Part shown: positions 1 through 39,054 of the stretch, piece by piece
Layout: the number at the start of each line of letters is the position of its first letter
How positions within the stretch are numbered: position 1 is the stretch's first letter
Made by a program: the position numbers and the translations under genes
NCBI GenBank assembly: GCA_017398545.1
Contig: JAFQFT010000040.1
Coordinates: 1-39,054, forward strand
DNA: 39,054 nt
Direction of reading: 5' to 3'
Source of the DNA: Bacilli bacterium
Lineage (GTDB): Bacteria; Bacillota_I; Bacilli_A; ML615J-28; CAG-313
Notes under the pieces: model-generated
What the model was told of the DNA's origin: nothing
Database searches by the model: none
The model's input: the letters and a program-made list of their open reading frames with translations, nothing else

Positions 1-8
1 ACTGTTAA

Positions 9-287
9 TTAACAGTCTTCTTTAGAATCATTAGATTTTTCTTTTCTTTCTTTTAATACTTTTTTATATGCTGGTATTACTTTTACTAAAAACATTATAA
101 TACCTATTAAAGTAAATAACCCAATTAAAAACCATAAATATATAATCTGTGGATCTCCATCTTTTTCAGAATCACGATAAACTAAATAACCAAGTAATAG
201 TCCAATTCCTGCCATTCCAAATATTTTCCATATTGATGTAGTTAAAATTTCTTTAAAATTTTGTTCTTTTAATGTTTTATTATTCAT
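9..287 (-). CDS. AtpZ/AtpI-like small membrane protein
   Basis: A 92-residue protein with two hydrophobic segments (about residues 20-38 and 49-70) separated by a short charged loop, and a lysine-rich tail. Size, topology and place after rpiB fit the AtpI/AtpZ family, which helps assemble or supply Mg2+ to the F1Fo ATP synthase; in Bacillus atpI lies downstream of the same rpiB region. A longer reading from TTG at 299 would overlap rpiB. I prefer ATG at 287, one base after the rpiB stop, so translation is probably coupled. No strong Shine-Dalgarno is visible. The atp operon itself is outside the window, so the family call rests on topology and context. Confidence 0.6.
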   Translation of the reverse strand: MNNKTLKEQNFKEILTTSIWKIFGMAGIGLLLGYLVYRDSEKDGDPQIIYLWFLIGLFTLIGIIMFLVKVIPAYKKVLKERKEKSNDSKEDC

Positions 288-288
288 A

Positions 289-726
289 TTATTTTTCAAT
301 ATCCATTACTTTATTAACTCGACGTTCATGACGTCCTCCAGCAAATTCAGTATTTAAGAATTCATCAACAATTTGAAATGCTAAAGAGGAGTTTGTATCT
401 TTAGCAGCAAGACAAAGAACATTTGCGTCATTGTGTTCTCTTGTAAGGTGTGCATTTTCAACACTTCCAACAAGTGCACCACGAATTCCTTTTACTTTAT
501 TAGCTACCATTGACATTCCAATACCTGTATAGCATACTAAAATACCAAAATCTACTTTTTTATCTTTAACAGCACAAGCTGCAGGATATCCAAAATCAGG
601 ATAATCACATGAATCAAGTGAATTAGTTCCAAAGTCTACTACTTCAATACCTTTATTTGTTAAATAGTTTTTAATTTCTTCTTTTAAATTAAGTCCAGCA
701 TGATCGCTTGCAATTGATATAATCAT
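289..726 (-). CDS. rpiB: Ribose-5-phosphate isomerase B
   Basis: A 145-residue RpiB/LacAB family enzyme that interconverts ribose 5-phosphate and ribulose 5-phosphate in the pentose phosphate pathway. It starts with the SDHAG phosphate-binding motif. It then has the catalytic cysteine in LVCYTGIGMSM, the REHNDANVLCL segment and the GRHERRV arginines. Length is normal for the family. The start has an AGAGGTGAT ribosome binding site. A TATAAT box at 750-755 suggests its own promoter, so this gene and the AtpI-like gene may be transcribed separately from spoIIR. No defect is visible. Confidence 0.95.
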   Translation of the reverse strand: MIISIASDHAGLNLKEEIKNYLTNKGIEVVDFGTNSLDSCDYPDFGYPAACAVKDKKVDFGILVCYTGIGMSMVANKVKGIRGALVGSVENAHLTREHNDANVLCLAAKDTNSSLAFQIVDEFLNTEFAGGRHERRVNKVMDIEK

Positions 727-749
727 ATTATCACCTCTAACACATATCC

Positions 750-755
750 ATTATA
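750..755 (-). promoter_or_regulatory. Possible -10 box of rpiB
   Basis: TATAAT on the minus strand about 24 bases before the rpiB start codon. No good -35 hexamer is found at 17 bases, so this promoter is weakly supported. Confidence 0.35.
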
Positions 756-791
756 TCACATTTTAACAATTAAAACTAATATTTAAGCTTT

Positions 792-1259
792 TTAAGATAA
801 TAAATCATAAAAATAGCTCCTATATTCTATTTCATTACTTTCTTCAAATTCATATCCAAAGTATTCAGGATAAAGAAGCGTCCAAAAGTTATTACCTTTA
901 GCTTCACCTATTTCAATTAATAAAGTTTGATAATTACCAGAAGAAATAAATTTACCCTTATATGATTTTGCAGGATAATAACTTATACATTCTTTAATAA
1001 CTATTTTATTATATAAATCTTTATTTAAATTATTTTTTAATAAGTTATTTAAATTATTAGTATTAATTGTTTCATATGTTAATTCATTTTCATCAAATAA
1101 TTTATTTATTGTATTTTTTATTATTGTTTTATCACATATATCTATTTCTGTATTAGAATTTGCAATGATACGTAGTCTAATATATTCTTCTTTTTTATTA
1201 CAACTAGAAGTTATAATACTTAAAATTAAAATTAATATAATTAAATATACTTTTTTCAT
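792..1259 (-). CDS. spoIIR: Stage II sporulation protein R homologue
   Basis: A 155-residue protein with an N-terminal hydrophobic segment ending in a lipobox-like ITSSC (Cys20). The IRLRIIANSN segment follows, and the C-terminal part holds YPAKSYKGKFISSGNYQTLL and IEIGEAKGNNFWTLLYPEYF. These match the SpoIIR signature (RLRVIANSD, YPTRxYGxxxxPAGxYEALxIxIGxGxGxNWWCVLFP). SpoIIR is secreted from the forespore and triggers SpoIIGA-dependent processing of pro-sigma-E. It lies between tsaC and rpiB, as in Bacillus. It is shorter than many SpoIIRs (about 220 residues). The lipobox is unusual and could tether the signal. The ribosome binding site (GGTGA) lies in a hairpin at 1265-1301. Confidence 0.85.
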   Translation of the reverse strand: MKKVYLIILILILSIITSSCNKKEEYIRLRIIANSNTEIDICDKTIIKNTINKLFDENELTYETINTNNLNNLLKNNLNKDLYNKIVIKECISYYPAKSYKGKFISSGNYQTLLIEIGEAKGNNFWTLLYPEYFGYEFEESNEIEYRSYFYDLLS

Positions 1260-1264
1260 AAAAA

Positions 1265-1301
1265 AATCACCAATCCTATTTTTACCATAGAATTAGTGAT
1301 T
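1265..1301 (-). promoter_or_regulatory. Hairpin over the spoIIR ribosome binding site
   Basis: On the minus strand AATCAC (complement of 1296-1301) pairs with GTGATT (complement of 1265-1270), extended by AAT/ATT and CTAT/ATAG with two mismatches. It is followed directly by a run of seven T and then the spoIIR ATG. It could act as an intrinsic terminator for prmC-tsaC mRNA and as a lid on the spoIIR GGTGA ribosome binding site. Confidence 0.6.
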
Positions 1302-1308
1302 TATACAT

Positions 1309-1881
1309 TTATAATTTAATATCTCCTTGTCTTAATATTATAGGAGTCCCATTTGATACATTTACTATCGTAGATGATACTTCAGATACTGTTTCTTTGT
1401 CTTCAATTATATAGTCTATTTTATCACCAAAATACTTAATTATATCATCTAAATTATTTAGTGGAGGATTATTACTAATATTAACACTTGTTGTTGCAAG
1501 AGGACCGAATTTATTTAAAACTTCTAATGCAACTTTTGAATTAGGCATTCTAAAGCCAATTGTAGATAGTCCTTTTGTAAAACTATCACAAATTCCTTCT
1601 TTTTTATTAAAGATAATAGTAAGTGCTCCAGGCCAATGTTTATCCATATATTCTTTTGCAACACTAGGACAATCTTTAATAAAAGGAATAATTGAATCAC
1701 TACTTGGTACAAGTATTGCAAGTGGTTTAGATAAATCACGATTTTTAAGTTCATAAATCTTCTCAAGTGCAGCATCATCACCTAAAATACATCCTACACC
1801 ATATACAGTGTCAGTAGGAAAACATATGATTTTCCCTATTAAATCTTTTTTTGTTAATTTATTTAAATCTTTTAAAAACAT
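1309..1881 (-). CDS. tsaC: L-threonylcarbamoyladenylate synthase
   Basis: A 190-residue YrdC/Sua5-family protein that makes threonylcarbamoyl-AMP from threonine, bicarbonate and ATP for the t6A modification at position 37 of ANN-decoding tRNAs. Visible motifs are CFPTDTVYGVGC, KNRDLSKPLAILV, KHWPGALTII, IGFRMPNS and ATTSVNISN, the usual YrdC order. The C-terminal Sua5 extension is absent, so this is the short TsaC-type form. Bacillus has ywlC in the same neighbourhood. It starts nine bases after the prmC stop, so the two genes form an operon. The hairpin before spoIIR may terminate this transcript. Confidence 0.93.
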   Translation of the reverse strand: MFLKDLNKLTKKDLIGKIICFPTDTVYGVGCILGDDAALEKIYELKNRDLSKPLAILVPSSDSIIPFIKDCPSVAKEYMDKHWPGALTIIFNKKEGICDSFTKGLSTIGFRMPNSKVALEVLNKFGPLATTSVNISNNPPLNNLDDIIKYFGDKIDYIIEDKETVSEVSSTIVNVSNGTPIILRQGDIKL

Positions 1882-1890
1882 ATTTAACTC

Positions 1891-2739
1891 CTATTTATTA
1901 ATAATAACTGTAATACGGTCATTACCACTTAAATCTTTAATTATTTCACATTCAGAATTAGGATAATATTTATCAACTAATTCTAACATTAATTTTCTTT
2001 GTTTATATCCATGTTCAAAAATAATTATATTAGGTGTATTAAGTATTTTACTTGCATCTTTTAATATTTTATCATAACAAGCCATTCCTAAATCATCTGC
2101 AAATAACGCTAGATGTGGTTCATTTTTGATAACAAGAGGATCAACCTCATCATGTTTATCAATATAAGGTGGGTTAGATACTAAAATATCAAACTTCAAA
2201 TTATTCTCTATCAAAGGTTGTAGTAAATCACCCTCATAAAATCTTATATTAGCATTATTAAGGATAGCATTTTCTTTAGCAACAATAAGTGCATCACTAG
2301 ATATATCTGTTGCAATTAGTGTCATATTAGGTTCTTCTTTAGATAGTGCAATACTTATCGCACCACTACCAGTACCAATATCACAAACATTCACCTTTTT
2401 ACCTTTAAATATCTCATCATAATATTCTAAAACATATCCAACTAATTCTTCTGTTTCACATCTTGGAATTAATACATCTTTTGATACTTTAATTTTATAT
2501 CCATAAAAATAAGTATATCCTAAAATATGTTGAACAGGTATAAAATCATTAACATATTTACAAATAGCACTTTCTAAAACATTTAATTTATCTAATTCTA
2601 TTTCATCATCATAGTGTGCAAGAAAAGATGCACCATCAAAATTAGATAATTCTAATATTAATAATTTAATAGCTTCTATTTCTAAGTTCTTTTCTTTACA
2701 AATACTATTATATTTATTTAAAAGTCCTCTATATGTCAT
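1891..2739 (-). CDS. prmC: Peptide chain release factor N5-glutamine methyltransferase
   Basis: A 282-residue SAM-dependent methyltransferase that methylates the glutamine of the GGQ motif in release factors. The N-terminal helical domain (1-90) leads to IPRCETEELV, the SAM-binding DIGTGSGAISIAL (about 120-132) and the catalytic NPPY (189-192). Most Firmicutes have it next to prfA; here prfA ends about 9.4 kb upstream at 12167, with accessory genes between. The ATG at 2739 has an AGAGGTGAA ribosome binding site. It is transcribed with tsaC. Because the usual upstream gene has been displaced, the operon must now use a promoter near 2740-2810, which I could not define. Confidence 0.95.
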   Translation of the reverse strand: MTYRGLLNKYNSICKEKNLEIEAIKLLILELSNFDGASFLAHYDDEIELDKLNVLESAICKYVNDFIPVQHILGYTYFYGYKIKVSKDVLIPRCETEELVGYVLEYYDEIFKGKKVNVCDIGTGSGAISIALSKEEPNMTLIATDISSDALIVAKENAILNNANIRFYEGDLLQPLIENNLKFDILVSNPPYIDKHDEVDPLVIKNEPHLALFADDLGMACYDKILKDASKILNTPNIIIFEHGYKQRKLMLELVDKYYPNSECEIIKDLSGNDRITVIINK

Positions 2740-2809
2740 GTTTCACCTCTAAAATCAAATAATTTGTCGTAATATTTTTTCAACAATCAATTTAAACAGT
2801 TATTTTTTA

Positions 2810-4210
2810 TTACTTTAATACTTTCCACCAACCATCCTTATTTGGGCCAATTCTTTCAATATAACCATTAAGTTTTAAATATTTGATATTATTATCAATT
2901 GCTGTTTCACTTATTCCTATAAGAACTGCTAATTCTTTTTTTGTAATATTTGGATTGTGTCTCATTTCTGATAAAATTATTTTTCTAGTATCATTTAGTC
3001 CATTTTTCCTCGATACAAAAATTTTATTACCAACTTTATCACCAACCATATTACCAACTCTTCTATTGCTGTTGAAAGGTATAGTTACTACAATTGAGTT
3101 TTCTCTAAACTCAAAAGCATCTTTAGAATAATTTTCTATTATTTTAGGAACTCCTCTACCAGATTTATCACTTATTCTTAACTGTGCAAATATTTCAGAT
3201 AATTTTTCGTTTACTGGTACAGATTCCCCCAAGTAAAAACCTTCAATTGTTTGAGCTGGAGCAATAGTTCCTCTTGATAGGATTTCTATTCTATTTGAAT
3301 ATACAGTAATCATTGGTTCATTACCATCAACCCATTTATTATGTAATACAGCATTAACAATTGCTTCATTAAAGGATTTTAAATCAAACAAAGGAGTTTC
3401 TTTTCTTTCTTCTTTTCTATTAGTTTCATCTGACTGAATAATATTTAAGATATCTCCGTAATCAATTAAATTTTTTAAAGAATATAGAATACAATCAAAT
3501 CCAAACTCCTTAATAGCATATAAATTTGACCCTTTTGTTTCACCCTCAAAAATTGATAATCGTAAAGGTAGATGAGAATTATCTGAAAGTAATTGTGCTA
3601 ATATATTATATTTTCCATCTTCAGTTAATAATTGAAGATTCTTTTTGAATGTTTCTTTTCTTAACTCAATACCTTTTGATCCATAATACATAAATAGTTT
3701 TTCAAAAGTTAAGTCTTGAAATTGAGATACTGTATTCGTAATTGTAGGATATCCAGTTTCCAGAATTTTAAAAAGTGCTTTTTCAAATTTTGGATTATCT
3801 TTCATACTGGCTTTTGAAGAACCAATTCTAATAAATCTTTCTCCATTAAATGAAGTTGGAACATCATTTGCGGCTTCTATTACTAAAACTACAATTTTTT
3901 TATCATCAATATATTCTTCATAAAAATCAAATTTTATTTTTGGCGATAGATTTCTATTCAAATAGTTTTGATATGGTTCATTTTTATAATCTTGATATTG
4001 GTCAAAATTCGTTCCTATTATTTCATGTGTAATATCATCAATTCCCCAAATAAAATATCCATACTTTTTACCAACCAAAGCTGCTGAATTAGATAATGCA
4101 GATACATATTCACCTAATGCAACTGGTTGAAACCAATTCACTTTATATTCAAACCATTCTCTCTCTTTAGAATATTGAAACAAATCTTGTAATAATTTAT
4201 AAATATTCAT
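2810..4210 (-). CDS. AlbA_2/Schlafen-type ATP-binding transcriptional regulator
   Basis: A 466-residue protein in three parts. The N-terminal AlbA_2 (Schlafen) domain (about 10-150) includes EREWFEYKVN and RFIRIGSSKASM. A middle HATPase_c_4-like region (about 270-390) has EAIVNAVLHN, a segment reading NRIEILSRG and SGRGVPKIIENY. A C-terminal winged helix (about 415-466) has ITKKELAVLIGISETAID. Such proteins are common in accessory islands and are usually called putative transcriptional regulators. A linker reads VGNMVGDKVGNK; the DNA encoding it repeats the motif found three times in this gene's own promoter, so autoregulation is likely. It is the first gene of the block separating prmC from prfA. 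Confidence 0.8.
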   Translation of the reverse strand: MNIYKLLQDLFQYSKEREWFEYKVNWFQPVALGEYVSALSNSAALVGKKYGYFIWGIDDITHEIIGTNFDQYQDYKNEPYQNYLNRNLSPKIKFDFYEEYIDDKKIVVLVIEAANDVPTSFNGERFIRIGSSKASMKDNPKFEKALFKILETGYPTITNTVSQFQDLTFEKLFMYYGSKGIELRKETFKKNLQLLTEDGKYNILAQLLSDNSHLPLRLSIFEGETKGSNLYAIKEFGFDCILYSLKNLIDYGDILNIIQSDETNRKEERKETPLFDLKSFNEAIVNAVLHNKWVDGNEPMITVYSNRIEILSRGTIAPAQTIEGFYLGESVPVNEKLSEIFAQLRISDKSGRGVPKIIENYSKDAFEFRENSIVVTIPFNSNRRVGNMVGDKVGNKIFVSRKNGLNDTRKIILSEMRHNPNITKKELAVLIGISETAIDNNIKYLKLNGYIERIGPNKDGWWKVLK

Positions 4211-4222
4211 TTAACCATCTCC

Positions 4223-4285
4223 TTTATTACCAACTTTTATTACCAACTTTATTATATCACAAGGTTGGTAATAAATCAATATATT
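4223..4285 (-). promoter_or_regulatory. Promoter and operator repeats of the AlbA_2 regulator
   Basis: Minus-strand promoter with -35 TTGATT (complement of 4274-4279), a 17-base spacer and -10 TATAAT (complement of 4251-4256). The 15-base motif TTTATTACCAACTTT occurs twice downstream of the -10 (4223-4237 and 4236-4250). A near-identical inverted copy lies in the spacer (4261-4275). This is the layout expected of a repressor operator. Confidence 0.7.
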
Positions 4286-4605
4286 GAATATTTATTTTTT
4301 TAAATCTTTATCACAATTATTATTTGTATTTTTATAACTTTAATAATATATTAAATTAATAAATAAAAAGGGAATAGCCTTCAATTGTACTATTCTCCTA
4401 ATATTTTATAAATTATAACTTTTAGTAGTGTAGAGGTTAAGACTTAATACTATATTAGTTCTATCTCTCCACTCTCTATATCTATATCCATTGGGACACA
4501 CAACATATGCTAAATATCTATATTTATACACAAAACTAAAAATTTTTATATTATTTTCATTAAAATTTAAGATATCAACTCATAGTCAACAACTGACATA
4601 AATAA
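4280..4605. other. Intergenic stretch with a possible second small RNA
   Basis: No coding sequence is seen. On the minus strand a GAATAG/CTATTC hairpin (about 4374-4398) is followed by CCTTTTTATTT and looks like a terminator. Upstream of it, AGTGGAGAG (near 4472) can pair with CTCTACACT (near 4430). This could be the end of another short structured transcript, but I find no convincing promoter. Confidence 0.3.
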
Positions 4606-4706
4606 ACAAAAACACCCTTTCAAGGTGTCTTGATACTTTATTATTCTTATAGATAATATTAACATTCACCCTTGTAGTTAAACAACTTAACAACCCTATC
4701 ACACAC
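4606..4706 (-). ncRNA. Candidate small RNA of about 100 nt
   Basis: A complete minus-strand transcription unit with no convincing gene. The promoter is TTGCAA (4736-4741), 17 bases, TACAAT (4713-4718), placing the start near 4706. The predicted RNA has a GTTAA/TTAAC hairpin, then a TATTAT/ATAATA hairpin. It ends in the terminator ACACC/GGTGT (4611-4629) followed by TTTTTGTTT. A 40-codon reading frame begins at the predicted transcription start, but it has no ribosome binding site. It resembles no RNA family I recognise (not 6S, SRP RNA, tmRNA or a known riboswitch). Confidence 0.45.
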
Positions 4707-4712
4707 ATGTTA

Positions 4713-4741
4713 ATTGTATCACATTTTTCTTTTAATTGCAA
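4713..4741 (-). promoter_or_regulatory. Promoter of the candidate small RNA
   Basis: -35 TTGCAA, 17-base spacer, -10 TACAAT on the minus strand, five of six matches to consensus in the -10. It faces an intrinsic terminator about 100 bases away. Confidence 0.6.
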
Positions 4742-4839
4742 AAATGTTTTACAAATTTTGCCTTTTTTTCTTCATTTTTCGAAACTTTTTAAGTTTTATT
4801 AGTATTTTATAAAATATTAATATTTAACAAAATTTGCTT

Positions 4840-4875
4840 TTTATTAATAAAAATGCTGGATTTCTCCAGCAAATT
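4840..4875 (-). terminator. Intrinsic terminator after the 126-residue protein gene
   Basis: A TGCTGGA/TCCAGCA seven-pair stem (4854-4871) is followed on the minus strand by TTTTTATT. It lies just past the stop at 4889. Confidence 0.85.
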
Positions 4876-4888
4876 TCTTTATGTTATT

Positions 4889-5269
4889 TTAAAAACTAAT
4901 TTTAGTGTTATTTATCTTAAATATTCCATCATTAAAATTAACACTAATAACTATATCATTAATAACTTTAACTAAGAAAACTAAGTTGTTTTCACCATTT
5001 TCTATAGATATGGTTACATCATTTAAAGTTTGATAATCAAGGATATTAATATCGGTTACTTTATTAAGAATTAATTCTATAGCTAAATCATTTTGATGAA
5101 TTTTAATGATTCCTTGTAATTGATCATTATTGTTATTAAATGTTGATTCTCTTAAATAAACATGTTCAATATCAAACCTACCCGCTTCAATTGGTTGTTT
5201 TATAATATCATATAACACTTTAAATTCTGGATTATTCTTCCATTCATTAATTAATTTTATACTATCCAT
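4889..5269 (-). CDS. Hypothetical protein of 126 residues
   Basis: I do not recognise this protein. It is soluble, with no signal peptide or membrane segment. It has a predicted helical N-terminus (residues 1-30), then a mostly beta-strand body rich in Ile, Asn and Val. The gene is real by context: its start has AAGGAG seven bases upstream, it follows the esterase gene by about 50 bases in the same direction, and it ends at a strong terminator. It is probably cotranscribed with the esterase. No catalytic motif stands out. Confidence 0.65.
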   Translation of the reverse strand: MDSIKLINEWKNNPEFKVLYDIIKQPIEAGRFDIEHVYLRESTFNNNNDQLQGIIKIHQNDLAIELILNKVTDINILDYQTLNDVTISIENGENNLVFLVKVINDIVISVNFNDGIFKINNTKISF

Positions 5270-5320
5270 TGTATTCTCCTTAAATAATTACTATAATAAT
5301 TGAGTTTTTTATATTTAATA

Positions 5321-6157
5321 TTATTGTTTATTTTTATCAATAAACTCTAATGCATCATCAAAATATTTATTCCAAAATGATTCGTGATGAATACCTTCTA
5401 AATCATGAACATATTTTACCTTATCAAATCCTTTTTGTAACATTAATTCATAAGTATATTTAGTAAGTTCTATGAATTGATGTTCATATTCTAAATTACC
5501 TACTAATAAATAGAATGTATTATTATTAGGTATTAGTTTTTCAAGTTCTACTTTTACATGTTCTTCTTGATATAAGCAAAATGCTGGAGAAAAACAAATA
5601 CTGTTTTTAAATACATCAGGATACTTCATTCCTAAATAATAAGCAAAAAGTCCTCCCATTGAAGATCCACCAATTGTATTTACTTTATTTGTTCGATAAA
5701 GTTGATCAATTGCTGGTATTAGTTTTGATACTATAAAATCTCCTAAAATATCACCATATACAGGAAATGATTGTGGTAAACCATCAATAGATGTTATATT
5801 TTCACCATATGGAGCCATTTCTTGACATCTTACATCCCCATCAATAGCCGAATCAATTCCCACTACAATATAGGTTTGTTTATGATTCTTAGCTCTTTCT
5901 TCCATTATTTCGTCTACTTCCCATTCTCCAGCAAATGATGTATATTTATCAAATAAGTTTTTGCCATCCATCATGTATAAAACCGGATATGTTAAATTAG
6001 GGTTTTCATAATAATCACTTGGAATAAAGATTCTCACGAGTCTATTTTTTTCAACCACTAAACCTTCAATTTCAACTTCGGCAGTATATAGTATACCAGT
6101 TAAAGTATTAGGAGTATTATCATATTTTTGAATATTTTTTAAAATGTTTTGATTCAT
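5321..6157 (-). CDS. Esterase D/enterochelin-esterase-like alpha/beta hydrolase
   Basis: A 278-residue cytoplasmic serine hydrolase of the putative esterase family (PF00756). The strand-rich start YPVLYMMDGKNLFD is followed by YIVVGIDSA. The nucleophile elbow is GGSSMGG (Ser166), and the likely catalytic histidine is in EGIHHESFW (His257 or 258). There is no signal peptide, so the substrate is probably an intracellular ester. Siderophore-esterase paralogues look similar, but there are no siderophore genes nearby. The ATG has a GAGGTGATTT ribosome binding site. A long leader with strong hairpins (6265-6403) precedes it. It lies in the accessory block, so horizontal origin is possible. Confidence 0.85.
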   Translation of the reverse strand: MNQNILKNIQKYDNTPNTLTGILYTAEVEIEGLVVEKNRLVRIFIPSDYYENPNLTYPVLYMMDGKNLFDKYTSFAGEWEVDEIMEERAKNHKQTYIVVGIDSAIDGDVRCQEMAPYGENITSIDGLPQSFPVYGDILGDFIVSKLIPAIDQLYRTNKVNTIGGSSMGGLFAYYLGMKYPDVFKNSICFSPAFCLYQEEHVKVELEKLIPNNNTFYLLVGNLEYEHQFIELTKYTYELMLQKGFDKVKYVHDLEGIHHESFWNKYFDDALEFIDKNKQ

Positions 6158-6264
6158 AAATCACCTCATATAATAAATTATTTTATAACTTAACTCAGTC
6201 AAATATTTCTAATAACTTTAAATCATCAATAGCATAATGATCTTTTATAAACCATTAATCATTT

Positions 6265-6403
6265 TATTTAATACATCGAAATATATAATATATACGATGG
6301 AATAACGATACCTATCGCAAAATTTACAGTACTTGGTTTTCTAATGTCGTTTCCTTTCCACACTCCATGTTTTAGGCCGTATGAGTGGACCAAATACATT
6401 ATA
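6265..6403 (-). promoter_or_regulatory. Structured leader or promoter region of the esterase gene
   Basis: On the minus strand a TATAAT box (complement of 6398-6403) abuts a nine-pair stem, GTATTTGGT with ACCAAGTAC (6389-6397 with 6329-6337). Inside it, an imperfect CCACTC/GAGTGTGG stem caps the structure. Two more palindromes follow, CGATA-CC-TATCG (6306-6317) and an AT-rich CATCG/CGATG hairpin (6273-6298). No known riboswitch class is recognised. If TATAAT is the -10, the outer stem would be only partly transcribed, so a DNA-level role is also possible. Confidence 0.4.
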
Positions 6404-6466
6404 TCATAAATTTGTAGAAATTACCACTATAATAAAAATGCAAGCCGTTATTTGACTTGTTATTTG

Positions 6467-6707
6467 AATTAAAGTTGGTATAACGTAGACTTTTCATCGT
6501 GCTGTCCTAACTTCAAATTCACCAAATGTCTATTTTTATTTTTGACTAAATTTTCGAGACATTTAGTGAAACTCACCTATCTTTTTAAGGTTTTAACACC
6601 ATTTTAACGTGTTTTTAATGCTTTTTGACCATTTTTTAACGTTTTTGGCTAACTATAAATCGAGACAAAAGTGTAAACTCACGTGCGACACCACGATAAA
6701 AAGTCTC
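6467..6707. repeat. Long structured repeat, copy A
   Basis: First copy of a ~240 bp non-coding repeat; the second is at 11736-11966. Its first 24 bases are identical to copy B and include GTTGGTATAACGTAGAC. It then contains an inverted pair, CACCAAATGTCT (about 6520-6531) with AGACATTTAGTG (about 6557-6568). A second identical block, ATCGAGACAAAAGTG, is at 6659-6673. The unit ends in GATAAAAAGTCTC (6695-6707), which is inverted relative to the AGACTTTTCATC near its start (6487-6498). The whole unit is therefore a large imperfect palindrome. Confidence 0.75.
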
Positions 6708-6866
6708 TATATCAAGGTAAGAACGATAAAAAGTCTCTAAATAACGCTATAATAGCCTTAAAATTCAATATTTTCATTAATTTTACAGACTTTTAAGTAA
6801 TCTCGCCTTTACCTTATTTACATACAGACAAAATTAATTAATATGGTGAGATAGATAAAAAGTCTC
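6695..6866 (+). repeat. GATAAAAAGTCTC repeats and partial repeat unit
   Basis: The 13-base motif GATAAAAAGTCTC occurs exactly at 6695-6707, 6725-6737 and 6854-6866. Between the last two lies a degraded second unit, with CAGACTTTTAAGTAATCTCGCC (about 6786-6807) resembling the internal stem segment of copies A and B. This suggests tandem or nested copies of the same element. Confidence 0.65.
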
Positions 6867-6913
6867 GTTAATCATTGCTTAAGCATAATTTTTTGTTAAC
6901 CTATATTATTAAA

Positions 6914-6957
6914 AACAACGCCTCTCTAACATGAACGTTACAAGTAATGGCGTTGTT
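6914..6957 (-). terminator. Terminator after the kinase-like gene
   Basis: Stem AACAACGCC/GGCGTTGTT (6914-6922 with 6949-6957) with a 26-base loop, followed on the minus strand by TTTAAT. It lies just downstream of the stop at 7010. Confidence 0.6.
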
Positions 6958-7009
6958 AGAAAATCAACTTATTATTGTTCTTAGAATCAAGAGAGCAATT
7001 AGACTTTTT

Positions 7010-7666
7010 TTATTTATTTAACTTAAAATACTTTAAAACCTTGTTGGTATTTTCCTCTACAGTATTATCGTCATATCTAACTATTACTTTAATGTCATTA
7101 TTTTTTATGACTTCAGGAATACTATCTTCAACTATTTCTTCGTTTGGTCTTCCAACAATATCATACATCTTTTCTATTTTTAATTTCTTTTCTTCTTCAG
7201 ATAAAGAATTATCATTTATAATACTATATAACATATGACGTTGATCTGGTCTATCAAAGAAGTCACCAGTTTTTCCTATGTGTTTTATATAAACCACATT
7301 TTCTTTAACTATTGCATCAATTATTAATTCTAAATTAATATCTCCTTCACAGATTACAACATCATATTGTGAAGATAAATAAATTAAATCAATTATTATC
7401 ATAGGAGTAAATTCTTTTACTATATTACATTCCCAGTTATGTGCATCATCTTTATCTAGTGCAAAATAATCAGGAACATCTCTACACATTGCAGGTTGAT
7501 ACATAGGATCAGCCAATTTAAAGAATGGGCCCCTATTATCTGTATGATATACATAACAATTATTTAAATGTTTACTCATTTCATTTGCAATAGTTGTTTT
7601 ACCACTACCTGTTACAAAATATACATTTTTTAATTTTTCTCTTAAAATATTATCAGCTATTAACAT
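7010..7666 (-). CDS. P-loop kinase-like NTPase
   Basis: A 218-residue protein with TGSGKTT at residues 19-25, after a strand (VYFV) and before a helix, as in small-molecule kinases of the AAA_33/shikimate-kinase-like group. The strand VVICEGDINLELI resembles a Walker B-type segment, and FDRPDQRHML could be a lid. The first glycine of the usual GxxxxGK(S/T) loop is missing: five residues before the GKT glycine there is Phe. The substrate cannot be predicted. The start has AGGAG seven bases upstream. It is the last gene of the repeat-bracketed cassette and is separated from the PIN gene by about 140 bases. Confidence 0.65.
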   Translation of the reverse strand: MLIADNILREKLKNVYFVTGSGKTTIANEMSKHLNNCYVYHTDNRGPFFKLADPMYQPAMCRDVPDYFALDKDDAHNWECNIVKEFTPMIIIDLIYLSSQYDVVICEGDINLELIIDAIVKENVVYIKHIGKTGDFFDRPDQRHMLYSIINDNSLSEEEKKLKIEKMYDIVGRPNEEIVEDSIPEVIKNNDIKVIVRYDDNTVEENTNKVLKYFKLNK

Positions 7667-7808
7667 ATACTACTCCTATTATAAGATTTTTTTTGAATCA
7701 ACTAACTAATTTATGAAAATCAATTACTTGATCATTGCTTAAATTATTTTAATATTCACTAAAACATATTTCTTCAAAAATTTTTTTATATTATTAAAAA
7801 TTATTACA

Positions 7809-9083
7809 TTAATAATATTCCTCATAATCATGCTCTTCGTATGAAAGATCAAGTAATTTCTCAATTTTATTAAAATCATCAAAGCTTATCTGATAACCAT
7901 TAGGAGATATTAATACATTCCCATCTTCAAAATTTATTGATAAACGCATAACTAGATCATAAATCATTTCAACATTTATCATAAAATACTCAACACTTTC
8001 TTTAAAATAATAAACCCTCACTATCCCAGTTAAATTTATCATGGCTTTTGATTTAACTATAACATCACTACTAATAGACCCTTCTTCATATATTAAATTA
8101 GATATCTTAATATCATCTATATCAAAGTCATGTATTTCATCAATGTTACCACCATTTATAACCTGACAATTCAAATGCTCTTCTAAATCTCTCTGAATCT
8201 TGTTACAATCATATAGTACATTTTCATAATGCTCTAAAAACTTGCCTTCGTTTATATCCCTTTTAATATCTTTTCTAATATTGCAAACTTCTTGAAGAGA
8301 TTTTACACTCATATGCTCAGCTAAATATTTTTCACAAAAATCTATCAAGTGAAACATATATAATTCTGAAGAATTATTTTCTTTAAATTCTTTTAAAAGG
8401 CAAGGATCGATTTTATTCGAAGAGCGTTTTTCCCACCAATCATCCTTTTTTTCATTTTCTATAAAATAAATTTCATCATAATTAGATCCTAATTTTAAAA
8501 TATCATACCAAATGAACATATCACCATAAGTATTCTCTTTCTTGTCACTATCTGTTACCCCAGGTTTCAAATGTAATTTAATTCTATTTTCAAACCATTG
8601 AACTAAATCTAGTTTATTTGCTATTGTTAATTCTAAGCTAGAATCATAGTATTCATCAACAAAGTCCTTAACCACATCATGTTCATTTGTATAATCAAAC
8701 GATAAATTTTGTTTTAAATTTTTAATTTCTTCATCTATTTGACTTTTAAAACTTTCAAAGTTCTGTGAGAATTCATCAATTAAATCATCTATCTTTGTGT
8801 CATATTTTTTTGATAAATGATTTAATTTTAAACTTGAAATTAGTGGTGATATCTTTTGCTTTTGAAAATTAAAATTTTTCTCAAATAAATTAATAGGATT
8901 CCTAGAACTTGTCTTAGTACGATTTGCTTTGTATTTATCATAATACTCTGAATAAACTTGTGGTAGAATTACGATTTGAAAATCACATGTTTTTATTGCA
9001 TTTATTATTTCTTCTGTTGTATCTTTTTTTAATGCATACAAATCTAATAAAGCATTTGTATCAAATATTAAACATTTACTCAT
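7809..9083 (-). CDS. PIN-like domain nuclease, DUF4935 type
   Basis: A 424-residue protein. It begins with IFDTNALLDLY (Asp8), then VILPQVYSEYYDKY (Glu46). A long helical insertion follows (about 60-170), then KPGVTDSDKK, YGDMFIWYDIL (Asp188) and YFIENEKKDDWW with DPCLLKEFKE. These are the DUF4935/PIN_8 landmarks, and the spaced acidic residues fit a metal-dependent RNase site. A C-terminal domain of about 150 residues is of unknown type. Related genes are frequent in defence and toxin islands. Its ATG overlaps the upstream phosphorylase stop by eight bases, with a GGGGG ribosome binding site inside that gene. Translational coupling is therefore likely. Confidence 0.8.
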   Translation of the reverse strand: MSKCLIFDTNALLDLYALKKDTTEEIINAIKTCDFQIVILPQVYSEYYDKYKANRTKTSSRNPINLFEKNFNFQKQKISPLISSLKLNHLSKKYDTKIDDLIDEFSQNFESFKSQIDEEIKNLKQNLSFDYTNEHDVVKDFVDEYYDSSLELTIANKLDLVQWFENRIKLHLKPGVTDSDKKENTYGDMFIWYDILKLGSNYDEIYFIENEKKDDWWEKRSSNKIDPCLLKEFKENNSSELYMFHLIDFCEKYLAEHMSVKSLQEVCNIRKDIKRDINEGKFLEHYENVLYDCNKIQRDLEEHLNCQVINGGNIDEIHDFDIDDIKISNLIYEEGSISSDVIVKSKAMINLTGIVRVYYFKESVEYFMINVEMIYDLVMRLSINFEDGNVLISPNGYQISFDDFNKIEKLLDLSYEEHDYEEYY

Positions 9084-9873
9084 TATTTACCCCCACTAAA
9101 TTAAATATTATTTTAGGTATTACTTCATATCTTGTTTTATGATATGTTTCCATATCTGCATTTGTTCTACCACTAATTAATGATTTATTTAAAATAGTAT
9201 TATCTGATACAGCAAGTAATGCAACGCACTCTTTTTCTATAACTTGACATGCACTAAATAAAGCAGATGTTTCCATTTCAATTGCTTTACATCCTAAATT
9301 TAATATTTCATCAATATGGGCGAATTGACAAGCAATAGTATCTACACTATAAACTGTAATATCTTTATAGTTTATTTTTTTATTATTTAAATAATTTGTT
9401 GTAGCATCATATAATTCTTTTGTTGGATGATATTCTTTATGTAATGATTCTTTATTAATTGTTTCATACAAATAACTAGAAAATGCTTCTCCAGAAACAC
9501 TTGTTGAAGGAATTATTAAATCACCTATATTAACATCATTTGAAATAGATCCAACCGAACCAACAAATATAATTCTTTTACATTTAGTAAATGAAAGTAA
9601 TAATACTGTTTCACCTACATTGGTTGCTCCAACATAACTTCTAATATGAAGAAACGATTTACCATTATAAGTGATTCTATGAACATCAGGGAACTCATCA
9701 CTTAATAATTCAATCTTACAATCGTAATTATTATATAGTTTATTAGGGTACCACCAAGGAGCAAGTACAACTGTTTCAGTTATTTCTTCTTCGGTTATTC
9801 CTAATCTATTAACTAATTTAGAACTATCTCCATATTTGTCAATTGACTGTTTTAATTGTTCTTTTGTAATCAT
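9076..9873 (-). CDS. Purine/uridine nucleoside phosphorylase family protein
   Basis: A 265-residue member of nucleoside phosphorylase family I. The central GSVGSIS and DVNIGDLIIPS, the GCKAIEMETSALFSA motif (ribose-binding Glu-Met-Glu) and LLAVSDN are in the normal order and spacing. The family cleaves N-glycosidic bonds of nucleosides, with phosphate or water. It is not a typical DeoD or Pfs sequence, so the substrate is unknown. The PIN gene overlaps its 3' end. Family members also act as nucleotide-depleting effectors in phage defence (for example in Detocs), so a defence role is possible; simple salvage is the alternative. GGAG lies seven bases before the ATG. Confidence 0.8.
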   Translation of the reverse strand: MITKEQLKQSIDKYGDSSKLVNRLGITEEEITETVVLAPWWYPNKLYNNYDCKIELLSDEFPDVHRITYNGKSFLHIRSYVGATNVGETVLLLSFTKCKRIIFVGSVGSISNDVNIGDLIIPSTSVSGEAFSSYLYETINKESLHKEYHPTKELYDATTNYLNNKKINYKDITVYSVDTIACQFAHIDEILNLGCKAIEMETSALFSACQVIEKECVALLAVSDNTILNKSLISGRTNADMETYHKTRYEVIPKIIFNLVGVNNE

Positions 9874-9949
9874 TACACGTCTCCATTCAATCTAATGTAC
9901 TTTATTATATATTTGTTCCTTGTTACTTCATACACATTTATTAAATACT

Positions 9950-11044
9950 TTAATAACTTTTATCCATTTCTAAATGAATTTTTAAATATTCTTTAAGATT
10001 ATTCCTAATCACGATCAATTCTGATAAAGTAGAGAAATATAATTCTTGTTCACTTTTATCTTCTAACCAGTAACTTAATTTATATTCACTTCTATGGTCC
10101 CAAGATTTTGTTTTTCTGCACTCAAATAACAAATTATTTATTTCTAATAATAAAGTATTTCTTATTTCACGAAAGTTTTGTGGACTTTCATTTAATTTTT
10201 TATCAAATTTTTCTTTATATTTTGTTCTCCAAATTTCATGATATTTTGTTTGCTCTTTTAACCATGTTTGCCCTTCTCCCGATTCAAAATCATCGAAATC
10301 TATATCTAAATTCGCTAAATTAACACCTTCATCTGCAATTTCACTATCATCAATCTTAAGATCATACTCATTATTAAACTTCTTTAAAAAGGATTTTAAT
10401 GAAAAATATCCATAACAGTTTTCTCTTCGATCCCATGATAACTTAAATTTTCCATTTACTTCGCTATTATCTACAAAAAAATCTTTTTTATTGTTCGTAA
10501 TAAAAATAAACTCATCATCATCATTAAGATGTCCTTGTATAAAGATTTTCAATTGCATTTTAATTAATTCATCATTAGTATTTCTTGTATTTATTTCTCC
10601 ACTAATTCTTTTCTTCTCATTTTGTAAAACTAAACCAGGATCTAAATTTAATTTAATAATTTTCTCATTTCTAAAGAATTCTTGAATTATTTCATAAGTT
10701 TTAATCCAATATTTTATTTTGTTATCCTGTTCTTCATCAATAAATATACACAATTTTTCATAAATATCTCTTGCTTCAGACCAAATTTCTTTAATAAATT
10801 CATTAATTTTATTTTTAAGTTTTGAATAATTATCTTTATAATCATCTTGAAAACTTCTATTAGCTTTTTCTAATTCTAAAATAATTACTTCAGGTAAAAT
10901 TAAAGTTACATATTGTTGTTCTAATAAGATTGATAAAACTGAAATAATGTGAGGAGAAATGTAATTTTCTTCAGAATCCTCTTTACCATTAATATCAGTT
11001 AGTTGCTGCATATAAATATTAGTATCTAAACATAAATAAATCAT
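9950..11044 (-). CDS. Second PIN-like nuclease protein
   Basis: A 364-residue protein laid out like the other PIN protein: YLCLDTNIYM (Asp7), TLILPEVIILELEK (Glu57), a coiled-coil-like insertion (about 60-130), LDPGLVLQNEKK, TNDELIKMQL (Asp158), and FIFITNNKKDFF. The last motif has Asn where many PIN domains have an acidic residue, so activity is less certain. A C-terminal region of about 140 residues is acidic, then helical. I chose ATG 11044 over a longer reading because AAGGAG lies six bases upstream of it. It is separated from the phosphorylase by 76 bases and is in the same direction. Sequence drift from the first PIN protein argues against recent duplication. Confidence 0.7.
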   Translation of the reverse strand: MIYLCLDTNIYMQQLTDINGKEDSEENYISPHIISVLSILLEQQYVTLILPEVIILELEKANRSFQDDYKDNYSKLKNKINEFIKEIWSEARDIYEKLCIFIDEEQDNKIKYWIKTYEIIQEFFRNEKIIKLNLDPGLVLQNEKKRISGEINTRNTNDELIKMQLKIFIQGHLNDDDEFIFITNNKKDFFVDNSEVNGKFKLSWDRRENCYGYFSLKSFLKKFNNEYDLKIDDSEIADEGVNLANLDIDFDDFESGEGQTWLKEQTKYHEIWRTKYKEKFDKKLNESPQNFREIRNTLLLEINNLLFECRKTKSWDHRSEYKLSYWLEDKSEQELYFSTLSELIVIRNNLKEYLKIHLEMDKSY

Positions 11045-11170
11045 TTTCTTCTCCTTACAATCCAAATAATCTTTTATATTTTATATATAAATACTTGTAT
11101 AAAGTTCTTTAAATCAACTGTTCAAAATATAATTACGAGGTTTGTATAATTAAAAATATAATAAACCTTT

Positions 11171-11668
11171 CTATTTACACCTGTTTATCATCTTTAAAAT
11201 AAATGGATGTTCTAAATCTAGTTCATACATATAACTATTCTTTTTTTCTACCATACTTTTTGAGTATTTAGCAAAATTATGTTGTGATAACTCATTTATC
11301 TTGCTTATGTAATATACAACCTTACTAACTTTTTCTTTATTAACAATATATTCTTTTGTTATTGCTTTCAAAATCATCATCATAGTAACACTATTATTTC
11401 TATAGTCTTTTAGTATGTGGACATCTTCTATGTATAATATACTATCAGATATACTTAAAGTAAGATATGCAAACACTTTTTCACCATCATACATTAAATA
11501 TGTTATTGGCATTGCCTTTTTCTTATGTTCAATATACATTTTGATATTTTCAGATGAACCCATATCTTCGCCATAAATCCATGATGTAGTTTCTACAGTT
11601 ATTAATGCCATTATTTTTAATATATCATCTATTTCTTTTACAGAATAATCTAATTTAATAAAGTTCAT
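11171..11668 (-). CDS. GNAT-like N-acetyltransferase
   Basis: A 165-residue protein with GNAT topology. Strand-rich TYLMYDGEKVFAYLTLSI leads to ILYIEDVHILKDYRNN and the helix MMMILKAI, where acetyl-CoA normally binds. The usual Q/RxxGxG/A loop is degenerate (DYRNNSVTM), so the family call is moderate and activity is uncertain. I chose ATG 11668 because AGGAG lies eight bases upstream; a GTG nine bases earlier is less likely. It is the first gene inside the repeat pair, about 70 bases from copy B. It might be a toxin-type acetyltransferase, but no partner is seen. Confidence 0.55.
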   Translation of the reverse strand: MNFIKLDYSVKEIDDILKIMALITVETTSWIYGEDMGSSENIKMYIEHKKKAMPITYLMYDGEKVFAYLTLSISDSILYIEDVHILKDYRNNSVTMMMILKAITKEYIVNKEKVSKVVYYISKINELSQHNFAKYSKSMVEKKNSYMYELDLEHPFILKMINRCK

Positions 11669-11735
11669 ATTCCACACTCCTATATAAGAATATTATACTA
11701 CAATTTACATTATTTTTCTACAATTCCATATTCAT

Positions 11736-11966
11736 AATTAAAGTTGGTATAACGTAGACCTTTCATCTTGCTGTACTAGGTTCACATTAACTAAATGTCT
11801 CGATATATTTTTTAATAAAAATTACAGACATTTAGTTAATCTTACCTATTTTTCTTATGTTTTAAGTGAGTTTTTATATGTTTTTGAACATTTTTATCAA
11901 TTTTTGTTCACTTTTTCATCGAGACAAAAGTGGAATACAGGGTGTAAGAAACCGACAAAAAGTCTT
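11736..11966. repeat. Long structured repeat, copy B
   Basis: Second copy of the unit at 6467-6707. The first 24 bases are identical, as is ATCGAGACAAAAGTG (11918-11932). The internal stem AACTAAATGTCT with AGACATTTAGTT is a perfect 12-base pairing. Relative to copy A the outer C-G pair has become A-T, so both sides changed together. The unit ends in GACAAAAAGTCTT (11954-11966). The sequence between these landmarks has diverged strongly, so the copies are old or only the landmarks are under selection. Confidence 0.75.
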
Positions 11967-12140
11967 TATTTAATTCTCTATGAGAAATAAAAGTAATTTT
12001 TTTAAACATAACATTTTAAGTTTGTTTATTCTTTAATATTTATGTTTGTAACGTTAATTCTTTTTTTCTACAAATATTTTTAGTTTTAACTTATTCATAG
12101 AATATATTCTAGATATGTTTGCGACATAATATGTACAAAT

Positions 12141-12160
12141 AAGTCACCAATTGGTGACTT
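12141..12160 (-). terminator. Terminator after prfA
   Basis: Perfect 20-base palindrome, AAGTCACCAATTGGTGACTT, seven bases beyond the prfA stop, followed by ATTTGT on the minus strand and ATTTTATT on the plus strand. It closes the gdpP-rplI-dnaB-prfA operon. Confidence 0.75.
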
Positions 12161-12166
12161 ATTTTA

Positions 12167-13237
12167 TTAGTTTTCTTCGCTTGCAGAAAGTGCACGTTTT
12201 TGTTCGAATGCAATTAAAGCTTCAATTACACTATCTAGTTTACCTTCCATAACTCTATCTAATTGTTGAATTGTAAATCCGATTCTGTGGTCTGTAAGTC
12301 TATTTTGTGGATAGTTGTAAGTTCTAATTTTTTCACTTCTATCACCATGTCCAATCTTAGATTGTCTTTCAGCACCTTCTGCTGCTTCTTTTTCTTGAAG
12401 CATATGATCATAAAGTCTTGCACGAAGAACTTTTAAAGCACTTGCTTTATTTTCATGTTGACTCTTACCATCTTGACAACTTACTACAATACCTGTTGGA
12501 ATATGTGTTACACGAATTGCAGATTTAGTAGTATTAACACATTGTCCGCCAGGACCAGATGCACAGAATGTATCAATTCTTACATCATTCATATCAAGTT
12601 CTACTTCTAATTCTTCTGCCTCTGGCATTACAAGTACTGTTGCAGTTGATGTATGGATACGACCAGCAGATTCTGTTGATGGAACTCTTTGTACACGGTG
12701 TGATCCCGATTCATATTTTAAATATGAATAAACTGAATCACCTTTAATCATAAATCCAATATAGCTAAAGCCACCAGCTTCACATTGTTCTGAATCCATT
12801 AGTTCAATTTTCCAACCACGTGATTCTGCATATTTAGAATACATTCTAAATAAGTCTCCCGCAAAGATATTACCTTCATCACCGCCAGCAGCTCCTCTGA
12901 TTTCAACAATAACGTTCTTTTCATCATTAGGATCTTTAGGGATTAAAAGAATTTTAATTTCTTCAATAATTTTTTCAATTCTCTCCTCAGATGAAACAAG
13001 TTCAATTTCAGCCATTTCTCTTAAGTCTGGATCTGAATCTTTGCTCATTTCTTTTAAGTCTTCAATGTCTCTTTCTAATTGTATAAGTTCTTTATATTTA
13101 TTAACTACTGCTTCTAAGCCTCTTTGTTCTTTAGAAAGTTCAGTAAGTTTTTTAATATCTGACACTATACTTGGATCAGAAAGCATTTCTGTTATTTGAT
13201 TGTATCTTGCACAAATAACTTCTAAACGGTCTTTCAT
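12167..13237 (-). CDS. prfA: Peptide chain release factor 1
   Basis: A 356-residue release factor that reads UAA and UAG and releases the finished protein from the ribosome. PxT is visible as PST (186-188), the anticodon-like tripeptide of RF1. The catalytic GGQ is at 230-232 in ASGPGGQCVNTT, followed by the usual ARLYD and NYPQNRLTDHR segments. Length matches Bacillus RF1. Its modifying enzyme gene prmC, normally next to it, is at 1891-2739. It lies 10 bases after dnaB and has GGAG before the ATG, so it belongs to the gdpP-rplI-dnaB operon. Confidence 0.97.
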   Translation of the reverse strand: MKDRLEVICARYNQITEMLSDPSIVSDIKKLTELSKEQRGLEAVVNKYKELIQLERDIEDLKEMSKDSDPDLREMAEIELVSSEERIEKIIEEIKILLIPKDPNDEKNVIVEIRGAAGGDEGNIFAGDLFRMYSKYAESRGWKIELMDSEQCEAGGFSYIGFMIKGDSVYSYLKYESGSHRVQRVPSTESAGRIHTSTATVLVMPEAEELEVELDMNDVRIDTFCASGPGGQCVNTTKSAIRVTHIPTGIVVSCQDGKSQHENKASALKVLRARLYDHMLQEKEAAEGAERQSKIGHGDRSEKIRTYNYPQNRLTDHRIGFTIQQLDRVMEGKLDSVIEALIAFEQKRALSASEEN

Positions 13238-13247
13238 GTTATTCTCC

Positions 13248-14720
13248 TTAATTGTTATTATTATTACCGTTTAAACGGCGCATTCCTTGAGCCTTTTTTC
13301 GTTTTCCTATTGGTTTACGGAACTCTTTTTGTTCTGTAAATCTACATAAATGTCCATAGAAATGATAGTCGAAATCTTGTAATGGCCCTTGACGGTTTTT
13401 AGCTATTGAAATAATTACTTCAAGCATTTCTTTCTTAGATTTGCTTTCTCTTTGTAATTGTTCTTCTTTTAGCTTTTCATTTAATTGATCAGCCACATCT
13501 TGATCTTCAACATCTTTTCTACGATAAATAAAGAATACGATATCGGCATCTTGTTCAATACTTCCTGATTCTCTTAAGTCAGCAAGTTGTGGTGTTTTAT
13601 TTTCACGATCTTCTACACCACGTGATAATTGTGATAATGCAAGAATTGGAACTTGAAGTTCTTGAGCAAGTGTTTTTAATTGACGTGAAATTTTACTTAC
13701 TTCTTCTTGACGATTACCTCTTGAATTTTCTACTGTAATTAATTGCAAGTAGTCAATTACCACAAAATCAAGTTTTCCAGCATTTTTTAATTGACGACAT
13801 TTTGTTCTTATATCGGCAATATTTGATGATGGTGAAACATCAAAATATAATTTTTGTTTTGCAAGATCTTCTTTAGCAAGACTTAATAATAATAATTCAT
13901 CATTATTTAAGTTACCACTTCTAATCTTACCTAAATCTACACCAGCTTGATATGAATATATTCTCATCATTAATTGTTCAATACTCATTTCTAGTGAGAA
14001 AAATGCAACGTGAGCATCATTATTCTTAGCAACTTGTAATGCAAGATTAATTGCGTAAGATGATTTACCTACTGCAGGACGTGCTGCAAGAATCATTAAA
14101 TCACCTTTTTGGAAACCAAGTGTTGCTTTATTAAGATTAGGATACCCAGTATCTAGCCCAATTATTTCTTGATCTTTACCAACATATGAATTAATTTTCT
14201 CAAATACTTCTTCAGCAGCTTCAGTTAATGTCATAAATTCACTAGTTCGACGAAGCTTAATTACTTCCATAATATTAGATTCAACTTTATCTAACATATC
14301 ATTAAGTTCATAACGATGATTTAAAATATCATCAGATAAGCCTTGCATCTTATGAAGTAATTTTCTTTCAATTGCTTTTTCTTCTACAATTTCAATATAT
14401 AATTTAACTGATGCGATTGAAGGAACAGAGTCAATGATTTCAACTAGATAATTACTAATATTAGGAACATCATTATAATTTAAGCGTTTTAATTCTTCAA
14501 CAACAGATAATACATCTATTTGATTACCACTATTTCTTAAATTAACCATTGCACGATAAATCATTACATGGCGTGGTTCATAAAAATCAGTATCAGCAAG
14601 TTTTCCAATTAACCCATCAATAATTTTATTATCAATAAAAATACTACCTAAAACATATACTTCTGCTTCAGTATTAAATGGGACTGAACGATTGTATACT
14701 ACCTCTTTTTTCTTATTCAT
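13248..14720 (-). CDS. dnaB: Replicative DNA helicase DnaB
   Basis: A 490-residue hexameric 5'-3' helicase of the replisome (called DnaC in Bacillus). The N-terminal DnaB domain (about 12-115), linker helix and RecA-like ATPase are complete. Walker A is ARPAVGKSS (213-221), FFSLEMS follows, and Walker B is VVIDYLQLI. LSQLSRGVE and DLRESGSIEQDAD are also present. The C-terminus has a charged insertion near 415-430 and ends with a run of asparagines after RRLNG, an unusual low-complexity tail. It has AAGGAGAG before the ATG and lies 32 bases after rplI, the common rplI-dnaB pairing. Confidence 0.97.
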   Translation of the reverse strand: MNKKKEVVYNRSVPFNTEAEVYVLGSIFIDNKIIDGLIGKLADTDFYEPRHVMIYRAMVNLRNSGNQIDVLSVVEELKRLNYNDVPNISNYLVEIIDSVPSIASVKLYIEIVEEKAIERKLLHKMQGLSDDILNHRYELNDMLDKVESNIMEVIKLRRTSEFMTLTEAAEEVFEKINSYVGKDQEIIGLDTGYPNLNKATLGFQKGDLMILAARPAVGKSSYAINLALQVAKNNDAHVAFFSLEMSIEQLMMRIYSYQAGVDLGKIRSGNLNNDELLLLSLAKEDLAKQKLYFDVSPSSNIADIRTKCRQLKNAGKLDFVVIDYLQLITVENSRGNRQEEVSKISRQLKTLAQELQVPILALSQLSRGVEDRENKTPQLADLRESGSIEQDADIVFFIYRRKDVEDQDVADQLNEKLKEEQLQRESKSKKEMLEVIISIAKNRQGPLQDFDYHFYGHLCRFTEQKEFRKPIGKRKKAQGMRRLNGNNNNN

Positions 14721-14752
14721 AGACTCTCCTTCCTATTATATATAACTACTAT

Positions 14753-15196
14753 TTATTTTGTAGAAACAATAATATTAATTGTTGCAATAACTTCTTTATG
14801 TAATTGTACTTTAGCAGTATAATCACCAAGTGCAGTTACTAATGCTGTAAATGTAATTTTACGTTTATCAATTTTTGCATTAATTGCTTTTTCTACAGCT
14901 TCCGCGATATGTTTTGTTGTTACAGTACCTAGTACATGACCATCTGCTGCAACTTTAACAATAATTTTAACAACTGTACTTTCAATTTTTTGTTTTAAAT
15001 CTTTCATTTCTTGTAAATGAAGAGCTTCTTTTTCAGCTTCAAGTGCTTTTTGCACTTCTAATTCTTTCATGTTTCCATCACTAGCTACTTTTGCTAAACC
15101 ACTTTTAACTAGGAAATTAGCATATCCAGCTTGGAATTCTTTTACTTCACCTTTTTTGCCTTTGCCTTTTACATCAGCAGTTAATATTACTTTCAT
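14753..15196 (-). CDS. rplI: 50S ribosomal protein L9
   Basis: A 147-residue two-domain ribosomal protein that binds 23S rRNA. The N-terminal domain has [18 protein letters not shown] and [13 protein letters not shown] long central helix (about 42-75) is followed by the C-terminal domain with [14 protein letters not shown] and DKRKITF. Length and motifs are normal, so this is the functional L9. It starts 17 bases after the gdpP gene, whose product ends in a second, more divergent L9-like sequence. This arrangement suggests duplication and fusion. AGAGGTAA precedes the ATG. Confidence 0.97.
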
Positions 15197-15213
15197 TATA
15201 AATTACCTCTTTC

Positions 15214-17703
15214 TTATTTAGAAGGTTTTTCAACAATATGAAGTGTCACAGTAGCATAAATATCATTGCCTAAGTTTACTTGTGCTTCATATAAACCTAG
15301 TGCAACTACTTTATCATTAAATGTAATCTTACGACGATCAAATTTCTTACCAATTGCTTTTTCTAATGCACTAGCAATAGTTTTAGGATTAACTATTTCT
15401 AAAATGTGACCATTATCATCTGTTTCAACATAAATTTTTAAAGGTTCTTTTTCAATTACTTTTTTAATTTCATATAGTTCTTGTAATTGTCTAGCAGCTT
15501 CTTGAGCTTCTTCTTGTTTTTCTTGTTCAATCATACGAATTGCATCTGTTGTTGCTTCAATAGCAAGACCACTAGAAATTAGATTGTTTGCTTGTTCAAT
15601 AGAAACTTCAAGTAATTCGCCTTTACGACCTTTATTTCTAACATCTTCTTGTAAAATAATTTTCTTAAATTCTTCTTCTTTTAATACTTCATCAATTGCA
15701 GCTTTAAGACGTTTTTCTGCAATATCCATATTAGTGATATTTAATTCACATGCAGCAGCAGTTAAGTGTCCACCACCACCAAGTTTTTCCATTAAAACTT
15801 GACAGTTTACTTTACCTAAACTTCTTGCAGAAATACGAATTTTCTTATTAGTACTAAAACCACATGTAACAGCTAAAATAAAGCCTTCAATTGATAATAA
15901 TTCATCAGATACTTTAGCAAGTGTAGCAGCTTCAAGTAGAGTATCATCTGATTGTACTGCAATCGCAACATTACCACGATATACTTCTATTTCACTAATA
16001 AATTTATTTCTTGTTAATTTTTCTGATTTCTTTTCTTTTAAGTATTCCTTAACTCTACCCATACTTGCTTGTTTCTTAGCAAGTAAAGCCGCAATTTCAA
16101 ATGTCATATTAGATGAGCGATATACAAAGTTATTTGTATCAACAACTATACCAAGTAACATCCATGTTGCTTCACTATCTGAAATATTAAGTTCATATTC
16201 CGAAAATTCTAATAAAGTAAAGATTACTTCTACACTAGATGAAGCAGCAGGTTCAGAATAATAATATGTTGGATTTGGAATTGTTCCATCATCATTTTTA
16301 CGGTGATGGTCTATAATACCAATTTTCTTAAATACTGATAATTGTTTATCATTTAATAATACTTGTTTTTTTGATTGACAGTCAGAAACCATAAGTAGGC
16401 TCTTTTCATCAGCCATTTCAGCTGCTTTATCAGGCGTAACAAAAGATTTTAATAATACTTTATGATATTTTTTAACATCTTCATATACTTTTCTAACAGT
16501 AGCATCAATACTAGTTTCATCAAATATAATATAAACTTTTTTACCAAGTGCAATAGCTAAATTATACATTGCAAGAGTTGCACCAAATGAATCTGCATCT
16601 TGCCATTTATGTCCACAACAGAAAACTGTACCAGCACTCTTAATTAAAGTTTCTAATTCTTGGTATTTATATCTAAGTTGAACTTTAACTTCTTTTCTAG
16701 TTGGATCAGTTTTAGCACCATAAAATCTTGTAGTACCTTTAACTAATACAACAGCTTGGTCACCACCACGGTTAAGTGCAAGTACTAATTGATCTTCGGC
16801 TAAATCAGATAATTCTTTAATATGTAAATCTTCACATGCAATACCAATACTAAGTGTAACATGAACAGCTTTAGTTGTTTTTAAGATTAACTTAATTTCA
16901 TCAAGAATTGAGAAATTATCTTCCATCATCTTAACTAATTGTGAATAATTAGTCATTAACATAAACTTAGAATCTGAGAATGCTCTTACATATGCATCAA
17001 ATTTATCAGACCATTTAACAATAGCAGTTGTAATCTTACCTTGACATTCACTTTTATCTTGAACGTCTAAATCAGATAATGCTTCTTCTAAGTTATCAAC
17101 ATTAATATACCCTACCGCAACAGTACGATTTGTATATTGATTTTTTAAATCAACAAAAGCAGTTATTTCAGTTAAATAAACAATTCTAATACTTTGAACA
17201 TATATAATTTGATAAATCTTTTTAAATAATTCAATTTCACTAGTAATTACATCATCTTCAACTTTTTCTTCTTCAATATCTTTAATAAACTCAAAAATCT
17301 TACTATTAGCAATATCTTTTAATTCTTTTTCTTTATGATTAATCATTAACATCTTTTGTACAATTGGATTACTCCATTTAACACGATATGCTTTATCAAG
17401 AACTAAAACACCAATAGGTAAATCTTTAAATGCAGTCTCACCTGCACCTTTTACTTTATATGAAATTGTATTCCAAAGTTCTAATCTATTCTCTAAAGTT
17501 TCAATATATAAGTGATTTTTACGATTAGATAACGATACAATTACTGCAATAATTAAAGAAGATAATGCACCACAAATAACATAAAAAGAAATATCACTAA
17601 ATACTTTATTACCTTGATTAATAAATAATAAGCCAAGCGTAACACTTGCAAGTAACATTGCGATACCTAAACATATAATTGATATATTATTTTTTCTTTT
17701 CAT
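15214..17703 (-). CDS. gdpP: GdpP-type c-di-AMP phosphodiesterase fused to an L9-like domain
   Basis: An 829-residue membrane protein (Bacillus GdpP is about 660). In order it has two membrane helices (about 5-28 and 36-58), a PAS domain (about 75-180) and a degenerate GGDEF domain (about 190-325). A DHH phosphodiesterase follows with GHKWQDADSFGA (His365, Asp369, Asp371), IIDHHRKND and IVVDTNN, then DHHA1 with GGGGH (642-646). It hydrolyses c-di-AMP, the potassium and wall-stress second messenger. Residues about 680-826 align along their length with L9: KIILQEDVRNKGRKGEL, a charged helix, then FDRRKITF. ATG 17703 is preferred, six bases after AAGGTG. Confidence 0.93.
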   Translation of the reverse strand: MKRKNNISIICLGIAMLLASVTLGLLFINQGNKVFSDISFYVICGALSSLIIAVIVSLSNRKNHLYIETLENRLELWNTISYKVKGAGETAFKDLPIGVLVLDKAYRVKWSNPIVQKMLMINHKEKELKDIANSKIFEFIKDIEEEKVEDDVITSEIELFKKIYQIIYVQSIRIVYLTEITAFVDLKNQYTNRTVAVGYINVDNLEEALSDLDVQDKSECQGKITTAIVKWSDKFDAYVRAFSDSKFMLMTNYSQLVKMMEDNFSILDEIKLILKTTKAVHVTLSIGIACEDLHIKELSDLAEDQLVLALNRGGDQAVVLVKGTTRFYGAKTDPTRKEVKVQLRYKYQELETLIKSAGTVFCCGHKWQDADSFGATLAMYNLAIALGKKVYIIFDETSIDATVRKVYEDVKKYHKVLLKSFVTPDKAAEMADEKSLLMVSDCQSKKQVLLNDKQLSVFKKIGIIDHHRKNDDGTIPNPTYYYSEPAASSSVEVIFTLLEFSEYELNISDSEATWMLLGIVVDTNNFVYRSSNMTFEIAALLAKKQASMGRVKEYLKEKKSEKLTRNKFISEIEVYRGNVAIAVQSDDTLLEAATLAKVSDELLSIEGFILAVTCGFSTNKKIRISARSLGKVNCQVLMEKLGGGGHLTAAACELNITNMDIAEKRLKAAIDEVLKEEEFKKIILQEDVRNKGRKGELLEVSIEQANNLISSGLAIEATTDAIRMIEQEKQEEAQEAARQLQELYEIKKVIEKEPLKIYVETDDNGHILEIVNPKTIASALEKAIGKKFDRRKITFNDKVVALGLYEAQVNLGNDIYATVTLHIVEKPSK

Positions 17704-17732
17704 AATAATCACCTTCCATAGTAAGTATATTT

Positions 17733-17761
17733 ATTATACCACATTTCAAAATTTTTTTCAA
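17733..17761 (-). promoter_or_regulatory. Promoter of the gdpP-rplI-dnaB-prfA operon
   Basis: -35 TTGAAA (complement of 17756-17761), 17-base spacer, and an extended -10 TGGTATAAT with the hexamer at 17733-17738. It lies about 30 bases upstream of the gdpP start. Confidence 0.75.
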
Positions 17762-17818
17762 CTTTATAGTATTAATCACTTAAATTAGTATTTTTAGATT
17801 TTTATAATAAAGAAAAAA

Positions 17819-17846
17819 CTTGACTCTGACTAACATCAGAATCAAG
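17819..17846 (-). terminator. Terminator of the signal peptidase/fibre cluster
   Basis: An eleven-pair stem, CTTGATTCTGA with TCAGAGTCAAG on the minus strand with one G-U pair, then TTTTTTC. It overlaps the last codons of the gene ending at 17842. Confidence 0.85.
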
Positions 17847-18387
17847 CTTGATTATCTAATTTTTTATTTTTTTCTTTTTCTTTAAAATAATTTTCTAAAT
17901 AATTAAACCCTTCTATAATAAAGAAACCTATAATTAAAATAGAAATAATTCCCATTGGATTAGTTACAAAATTACGAATATTACCATAACCATGCCAAAC
18001 AGTAACAACCTTACCAATAATACAAGATACATCAAAAGGTTCATCATCAGCATTGTTAGTTTCTGTATTAATACCACGTGTAGTAATAATATTACCTTCT
18101 ATTTTAACAATCTTATGTGTTGTAGAAGTTTTTTCTCCTTCTTTAATGTATGTAACAGTCATACCAACTTCATATTCACTAGGATCTAATTTTTTAACAA
18201 CAATTAAATCACCTTTAGTAAGTTCAGGATACATACTATAAGATTCTACTTCAAAAAAAGATAAACCAAATACACTAGTATAATCAGTTTTACTAAACAA
18301 TGAACTAACTAAAAATACTCCTAAAAAAGCAATTATAGTTACTAATAAGCCTGAATAAACATTTCTAATTATTCTAACTATTTTCAT
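17842..18387 (-). CDS. Signal peptidase I, S26B (SipW-like) type, copy 1
   Basis: A 181-residue membrane protease that removes signal peptides outside the membrane. An N-terminal membrane helix (about 12-31) precedes the nucleophile in VESYSMYPELTKGDLIVV. The general base is histidine (STTHKIVKI), not lysine. This is the Ser/His ER-type arrangement of SipW rather than ordinary bacterial SipS. A second helix (about 141-160) and a lysine-rich tail end it. It is the last gene of the cluster with two other S26B peptidases and two likely substrates. It ends in TGA, which supports the standard genetic code. The ribosome binding site (AAGGGG) is far from the ATG, about 14 bases. Confidence 0.85.
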   Translation of the reverse strand: MKIVRIIRNVYSGLLVTIIAFLGVFLVSSLFSKTDYTSVFGLSFFEVESYSMYPELTKGDLIVVKKLDPSEYEVGMTVTYIKEGEKTSTTHKIVKIEGNIITTRGINTETNNADDEPFDVSCIIGKVVTVWHGYGNIRNFVTNPMGIISILIIGFFIIEGFNYLENYFKEKEKNKKLDNQA

Positions 18388-18429
18388 TTTAATTCACTTA
18401 TTTCCCCTTTAAATAAATTATATATAACT

Positions 18430-19002
18430 TTATTCTATTGATTTTACTTCTTTCTTTAATCTTTCAATTTCTTCTTTAATCGAATCTATTTCGTTATTTT
18501 CTTCTTTTTTCTCATTTTTATACGACAATATAAGTAAGAAAATAGCTAACGAAGTAATTACAACAAGCACAATCGGATTCTTAATTATTTTTAAAACAAG
18601 ACCTAAATGAGGAATAATATCAATAACCTCACCATTAATAGTTTTAATATTAATAGGGGTATCTTCACCATCATTATTATCACCAGCAGTAATCACAGTT
18701 TCACCATCAATAGAAATGATTCTATGAACTACAAGCATATTACCAGTTTGATAAACAACAATATCATTAACTTCATAACTATTAGTTTTTTCAACAACAA
18801 GTAAGTCATTAACACTAATTGTAGGTTCCATACTACCAGTTAATACAACCGCAATTGTTTTATTAAAAGGCATAACAAGACGATTACCTGAAACGCGTCT
18901 TGCGTTGATGGTATAAAAAGTTAACCCAAAAACTAAACTTATAACCAAAAATATCATTATTCTAAATACATATTTAATTATTCTCTTTAGTTTTACTTTC
19001 AT
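18430..19002 (-). CDS. Signal peptidase I, S26B (SipW-like) type, copy 2
   Basis: A 190-residue membrane protease. An N-terminal helix (about 9-28) leads to the nucleophile motif VVLTGSMEPTISVNDLLVV, the histidine base LVVHRIISI and TAGDNNDGED, all in SipW order. A second helix (about 138-157) is followed by a coiled-coil-like tail rich in Glu and Lys. It is the closest of the three copies to classical SipW, which processes TasA-type fibre proteins. ATG 19002 is preferred because AGGTGGG lies just upstream. It starts 27 bases after the membrane-anchored protein, so the genes are cotranscribed. Confidence 0.88.
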   Translation of the reverse strand: MKVKLKRIIKYVFRIMIFLVISLVFGLTFYTINARRVSGNRLVMPFNKTIAVVLTGSMEPTISVNDLLVVEKTNSYEVNDIVVYQTGNMLVVHRIISIDGETVITAGDNNDGEDTPINIKTINGEVIDIIPHLGLVLKIIKNPIVLVVITSLAIFLLILSYKNEKKEENNEIDSIKEEIERLKKEVKSIE

Positions 19003-19029
19003 CTTGCCCACCTAAAAACTGAAAAATAA

Positions 19030-19869
19030 TTATTTATTCTTATTCTGAGCTATACGATATTTACTCGATTCTTTTTTACGATTATAATACTCACGAATTG
19101 AAAGAGCAACAATAATTAATACAATTATAACATTAAATGCAATAAATGGTGCAATATTTAATAAACCATTTTCAAGTGATACTTCACCAATTGGAATACC
19201 ACCACTTGCATCTTTATCACCACAACGAGTTGCAGATGCAACAATACTTACAGTAAACTTAACATCATTACTAGCACTTAAATCACCAAGTATTGTATCA
19301 AGTTCATCATTACCACCTTCATAAACCCATCGCCAATCAAGATTAAAATAAACATAAGATCTCTTTGCAATAGTTAATTCATCATAAAATTCAGTAAGAT
19401 TATTAACATTAATCCACCCACCTTCAGTAACACTTTCACCTTTATAATTAGTAAAACGTACCTCAATAGGAACATCATCAAATACTTTATCATTAACAGT
19501 AAGTTTTGTAGAAACAATTGTAGTAGTATCAACAGCAAACTTACCTAAATTCTTAATTTCAAAGCGATAATTCCCCTCCATACCAGGAGCAATTATCTTA
19601 TCACCACTATTAGACTCAACAACAACATTACCATTTTCATCAACTTCACTAGTTCTAAAAATAGTAATTTCACTATCCTCACTCCAAATAACTTTATCGT
19701 CAGCTACTTCAACAGTATCAAACTCATCTTTAATAACAAACGTATCATCAGTATGAGGAAGCGATACAGCAAGTCTAACAACTAAATACCCCATAGAAAG
19801 AAGCAATAACACACATAAAACAATTATTGCCACATTTATTATACTAAAACTATTCTTCTTGTCATTCAT
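19030..19869 (-). CDS. Membrane-anchored TasA/camelysin-like accessory protein
   Basis: A 279-residue protein with a hydrophobic N-terminal segment (about 9-31), an extracellular beta-rich body and a C-terminal membrane helix (about 240-262) before a basic tail. The body has IIAPGMEGNYRFEIKN, the APGxxGxFxxxVxN-type motif of TasA/CalY-like proteins. It may anchor or nucleate the fibre formed by the neighbouring secreted protein. The start is unclear. ATG 19869 lacks its own Shine-Dalgarno but overlaps the stop of a ten-codon leader frame with a good one. A TTG at 19890 is an alternative. The call is by motif and neighbours only. Confidence 0.6.
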   Translation of the reverse strand: MNDKKNSFSIINVAIIVLCVLLLLSMGYLVVRLAVSLPHTDDTFVIKDEFDTVEVADDKVIWSEDSEITIFRTSEVDENGNVVVESNSGDKIIAPGMEGNYRFEIKNLGKFAVDTTTIVSTKLTVNDKVFDDVPIEVRFTNYKGESVTEGGWINVNNLTEFYDELTIAKRSYVYFNLDWRWVYEGGNDELDTILGDLSASNDVKFTVSIVASATRCGDKDASGGIPIGEVSLENGLLNIAPFIAFNVIIVLIIVALSIREYYNRKKESSKYRIAQNKNK

Positions 19870-19898
19870 ATTAATAAACAATTGTGACAATAAATCAC
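19866..19898 (-). CDS. Possible ten-codon leader peptide
   Basis: A GTG-initiated frame, MIYCHNCLLI then TGA, begins seven bases after a strong AAGGAG. Its TGA overlaps the ATG of the next gene as ATGA. The palindrome TTGTGA/TCACAA (about 19881-19899) lies over it. This is how a translationally coupled leader would look, but it is too short to prove. Confidence 0.35.
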   Translation of the reverse strand: MIYCHNCLLI

Positions 19899-19991
19899 AA
19901 CATAACTCCTTTCTATAATATTTTCATTTTAAAACATCAAATCATAATTTGATACTTTAAAATAAAAACATTATCTATATAATCTTATAGC

Positions 19992-20013
19992 CTGCTCCCG
20001 CCACAAGGAGCAG
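19992..20013. other. GC-rich hairpin between two cotranscribed genes
   Basis: Stem CTGCTCC/GGAGCAG, the most GC-rich hairpin in the neighbourhood, 55 bases beyond the secreted protein stop. There is no T-run on the minus strand. It may be a partial terminator or an mRNA-stabilising end that raises expression of the secreted protein over the downstream genes. Confidence 0.5.
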
Positions 20014-20068
20014 ACCGTATTAAGATTTATTTTTTTTGTGGCTAAACCAAATTTAACTCTTATTGCAA

Positions 20069-20734
20069 TTATGCAACGTGGTCAACTTGAGTAACTGTCA
20101 CTTGTAAATTGAAAGCAAGAGTTGCAGCATTTGCAGGATTAACAGCAGCGTTACCTAAAGCTGTATCTTTAACATCATCACCTGTGAATCCCCAAGTCCA
20201 ATCAATTAAAACGTTTTTTTCAGCATTTGCATTTGCATTATAAGTTTTAGCACCACTTGAATCACCAGAAATAGCTGTTTTAATAGCTGCAACAACAGCA
20301 TCTTGTAAATCAGTAGCATTATCATAGTCTAATCCGTTAATTGTAGTATCACCAATTCCAAACACTAAAGGACAATAGAAATCTTCATCAACAGTCCAAT
20401 TATTAAGTGTTAAATTTGCAGTAACTTCGATTTTATAAGCAACTTCTGGTTGTCCACTTAAAGTAAATTTTGCTAATTCTTCATATGTACCTGGAGCACA
20501 TAAGTCATTAGATAATACTGATGCAGTAGCATCAGCATCTCCAGCTTTTGCATTTAAAACTTCATCTGCACCAGTAATTTCCATTGTAATTCCCCATTTA
20601 GCAACTTTTGCAGAATCTTCTTTTAGTGGAGCTGTTGTTACATATTTAGCAAATGTTCCGCTAATAACGCAAGTAGTTAATAGAACTGCAACTAATAAAA
20701 GTGCAGATAAACGCATCATAACATTTTTCTTCAT
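20069..20734 (-). CDS. Secreted TasA/camelysin-like protein with SipW-type signal
   Basis: A 221-residue protein. The signal peptide (residues 1-29) reads LSALLLVAVLLTTCVISGTF followed by AKYV, matching the SipW-cognate pattern in which cleavage precedes or lies within an AxAY/F-like segment. The mature part is acidic, rich in Ala, Asn, Asp and Thr, nearly free of cysteine, and ends in alternating hydrophobic strands (AFNLQVTVTQV). It resembles TasA or CalY matrix fibre subunits and is probably the main substrate of the cluster's peptidases. AAAGGAG precedes the ATG. Sequence identity to true TasA is low by eye. Confidence 0.7.
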   Translation of the reverse strand: MKKNVMMRLSALLLVAVLLTTCVISGTFAKYVTTAPLKEDSAKVAKWGITMEITGADEVLNAKAGDADATASVLSNDLCAPGTYEELAKFTLSGQPEVAYKIEVTANLTLNNWTVDEDFYCPLVFGIGDTTINGLDYDNATDLQDAVVAAIKTAISGDSSGAKTYNANANAEKNVLIDWTWGFTGDDVKDTALGNAAVNPANAATLAFNLQVTVTQVDHVA

Positions 20735-20876
20735 AATATTTCTCCTTTTAAATTTTAGTCTAATTGTTTTTTAAGTATATATTAAAGTAAACAGTGGCTT
20801 ATACTTTAATACCTAAGTTTGGGGAAGAACTTACGTTCTTCATAAGTATATTTAATGCTTCGTACATTTATGATTC

Positions 20877-21590
20877 TTATTCTTCTTTTGAATCAGTTTG
20901 TTCTTCTTTTGCTTGTTTTTCAGCACGTAATGCTTCAAGTTCTGCAAGTAATGCATCTTTATCAGCATCATTGGCTTTATCGTTAATCTTTCTTCTTACA
21001 ACATCATAACCAACTAATAGTAATAATGGTAATAATACACAAACGATAAAACCAGGGATTGTTGACATAAATAATGATACATGACCAATTAGTGGAATTC
21101 TGAATTTGTATCTAGATATTACTTTATCTTCTGGAACTGTTTCGCATATTGCATTTAAGATAGGCTCTGGAATGCTTTCAAAATCTCCATATTGTTCAAT
21201 ATTTTCATTTAATACAACATCACCGACTGTAGTAAATATTAGTTTTCCATCTTTTTCTTCAATGTCTATAACTCTATGGGTAACTGTTGTTGTACCGTTA
21301 CCTTTTGGATCATAGAATGTAATAATATCATCTACTTTTACATCTTTTGGTTCTACTTTAGTAGTGATAATAATATCTCCACCTTCAATAGTGCCAGCCA
21401 TTGATCCTGATTGAATAATAAATGGTACATATTTACCAACACTAGGTACTTCATCTTTGCTAGTGTAACTATTAATAATCATAATAATGTTAATAATTAA
21501 CATTGGTAATAAAATAGCACATAGTGCAATTCCCACGATTGAAAATATTTTATGTCTTAAATCTTGTTTAGCATTAGTTTGATTTTCCAT
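20877..21590 (-). CDS. Signal peptidase I, S26B type, copy 3
   Basis: A 237-residue membrane protease and first gene of the cluster. An N-terminal helix (about 14-40) is followed by FIIQSGSMAGTIEGGDIIIT (nucleophile Ser), VTHRVIDIEEKDGK (histidine base) and TTVGDVVLNEN. An additional loop (about 125-165) distinguishes it from the other two copies. A C-terminal helix (about 175-200) precedes a Glu/Lys-rich coiled-coil tail. AAGGAGG before ATG is the strongest ribosome binding site in the region. Three GGTATACC-type operators lie in its upstream region. It probably matures the secreted protein encoded next. Confidence 0.85.
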   Translation of the reverse strand: MENQTNAKQDLRHKIFSIVGIALCAILLPMLIINIIMIINSYTSKDEVPSVGKYVPFIIQSGSMAGTIEGGDIIITTKVEPKDVKVDDIITFYDPKGNGTTTVTHRVIDIEEKDGKLIFTTVGDVVLNENIEQYGDFESIPEPILNAICETVPEDKVISRYKFRIPLIGHVSLFMSTIPGFIVCVLLPLLLLVGYDVVRRKINDKANDADKDALLAELEALRAEKQAKEEQTDSKEE

Positions 21591-21668
21591 AAATAACCCT
21601 CCTTGTGGTTAAGTTTTATAAATTTCTATTCAATTTTTTGTCGTTTTTTTCTATTTTTTAGTATATTT

Positions 21669-21807
21669 AAAGGTATACCTTTACAATTATATAAAAAGTA
21701 TACCATTTTTTGTATTATATTGCAAGAATTTTAATTAAAATGATTATATTTTGATATTATTTTAATATTAAAATGATGATATTTTTATGTTATAAAGGTA
21801 TACCTTT
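21669..21807 (-). promoter_or_regulatory. Promoter with AAAGGTATACCTTT operators
   Basis: The perfect 14-base palindrome AAAGGTATACCTTT occurs at 21669-21682 and 21794-21807, with a half-matching site, AAAAGTATACCATTTT, at about 21694-21709. The promoter reads TTGCAA (21720-21725), 17 bases, TATACT (21697-21702) on the minus strand. The half-matching site therefore covers the -10, one full site is just downstream of the start and the other about 80 bases upstream. The spacing suggests cooperative repression with looping. Confidence 0.75.
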
Positions 21808-21894
21808 TTGAACTTATGGTAAATAAAATACTTTTTATTAGTTTAACCTATTTATTTAAGCGATGAATTTTTCCTAGATAAAACATAAAAAAAT

Positions 21895-21926
21895 AATGAG
21901 GGTTAAACAGTTATTTAACCCTCATT
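21895..21926 (-). terminator. Terminator after the YccF-like gene
   Basis: Perfect 13-base stem AATGAGGGTTAAA/TTTAACCCTCATT with a six-base loop, followed on the minus strand by ATTTTTTTATG. Confidence 0.9.
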
Positions 21927-21942
21927 TAATTCTTATTTTCTA

Positions 21943-22341
21943 TTAAGCTGCAGCTTCAGCAGGAGCTTCTTTTTCAACTACTGCAAAGTTTTTACCTAAT
22001 GGTGAAATAATAAATTTAGCCATCTTGAAGTATTGACGACCAAATGGAATACCAATGACTGTAATACAGAAAATTAATCCTGTAAAGCAGAATCCAAGTG
22101 CAATCCAAAGACCACCAAAAATAGCCCATAAGAAATTAATAAATTTCTTAAATCCAGTTAAGTTTTCTTTAACTACAGATTTACCAAATGGCCAAATAAC
22201 AAATTTAGCTAATTTAAATAATTGTAGTCCAGCAGGAATAAATATAATTGTACAACAATAAACTATTCCCATAAAGAATAATGCGATGGCCCATTCAATA
22301 CCACCAAAAATCATCCATAAAATATTTCCTAAAGTTTTCAT
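21943..22341 (-). CDS. YccF (DUF307) family membrane protein
   Basis: A 132-residue protein made of two similar halves, each with the YccF pattern of a hydrophobic hairpin ending in IP and a FxLAKF or YFKMAKF segment. Residues 1-60 read MIFGGIEWAIALFF through FIPAGLQLFKLAKF. Residues 65-120 read AIFGGLWIALGFCF through GIPFGRQYFKMAKF. Four membrane segments are likely. The tail ends in alanines. The family is widespread and its function is unknown. It has its own terminator, and hairpins lie on both sides, so it is probably monocistronic. Confidence 0.85.
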   Translation of the reverse strand: MKTLGNILWMIFGGIEWAIALFFMGIVYCCTIIFIPAGLQLFKLAKFVIWPFGKSVVKENLTGFKKFINFLWAIFGGLWIALGFCFTGLIFCITVIGIPFGRQYFKMAKFIISPLGKNFAVVEKEAPAEAAA

Positions 22342-22365
22342 AATTTTTCTTCCTTTCTCTTTCTA

Positions 22366-22390
22366 AGATGATTAATTTTTTAATCATCTT
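22366..22390. other. Hairpin upstream of the YccF-like gene
   Basis: AAGATGATTAA with TTAATCATCTT around a short T-rich loop, 25 bases before the start codon. It is not followed by a T-run on the minus strand, so it is more likely a 5' leader hairpin than a terminator. Confidence 0.45.
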
Positions 22391-22447
22391 AACTATAGTT
22401 TACTCTTTTATTTTATTTATACAAAAAATTAAATAATTTTTTAATAG

Positions 22448-22483
22448 AAAATCTCGTATATGATGCATCATATACGAGATTTT
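22448..22483. terminator. Perfect 36-base palindrome, terminator of the amidase gene
   Basis: Eighteen bases starting AAAATCTCGTATATGATG are followed by their exact reverse complement. It begins six bases beyond the stop of the gene ending at 22489. T-runs are built into both ends, so it can terminate in either direction. Confidence 0.85.
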
Positions 22484-22488
22484 TCTTA

Positions 22489-25400
22489 TTAATCTAAAGT
22501 ATATAAACCATGAATTACTGAAGAAAGTTTAATTTCTTTAGTAACACCAGTTGTATTATTTTTAACTGTTAATGTATAAGTAACAGTTTCTGTATAGTTA
22601 GGAACTTTTACTACACGACCATTGTCACTTGCTAGATCTTTGTTTGAAGATACGCATGTAATTGTATAATTAGACATTGTTTTGTATAATGCAAGTTCTG
22701 CTTCTACAAGTTCCATAAATTTATACCAAAGTTCTCCTTCGCCTTCTAGTAATGTTTGAGGACAATCTTTACCAGAGAATGTATGGTGACCTTGGATACG
22801 TGAAGTTTCAAGATTGTTTTGAACTAATAATCTTGATACAAGTTGAGCTGTAATATGATATGTCATCCAAAGGTCTGAACCTAGATTACATGCAGTTTCA
22901 ATACCAATTGAGTTTAAGTTACCACCACGGCTAGAAATATATTTATAATCGCTATTATAGTATGTATTACCCATAAAATACTTACCATTTTCAATCTTCC
23001 ATGTTGGTCCATAGAATGTTAATCTATAGTTACCAGGAGCAGCAAGACTTGTAACTTGTCCATTAACTGAATAAACATATCCAGAACCATTTGGATTTGC
23101 TACAACTGCAAATACTGGTTTAGTATTAGATGTTGCTTTAACACCTGTATCTAACCATTGGAATTTAGTTCCTGTACCATCACCAGCATGCCATGCTACT
23201 AAATCATCAGACATTGAATGGAAGATACCATCATTACCTGTTGAGTAATGCCAGCTAGTTCCACCCCAATTTGTTCCATGGAATCCATTGTACAATGCTT
23301 GTGCAATGATTTCACCATCTTGATGTGCAAGAGGCATACCAGAATAGTGAACTGTAATAAATTCAATACTTGACATTTTTGATCTATTTGGAGTAATAAA
23401 ATATTTTTCATTTACTGTATATTCCCAGTTAAAGAATAAATCAGATACTGAACATGCAACGCTTGTATCATAGTCATATGCAACATTTAATTTATTTACA
23501 TAATATACTTCTGCATTATGTGCATTAGTTAATACACTATATAATGATTTATCTTCAGTTGTTAATACTGTAATACCAAGAACTAAATTAACCTTATCAT
23601 TACCTTCCATTGAAGCAACAATTTCAACATAACCACCTGATTTACCATAAACTTGACCAGATTCATCAACTGTTGCGATTGAAGGATTTTTAGAAGTCCA
23701 TACAACTTTACCTTCACTAGCCATAAGTTCAGCATTAATCTTAATATATTCTCCAACTCCTACAACTGATGTAGTTTCAAATGTTGCATCAATATAAGGA
23801 TCAACATATACTTCTACTTCAAATGAACCACTAAGTTCTGGATTAGCAAGTACATCATATGTAACAGTTACTTTACCTACTTGATGACCATGCATTACTG
23901 CATATTTATCAATTGATAAAATAGTTGGATCACTTGATGTAAATACAATTTTCTTATTTGTAGTTTCAGCAGGTAATAATACCCATGTTAATTGATATGA
24001 ATCAAGTTTACCAAGTTTTTCAACTTTATTAAGTTCAAATGAATCTGCAGGAGTTGATGCACTCCATTTTGCAGTAAGTGTTAAATCACCACTCATTTCA
24101 GCAGTAATTTTATCTACTTTATTACCATTTTCATCATACCAACCAAGGAATGTACGACCATCATCAACAACTAATTCTACTAAATCTTTAGTTTCACCAA
24201 GTGTATATTCTGTAATAAGAGGAATTGGAATTAAAGTTGCATCAATTAATGCTTGATTCATAGAATCTTTCCAAGTAGATGGTGATGAATTACTAATCCA
24301 TTGACCAAGTCTTAAAATACCAACATAAGAATTCCATGCATTTTGTGCACCATTTGCTGCAGTTACTTGTGCATCAAATACTGTAAACCACGCATTCCAT
24401 TCTTTAAAGTTTTCAGATGCATTACAGAAATATGCATCATCAATAGTATCTTTACCACCTTGTTTATAGAATTGATAATTACCTTGTGATTGTTTACCTT
24501 TCCATTGGTCAACTACTTTAGTTTTAAATGTTTCATAATCATCACTTGGTTTTAACCAATTATAATATGAAGTAAATACATATTCTCTAACTTCATCAAT
24601 ATTTGCAGGAACTTTCTTAGGAAGTTCACCTTCTTCATAAACATAAGTAATAGTAAATGATGTATCTAATTCCCATTTAGCATAAAGAGTTACAGCACCA
24701 GTTTGATTTTTAGTAATAACATTAGTATAACTATTAGATTCTTCAGTTAAAGTCCAACCTAAGAAATTATAACCATCTTTAACTGGAACAGGTAAATTAA
24801 ATACTTTACCTTCTAAATAAACCTCAGGTGCAGGTTCAGTAAATGTACCACCATTACATTCATAATAAATTGGACTATATACATCAATCTTTTCCCAGTT
24901 CGCATAATACTTAATATTAGTAGATTGTGTAGCAGGAATTTCAGTATAATATGTAGTAGAACCAAGTTTTACAGACCAACCTAAGAATTTATAATTTTCT
25001 CTTGTTGGAATAGGTAAAGTAACAACTTCACCTTGAATAAATGATTTAGGAGCATCTTCAGGAAGCTTACCACCATTTAATGTATAAGTAATAGTTAAAG
25101 TAACAATAACCTTTTCCCATGTAGCATAAACTTCTTTATCACCAGTAGTACCTTTTACAATACCATTTACCGCATTACCTTCATTATCAACCCATCCTAA
25201 GAAATCATAACCTTCTTTAGAAGGAGCACTAAATACAACTTCATCTTCTACTGTATAAGTTGTAGGATTTGCTTCGTTATTTATGCCACCATCAAGATTA
25301 TAAATAATATTATAACTTAAAGCTTCCCATTTAGCAACTAACGTTACATCACCAGCTGTACCAGCAGGGATTTTAGTAACTAATTCATCATTTAAGTACC

Positions 25401-26259
25401 ATCCTAAGAAATTGTAACCATTTTTTGTTGGAGCACTAAGTTCAACATCACTTTCAGGTGAAAAAACACTAGGATTTGCTTCATTATTTACACCACCATC
25501 AAGATTATAAATAATATTAAAACTACCAGCTTCCCATTTAGCTACCAATGTTACATCACCAGTTGTACCTTTAGCAATTTTAGTAACTAATTCATCATTT
25601 ATATACCATCCTAAGAATGCAAAACCTTCTTTAGTAGGAGCACTAAGTACAACTTCATCTTCTACTGTATAAGTATCAGGATTAGATTCACTATTTATGC
25701 CACCATCAAGATTATAAGTAATGTTATAACTAGTAGCTTCCCATTGTGCAACAACTGTTACATCACCAGTTGTACCTGTAGGAATTTCAGTAACTAATTC
25801 ATTATTTAAATACCACCCTAAGAATGTAAAACCAACTTTTGTTGGATTTACTAATACAATAGGTAAATCTTTTTCAGAATAAGCATTTGGATTAGTTTTA
25901 TCACTATATGTTCCATCATTTTCATAAGTTACGTTGAAACCATTTTGTTTAACTGTAATATCAAAAGTATATTCTTTTGATTCTTTTTTAAGAGTAACTA
26001 CAGCTTTAATAGTAACATTACCTGCTTCTAAAGCAGTAATTTTACCATTTTCAACTTCCGCAATCTTATTATTTGATGAAGACCATTCAATCGAAGCTTT
26101 ATCTTGAAGTTCATATTCAAGTGTAACTTCTTCTCCAACATACATTGTTGTAGGAGCATTTTTGAATGTAACATCTTTAAGTTTATTCTTACCACATGAA
26201 GATAAACCTAAAACTAACACTAATAATAAAACAAGTGTAATGTTATATATTTTTCTCAT
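22489..26259 (-). CDS. Modular surface lipoprotein with InlB B-repeats and N-acetylmuramoyl-L-alanine amidase
   Basis: A 1256-residue lipoprotein. A signal with lipobox LSSC (Cys22) is followed by a BIG2 domain (about 28-105) and six InlB B-repeats (Listeria-Bacteroides repeats, about 108-530), each ending FLGW...LxAxW. A seventh repeat is split by a Trp/Tyr-rich insertion (about 553-685). Two more BIG2-like domains (about 740-900) precede an Amidase_2 domain (about 960-1180). The zinc ligands are probably His971, His1158 or His1159, and Cys1166, with Glu1121 in SIGIE as catalytic residue. It likely cuts peptidoglycan stems at the cell surface. It has its own TTGACA promoter and terminator. 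Confidence 0.9.
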   Translation of the reverse strand: MRKIYNITLVLLLVLVLGLSSCGKNKLKDVTFKNAPTTMYVGEEVTLEYELQDKASIEWSSSNNKIAEVENGKITALEAGNVTIKAVVTLKKESKEYTFDITVKQNGFNVTYENDGTYSDKTNPNAYSEKDLPIVLVNPTKVGFTFLGWYLNNELVTEIPTGTTGDVTVVAQWEATSYNITYNLDGGINSESNPDTYTVEDEVVLSAPTKEGFAFLGWYINDELVTKIAKGTTGDVTLVAKWEAGSFNIIYNLDGGVNNEANPSVFSPESDVELSAPTKNGYNFLGWYLNDELVTKIPAGTAGDVTLVAKWEALSYNIIYNLDGGINNEANPTTYTVEDEVVFSAPSKEGYDFLGWVDNEGNAVNGIVKGTTGDKEVYATWEKVIVTLTITYTLNGGKLPEDAPKSFIQGEVVTLPIPTRENYKFLGWSVKLGSTTYYTEIPATQSTNIKYYANWEKIDVYSPIYYECNGGTFTEPAPEVYLEGKVFNLPVPVKDGYNFLGWTLTEESNSYTNVITKNQTGAVTLYAKWELDTSFTITYVYEEGELPKKVPANIDEVREYVFTSYYNWLKPSDDYETFKTKVVDQWKGKQSQGNYQFYKQGGKDTIDDAYFCNASENFKEWNAWFTVFDAQVTAANGAQNAWNSYVGILRLGQWISNSSPSTWKDSMNQALIDATLIPIPLITEYTLGETKDLVELVVDDGRTFLGWYDENGNKVDKITAEMSGDLTLTAKWSASTPADSFELNKVEKLGKLDSYQLTWVLLPAETTNKKIVFTSSDPTILSIDKYAVMHGHQVGKVTVTYDVLANPELSGSFEVEVYVDPYIDATFETTSVVGVGEYIKINAELMASEGKVVWTSKNPSIATVDESGQVYGKSGGYVEIVASMEGNDKVNLVLGITVLTTEDKSLYSVLTNAHNAEVYYVNKLNVAYDYDTSVACSVSDLFFNWEYTVNEKYFITPNRSKMSSIEFITVHYSGMPLAHQDGEIIAQALYNGFHGTNWGGTSWHYSTGNDGIFHSMSDDLVAWHAGDGTGTKFQWLDTGVKATSNTKPVFAVVANPNGSGYVYSVNGQVTSLAAPGNYRLTFYGPTWKIENGKYFMGNTYYNSDYKYISSRGGNLNSIGIETACNLGSDLWMTYHITAQLVSRLLVQNNLETSRIQGHHTFSGKDCPQTLLEGEGELWYKFMELVEAELALYKTMSNYTITCVSSNKDLASDNGRVVKVPNYTETVTYTLTVKNNTTGVTKEIKLSSVIHGLYTLD

Positions 26260-26285
26260 TAGATTCCTCTCTTTCTTTCAACAAT

Positions 26286-26314
26286 AATATACTAAAAAAA
26301 AACTTATTTGTCAA
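26286..26314 (-). promoter_or_regulatory. Promoter of the amidase lipoprotein gene
   Basis: -35 TTGACA (complement of 26309-26314), 17-base spacer, -10 TATATT (complement of 26286-26291), about 27 bases before the ATG. The consensus -35 suggests strong expression. Confidence 0.8.
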
Positions 26315-26340
26315 ACGCTTACATATAAAGAAAAAAGAAA

Positions 26341-26366
26341 AATGTAAACAACAAAGTGTTTACATT
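26341..26366 (-). terminator. Terminator after the 264-residue lipoprotein gene
   Basis: Stem AATGTAAAC/GTTTACATT with an eight-base loop, followed on the minus strand by TTTCTTTTTTC. Confidence 0.85.
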
Positions 26367-26378
26367 TTAATAACTTTT

Positions 26379-27173
26379 TTATAAATCTACAGCCCCATCA
26401 ACAGGTAAATTTTCAGGAACAGTTACAGTAGTTTCTCCAATTTTACTAATATACATTGGCATTTCAACAGTATATTCAATAACCATATCCATATAACTCA
26501 TTTTCATGTACATTTCAATATCAACAAGAGAAACTTTACCTTCTGTTAATGTAATATCATATTTCTTAATTGGAACTTCATCTAAAGTCATACCTTCCAT
26601 ATCTCCACTTTCAGCAAAAGAATCTTCAACCACTTTAGATAATAATGTAGTTAATACTTCTATATTACCAACCCATACACCATTTTGTAATGTAAATGCA
26701 TCATCAACTTCAACATCTAATAAATCTTCCATACCAGAATATTCATCAGCAGCAATAGTTTCTAGTAACATCCATTCATCACCAAATTTTGCATAAGATT
26801 TAACGTTTTCGCCTTCTTGAACTGCATATGTATATGTTTTTTCCCCTTCAACAGTTGTTATAGTATAAGCTTTTGAACTAGAATTTTCAATATATAATTG
26901 CATAGTTTGAGTCATTGTAGTACTTTGCCCACCAGTTTTATAACCAGCTGTCATAACCATGTCACAATTAATAGTTGAAGTAGCTGTTTCTAATTCAGCC
27001 ATAGCAGTTTTAAATTGATCTAATGGACTTACATAATCTGGATCAACAGCTTCACATTTTGAACATACACCTTCTACATAATCATGTTCTTTACATTTCT
27101 TATCACAAGAAACACAAAAACCAGCAAGTAATACTAAAAATACAAATAAAAATGTTTTAATTAATTTTTTCAT
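26379..27173 (-). CDS. Hypothetical lipoprotein
   Basis: A 264-residue lipoprotein. The signal sequence ends in a lipobox at FCVSC (Cys23). It is followed by CKEHDYVEGVCSKCEA, a His/Cys cluster like the short zinc-ribbon-type headers seen in gut Firmicute lipoproteins. The rest is a beta-rich body with repeated Thr/Glu strands (about 55-260), similar in style to LolA/LppX-like carrier folds, but I cannot assign a family. It has a strong promoter and its own terminator, so it is monocistronic. A surface role is all that can be said. Confidence 0.75.
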   Translation of the reverse strand: MKKLIKTFLFVFLVLLAGFCVSCDKKCKEHDYVEGVCSKCEAVDPDYVSPLDQFKTAMAELETATSTINCDMVMTAGYKTGGQSTTMTQTMQLYIENSSSKAYTITTVEGEKTYTYAVQEGENVKSYAKFGDEWMLLETIAADEYSGMEDLLDVEVDDAFTLQNGVWVGNIEVLTTLLSKVVEDSFAESGDMEGMTLDEVPIKKYDITLTEGKVSLVDIEMYMKMSYMDMVIEYTVEMPMYISKIGETTVTVPENLPVDGAVDL

Positions 27174-27210
27174 CTTTTTCTCCTTTTAATTTATTTACTT
27201 TACATTTATT

Positions 27211-27239
27211 ATTATATAATAAATAATATTATTTGTCAA
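27211..27239 (-). promoter_or_regulatory. Promoter of the hypothetical lipoprotein gene
   Basis: Perfect consensus: TTGACA (complement of 27234-27239), 17 bases, TATAAT (complement of 27211-27216), about 40 bases before the ATG. Confidence 0.85.
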
Positions 27240-27254
27240 TTCTTTATACAAAAA

Positions 27255-27288
27255 AAGATGAAGAAATGAATTTAAATTTCTTCATCTT
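27255..27288 (-). terminator. Terminator after pckA
   Basis: Thirteen-pair stem AAGATGAAGAAAT/ATTTCTTCATCTT followed on the minus strand by TTTTT, 11 bases beyond the pckA stop. Confidence 0.9.
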
Positions 27289-27298
27289 ATATTTTATA

Positions 27299-28903
27299 TT
27301 ATAGTTGTGGACCAGCTTTAACTAATGCTTTACCAGCTTCGTTACCAGTATATTTAACAAAGTTCTTAACGAAACGAGCAGATAAATCTTGAGCTTTAGC
27401 TTCCCATTCTTTAGCATCAGCATAAGTATCACGAGGATCTAAGATTGCTGGATTAACACCAGGTAAAGATGTTGGAACTTCTAAATTGAAGTAAGGAACA
27501 ACTTTAGTTTCAGCTTTAAGGATTGAACCATCTAAGATAGCATCAATGATACCTCTTGTATCTTTAATAGAGATACGTTTACCTGTACCATTCCAACCTG
27601 TATTAACAAGGTATGCTTTAGCACCACTTGCTTCCATCTTCTTAACTAATTCTTCAGCATATTTAGTTGGGTGAAGTTCAAGGAAAGCTTGACCAAAACA
27701 TGCAGAGAATGTAGGAGTTGGTTCAGTAATTCCACGTTCAGTACCAGCTAATTTTGAAGTAAATCCTGATAAGAAGTAATATTGAGCTTGTTCAGGAGTT
27801 AAAATTGAAACTGGAGGAAGTACACCAAATGCATCAGCAGATAAGAAGATAACATTCTTAGCAGCAGGAGCAGCAGAAACAGGACGAACGATCTTTTCAA
27901 TATGATCAATTGGATATGAAACACGTGTGTTTTCAGTTACAGAACCATCTTTAAAATCGATAACACCATTTTCATCAACAGTAACATTTTCTAATAATGC
28001 ATTACGTTTAATTGCTCTATAAATGTCTGGTTCAGATTCTTTATCAAGGTTAATAACTTTAGCATAGCATCCACCTTCAAAGTTGAATACACCTTTATCA
28101 TCCCAACCATGTTCATCATCACCGATTAATAAACGTTTAGGGTCAGTAGAAAGTGTAGTTTTACCAGTACCTGATAGACCAAAGAATAATGCAGTATTTT
28201 CACCATTCATATCAGTGTTAGCTGAACAGTGCATTGAAGCCATACCTTTAAGAGGTAAGTAGTAGTTCATCATTGAGAACATACCTTTTTTCATTTCACC
28301 ACCGTACCAAGTATTTAAAATAACTTGTTCACGTGAAGTGATGTTGAATGCAGCAGCAGTTTCTGAGTTTAAACCTAATTCTTTAAAGTTTTCAACTTTA
28401 GCTTTAGAAGCATTATAACATACGAAATCAGGTTCGAAATTTTCTAATTCTTCTTTTGAAGGTTTAATAAACATATTAGTAACAAAGTGAGTTTGCCAAG
28501 CAACTTCCATAATAAATCTAATAGCCATTCTTGTGTTTTTATTAGCACCACAGAAGCAGTCTACTACATATAATTTCTTATCAGAAAGTTGTTTAACAGC
28601 TAATGTTTTTAATTCATTCCAAGTTTCTTTACTACAAGGATGATTATCATTTTTAAACTCATCACTAGTCCACCAAACAGTGTCTTTTGAGTTTTCATCC
28701 ATAACGATGAATTTGTCTTTAGGCGAACGACCAGTATAAACACCTGTCATTACATTTACTGCACCAAGTTCAGTTTCTTGACCTTTTTCATAACCTTCTA
28801 AACTTGGATCAGTTTCAGCTAAAAATAATTCTTCATAAGAAGGATTATGTACGATTTCTTTTACACCAACAATACCGTATTTAGCTAAATCAATAGTTTT
28901 CAT
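27299..28903 (-). CDS. pckA: ATP-dependent phosphoenolpyruvate carboxykinase
   Basis: A 534-residue enzyme converting oxaloacetate and ATP to PEP, ADP and CO2, or the reverse in fermenters that fix CO2 into oxaloacetate. Substrate-binding [11 protein letters not shown] (Arg59), the P-loop GLSGTGKTT (242-250), the metal-binding LIGDDEHGW and the C-terminal [11 protein letters not shown] are all intact. This is the ATP type, not the GTP type. Length is normal. It is monocistronic, with a clear promoter (28986-29014) and terminator. No other gluconeogenic or TCA genes are nearby. Confidence 0.97.
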
Positions 28904-28985
28904 AAATTTGTTAACTCCTCTTTTTATAATCTTTTTTTAAAATAGAATTATAGGTTTTAAAAATAAACCAATTTTTTCCTTTTAT

Positions 28986-29014
28986 AGTATACCATAAAAA
29001 AAAGTATATTTCAA
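28986..29014 (-). promoter_or_regulatory. Promoter of pckA
   Basis: -35 TTGAAA (complement of 29009-29014), 17 bases, extended -10 TGGTATACT (hexamer at 28986-28991). The leader is about 75 bases. No catabolite-response palindrome was found beside it. Confidence 0.75.
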
Positions 29015-29063
29015 ACAATAAATATATTTTTGTTTATATTTTAAAATTTCAACATATAGAAAA

Positions 29064-29093
29064 TCACAAGACTTAAATATTTAAGCCTTGTGA
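29064..29093 (-). terminator. Terminator downstream of the decayed YwaF-like gene
   Basis: Fourteen-pair stem with one mismatch, TCACAAGACTTAAAT with its near complement, followed on the minus strand by TTTTC. Confidence 0.75.
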
Positions 29094-29144
29094 CAATAAT
29101 TATCAATTATATAATTCAACTTTAATATCTGTATCACAATTAAA

Positions 29145-29445
29145 TTAGTTTTTATAAACTACTTTACCTAATAATATTCTAAACAAATATCCTACAACTA
29201 ATATTTACATACAAATAATTAAAAGCTAAAAAACATAAATGGACTAACATTTGCGATAGGCAGTGCATTTGTAAAATTCCAATCTTTAAACTCACTTTTA
29301 AAATAAATAGTAAATATACAATATAAATAATAAATATTACAAATGGAATTAATACATCACAATATTTATTTTTCTTAATGTATTTGATTCCAACTATCCC
29401 TAAAATATATGCTACTATTAATATTATCGTAAATACTAAATACAT
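29145..29445 (-). pseudogene. Decayed YwaF-like membrane protein gene
   Basis: The open frame (29179-29445, 88 codons) begins as a membrane protein but loses sense after residue 50 (LLFIL). Switching to the -1 frame there gives SEFKDWNFTNALPIANVSPF, the LPLxxxNISPF-type motif of YwaF/TMEM164-like proteins, which then stops. A third frame near 29145-29205 gives LVVGYLFRILLGKVVYKN and a stop, like the end of such a protein. The whole is about 100 codons against a normal 230. This looks like one frameshift plus an internal deletion. The intact relative lies immediately upstream (29477-30184). Confidence 0.6.
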
Positions 29446-29476
29446 ATTAACTTTACTCTTTTATGATATTATTATT

Positions 29477-30184
29477 TTATTTTTTATTTTCATCTACTCT
29501 CATTATACATTCCCATAAATAATTAAACTGAGATCCAAGTATTAACACAACAAAGATACCTAAATAATACGCAAGTAATGTTATCCAGAATGAGCCAAAG
29601 ATATCTAACATATAAATACTATATTTACCATATGGATTCATCCCAAAATAACTCTTATGAAATATAAAGTTTAATATAACACCAAACGTTACAACTGAAT
29701 ATATCCAAATTGATGCTTTTTTAAGCGTATTAATTCCTATTTTAACTTGCTTTGTAATTACTAAATAAGCACCGAATACCGCAAAAATTAAATGTCCTAA
29801 AGAATCATACATATAGTCAAGTGTTGCTTGTTGTTTAAAATTAAACAAATATGCATAATTAGGATTAACAAGCATGGCGATAAACATTCCAAATGAAAGT
29901 AGTGATGCAGCACACAAATAACACTCTTTAACTTTAGGATGCATACAATATATTAATAACATAGTTGTAAACATCATTGGACTTATATTATCTAGTGTAA
30001 GAAAATGTGATAAACCACCATGATTATAATAATAAATATTTAATAATCCAAAAGTTATACCATTTAATATAACAAAAACTAAATTGCCAATCTTAATATT
30101 AATTTTATCACGATTAATAAATATTATTATTAAACTAAAGAAATATATTACAACGAGGATCAAAACCATTAGCATTATATGCAT
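29477..30184 (-). CDS. YwaF/TMEM164-like integral membrane protein
   Basis: A 235-residue protein with about seven membrane helices. TLDNISPMMFTTMLL matches the NISPF-type motif of the YwaF family and the adjacent decayed copy. Conserved polar residues within the membrane (HGGLSHF, YDSLGHL) suggest a ligand or lipid site. The function of bacterial YwaF proteins is unknown. It is transcribed after the LRR protein gene, 12 bases downstream, with GAGGTGAT before the ATG. No signal peptide is seen beyond the first helix. Confidence 0.6.
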   Translation of the reverse strand: MHIMLMVLILVVIYFFSLIIIFINRDKINIKIGNLVFVILNGITFGLLNIYYYNHGGLSHFLTLDNISPMMFTTMLLIYCMHPKVKECYLCAASLLSFGMFIAMLVNPNYAYLFNFKQQATLDYMYDSLGHLIFAVFGAYLVITKQVKIGINTLKKASIWIYSVVTFGVILNFIFHKSYFGMNPYGKYSIYMLDIFGSFWITLLAYYLGIFVVLILGSQFNYLWECIMRVDENKK

Positions 30185-30196
30185 AGTTAATCACCT

Positions 30197-31042
30197 CTAT
30201 TTTTTACTTTCTTCTTCTACTTGATCTTCAACTACTTTATAAGACCAAACTATATCACAATCACCAAAATACCAAGAATCTTTCCAACCATCTGGTTTTT
30301 CTTCTATTTCACAATTAATTATTAAATCATCATTATTAACAAACACACTATACCCCATATTTTCAACAGATTTTGGAATAATAATTTCACTTAAGCTAGA
30401 ACATCCAAAGAAAGTTTCATCTCCAATTGATTTAAGACTTTTGCCAAGTGTCACATTAATTAAACTAGAACAATCTTTAAAAACATTATCACCAATTCTA
30501 ACAACAGTATCAGGAATTACAATTGATTCAAGACTAGTACAACCTTCAAATGCACTATCATCAATATTTAAAATACCATCAAGTAAATATACATTTTTAA
30601 TATTAGTACAATCTTTAAAAGCACTAGATTCTATTCCTAATACCTTATATTCATTAAAATATGCACCAATATAAACATCTCCAACTAAATCTTTATAACA
30701 ACTTTTAATTGTACAATAATTAGAATTTTCAATAATATTATATTCAATACCTTCAGTTGTTTCATATTCCCAAATAGCTTTTATTACAGCATCTTTAGTA
30801 ACTTTTTGGTATTTTCCTTCCCATTCTAAGAAATAACATCCATCTTTTGTCACTTGTGGGGGAGTAGCCGATTGACCTTGTGTAACGTGTTGTTCTAAAC
30901 TACCACTAATTAAAACTCCTCCATTAATATCAAAAGTTATTGTATATACCTTTTTTCCAGCAAAAAATATTAATAATATAATTGCAACAACCGCAACAAA
31001 CTCTACTGCTAAAACAATAATAAACTTTAATTTCTTATTCAT
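30197..31042 (-). CDS. Membrane-anchored BspA-type leucine-rich repeat protein
   Basis: A 281-residue surface protein. After a short basic start, one membrane helix (about 6-29) acts as anchor. An InlB B-repeat-like unit (about 33-90) runs from YTITFDINGG to CYFLEWEGK. Four LRR_5 repeats (about 125-225) have the pattern SAFKDCTNIKNVYL, SAFEGCTSLESIVIP and similar. A charged tail ends it. BspA-like repeats are used for binding host or neighbouring-cell surfaces. I chose ATG 31042, six bases after AGAGGTG, over two in-frame starts just upstream. Confidence 0.8.
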   Translation of the reverse strand: MNKKLKFIIVLAVEFVAVVAIILLIFFAGKKVYTITFDINGGVLISGSLEQHVTQGQSATPPQVTKDGCYFLEWEGKYQKVTKDAVIKAIWEYETTEGIEYNIIENSNYCTIKSCYKDLVGDVYIGAYFNEYKVLGIESSAFKDCTNIKNVYLLDGILNIDDSAFEGCTSLESIVIPDTVVRIGDNVFKDCSSLINVTLGKSLKSIGDETFFGCSSLSEIIIPKSVENMGYSVFVNNDDLIINCEIEEKPDGWKDSWYFGDCDIVWSYKVVEDQVEEESKK

Positions 31043-31118
31043 TATCATCACCTCTACAAGTATTTTACCATATTAATTATAGTTTTACAAGTTATTTTAA
31101 AATTTTATATATTCTATA

Positions 31119-31141
31119 GAAAAAAGACCGTCAAGGTCTAA
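31119..31141 (-). terminator. Terminator of the MNT-HEPN pair
   Basis: Stem AGACC/GGTCT (31125-31129 with 31135-31139) with a five-base loop, followed on the minus strand by TTTTTT. Confidence 0.85.
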
Positions 31142-31146
31142 TTTTA

Positions 31147-31542
31147 TTATATTTCTTCACTTATTACCAAACTATCACAGTATTTTATTATTTCATCAGC
31201 AATAACTCTAACATCATCTATATCTTCTAATAAAGCAGTAAAACTATCACTATATCTAGTCTCTACTTCCCATGAATTTATCAAGGATGCAAGTAACCTA
31301 AGTTTATCTTCACATGGAATATACTGATTAAGTTTTTTAAGTCTATTAATTTGCGATCTAATATCATGATTTTCTGGATATACCTCACCAGCCATTTCAA
31401 CTAAATACTTTAAACAAAACTCAATTGTTTGTTGTAAATTAAAACAGCATTCATCAATATAAGCATCATCAACAGTTATATTATTATAACTATTTTCTGC
31501 ACTAAATCTTTTAGCTTTCGCTCTTGCTAATAATTTACTCAT
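31147..31542 (-). CDS. HEPN-domain protein, toxin-type partner
   Basis: A 131-residue all-helical protein with HEPN-family landmarks: an early basic helix (KLLARAKAKRF), CCFNLQQTIEFCLKYLV, the ENHDIRSQI segment and WEVETRYSDSF. HEPN proteins paired with MNT nucleotidyltransferases form toxin-antitoxin systems in which HEPN is usually an RNase. Here the canonical R-X4-6-H motif is absent: the only histidine has no arginine at the required distance. It might therefore act as a binding partner instead. ATG 31542 overlaps the MNT stop by eight bases, with GGGGG upstream. The coding start contains operator-like half-sites (31472-31493). Confidence 0.75.
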   Translation of the reverse strand: MSKLLARAKAKRFSAENSYNNITVDDAYIDECCFNLQQTIEFCLKYLVEMAGEVYPENHDIRSQINRLKKLNQYIPCEDKLRLLASLINSWEVETRYSDSFTALLEDIDDVRVIADEIIKYCDSLVISEEI

Positions 31543-32128
31543 AAATAACAACCCCCAACGTATTTATATTATTAAATAATAATGATAATTTATCAATCGT
31601 ATTTATCCAAACAATATCACAGTTATAATTAGTAATTTCTCCAATTGTTTCCGAAATAATATTTTGAATACTTCTATTAAAATATTCATCTTTAATCTTA
31701 ATTGCAATATCTATATCACTATTATTATTACATCTAATATTTACAGAACTTCCAAATAAAACAACTTTTTCAACTTCTTTATAATTTTTAATAATATTAT
31801 ATATTTCATTAACCTTTTTCTGCATTAATGGATGAATTCTATTACATTCATAATTATCATTAGAAATAATTATAGGAAAATAAAACTTTTTATATTTATT
31901 TTGTTCCCAAGAATCAGAAAGAATTACTTTATCATCATTAAACAATCCTAATAAAGACTCAATTGTTAAATTCAAACTATCAGCTAAACCTTGAATAGTT
32001 TTAATTTTACAATCATCAATATTCTTTTTACCATTTGCAAGTTCATTAACTGTTGTATATGGAATATTTGATATTTCTGATAATTTATAAACTGATATCT
32101 TTTTTTCTTGTAAATAACTCTTAAACAT
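31535..32128 (-). CDS. XRE-MNT fusion, antitoxin-type nucleotidyltransferase
   Basis: A 197-residue protein joining two domains. The N-terminal XRE helix-turn-helix (about 1-62) has VYKLSEISNIPYTTVNELANG. The C-terminal MNT nucleotidyltransferase (about 105-197) has the GSX10DXD motif in full (GS at 126-127, Asp138, Asp140) and a third acidic residue in CDIVW. MNT antitoxins of HEPN-MNT pairs AMPylate and silence the HEPN toxin. Here the same protein can also bind DNA, so it may repress its own operon at the palindrome 32161-32180, which overlaps the promoter. The start codon has GGTGAT upstream. Confidence 0.82.
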   Translation of the reverse strand: MFKSYLQEKKISVYKLSEISNIPYTTVNELANGKKNIDDCKIKTIQGLADSLNLTIESLLGLFNDDKVILSDSWEQNKYKKFYFPIIISNDNYECNRIHPLMQKKVNEIYNIIKNYKEVEKVVLFGSSVNIRCNNNSDIDIAIKIKDEYFNRSIQNIISETIGEITNYNCDIVWINTIDKLSLLFNNINTLGVVIYE

Positions 32129-32143
32129 ATTATCACCACTAAT

Positions 32144-32197
32144 ATTATACTACATCTTATTATAACTGTCAACAGTTATATTTTAAAATATAACTAT
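32144..32197 (-). promoter_or_regulatory. Consensus promoter with operator of the MNT-HEPN operon
   Basis: TTGACA (complement of 32167-32172), 17 bases, TATAAT (complement of 32144-32149), a perfect consensus promoter. The palindrome TATAACTGT-CA-ACAGTTATA (32161-32180) covers the -35. A third half-site, TATAACTAT, follows at 32189-32197. Confidence 0.85.
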
Positions 32198-32282
32198 ATT
32201 TTTGTATTATTAACAATTTTAAGCAAAATTTCAAGTTGAATTAGAAAGTTTAAAAAATTGTGTATAAAAGAATTTAAGAAAA

Positions 32283-32300
32283 AGACCACAAATCGTGATC
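32283..32300 (-). terminator. Terminator after the AAA ATPase gene
   Basis: AGATCAC/GTGGTCT-type stem with one mismatch and a four-base loop, followed on the minus strand by TTTTTC. Confidence 0.7.
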
Positions 32301-32384
32301 TTTTCATTCATACTTTTTTTAAAGTTTAATTCATTTATTATTTCTTAAAACTAATAATAATACATAATAATTTTATTTATAAAA

Positions 32385-33740
32385 CTATAGTTCAGATAAA
32401 TCTATTTTTTTAAATTTCGGTAATTCAAATGATTGTTTATCTAAAAACATAATAAAATATATTGGATAATAAATAACATTTTCTTTAATCTCTACATTAT
32501 AATTAGAAAAAACAAATGCATTATTGATTCCATAATCTTTATTATTTAACACATTATTTAAAGCATTATGTTTTGTATAATCTTTCCCACTTTTTACTTC
32601 AATTGGACAAACGAAATCATTATATTCTATAACAAAATCTAATTCTCCTTGTTTATGACTATTAAAATAATACCCTTTAAATCCATGTGAATTCAATTCT
32701 TGTGCAATAACATTCTCATATATAGCACCACTATTTAATGATAAATCACCATTCATTATAGCCATTTGTGTGGTTTTTCCATATAGACTTGTTAACATAC
32801 CTATATCTGATAAGAACAACTTAAATAAATTACTTTTACTATTAATTAATAAAGGTAATCTAGGTTCTGTAACATTATAAACTGGAATTGCAACACCAGC
32901 ATCTATTAACCAATTAAAACTATTTTCATATCTATCATATTTAATATTATTATCAATATCCTTAAATATATATCTCTTATTCTTATCAGCTAGTTCTGCA
33001 GGTATGAGATCATATATTTTTTTAAGTTTTAATTTTTTCTCTTGTTCATATTTTGTAAAATCTATTTTATATTGTTCAATAATACTTAAATGGATATTAT
33101 AAATCTTATTGTAGTCTGATTCATTAACATATGAAACTACAGCTTCTGGCATTCCACCTACTAGTAAATAACTCTTGAAAGCTTCAATCATTTTATTATG
33201 CACAAATTCATCTACTTTAGTTTTCTCTTCAAAAGATTTTTTTAATTTATCAATAGTTTCTCTTTTAATGTTTAATGCAACAATATATTCTTCAAAATCC
33301 AAAGGAAACATTTCTATTGTATTTAAATAACCTACAGGTGCAGATTTTAATCCGACTAATTCAACACCAAGAAGTGAGCCACTAAACACATATTTAAAGC
33401 TACCATCTTCAACTAAAAATTTAATTTTGGTCACAATTTCTTTATATTCTTGAATTTCATCAAAGAAAATAATTGTTTTTCCTTTCTTTAGATCGTGATT
33501 AGTAACGATTGTTAAACGTTCCAAAAAAGTTTTACAATTATCATTAGAAACAGATTCAAGCAGTTTTACAATTTCTGGTTGTTCAATTAAATTAAATTCA
33601 ACAAAATCACAATTCTCTTTTTCTAAAGTCTTCTTTATTAAAAAAGTTTTACCAATTTGTCTAGCACCAGTAACTAATAATGCTTTTTTTTCATTGTATA
33701 TCCAATCTATAATATCTTTTTGACGTTTTCTCCATAACAT
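32385..33740 (-). CDS. AAA_14 ATPase with C-terminal DUF4143 domain
   Basis: A 451-residue protein. The N-terminal AAA_14 domain has Walker A VTGARQIGKTFL (about 24-35), Walker B TIIFFDEIQE (about 88-97) and the sensor FSGSLLG. A winged-helix region follows, then DUF4143, with ELDFVIEYNDF and PIEVKSGK. These form a PD-(D/E)xK-like Asp/Glu-x-Lys set. The family is common and patchy in gut bacteria and suspected of roles in mobile elements or defence. No partner gene is adjacent. It has its own promoter with a repeated box and a good GGAG before the ATG. Confidence 0.88.
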   Translation of the reverse strand: MLWRKRQKDIIDWIYNEKKALLVTGARQIGKTFLIKKTLEKENCDFVEFNLIEQPEIVKLLESVSNDNCKTFLERLTIVTNHDLKKGKTIIFFDEIQEYKEIVTKIKFLVEDGSFKYVFSGSLLGVELVGLKSAPVGYLNTIEMFPLDFEEYIVALNIKRETIDKLKKSFEEKTKVDEFVHNKMIEAFKSYLLVGGMPEAVVSYVNESDYNKIYNIHLSIIEQYKIDFTKYEQEKKLKLKKIYDLIPAELADKNKRYIFKDIDNNIKYDRYENSFNWLIDAGVAIPVYNVTEPRLPLLINSKSNLFKLFLSDIGMLTSLYGKTTQMAIMNGDLSLNSGAIYENVIAQELNSHGFKGYYFNSHKQGELDFVIEYNDFVCPIEVKSGKDYTKHNALNNVLNNKDYGINNAFVFSNYNVEIKENVIYYPIYFIMFLDKQSFELPKFKKIDLSEL

Positions 33741-33761
33741 ATTTATATCATCTCCATATAT

Positions 33762-33825
33762 ATAATATCATATTATGTCCTCTTTTTCAATAAAAACGCA
33801 TTAGTTTTTGCCCTCTTTTTCAATA
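33762..33825 (-). promoter_or_regulatory. Promoter with a repeated box upstream of the ATPase gene
   Basis: -35 TTGAAA (complement of 33785-33790), 17 bases, -10 TATTAT (complement of 33762-33767). The plus-strand box CCTCTTTTTCAATA occurs at 33779-33792, over the -35, and again at 33812-33825. The 33-base spacing is about three helical turns. Confidence 0.6.
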
Positions 33826-33864
33826 GATTTCAACCATGTTTTGCCATAAAATGCAAAAACACAT

Positions 33865-34563
33865 CTAATTTTTTGAATTAGAATACTTCTTTTTCAAAAC
33901 TTCTACTAATAAAAGAATACAACTATATGCTGTAGCATACATTGGAGCCATAACCCATGCAGTTAAATTAGTTCCAGAAATTAATGGTTCCGCAATATGA
34001 AAAGCATCACTCATATTAAATGTTTCCATTAAAAAAGCGCCTACAGTCAAATAACATGTAAAACCAAATAATGTATAATACCATTTTTTATAAGTAATTT
34101 CTATTTGTTTAAACATTAATAACAAAACAACTAATATTGCAGAAAAACTATGATGAAGTAGTCCGGATATTGTTGGTAAATAAAATATTGTAGGACCTTG
34201 TCCAACAAAAGATGCGTAAATTACAGTAGAAATGCCGCCAAAAATACCTAAGTGCCAAACAAAGTGTAAAACACCATTATCTTTTTTACCAAATAACACC
34301 GCAAGACTTAATACTAAACTAGTCATTCCACAGTAACTATCTGGGATAATACAATACCATCTTATAGTATCATAACGAAATACTTGAGACAAACGATTAG
34401 TCATAATTGAAATTAATAATATTGCTGCAAAAAGTTTTAAAATTATCTTCTTAGATTTTTCAGTCTTTGCATACTTATAAGAAATTATTATAACTAAACT
34501 ACCTATCAAAGTACTAATAATAATATATAATATATGTTCTATTCCGAATAATGTTGGGTTCAA
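33865..34563 (-). CDS. YwaF family (TIGR02206) integral membrane protein
   Basis: A 232-residue protein with seven membrane helices. It begins FGIEHILYIIISTL, with the family's conserved EH. It continues with DSYCGMTSLVLSLAVLF, LHFVWHLGIFGGISTVIYA, TISGLLHHSF and a final helix before a lysine-rich tail. Buried His, Cys and Asp residues are typical. Function in bacteria is unknown; the animal relative TMEM164 is a lipid acyltransferase. It starts with TTG at 34563, nine bases after GGAGGT, and has its own promoter (34588-34615). It is the best preserved of three related genes in the window. Confidence 0.82.
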   Translation of the reverse strand: MNPTLFGIEHILYIIISTLIGSLVIIISYKYAKTEKSKKIILKLFAAILLISIMTNRLSQVFRYDTIRWYCIIPDSYCGMTSLVLSLAVLFGKKDNGVLHFVWHLGIFGGISTVIYASFVGQGPTIFYLPTISGLLHHSFSAILVVLLLMFKQIEITYKKWYYTLFGFTCYLTVGAFLMETFNMSDAFHIAEPLISGTNLTAWVMAPMYATAYSCILLLVEVLKKKYSNSKN

Positions 34564-34587
34564 TGTTCTTTACCTCCAATTAAGTAA

Positions 34588-34615
34588 AGTATACCATTTA
34601 ATTTATTATTTGCAA
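34588..34615 (-). promoter_or_regulatory. Promoter of the YwaF family gene
   Basis: -35 TTGCAA (34610-34615), 16 bases, extended -10 TGGTATACT (hexamer at 34588-34593). The transcript leader would be about 20 bases. Confidence 0.65.
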
Positions 34616-34697
34616 TAACATATTAATTAGTTTGCATTTATTAACTACTAAAATGCACAACATATTTTATTAAATAATTAATAAATTTATAAAAAAG

Positions 34698-34724
34698 AGC
34701 CTAACATTATTAAAATGTTAAGCT
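34698..34724 (-). terminator. Terminator of the rpsF-ssb-rpsR operon
   Basis: Stem AGCxTAACAT/ATGTTAxGCT with a seven-base loop, followed on the minus strand by CTTTTTTAT. Confidence 0.85.
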
Positions 34725-34747
34725 TTTGTTTTATATTAATCGTTATA

Positions 34748-34969
34748 CTATTCTTTAACGAATGGTAATAACGCCATATGACGTGCTCTTTTGATTGCAA
34801 TAGCTAATTCTCTTTGGTAAATAGCTTTTGTACCTGTAACACGACGAGGTAAGATTTTACCGCGATCTGAAATAAATTTCTTTAATAAATCAGCATCTTT
34901 CCAGTCAATCTTTTCAATCTTGTTTTCAGTAAAGTAGCACACCTTTTTACGTTTCTTAAAAGTTGCCAT
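34748..34969 (-). CDS. rpsR: 30S ribosomal protein S18
   Basis: A 73-residue ribosomal protein that binds 16S rRNA together with S6. [32 protein letters not shown] and [19 protein letters not shown] are the standard S18 segments. Length is normal. It follows ssb by nine bases with GGAGG before the ATG and ends the universal rpsF-ssb-rpsR operon, closed by the terminator at 34698. Confidence 0.97.
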
Positions 34970-34978
34970 AATTTCCTC

Positions 34979-35521
34979 CTAAAATGGTAAGTCATCATCA
35001 GAAATGTCGAATTGTTGTTCTACGTCAGTAAAACTGCTTGGTTCTTCTTTTTGAACTGGTGCAGGTTGTACTGGAGCTGGTTGAACAGGCTCAGGACGTC
35101 TTGGAGCAACATATCCATTTCTTGGACTTGAATTTTGTTCAGGTTGATTGTAACTTCCATCATAAGAACTATAATCATTGTATCCGCCAGGTTGTTGATT
35201 ACTACTTCTACTTTCTAAGAATGTAATAACATCACAAATAACTTCTACAGCTGTACGATTACTACCATCTTGAGCTTGGTAAGTTCTTGTTTGAAGTTTA
35301 CCTTCAACACCAATTAACCCGCCTTTTTTAATATAACGAGCTAAATTTTCTGCTTGCTTATTGAAAGCAACACAATTAATAAAATCTGCTACTCTTTCAC
35401 CTTGTGCATTTGCAAATTGACGATTAACAGCAATTGAAAATGCAGTGAAAGACACACCACTTGGTGATGTTCTAAGTTCTGGATCTCTTGTAATTCTACC
35501 TACAAGCATAACTCGGTTCAT
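34979..35521 (-). CDS. ssb: Single-stranded DNA-binding protein
   Basis: A 180-residue SSB. The OB fold (about 1-106) reads MNRVMLVGRITRDPELR, AFSIAVNR, ADFINCVAF, KKGGLIGVEGKLQTRTYQ and VEVICDVITFLE. The flexible tail is rich in Gly, Gln and Pro, including a short PAPVQPAPVQ repeat. It ends in the acidic tip DISDDDLPF that recruits replication and repair partners. It is transcribed between rpsF and rpsR, which links it to translation supply. GGAGG lies before the ATG, overlapping the end of the rpsF gap. Confidence 0.97.
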   Translation of the reverse strand: MNRVMLVGRITRDPELRTSPSGVSFTAFSIAVNRQFANAQGERVADFINCVAFNKQAENLARYIKKGGLIGVEGKLQTRTYQAQDGSNRTAVEVICDVITFLESRSSNQQPGGYNDYSSYDGSYNQPEQNSSPRNGYVAPRRPEPVQPAPVQPAPVQKEEPSSFTDVEQQFDISDDDLPF

Positions 35522-35531
35522 AAATTACCTC

Positions 35532-35813
35532 CTATAATGCTATAACGATGTGGCGAATAACTGTTTCTTTAATGTTTGCAACACGGTCAAATTCTTTAAC
35601 AGCTTCAGGTGTAGCTTCAACATTTAATAAAACATAATAACCTTTAGTTTCACCATCGATTTCGTAAGCTAGTTCTCTTAAGCCCCATTCTTTAACTTCA
35701 GAAACAACAGATGCACATTTTACGAATACTTGATTGATTTCTTCAATAATGCTCTTCTTACCTTCTTCATCAACATTTGGGCGAATGATATACATAACTT
35801 CGTACTTTTTCAT
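35532..35813 (-). CDS. rpsF: 30S ribosomal protein S6
   Basis: A 93-residue ribosomal protein that pairs with S18. KKYEVMYIIRPNVDEE, the segment EWGLRELAYEIDGETKGYY and VANIKETVIRHIV are typical. I chose ATG 35813, eight bases after AGGAGG, rather than the GTG nine bases upstream. The operon promoter is at 35897-35925. A leader with two stems (35841-35861 and 35867-35888) could carry the S6-S18 autoregulation known from other bacteria, though I could not identify the conserved CCG box. Confidence 0.96.
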   Translation of the reverse strand: MKKYEVMYIIRPNVDEEGKKSIIEEINQVFVKCASVVSEVKEWGLRELAYEIDGETKGYYVLLNVEATPEAVKEFDRVANIKETVIRHIVIAL

Positions 35814-35840
35814 TCTTTCCACCTCCTTTTGGTCTATTAG

Positions 35841-35888
35841 GCTTTTTATCTTATAAAAAGCAAGGAATAGTAATCATTTCATTACTAT
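35841..35888 (-). promoter_or_regulatory. Two-hairpin leader of the rpsF operon
   Basis: Stems ATAGTAAT/ATTACTAT (35867-35874 with 35881-35888) and GCTTTTTAT/ATAAAAAGC (35841-35849 with 35853-35861) lie between the transcription start and the ribosome binding site. Position fits an S6-S18 feedback leader, but the CCG-containing signature was not found. Confidence 0.45.
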
Positions 35889-35896
35889 GCTGATAT

Positions 35897-35925
35897 ATTA
35901 TATCATATTTTTAATTTTTTGTAAA
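35897..35925 (-). promoter_or_regulatory. Promoter of rpsF-ssb-rpsR
   Basis: -35 TTTACA (complement of 35920-35925), 17 bases, -10 TATAAT (complement of 35897-35902). Confidence 0.8.
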
Positions 35926-35942
35926 GTAATTTGGACTAATGA

Positions 35943-36491
35943 TTATCTATAAAATACTGCTTCTTTAATATGATTTGCAATAGATTCACTTTTTAGATAT
36001 TTAATAATTTCATATGCAAAATCAAATGTTGTACCAGCTGCTTTAGATGTGATAATATTATCAGCAACTACTACACTAGCGTCACTTAAATATGTACCAC
36101 CTACAACTAGTTTTTCAAAACTTGGAAAACATGTATATTCTTTATCTTCTAGCATTCCATATTTACCAAGAATACTTGGTGCTGCACAAATACAACCAAT
36201 TAGTGCATGTTTTTTATAAAAATACAATGCAACACTTTCCGTAATTGGTGAATTTAGATGTGTTTTCATAACAGCTGCACCACCAGGTATAATTAAGAAA
36301 TCATATTCATCTAAATTAATTTCTTCAATTAATTTATCAGCTAAAACATATACTTTAGATTGTGTTAAAATTTCTTTTTTACCAGTAATGCTTACAGTAT
36401 CAATATCTATTTTAGCTCTTCTAATTAAATCAAGTGTGCCTAGTGCTTCAATATCTTCAAAGCTATCAGCAAATAACATCATACCTTTCAT
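35943..36491 (-). CDS. DJ-1/PfpI family protein
   Basis: A 182-residue member of the DJ-1/ThiJ/PfpI superfamily. The conserved glutamate in FEDIE (Glu12), YDFLIIPGG and the nucleophile elbow IGCICAAPSIL (Cys102 as nucleophile, with Cys100 beside it) are present. Proteins of this DJ-1 branch have been reported as glyoxalase- or deglycase-like or oxidative-stress factors; the exact role here is unknown. I chose ATG 36491, one base after the trmB stop, with AAAGGTG inside the trmB end. It is therefore the last gene of the pepV-trmB-DJ-1 operon. Confidence 0.88.
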   Translation of the reverse strand: MKGMMLFADSFEDIEALGTLDLIRRAKIDIDTVSITGKKEILTQSKVYVLADKLIEEINLDEYDFLIIPGGAAVMKTHLNSPITESVALYFYKKHALIGCICAAPSILGKYGMLEDKEYTCFPSFEKLVVGGTYLSDASVVVADNIITSKAAGTTFDFAYEIIKYLKSESIANHIKEAVFYR

Positions 36492-36492
36492 A

Positions 36493-37128
36493 TTAATCAC
36501 CTTTATATGTAGTTCTTACAAAATAGATAGGATTTCCTTTTGCGGAAAACTTGTCTTCATATTCTGTAGTAATTATATCTTCTTCTTTTTTATGTAAATC
36601 AAAAGTTAAATCTAAAAACTTCCAATTATTTTCATTTAATGATACTAAACTAAATTCAAATAATTCTCTATTATCAGTTTTAAATTCTATTTCACCTTTT
36701 GAAATTACTCTATACATATCTAAATATGTTTTATAAGTTAATCTTCTTTTTGCATGACGAGATTTAGGCCATGGATCAGAGAAATTTAAGAAAATTTTAC
36801 TAATTTCACCACTTTCGAACCAATTAAGTAAATTAGTAGCATCTCCTGCAACTAAATGAAGATTAGCAGGTTCATTTTCTTTTAATTTATCACATGCTTG
36901 AATAATTACACCTTCAAATTTTTCAATCCCAATATAATTAATATCTGGATTTCTTTTTGCATGTTCAATAATAAATTTACCTTTACCCATACCAATTTCT
37001 AAATAAATTGGATTATTGTTATTAAATAACTCTTTCCATTTTCCTTTATAACTTGCTGGATCTAATACCATTAATCCACTTCTTGCTATTACTCTTTCAT
37101 GAGCATTTTTTGCATTTCTTCTACGCAT
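36493..37128 (-). CDS. trmB: tRNA (guanine-N7-)-methyltransferase
   Basis: A 211-residue SAM-dependent enzyme that makes m7G46 in the tRNA variable loop. The SAM-binding strand IYLEIGMGKGKFI, NYIGIEKFEGVI, the catalytic NFSDPWPKSRHAKRRLT and FKTDNRELFEFS are in the normal order. The start is MRRRNAK, typical of the family. It overlaps the pepV stop by eight bases and is followed by the DJ-1 gene with one base between, so all three are translated in a coupled way. Confidence 0.96.
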   Translation of the reverse strand: MRRRNAKNAHERVIARSGLMVLDPASYKGKWKELFNNNNPIYLEIGMGKGKFIIEHAKRNPDINYIGIEKFEGVIIQACDKLKENEPANLHLVAGDATNLLNWFESGEISKIFLNFSDPWPKSRHAKRRLTYKTYLDMYRVISKGEIEFKTDNRELFEFSLVSLNENNWKFLDLTFDLHKKEEDIITTEYEDKFSAKGNPIYFVRTTYKGD

Positions 37129-38500
37129 CTACTTCTCCTAATAATAACATAGCATCAATGTAAATTAAAATGCTAGTAAATAATGTATCTAAATTTAAAT
37201 ATTCATTTCTTTGATGACAAAGTTCTTCTTCATATGGCATCATCATACCAAATGCTACAGCACGTTCTAAAATACTTGCATAAGTTCCACCACCAATTGT
37301 AAATGGTTTATTTACTGTATCACCTGTATTTTTAACATATGCTTCGTAAAGTAATTTTACTAAATCATCATCAGGTGATACATAGTGAGGAGTTTTATTT
37401 GTTTTTGCAGCAACAGCTAAATTATATGAAGAAACAATTTCTTCTAACTTATTATTAAAGTTTTCTGTATCATATCTTACTGGATATCTTAAATCAAGTG
37501 TAACACGAGTAGCTTCTTTACTTATATTCATAATACCTATATTACAAGTAATTGGTCCCATTTCATAATCATTATAATCAAGTCCTAACTTTTCACATGC
37601 ATGGCTTAAATGATGTTTATCTACAACATACTTAACCATTAAGTTATTAGAATAATCTTTTAAGAAATTACACATATGTGTTCCTGCATTAATTCCCTTA
37701 TCTGGTTCCATAGCGTGAGCTGCTTTACCTTTTAAAATAAGTTCACATAAACCATTATTTATTGATACACTGTATTCTAAATTGTTACTCTTAGCATATG
37801 TAGTAAACTCATTACTTAAATCTTTTTTAACTATTGCTTTAACTTCTTCTAATACAACATTATAACGTTCTCCACCAGTAATAGATACAAGAATGTCTTC
37901 ATCATCCCAAGAATTTAAAGTTAAATCATAACTCATTCGACCTTTTTCACCGTAAATTAAAGGATAACTTGCATCAGGTGCAAAACCTAAATCAGGCATA
38001 GGGAAGTTTTTTAAATAATGTGCAATCCCACGCCAACCAGTTTCTTCATCAGTACCAAAAATAATTCTAATTTGATTTTTTAATTTAATGCCTGCATCTT
38101 TAATAAACTTAAGCGCAAAATATGCAGCCAATGTAGGACCTTTATCATCAGTAGTTCCACGTCCATACATTTTACCATCAACAATTTCTGCACTATATGG
38201 AGGATATAACCAATCAGTACCTTCAGGTACAACATCTAAATGACATAGTACACCAATAATCTTACCATCCTTGTTACCATAATTAATATGCCCTGCATAA
38301 CCACCATCAACAGCAGTCTCAAATCCATCTATTTCTGCAAGATTCATCATATAATCAAGTGCTTCTTTAATTTTTAATCCAAAAGGAGCATCTTCACTAA
38401 TTGTTGATTCATCAAGAACACTTGGAATTTGAACTAATTCTTTAGTCTTTTTAATAATCAATTCTTTATTATTTTCTACTATTTGTTTAAAGTCTACCAT
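37121..38500 (-). CDS. pepV: M20 family dipeptidase PepV
   Basis: A 459-residue zinc peptidase that splits dipeptides taken up by the cell. The metal-binding segments are GVLCHLDVVPEG, MYGRGTTDDKGP and FGTDEETGWRG. The lid domain carries GKAAHAMEPDKGIN. The C-terminal GGGTYAS and CHQRNEYL complete the two-metal site. Length matches Lactobacillus PepV. GAGGTGA precedes the ATG. Its promoter (TATACT near 38529-38534) is divergent from the spore-specific promoter of sspI about 100 bases away. Confidence 0.94.
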   Translation of the reverse strand: MVDFKQIVENNKELIIKKTKELVQIPSVLDESTISEDAPFGLKIKEALDYMMNLAEIDGFETAVDGGYAGHINYGNKDGKIIGVLCHLDVVPEGTDWLYPPYSAEIVDGKMYGRGTTDDKGPTLAAYFALKFIKDAGIKLKNQIRIIFGTDEETGWRGIAHYLKNFPMPDLGFAPDASYPLIYGEKGRMSYDLTLNSWDDEDILVSITGGERYNVVLEEVKAIVKKDLSNEFTTYAKSNNLEYSVSINNGLCELILKGKAAHAMEPDKGINAGTHMCNFLKDYSNNLMVKYVVDKHHLSHACEKLGLDYNDYEMGPITCNIGIMNISKEATRVTLDLRYPVRYDTENFNNKLEEIVSSYNLAVAAKTNKTPHYVSPDDDLVKLLYEAYVKNTGDTVNKPFTIGGGTYASILERAVAFGMMMPYEEELCHQRNEYLNLDTLFTSILIYIDAMLLLGEVDA

Positions 38501-38534
38501 AATTCACCTCAATATTAATCTATTAATTAGTATA

Positions 38535-38563
38535 TCATATTTTAAATAAAAATTAGCATAATA
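38535..38563 (+). promoter_or_regulatory. Sigma-G-like promoter of sspI
   Basis: -35 TCATA (38535-38539), 17 bases, -10 CATAATA (38557-38563) preceded by G. This fits the forespore sigma-G consensus of Bacillus (gHATR, 17-18 bases, gCATNHTA) better than a housekeeping promoter. Confidence 0.65.
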
Positions 38564-38603
38564 TTATAATTTTAGTAAATACTAATATTAAAAGGAGATT
38601 ATT

Positions 38604-38813
38604 ATGGATATTAATATTAGAAATGCAATTATTGAAAACTTTAAAAACTCTTCAAATGAAGAACTTCATCAAACAATTAATGAAGCTATTTCATCAAGTC
38701 AAGAAAAAACACTACCAGGACTTGGTGTCTTTTTAGAACTTGTTTGGAGTAGTTCATCAAGTGAAGAACGAATTCATTTAGTAAGTAAATTATCTACTGC
38801 ACTTAAAAAATAA
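38604..38813 (+). CDS. sspI: Small acid-soluble spore protein I family
   Basis: A 69-residue protein matching Bacillus SspI over nearly its whole length: MDINIRNAIIENF against MDLNLRHAVIANV, a helix ending in EKTLPGLGVFLELVW against EKMLPGLGVLFEVIW, then a polar helical C-terminus. SspI is a minor spore-core protein made only in the forespore under sigma-G, and a matching promoter is present. It is the only clear plus-strand gene in the window. AAAAGGAG lies seven bases before the ATG. Two palindromes follow the stop. With SpoIIR it is direct evidence of sporulation ancestry. Confidence 0.9.
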   Translation: MDINIRNAIIENFKNSSNEELHQTINEAISSSQEKTLPGLGVFLELVWSSSSSEERIHLVSKLSTALKK

Positions 38814-38827
38814 TATTTAATAAAAAT

Positions 38828-38860
38828 AAACTTGTTTGTTTAACTTGAACAAACAAGTTT
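38828..38860 (+). terminator. Long hairpin after sspI
   Basis: Thirteen-pair stem AAACTTGTTTGTT/AACAAACAAGTTT with a seven-base loop, 15 bases beyond the stop. The T-run is poor, so it may stabilise the mRNA end. Confidence 0.55.
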
Positions 38861-38886
38861 ACTTCAAACAATTTTTAAATGAAAAA

Positions 38887-38914
38887 GGAGTTCATATGAA
38901 CTCCCATTTTTATT
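38887..38914 (+). terminator. Palindromic terminator after sspI
   Basis: Perfect 18-base palindrome, GGAGTTCATATGAACTCC, followed by CATTTTTATTT. It is the likely true terminator of sspI. Confidence 0.7.
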
Positions 38915-38930
38915 TGATTATATAAATTAG

Positions 38931-39027
38931 TTTGGGGTGAAGCTATACCTTTAAACATGTTTGGGGTTATTACTTAAACCCCAATTTTTCTTATAGGTTT
39001 TTTTATTATTATAAATAAGTTTGGGGT
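38931..39027 (+). repeat. Three TTTGGGGT boxes with a terminator hairpin
   Basis: TTTGGGGT occurs at 38931-38938, 38960-38967 and 39020-39027. The second pairs with AACCCCAA (38977-38984) to form an eight-pair stem followed by TTTTTC, an intrinsic terminator. The first box could compete for the same partner. The window ends before any gene this might control. Confidence 0.55.
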
Positions 39028-39054
39028 TTTTGGGTTTATTATTAATTTAGAACG

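Follow-up and report, generated by a model that had tools for sequence, protein, structure and literature searches.

The locus studied here raises the question of why the gene for a c-di-AMP phosphodiesterase should end in a ribosomal protein L9 domain when a separate L9 gene is found immediately downstream. This arrangement is present in a 39,054 nt stretch of DNA from a Bacilli bacterium (contig JAFQFT010000040.1; the entire stretch is referred to here as the window); the genome is a draft, 88% complete with 4% contamination, as are most of the genomes of its relatives. We consider it quite likely that the locus reflects an ancient fusion, an rplI start nested in the fused gene, a later escape by tandem duplication, and a fused tail that is still constrained. 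According to this scenario, the gdpP stop codon would have been lost in an ancestor of at least three orders, making gdpP continuous with the adjacent rplI, as the GdpP tree and gene order suggest. The start codon and Shine-Dalgarno sequence of rplI would have remained functional inside the longer gene, and their conservation suggests that one mRNA would give both a membrane-bound GdpP-L9 and, by internal initiation, a soluble ribosomal L9. In the window's genus, tree and synteny point to a tandem duplication of L9, and the copy lying downstream, which is preceded by a Shine-Dalgarno sequence of its own, would now serve as ribosomal L9; relieved of this duty, the fused copy would have lost conserved bL9 residues as well as its start codon and Shine-Dalgarno sequence, surviving as a constrained accessory tail of GdpP.

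The fusion gene (gdpP-L9'; minus strand, 15214..17712, with the stop codon at 15214-15216) encodes 832 amino acids and was identified by its open reading frame, Pfam domains and catalytic residues. The GdpP domain order is complete, with four Pfam models scoring over their cut-offs, i.e., PAS_GdpP (PF21370; residues 87-183, 17164..17454; E = 1e-11), the degenerate GGDEF domain GGDEF_GdpP (PF24898; residues 203-328, 16729..17106; E = 2.5e-29), the DHH phosphodiesterase domain (PF01368; residues 363-522, 16147..16626; E = 1e-17) and DHHA1 (PF02272; residues 593-675, 15688..15936; E = 4e-9), all on the minus strand. The DHH/DHHA1 catalytic motif set (HxxxDxD, D, DHH, D and GGGxH) is present, and the corresponding residues (H368, D372, D374, D444, D468-H469-H470, D525 and G646-G647-G648-H649) are invariant among 52 fusions, including that of the window. 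The fusion thus apparently represents a c-di-AMP phosphodiesterase with an intact-looking active site. A promoter-like site, TTGAAA-17-TATAAT with an extended -10, is located upstream of the gene (17733..17761, minus strand; consensus match only). Further upstream (17842-19011, minus strand), two adjacent open reading frames of 181 and 193 amino acids resemble, by eye, tandem SipW-type signal peptidases.

The last part of the protein (residues 683-832; 15217..15666, minus strand) is a complete L9-like domain, as had been recognized from the sequence, with an N-domain, a long helix and a C-domain. Ribosomal_L9_N (PF01281; residues 684-726, E = 4e-9) and Ribosomal_L9_C (PF03948; residues 747-828, E = 5e-12) both scored over their cut-offs, and residues 684-828 matched the L9 model TIGR00158 at 77 bits (cut-off 58.6). 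The nearest solved structure is that of L9 (1div), which matched the tail over its full length (E = 1.6e-22); the resemblance to L9 is thus not due to chance. The sequence-only reading had aligned L9 with the tail from the first strand to the motif DRRKITF; the homology itself held, but it reaches the C-terminus rather than ending at this motif. An AlphaFold2 model built from the 52-sequence alignment (mean pLDDT 87; pTM 0.46, so that the placement of the domains relative to each other is unsure) also predicted an L9-like layout of the tail, with a small N-domain, a helix at residues 722-755 and a C-domain (pLDDT about 80-90), as well as two N-terminal helices (residues 2-31 and 36-97) that are hydrophobic by eye.

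The free rplI gene (14753..15196, minus strand) encodes a bL9 of 147 amino acids that scored 110.7 bits against TIGR00158 and keeps M1, G24 and G90. Its Shine-Dalgarno sequence, AGAGGT (15205..15210, minus strand), was read directly from the sequence and gives a duplex of -7.1 kcal/mol. The gap between the fusion stop codon and the free rplI gene (15197-15213) is 17 bp, which agrees with the original description of a separate, normal L9 gene 17 bases downstream. The run continues on the minus strand with dnaB (replicative helicase; 13248..14720), next in a gdpP-rplI-dnaB order, and ends with prfA (peptide chain release factor 1; 12167..13237), both names being inferred from sequence; just past the prfA stop codon, a perfect 12-bp inverted repeat (12137-12164) has a T-rich tail on the plus strand and may represent a terminator usable from either side. 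That the gdpP stop codon was removed by an assembly error, as absence of the fusion from relatives would have suggested, was rejected, since the arrangement is common to three genomes of the window's genus (G000, G012 and G013); the counterparts in G012 and G013 are 85% and 50% identical, respectively, and dnaB homologues are found at the equivalent place in both.

In contrast to the free bL9, the fused domain of the window has K, E and E in place of bL9 M1, G24 and G90, and among the three fused copies of the genus G24 is replaced by E, E and H, and G90 by E, E and T. G24 is 100% conserved in both the genes in which the fusion is the only L9 (hereafter, fused-only) and the free L9 genes, and G90 is 97% conserved in the fused-only set. 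No residue-level account of how the L9 N-domain contacts rRNA was found in the literature, so the loss of conserved residues is to be read here in terms of conservation. The replacement of these two glycines speaks against an ordinary bL9 binding mode for the tail in the window organism and makes docking in the normal bL9 site look less likely than in fused-only relatives; the ribosome-sensing role proposed for the tail from the sequence is likewise less likely in the window's genus than in those relatives.

These replacements of M1, G24 and G90 could also indicate that the tail of the window is a decaying remnant without any role, in which no stop codon has yet arisen. Consistent with such decay, dN/dS between G000 and G012 (estimated by NG86; several fused-only control pairs were left out as saturated at synonymous sites) is 0.33 for the fused tail (0.20-0.53), approximately twice as high as for GdpP (0.15) and free L9 (0.16) of these two genomes. 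However, a ratio of 0.33 is still well below 1, the three species show no stop codon or frameshift in the tail, and structure prediction gave it an L9-like fold with good confidence. Moreover, in an independent pair of genomes from another order that also carry both a fused and a free L9 (G116 and G467), dN/dS for the fused tail is 0.115 (0.06-0.19), no looser than for its neighbours. We thus regard a tail without a role as rather doubtful. Judging from these ratios, the fused tail is under purifying selection after the loss of its ribosomal duty, more tightly so in G116 and G467 than in the window's genus. As its present function, we would first consider a structural or regulatory contribution to GdpP.

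To place the fusion in time, we considered its distribution among the Bacilli. An L9 match was found in 39 of 43 genomes of the window's order, and in 36 of these 39 the fusion, with an open frame of 812-848 codons, is the sole L9 match; the exceptions are the three genomes of the window's genus, each with a fused and a free L9. The same holds for two further orders, with 153 and 83 matching genomes, respectively, of which almost all carry the fusion and no second L9. Overall, across three orders of Bacilli nearly all of about 270 sampled genomes have the fusion, usually as their only L9. In other families of Bacilli, L9 is free and GdpP is shorter; frames of ordinary GdpP comprise about 640-700 codons in most free-L9 genomes, and the window fusion is longer by approx. 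150 residues. In a GdpP tree with 60 rows, a single change accounts for the fused state (branch support 64, i.e., modest support for a single origin), and the neighbour of the fused genes is a family with free L9 (f4), with which the three fused clades form a polytomy. A single origin of the fusion is therefore weakly supported as the simplest reading. On the evidence of its distribution and tree, the fusion is ancient and was already present in an ancestor of at least three Bacilli orders.

The arrangement that preceded the fusion may still be visible in genomes with free L9, as gdpP and rplI adjoin or overlap in many Bacilli. In one genome of family f4 (G044), gdpP and rplI share a frame that is interrupted by a single TAA, and a Shine-Dalgarno sequence is already present in the gdpP end; in other free-L9 genomes, rplI and gdpP overlap by up to 23 nt. 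Arrangements of either type represent a plausible pre-fusion state. A scan of genome contigs with the full window protein yielded a single close relative, and a search of plasmids found only ordinary gdpP-rplI pairs. Among the relatives of the window's genus is a Bacilli MAG recovered from water-deer rectum.

Several genomes in this survey deserve separate mention. Two members of the window's genus (G011 and G014) gave no L9, gdpP or dnaB match; although one of these assemblies is called 97% complete, we rejected the idea that these organisms lack L9, since dnaB is missing too and the region is thus absent from the assemblies. Odd-length L9 frames in G401 and G435 were considered as split genes and rejected, as the frames are cut by contig ends; L9 frames in G433 and G449 are open at the contig start. 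In family f7, an L9 match lies in a 397-codon frame (G169:C2:68555-68686 and G222:C4:18421-18552) and gdpP is a separate 687-codon open reading frame, which is possibly another L9 fusion or extension. On a single contig, one reduced genome carries gdpP-L9 twice, the two fusions having the same L9_N score and frame length (G428:C1:328029-328166 and C1:454421-454558), representing either a duplication or an assembly repeat. A fragmented genome with 6% contamination has, in addition to the fusion, a second L9 of 80.4 bits in a 222-codon frame (G512:C172:661-795), perhaps on a foreign contig.

If the fusion is the only source of L9 in these organisms, the rplI start may have been retained inside the longer gene. 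All 90 fused-only genes have a start codon at L9 position 1 (84 ATG, 5 GTG and 1 TTG), although GTG represents only 5-16% of the Val codons in the five genes concerned and TTG 20% of the Leu codons in its gene. Upstream of this codon, a Shine-Dalgarno sequence buried in gdpP gives a duplex of -4 kcal/mol or stronger in 90/90 fused-only genes, as compared to 8.6% of 1702 other internal ATGs. The mean anti-Shine-Dalgarno duplex is -9.0 kcal/mol for the ATG set, compared to -1.2 for the 1702 other internal ATGs and -7.8 for free rplI genes. AGGAGG occurs in 33 of the 90 upstream intervals, whereas the remaining 220 kb of the fused-only genes contain it only 8 times, and the start region is more often unpaired (0.62) than other internal ATGs (0.43).

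We compared the observed duplexes with synonymous codon shuffles, which preserve both the protein and the codon usage of the gene. With one gene per genus (53 genes), the observed mean was -9.19 kcal/mol as compared to -5.98 in the shuffles (z = -11; 0 of 500 as strong). A value of -6 kcal/mol is also reached by about half of the shuffles, because the linker residues (G, E and K) favour AGGAGG-like codons. The start codon is likewise present in eighteen further fused-only genes, some of them truncated at contig ends; in one, the ATG is located a codon earlier. The only counter-cases to the pattern are four fused-only L9 genes (L198, L200, L201 and L205) with a weak or absent Shine-Dalgarno sequence at the nested ATG (-0.9 to -2.8 kcal/mol), all from one genus (g134) of reduced, AT-rich genomes of 0.5-0.8 Mb. 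Save for these four, start codon and Shine-Dalgarno sequence are conserved beyond coding needs in fused-only relatives. As both signals appear to be kept under selection acting on the DNA, we infer that internal initiation at the nested rplI is most likely the source of soluble L9 in fused-only species.

Alternatively, L9 could be freed from the fusion by proteolysis, or full-length GdpP-L9 could itself sit on the ribosome, with the internal start as a relic. The continuous open reading frame and the short, variable linker between DHHA1 and L9 are compatible with either possibility. A relic would, however, be expected to decay, yet the start is kept in every fused-only gene and varies only among start codons, its Shine-Dalgarno sequence exceeds that of synonymous shuffles, and in the first set of genes both signals fail only where a free rplI is present. 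We thus consider this alternative improbable, and favour internal initiation.

The exceptional genomes with two copies of L9 provide a further view of the nested start. In the window's genus, the three free and three fused L9s form sister clades in the L9 tree (97/89), nested among fused L9s, which together with the gene order shows a tandem duplication of the L9 part within the genus. The internal initiation site has been lost from the fused gene of the window (15664..15690, minus strand), where AAG replaces the start codon and the Shine-Dalgarno core is missing; L9 position 1 in the three fused copies of the genus is AAG, AAG and ACT. The free and fused L9s of G116 are also sisters (97/84). 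Here, the fused copies of G116 and G467 keep the ATG but have no Shine-Dalgarno sequence (-1.5, as compared to -7.9 for the free copy) and have Asn at G24. According to the tree, the L9 duplication and internal-site loss in the G116 and G467 lineage are independent of those in the window's genus. These data are suggestive of a pattern, within the genomes compared, in which genomes with the fusion as sole L9 retain the internal site, whereas both lineages that have a free copy have lost it; the link is based on n = 2 independent duplication events and carries no statistic.

The same tree bears on the origin of the two copies. The sequence-only reading held that a local, partial duplication of rplI together with loss of the gdpP stop codon had created the fusion as a new ribosome-sensing phosphodiesterase, an explanation suggested by the fusion and free rplI lying side by side and by gdpP and rplI being neighbours or overlapping in many Bacilli. 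This order of events did not hold, and we consider it very unlikely: the fusion is usually the sole L9 across the window's order and two more, the free L9 of the genus nests within fused L9s, and the conserved bL9 residues were lost by the fused rather than the free copy. The trees thus already contradict this origin and indicate that the fusion is ancestral and the free rplI the newcomer. Replacement of the nested L9 by a horizontally acquired free rplI, as the confinement of the free gene to the window's genus within the order might suggest, is hardly credible, given that this gene is sister to the fused L9 of the same genus and lies between gdpP and dnaB, directly downstream of the fusion, where a tandem duplicate is expected.

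In our reading, rplI became part of the end of gdpP early in the history of a large group of gut bacteria and kept its own start site; the window organism represents one of two lineages, among those sampled, in which the L9 part was copied out again as a separate gene. The data favour an entire ribosomal-protein gene that is nested in frame in a signalling gene and would have been kept expressible across three orders, and the loss of the internal site in both independent lineages with a free copy represents a natural test. Where only the long open reading frame is annotated, the nested rplI would be overlooked and a separate L9 recorded as absent from these genomes. As an unlikely conjecture, a single gene might give two forms of bL9, a soluble one made from the nested start and one anchored to the membrane as GdpP-bL9, that compete for one 50S site, which would tie c-di-AMP breakdown to bL9-free or membrane-tethered ribosomes; duplication in the window's genus and the G116 lineage would then have split the two jobs and left a phosphodiesterase with a dedicated, altered, L9-like sensor domain. 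The constrained tails after duplication provide two lineages for asking whether the L9 domain serves GdpP, and a direct test of a link between c-di-AMP turnover and the ribosome.

In the open-access literature, outside of which most subscription journals lie, we found no paper on a GdpP-L9 fusion, a nested rplI start or a duplication escape. The fusion itself is already known by a database name, whereas the nested start and the duplication escape are, as far as we found, undescribed. NCBIfam NF011110/PRK14538 ("putative bifunctional signaling protein/50S ribosomal protein L9") has an architecture equal to that of the window fusion, bearing out the earlier suspicion that the fusion may be known in relatives. 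Window residues 38-830 align to positions 49-836 of 838 of this model at 523 bits, below the curated cut-off of 707; as 17 other fusions likewise score <707, the model looks narrow. The family name is silent on a nested start and, unlike the protein that this name describes, the window protein has a degenerate L9 part with a free rplI beside it.

Domain order and catalytic residues are shared with GdpP (YybT) of the Bacillus subtilis type, but ordinary GdpP ends after DHHA1, where the window fusion adds its approx. 150 residues; in Bacillus, gdpP and rplI are located in one operon (PMC4568413). bL9 is a nonessential 23S rRNA-binding protein associated with frame maintenance and polysome spacing (reviewed in PMC10931766). 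The window tail has the N-domain, long helix and C-domain of bL9 (TIGR00158), but it is fused to the C-terminus of a membrane enzyme, with G24 and G90 replaced. A parallel for one gene giving two proteins from an in-frame second start is Shigella VirF (PMC5101355), although its short form is made from a leaderless mRNA rather than from a nested Shine-Dalgarno sequence. In fused-only genes, by comparison, the short product would be an entire ribosomal protein with an evolutionary history of its own, and the nested site is conserved across three orders.
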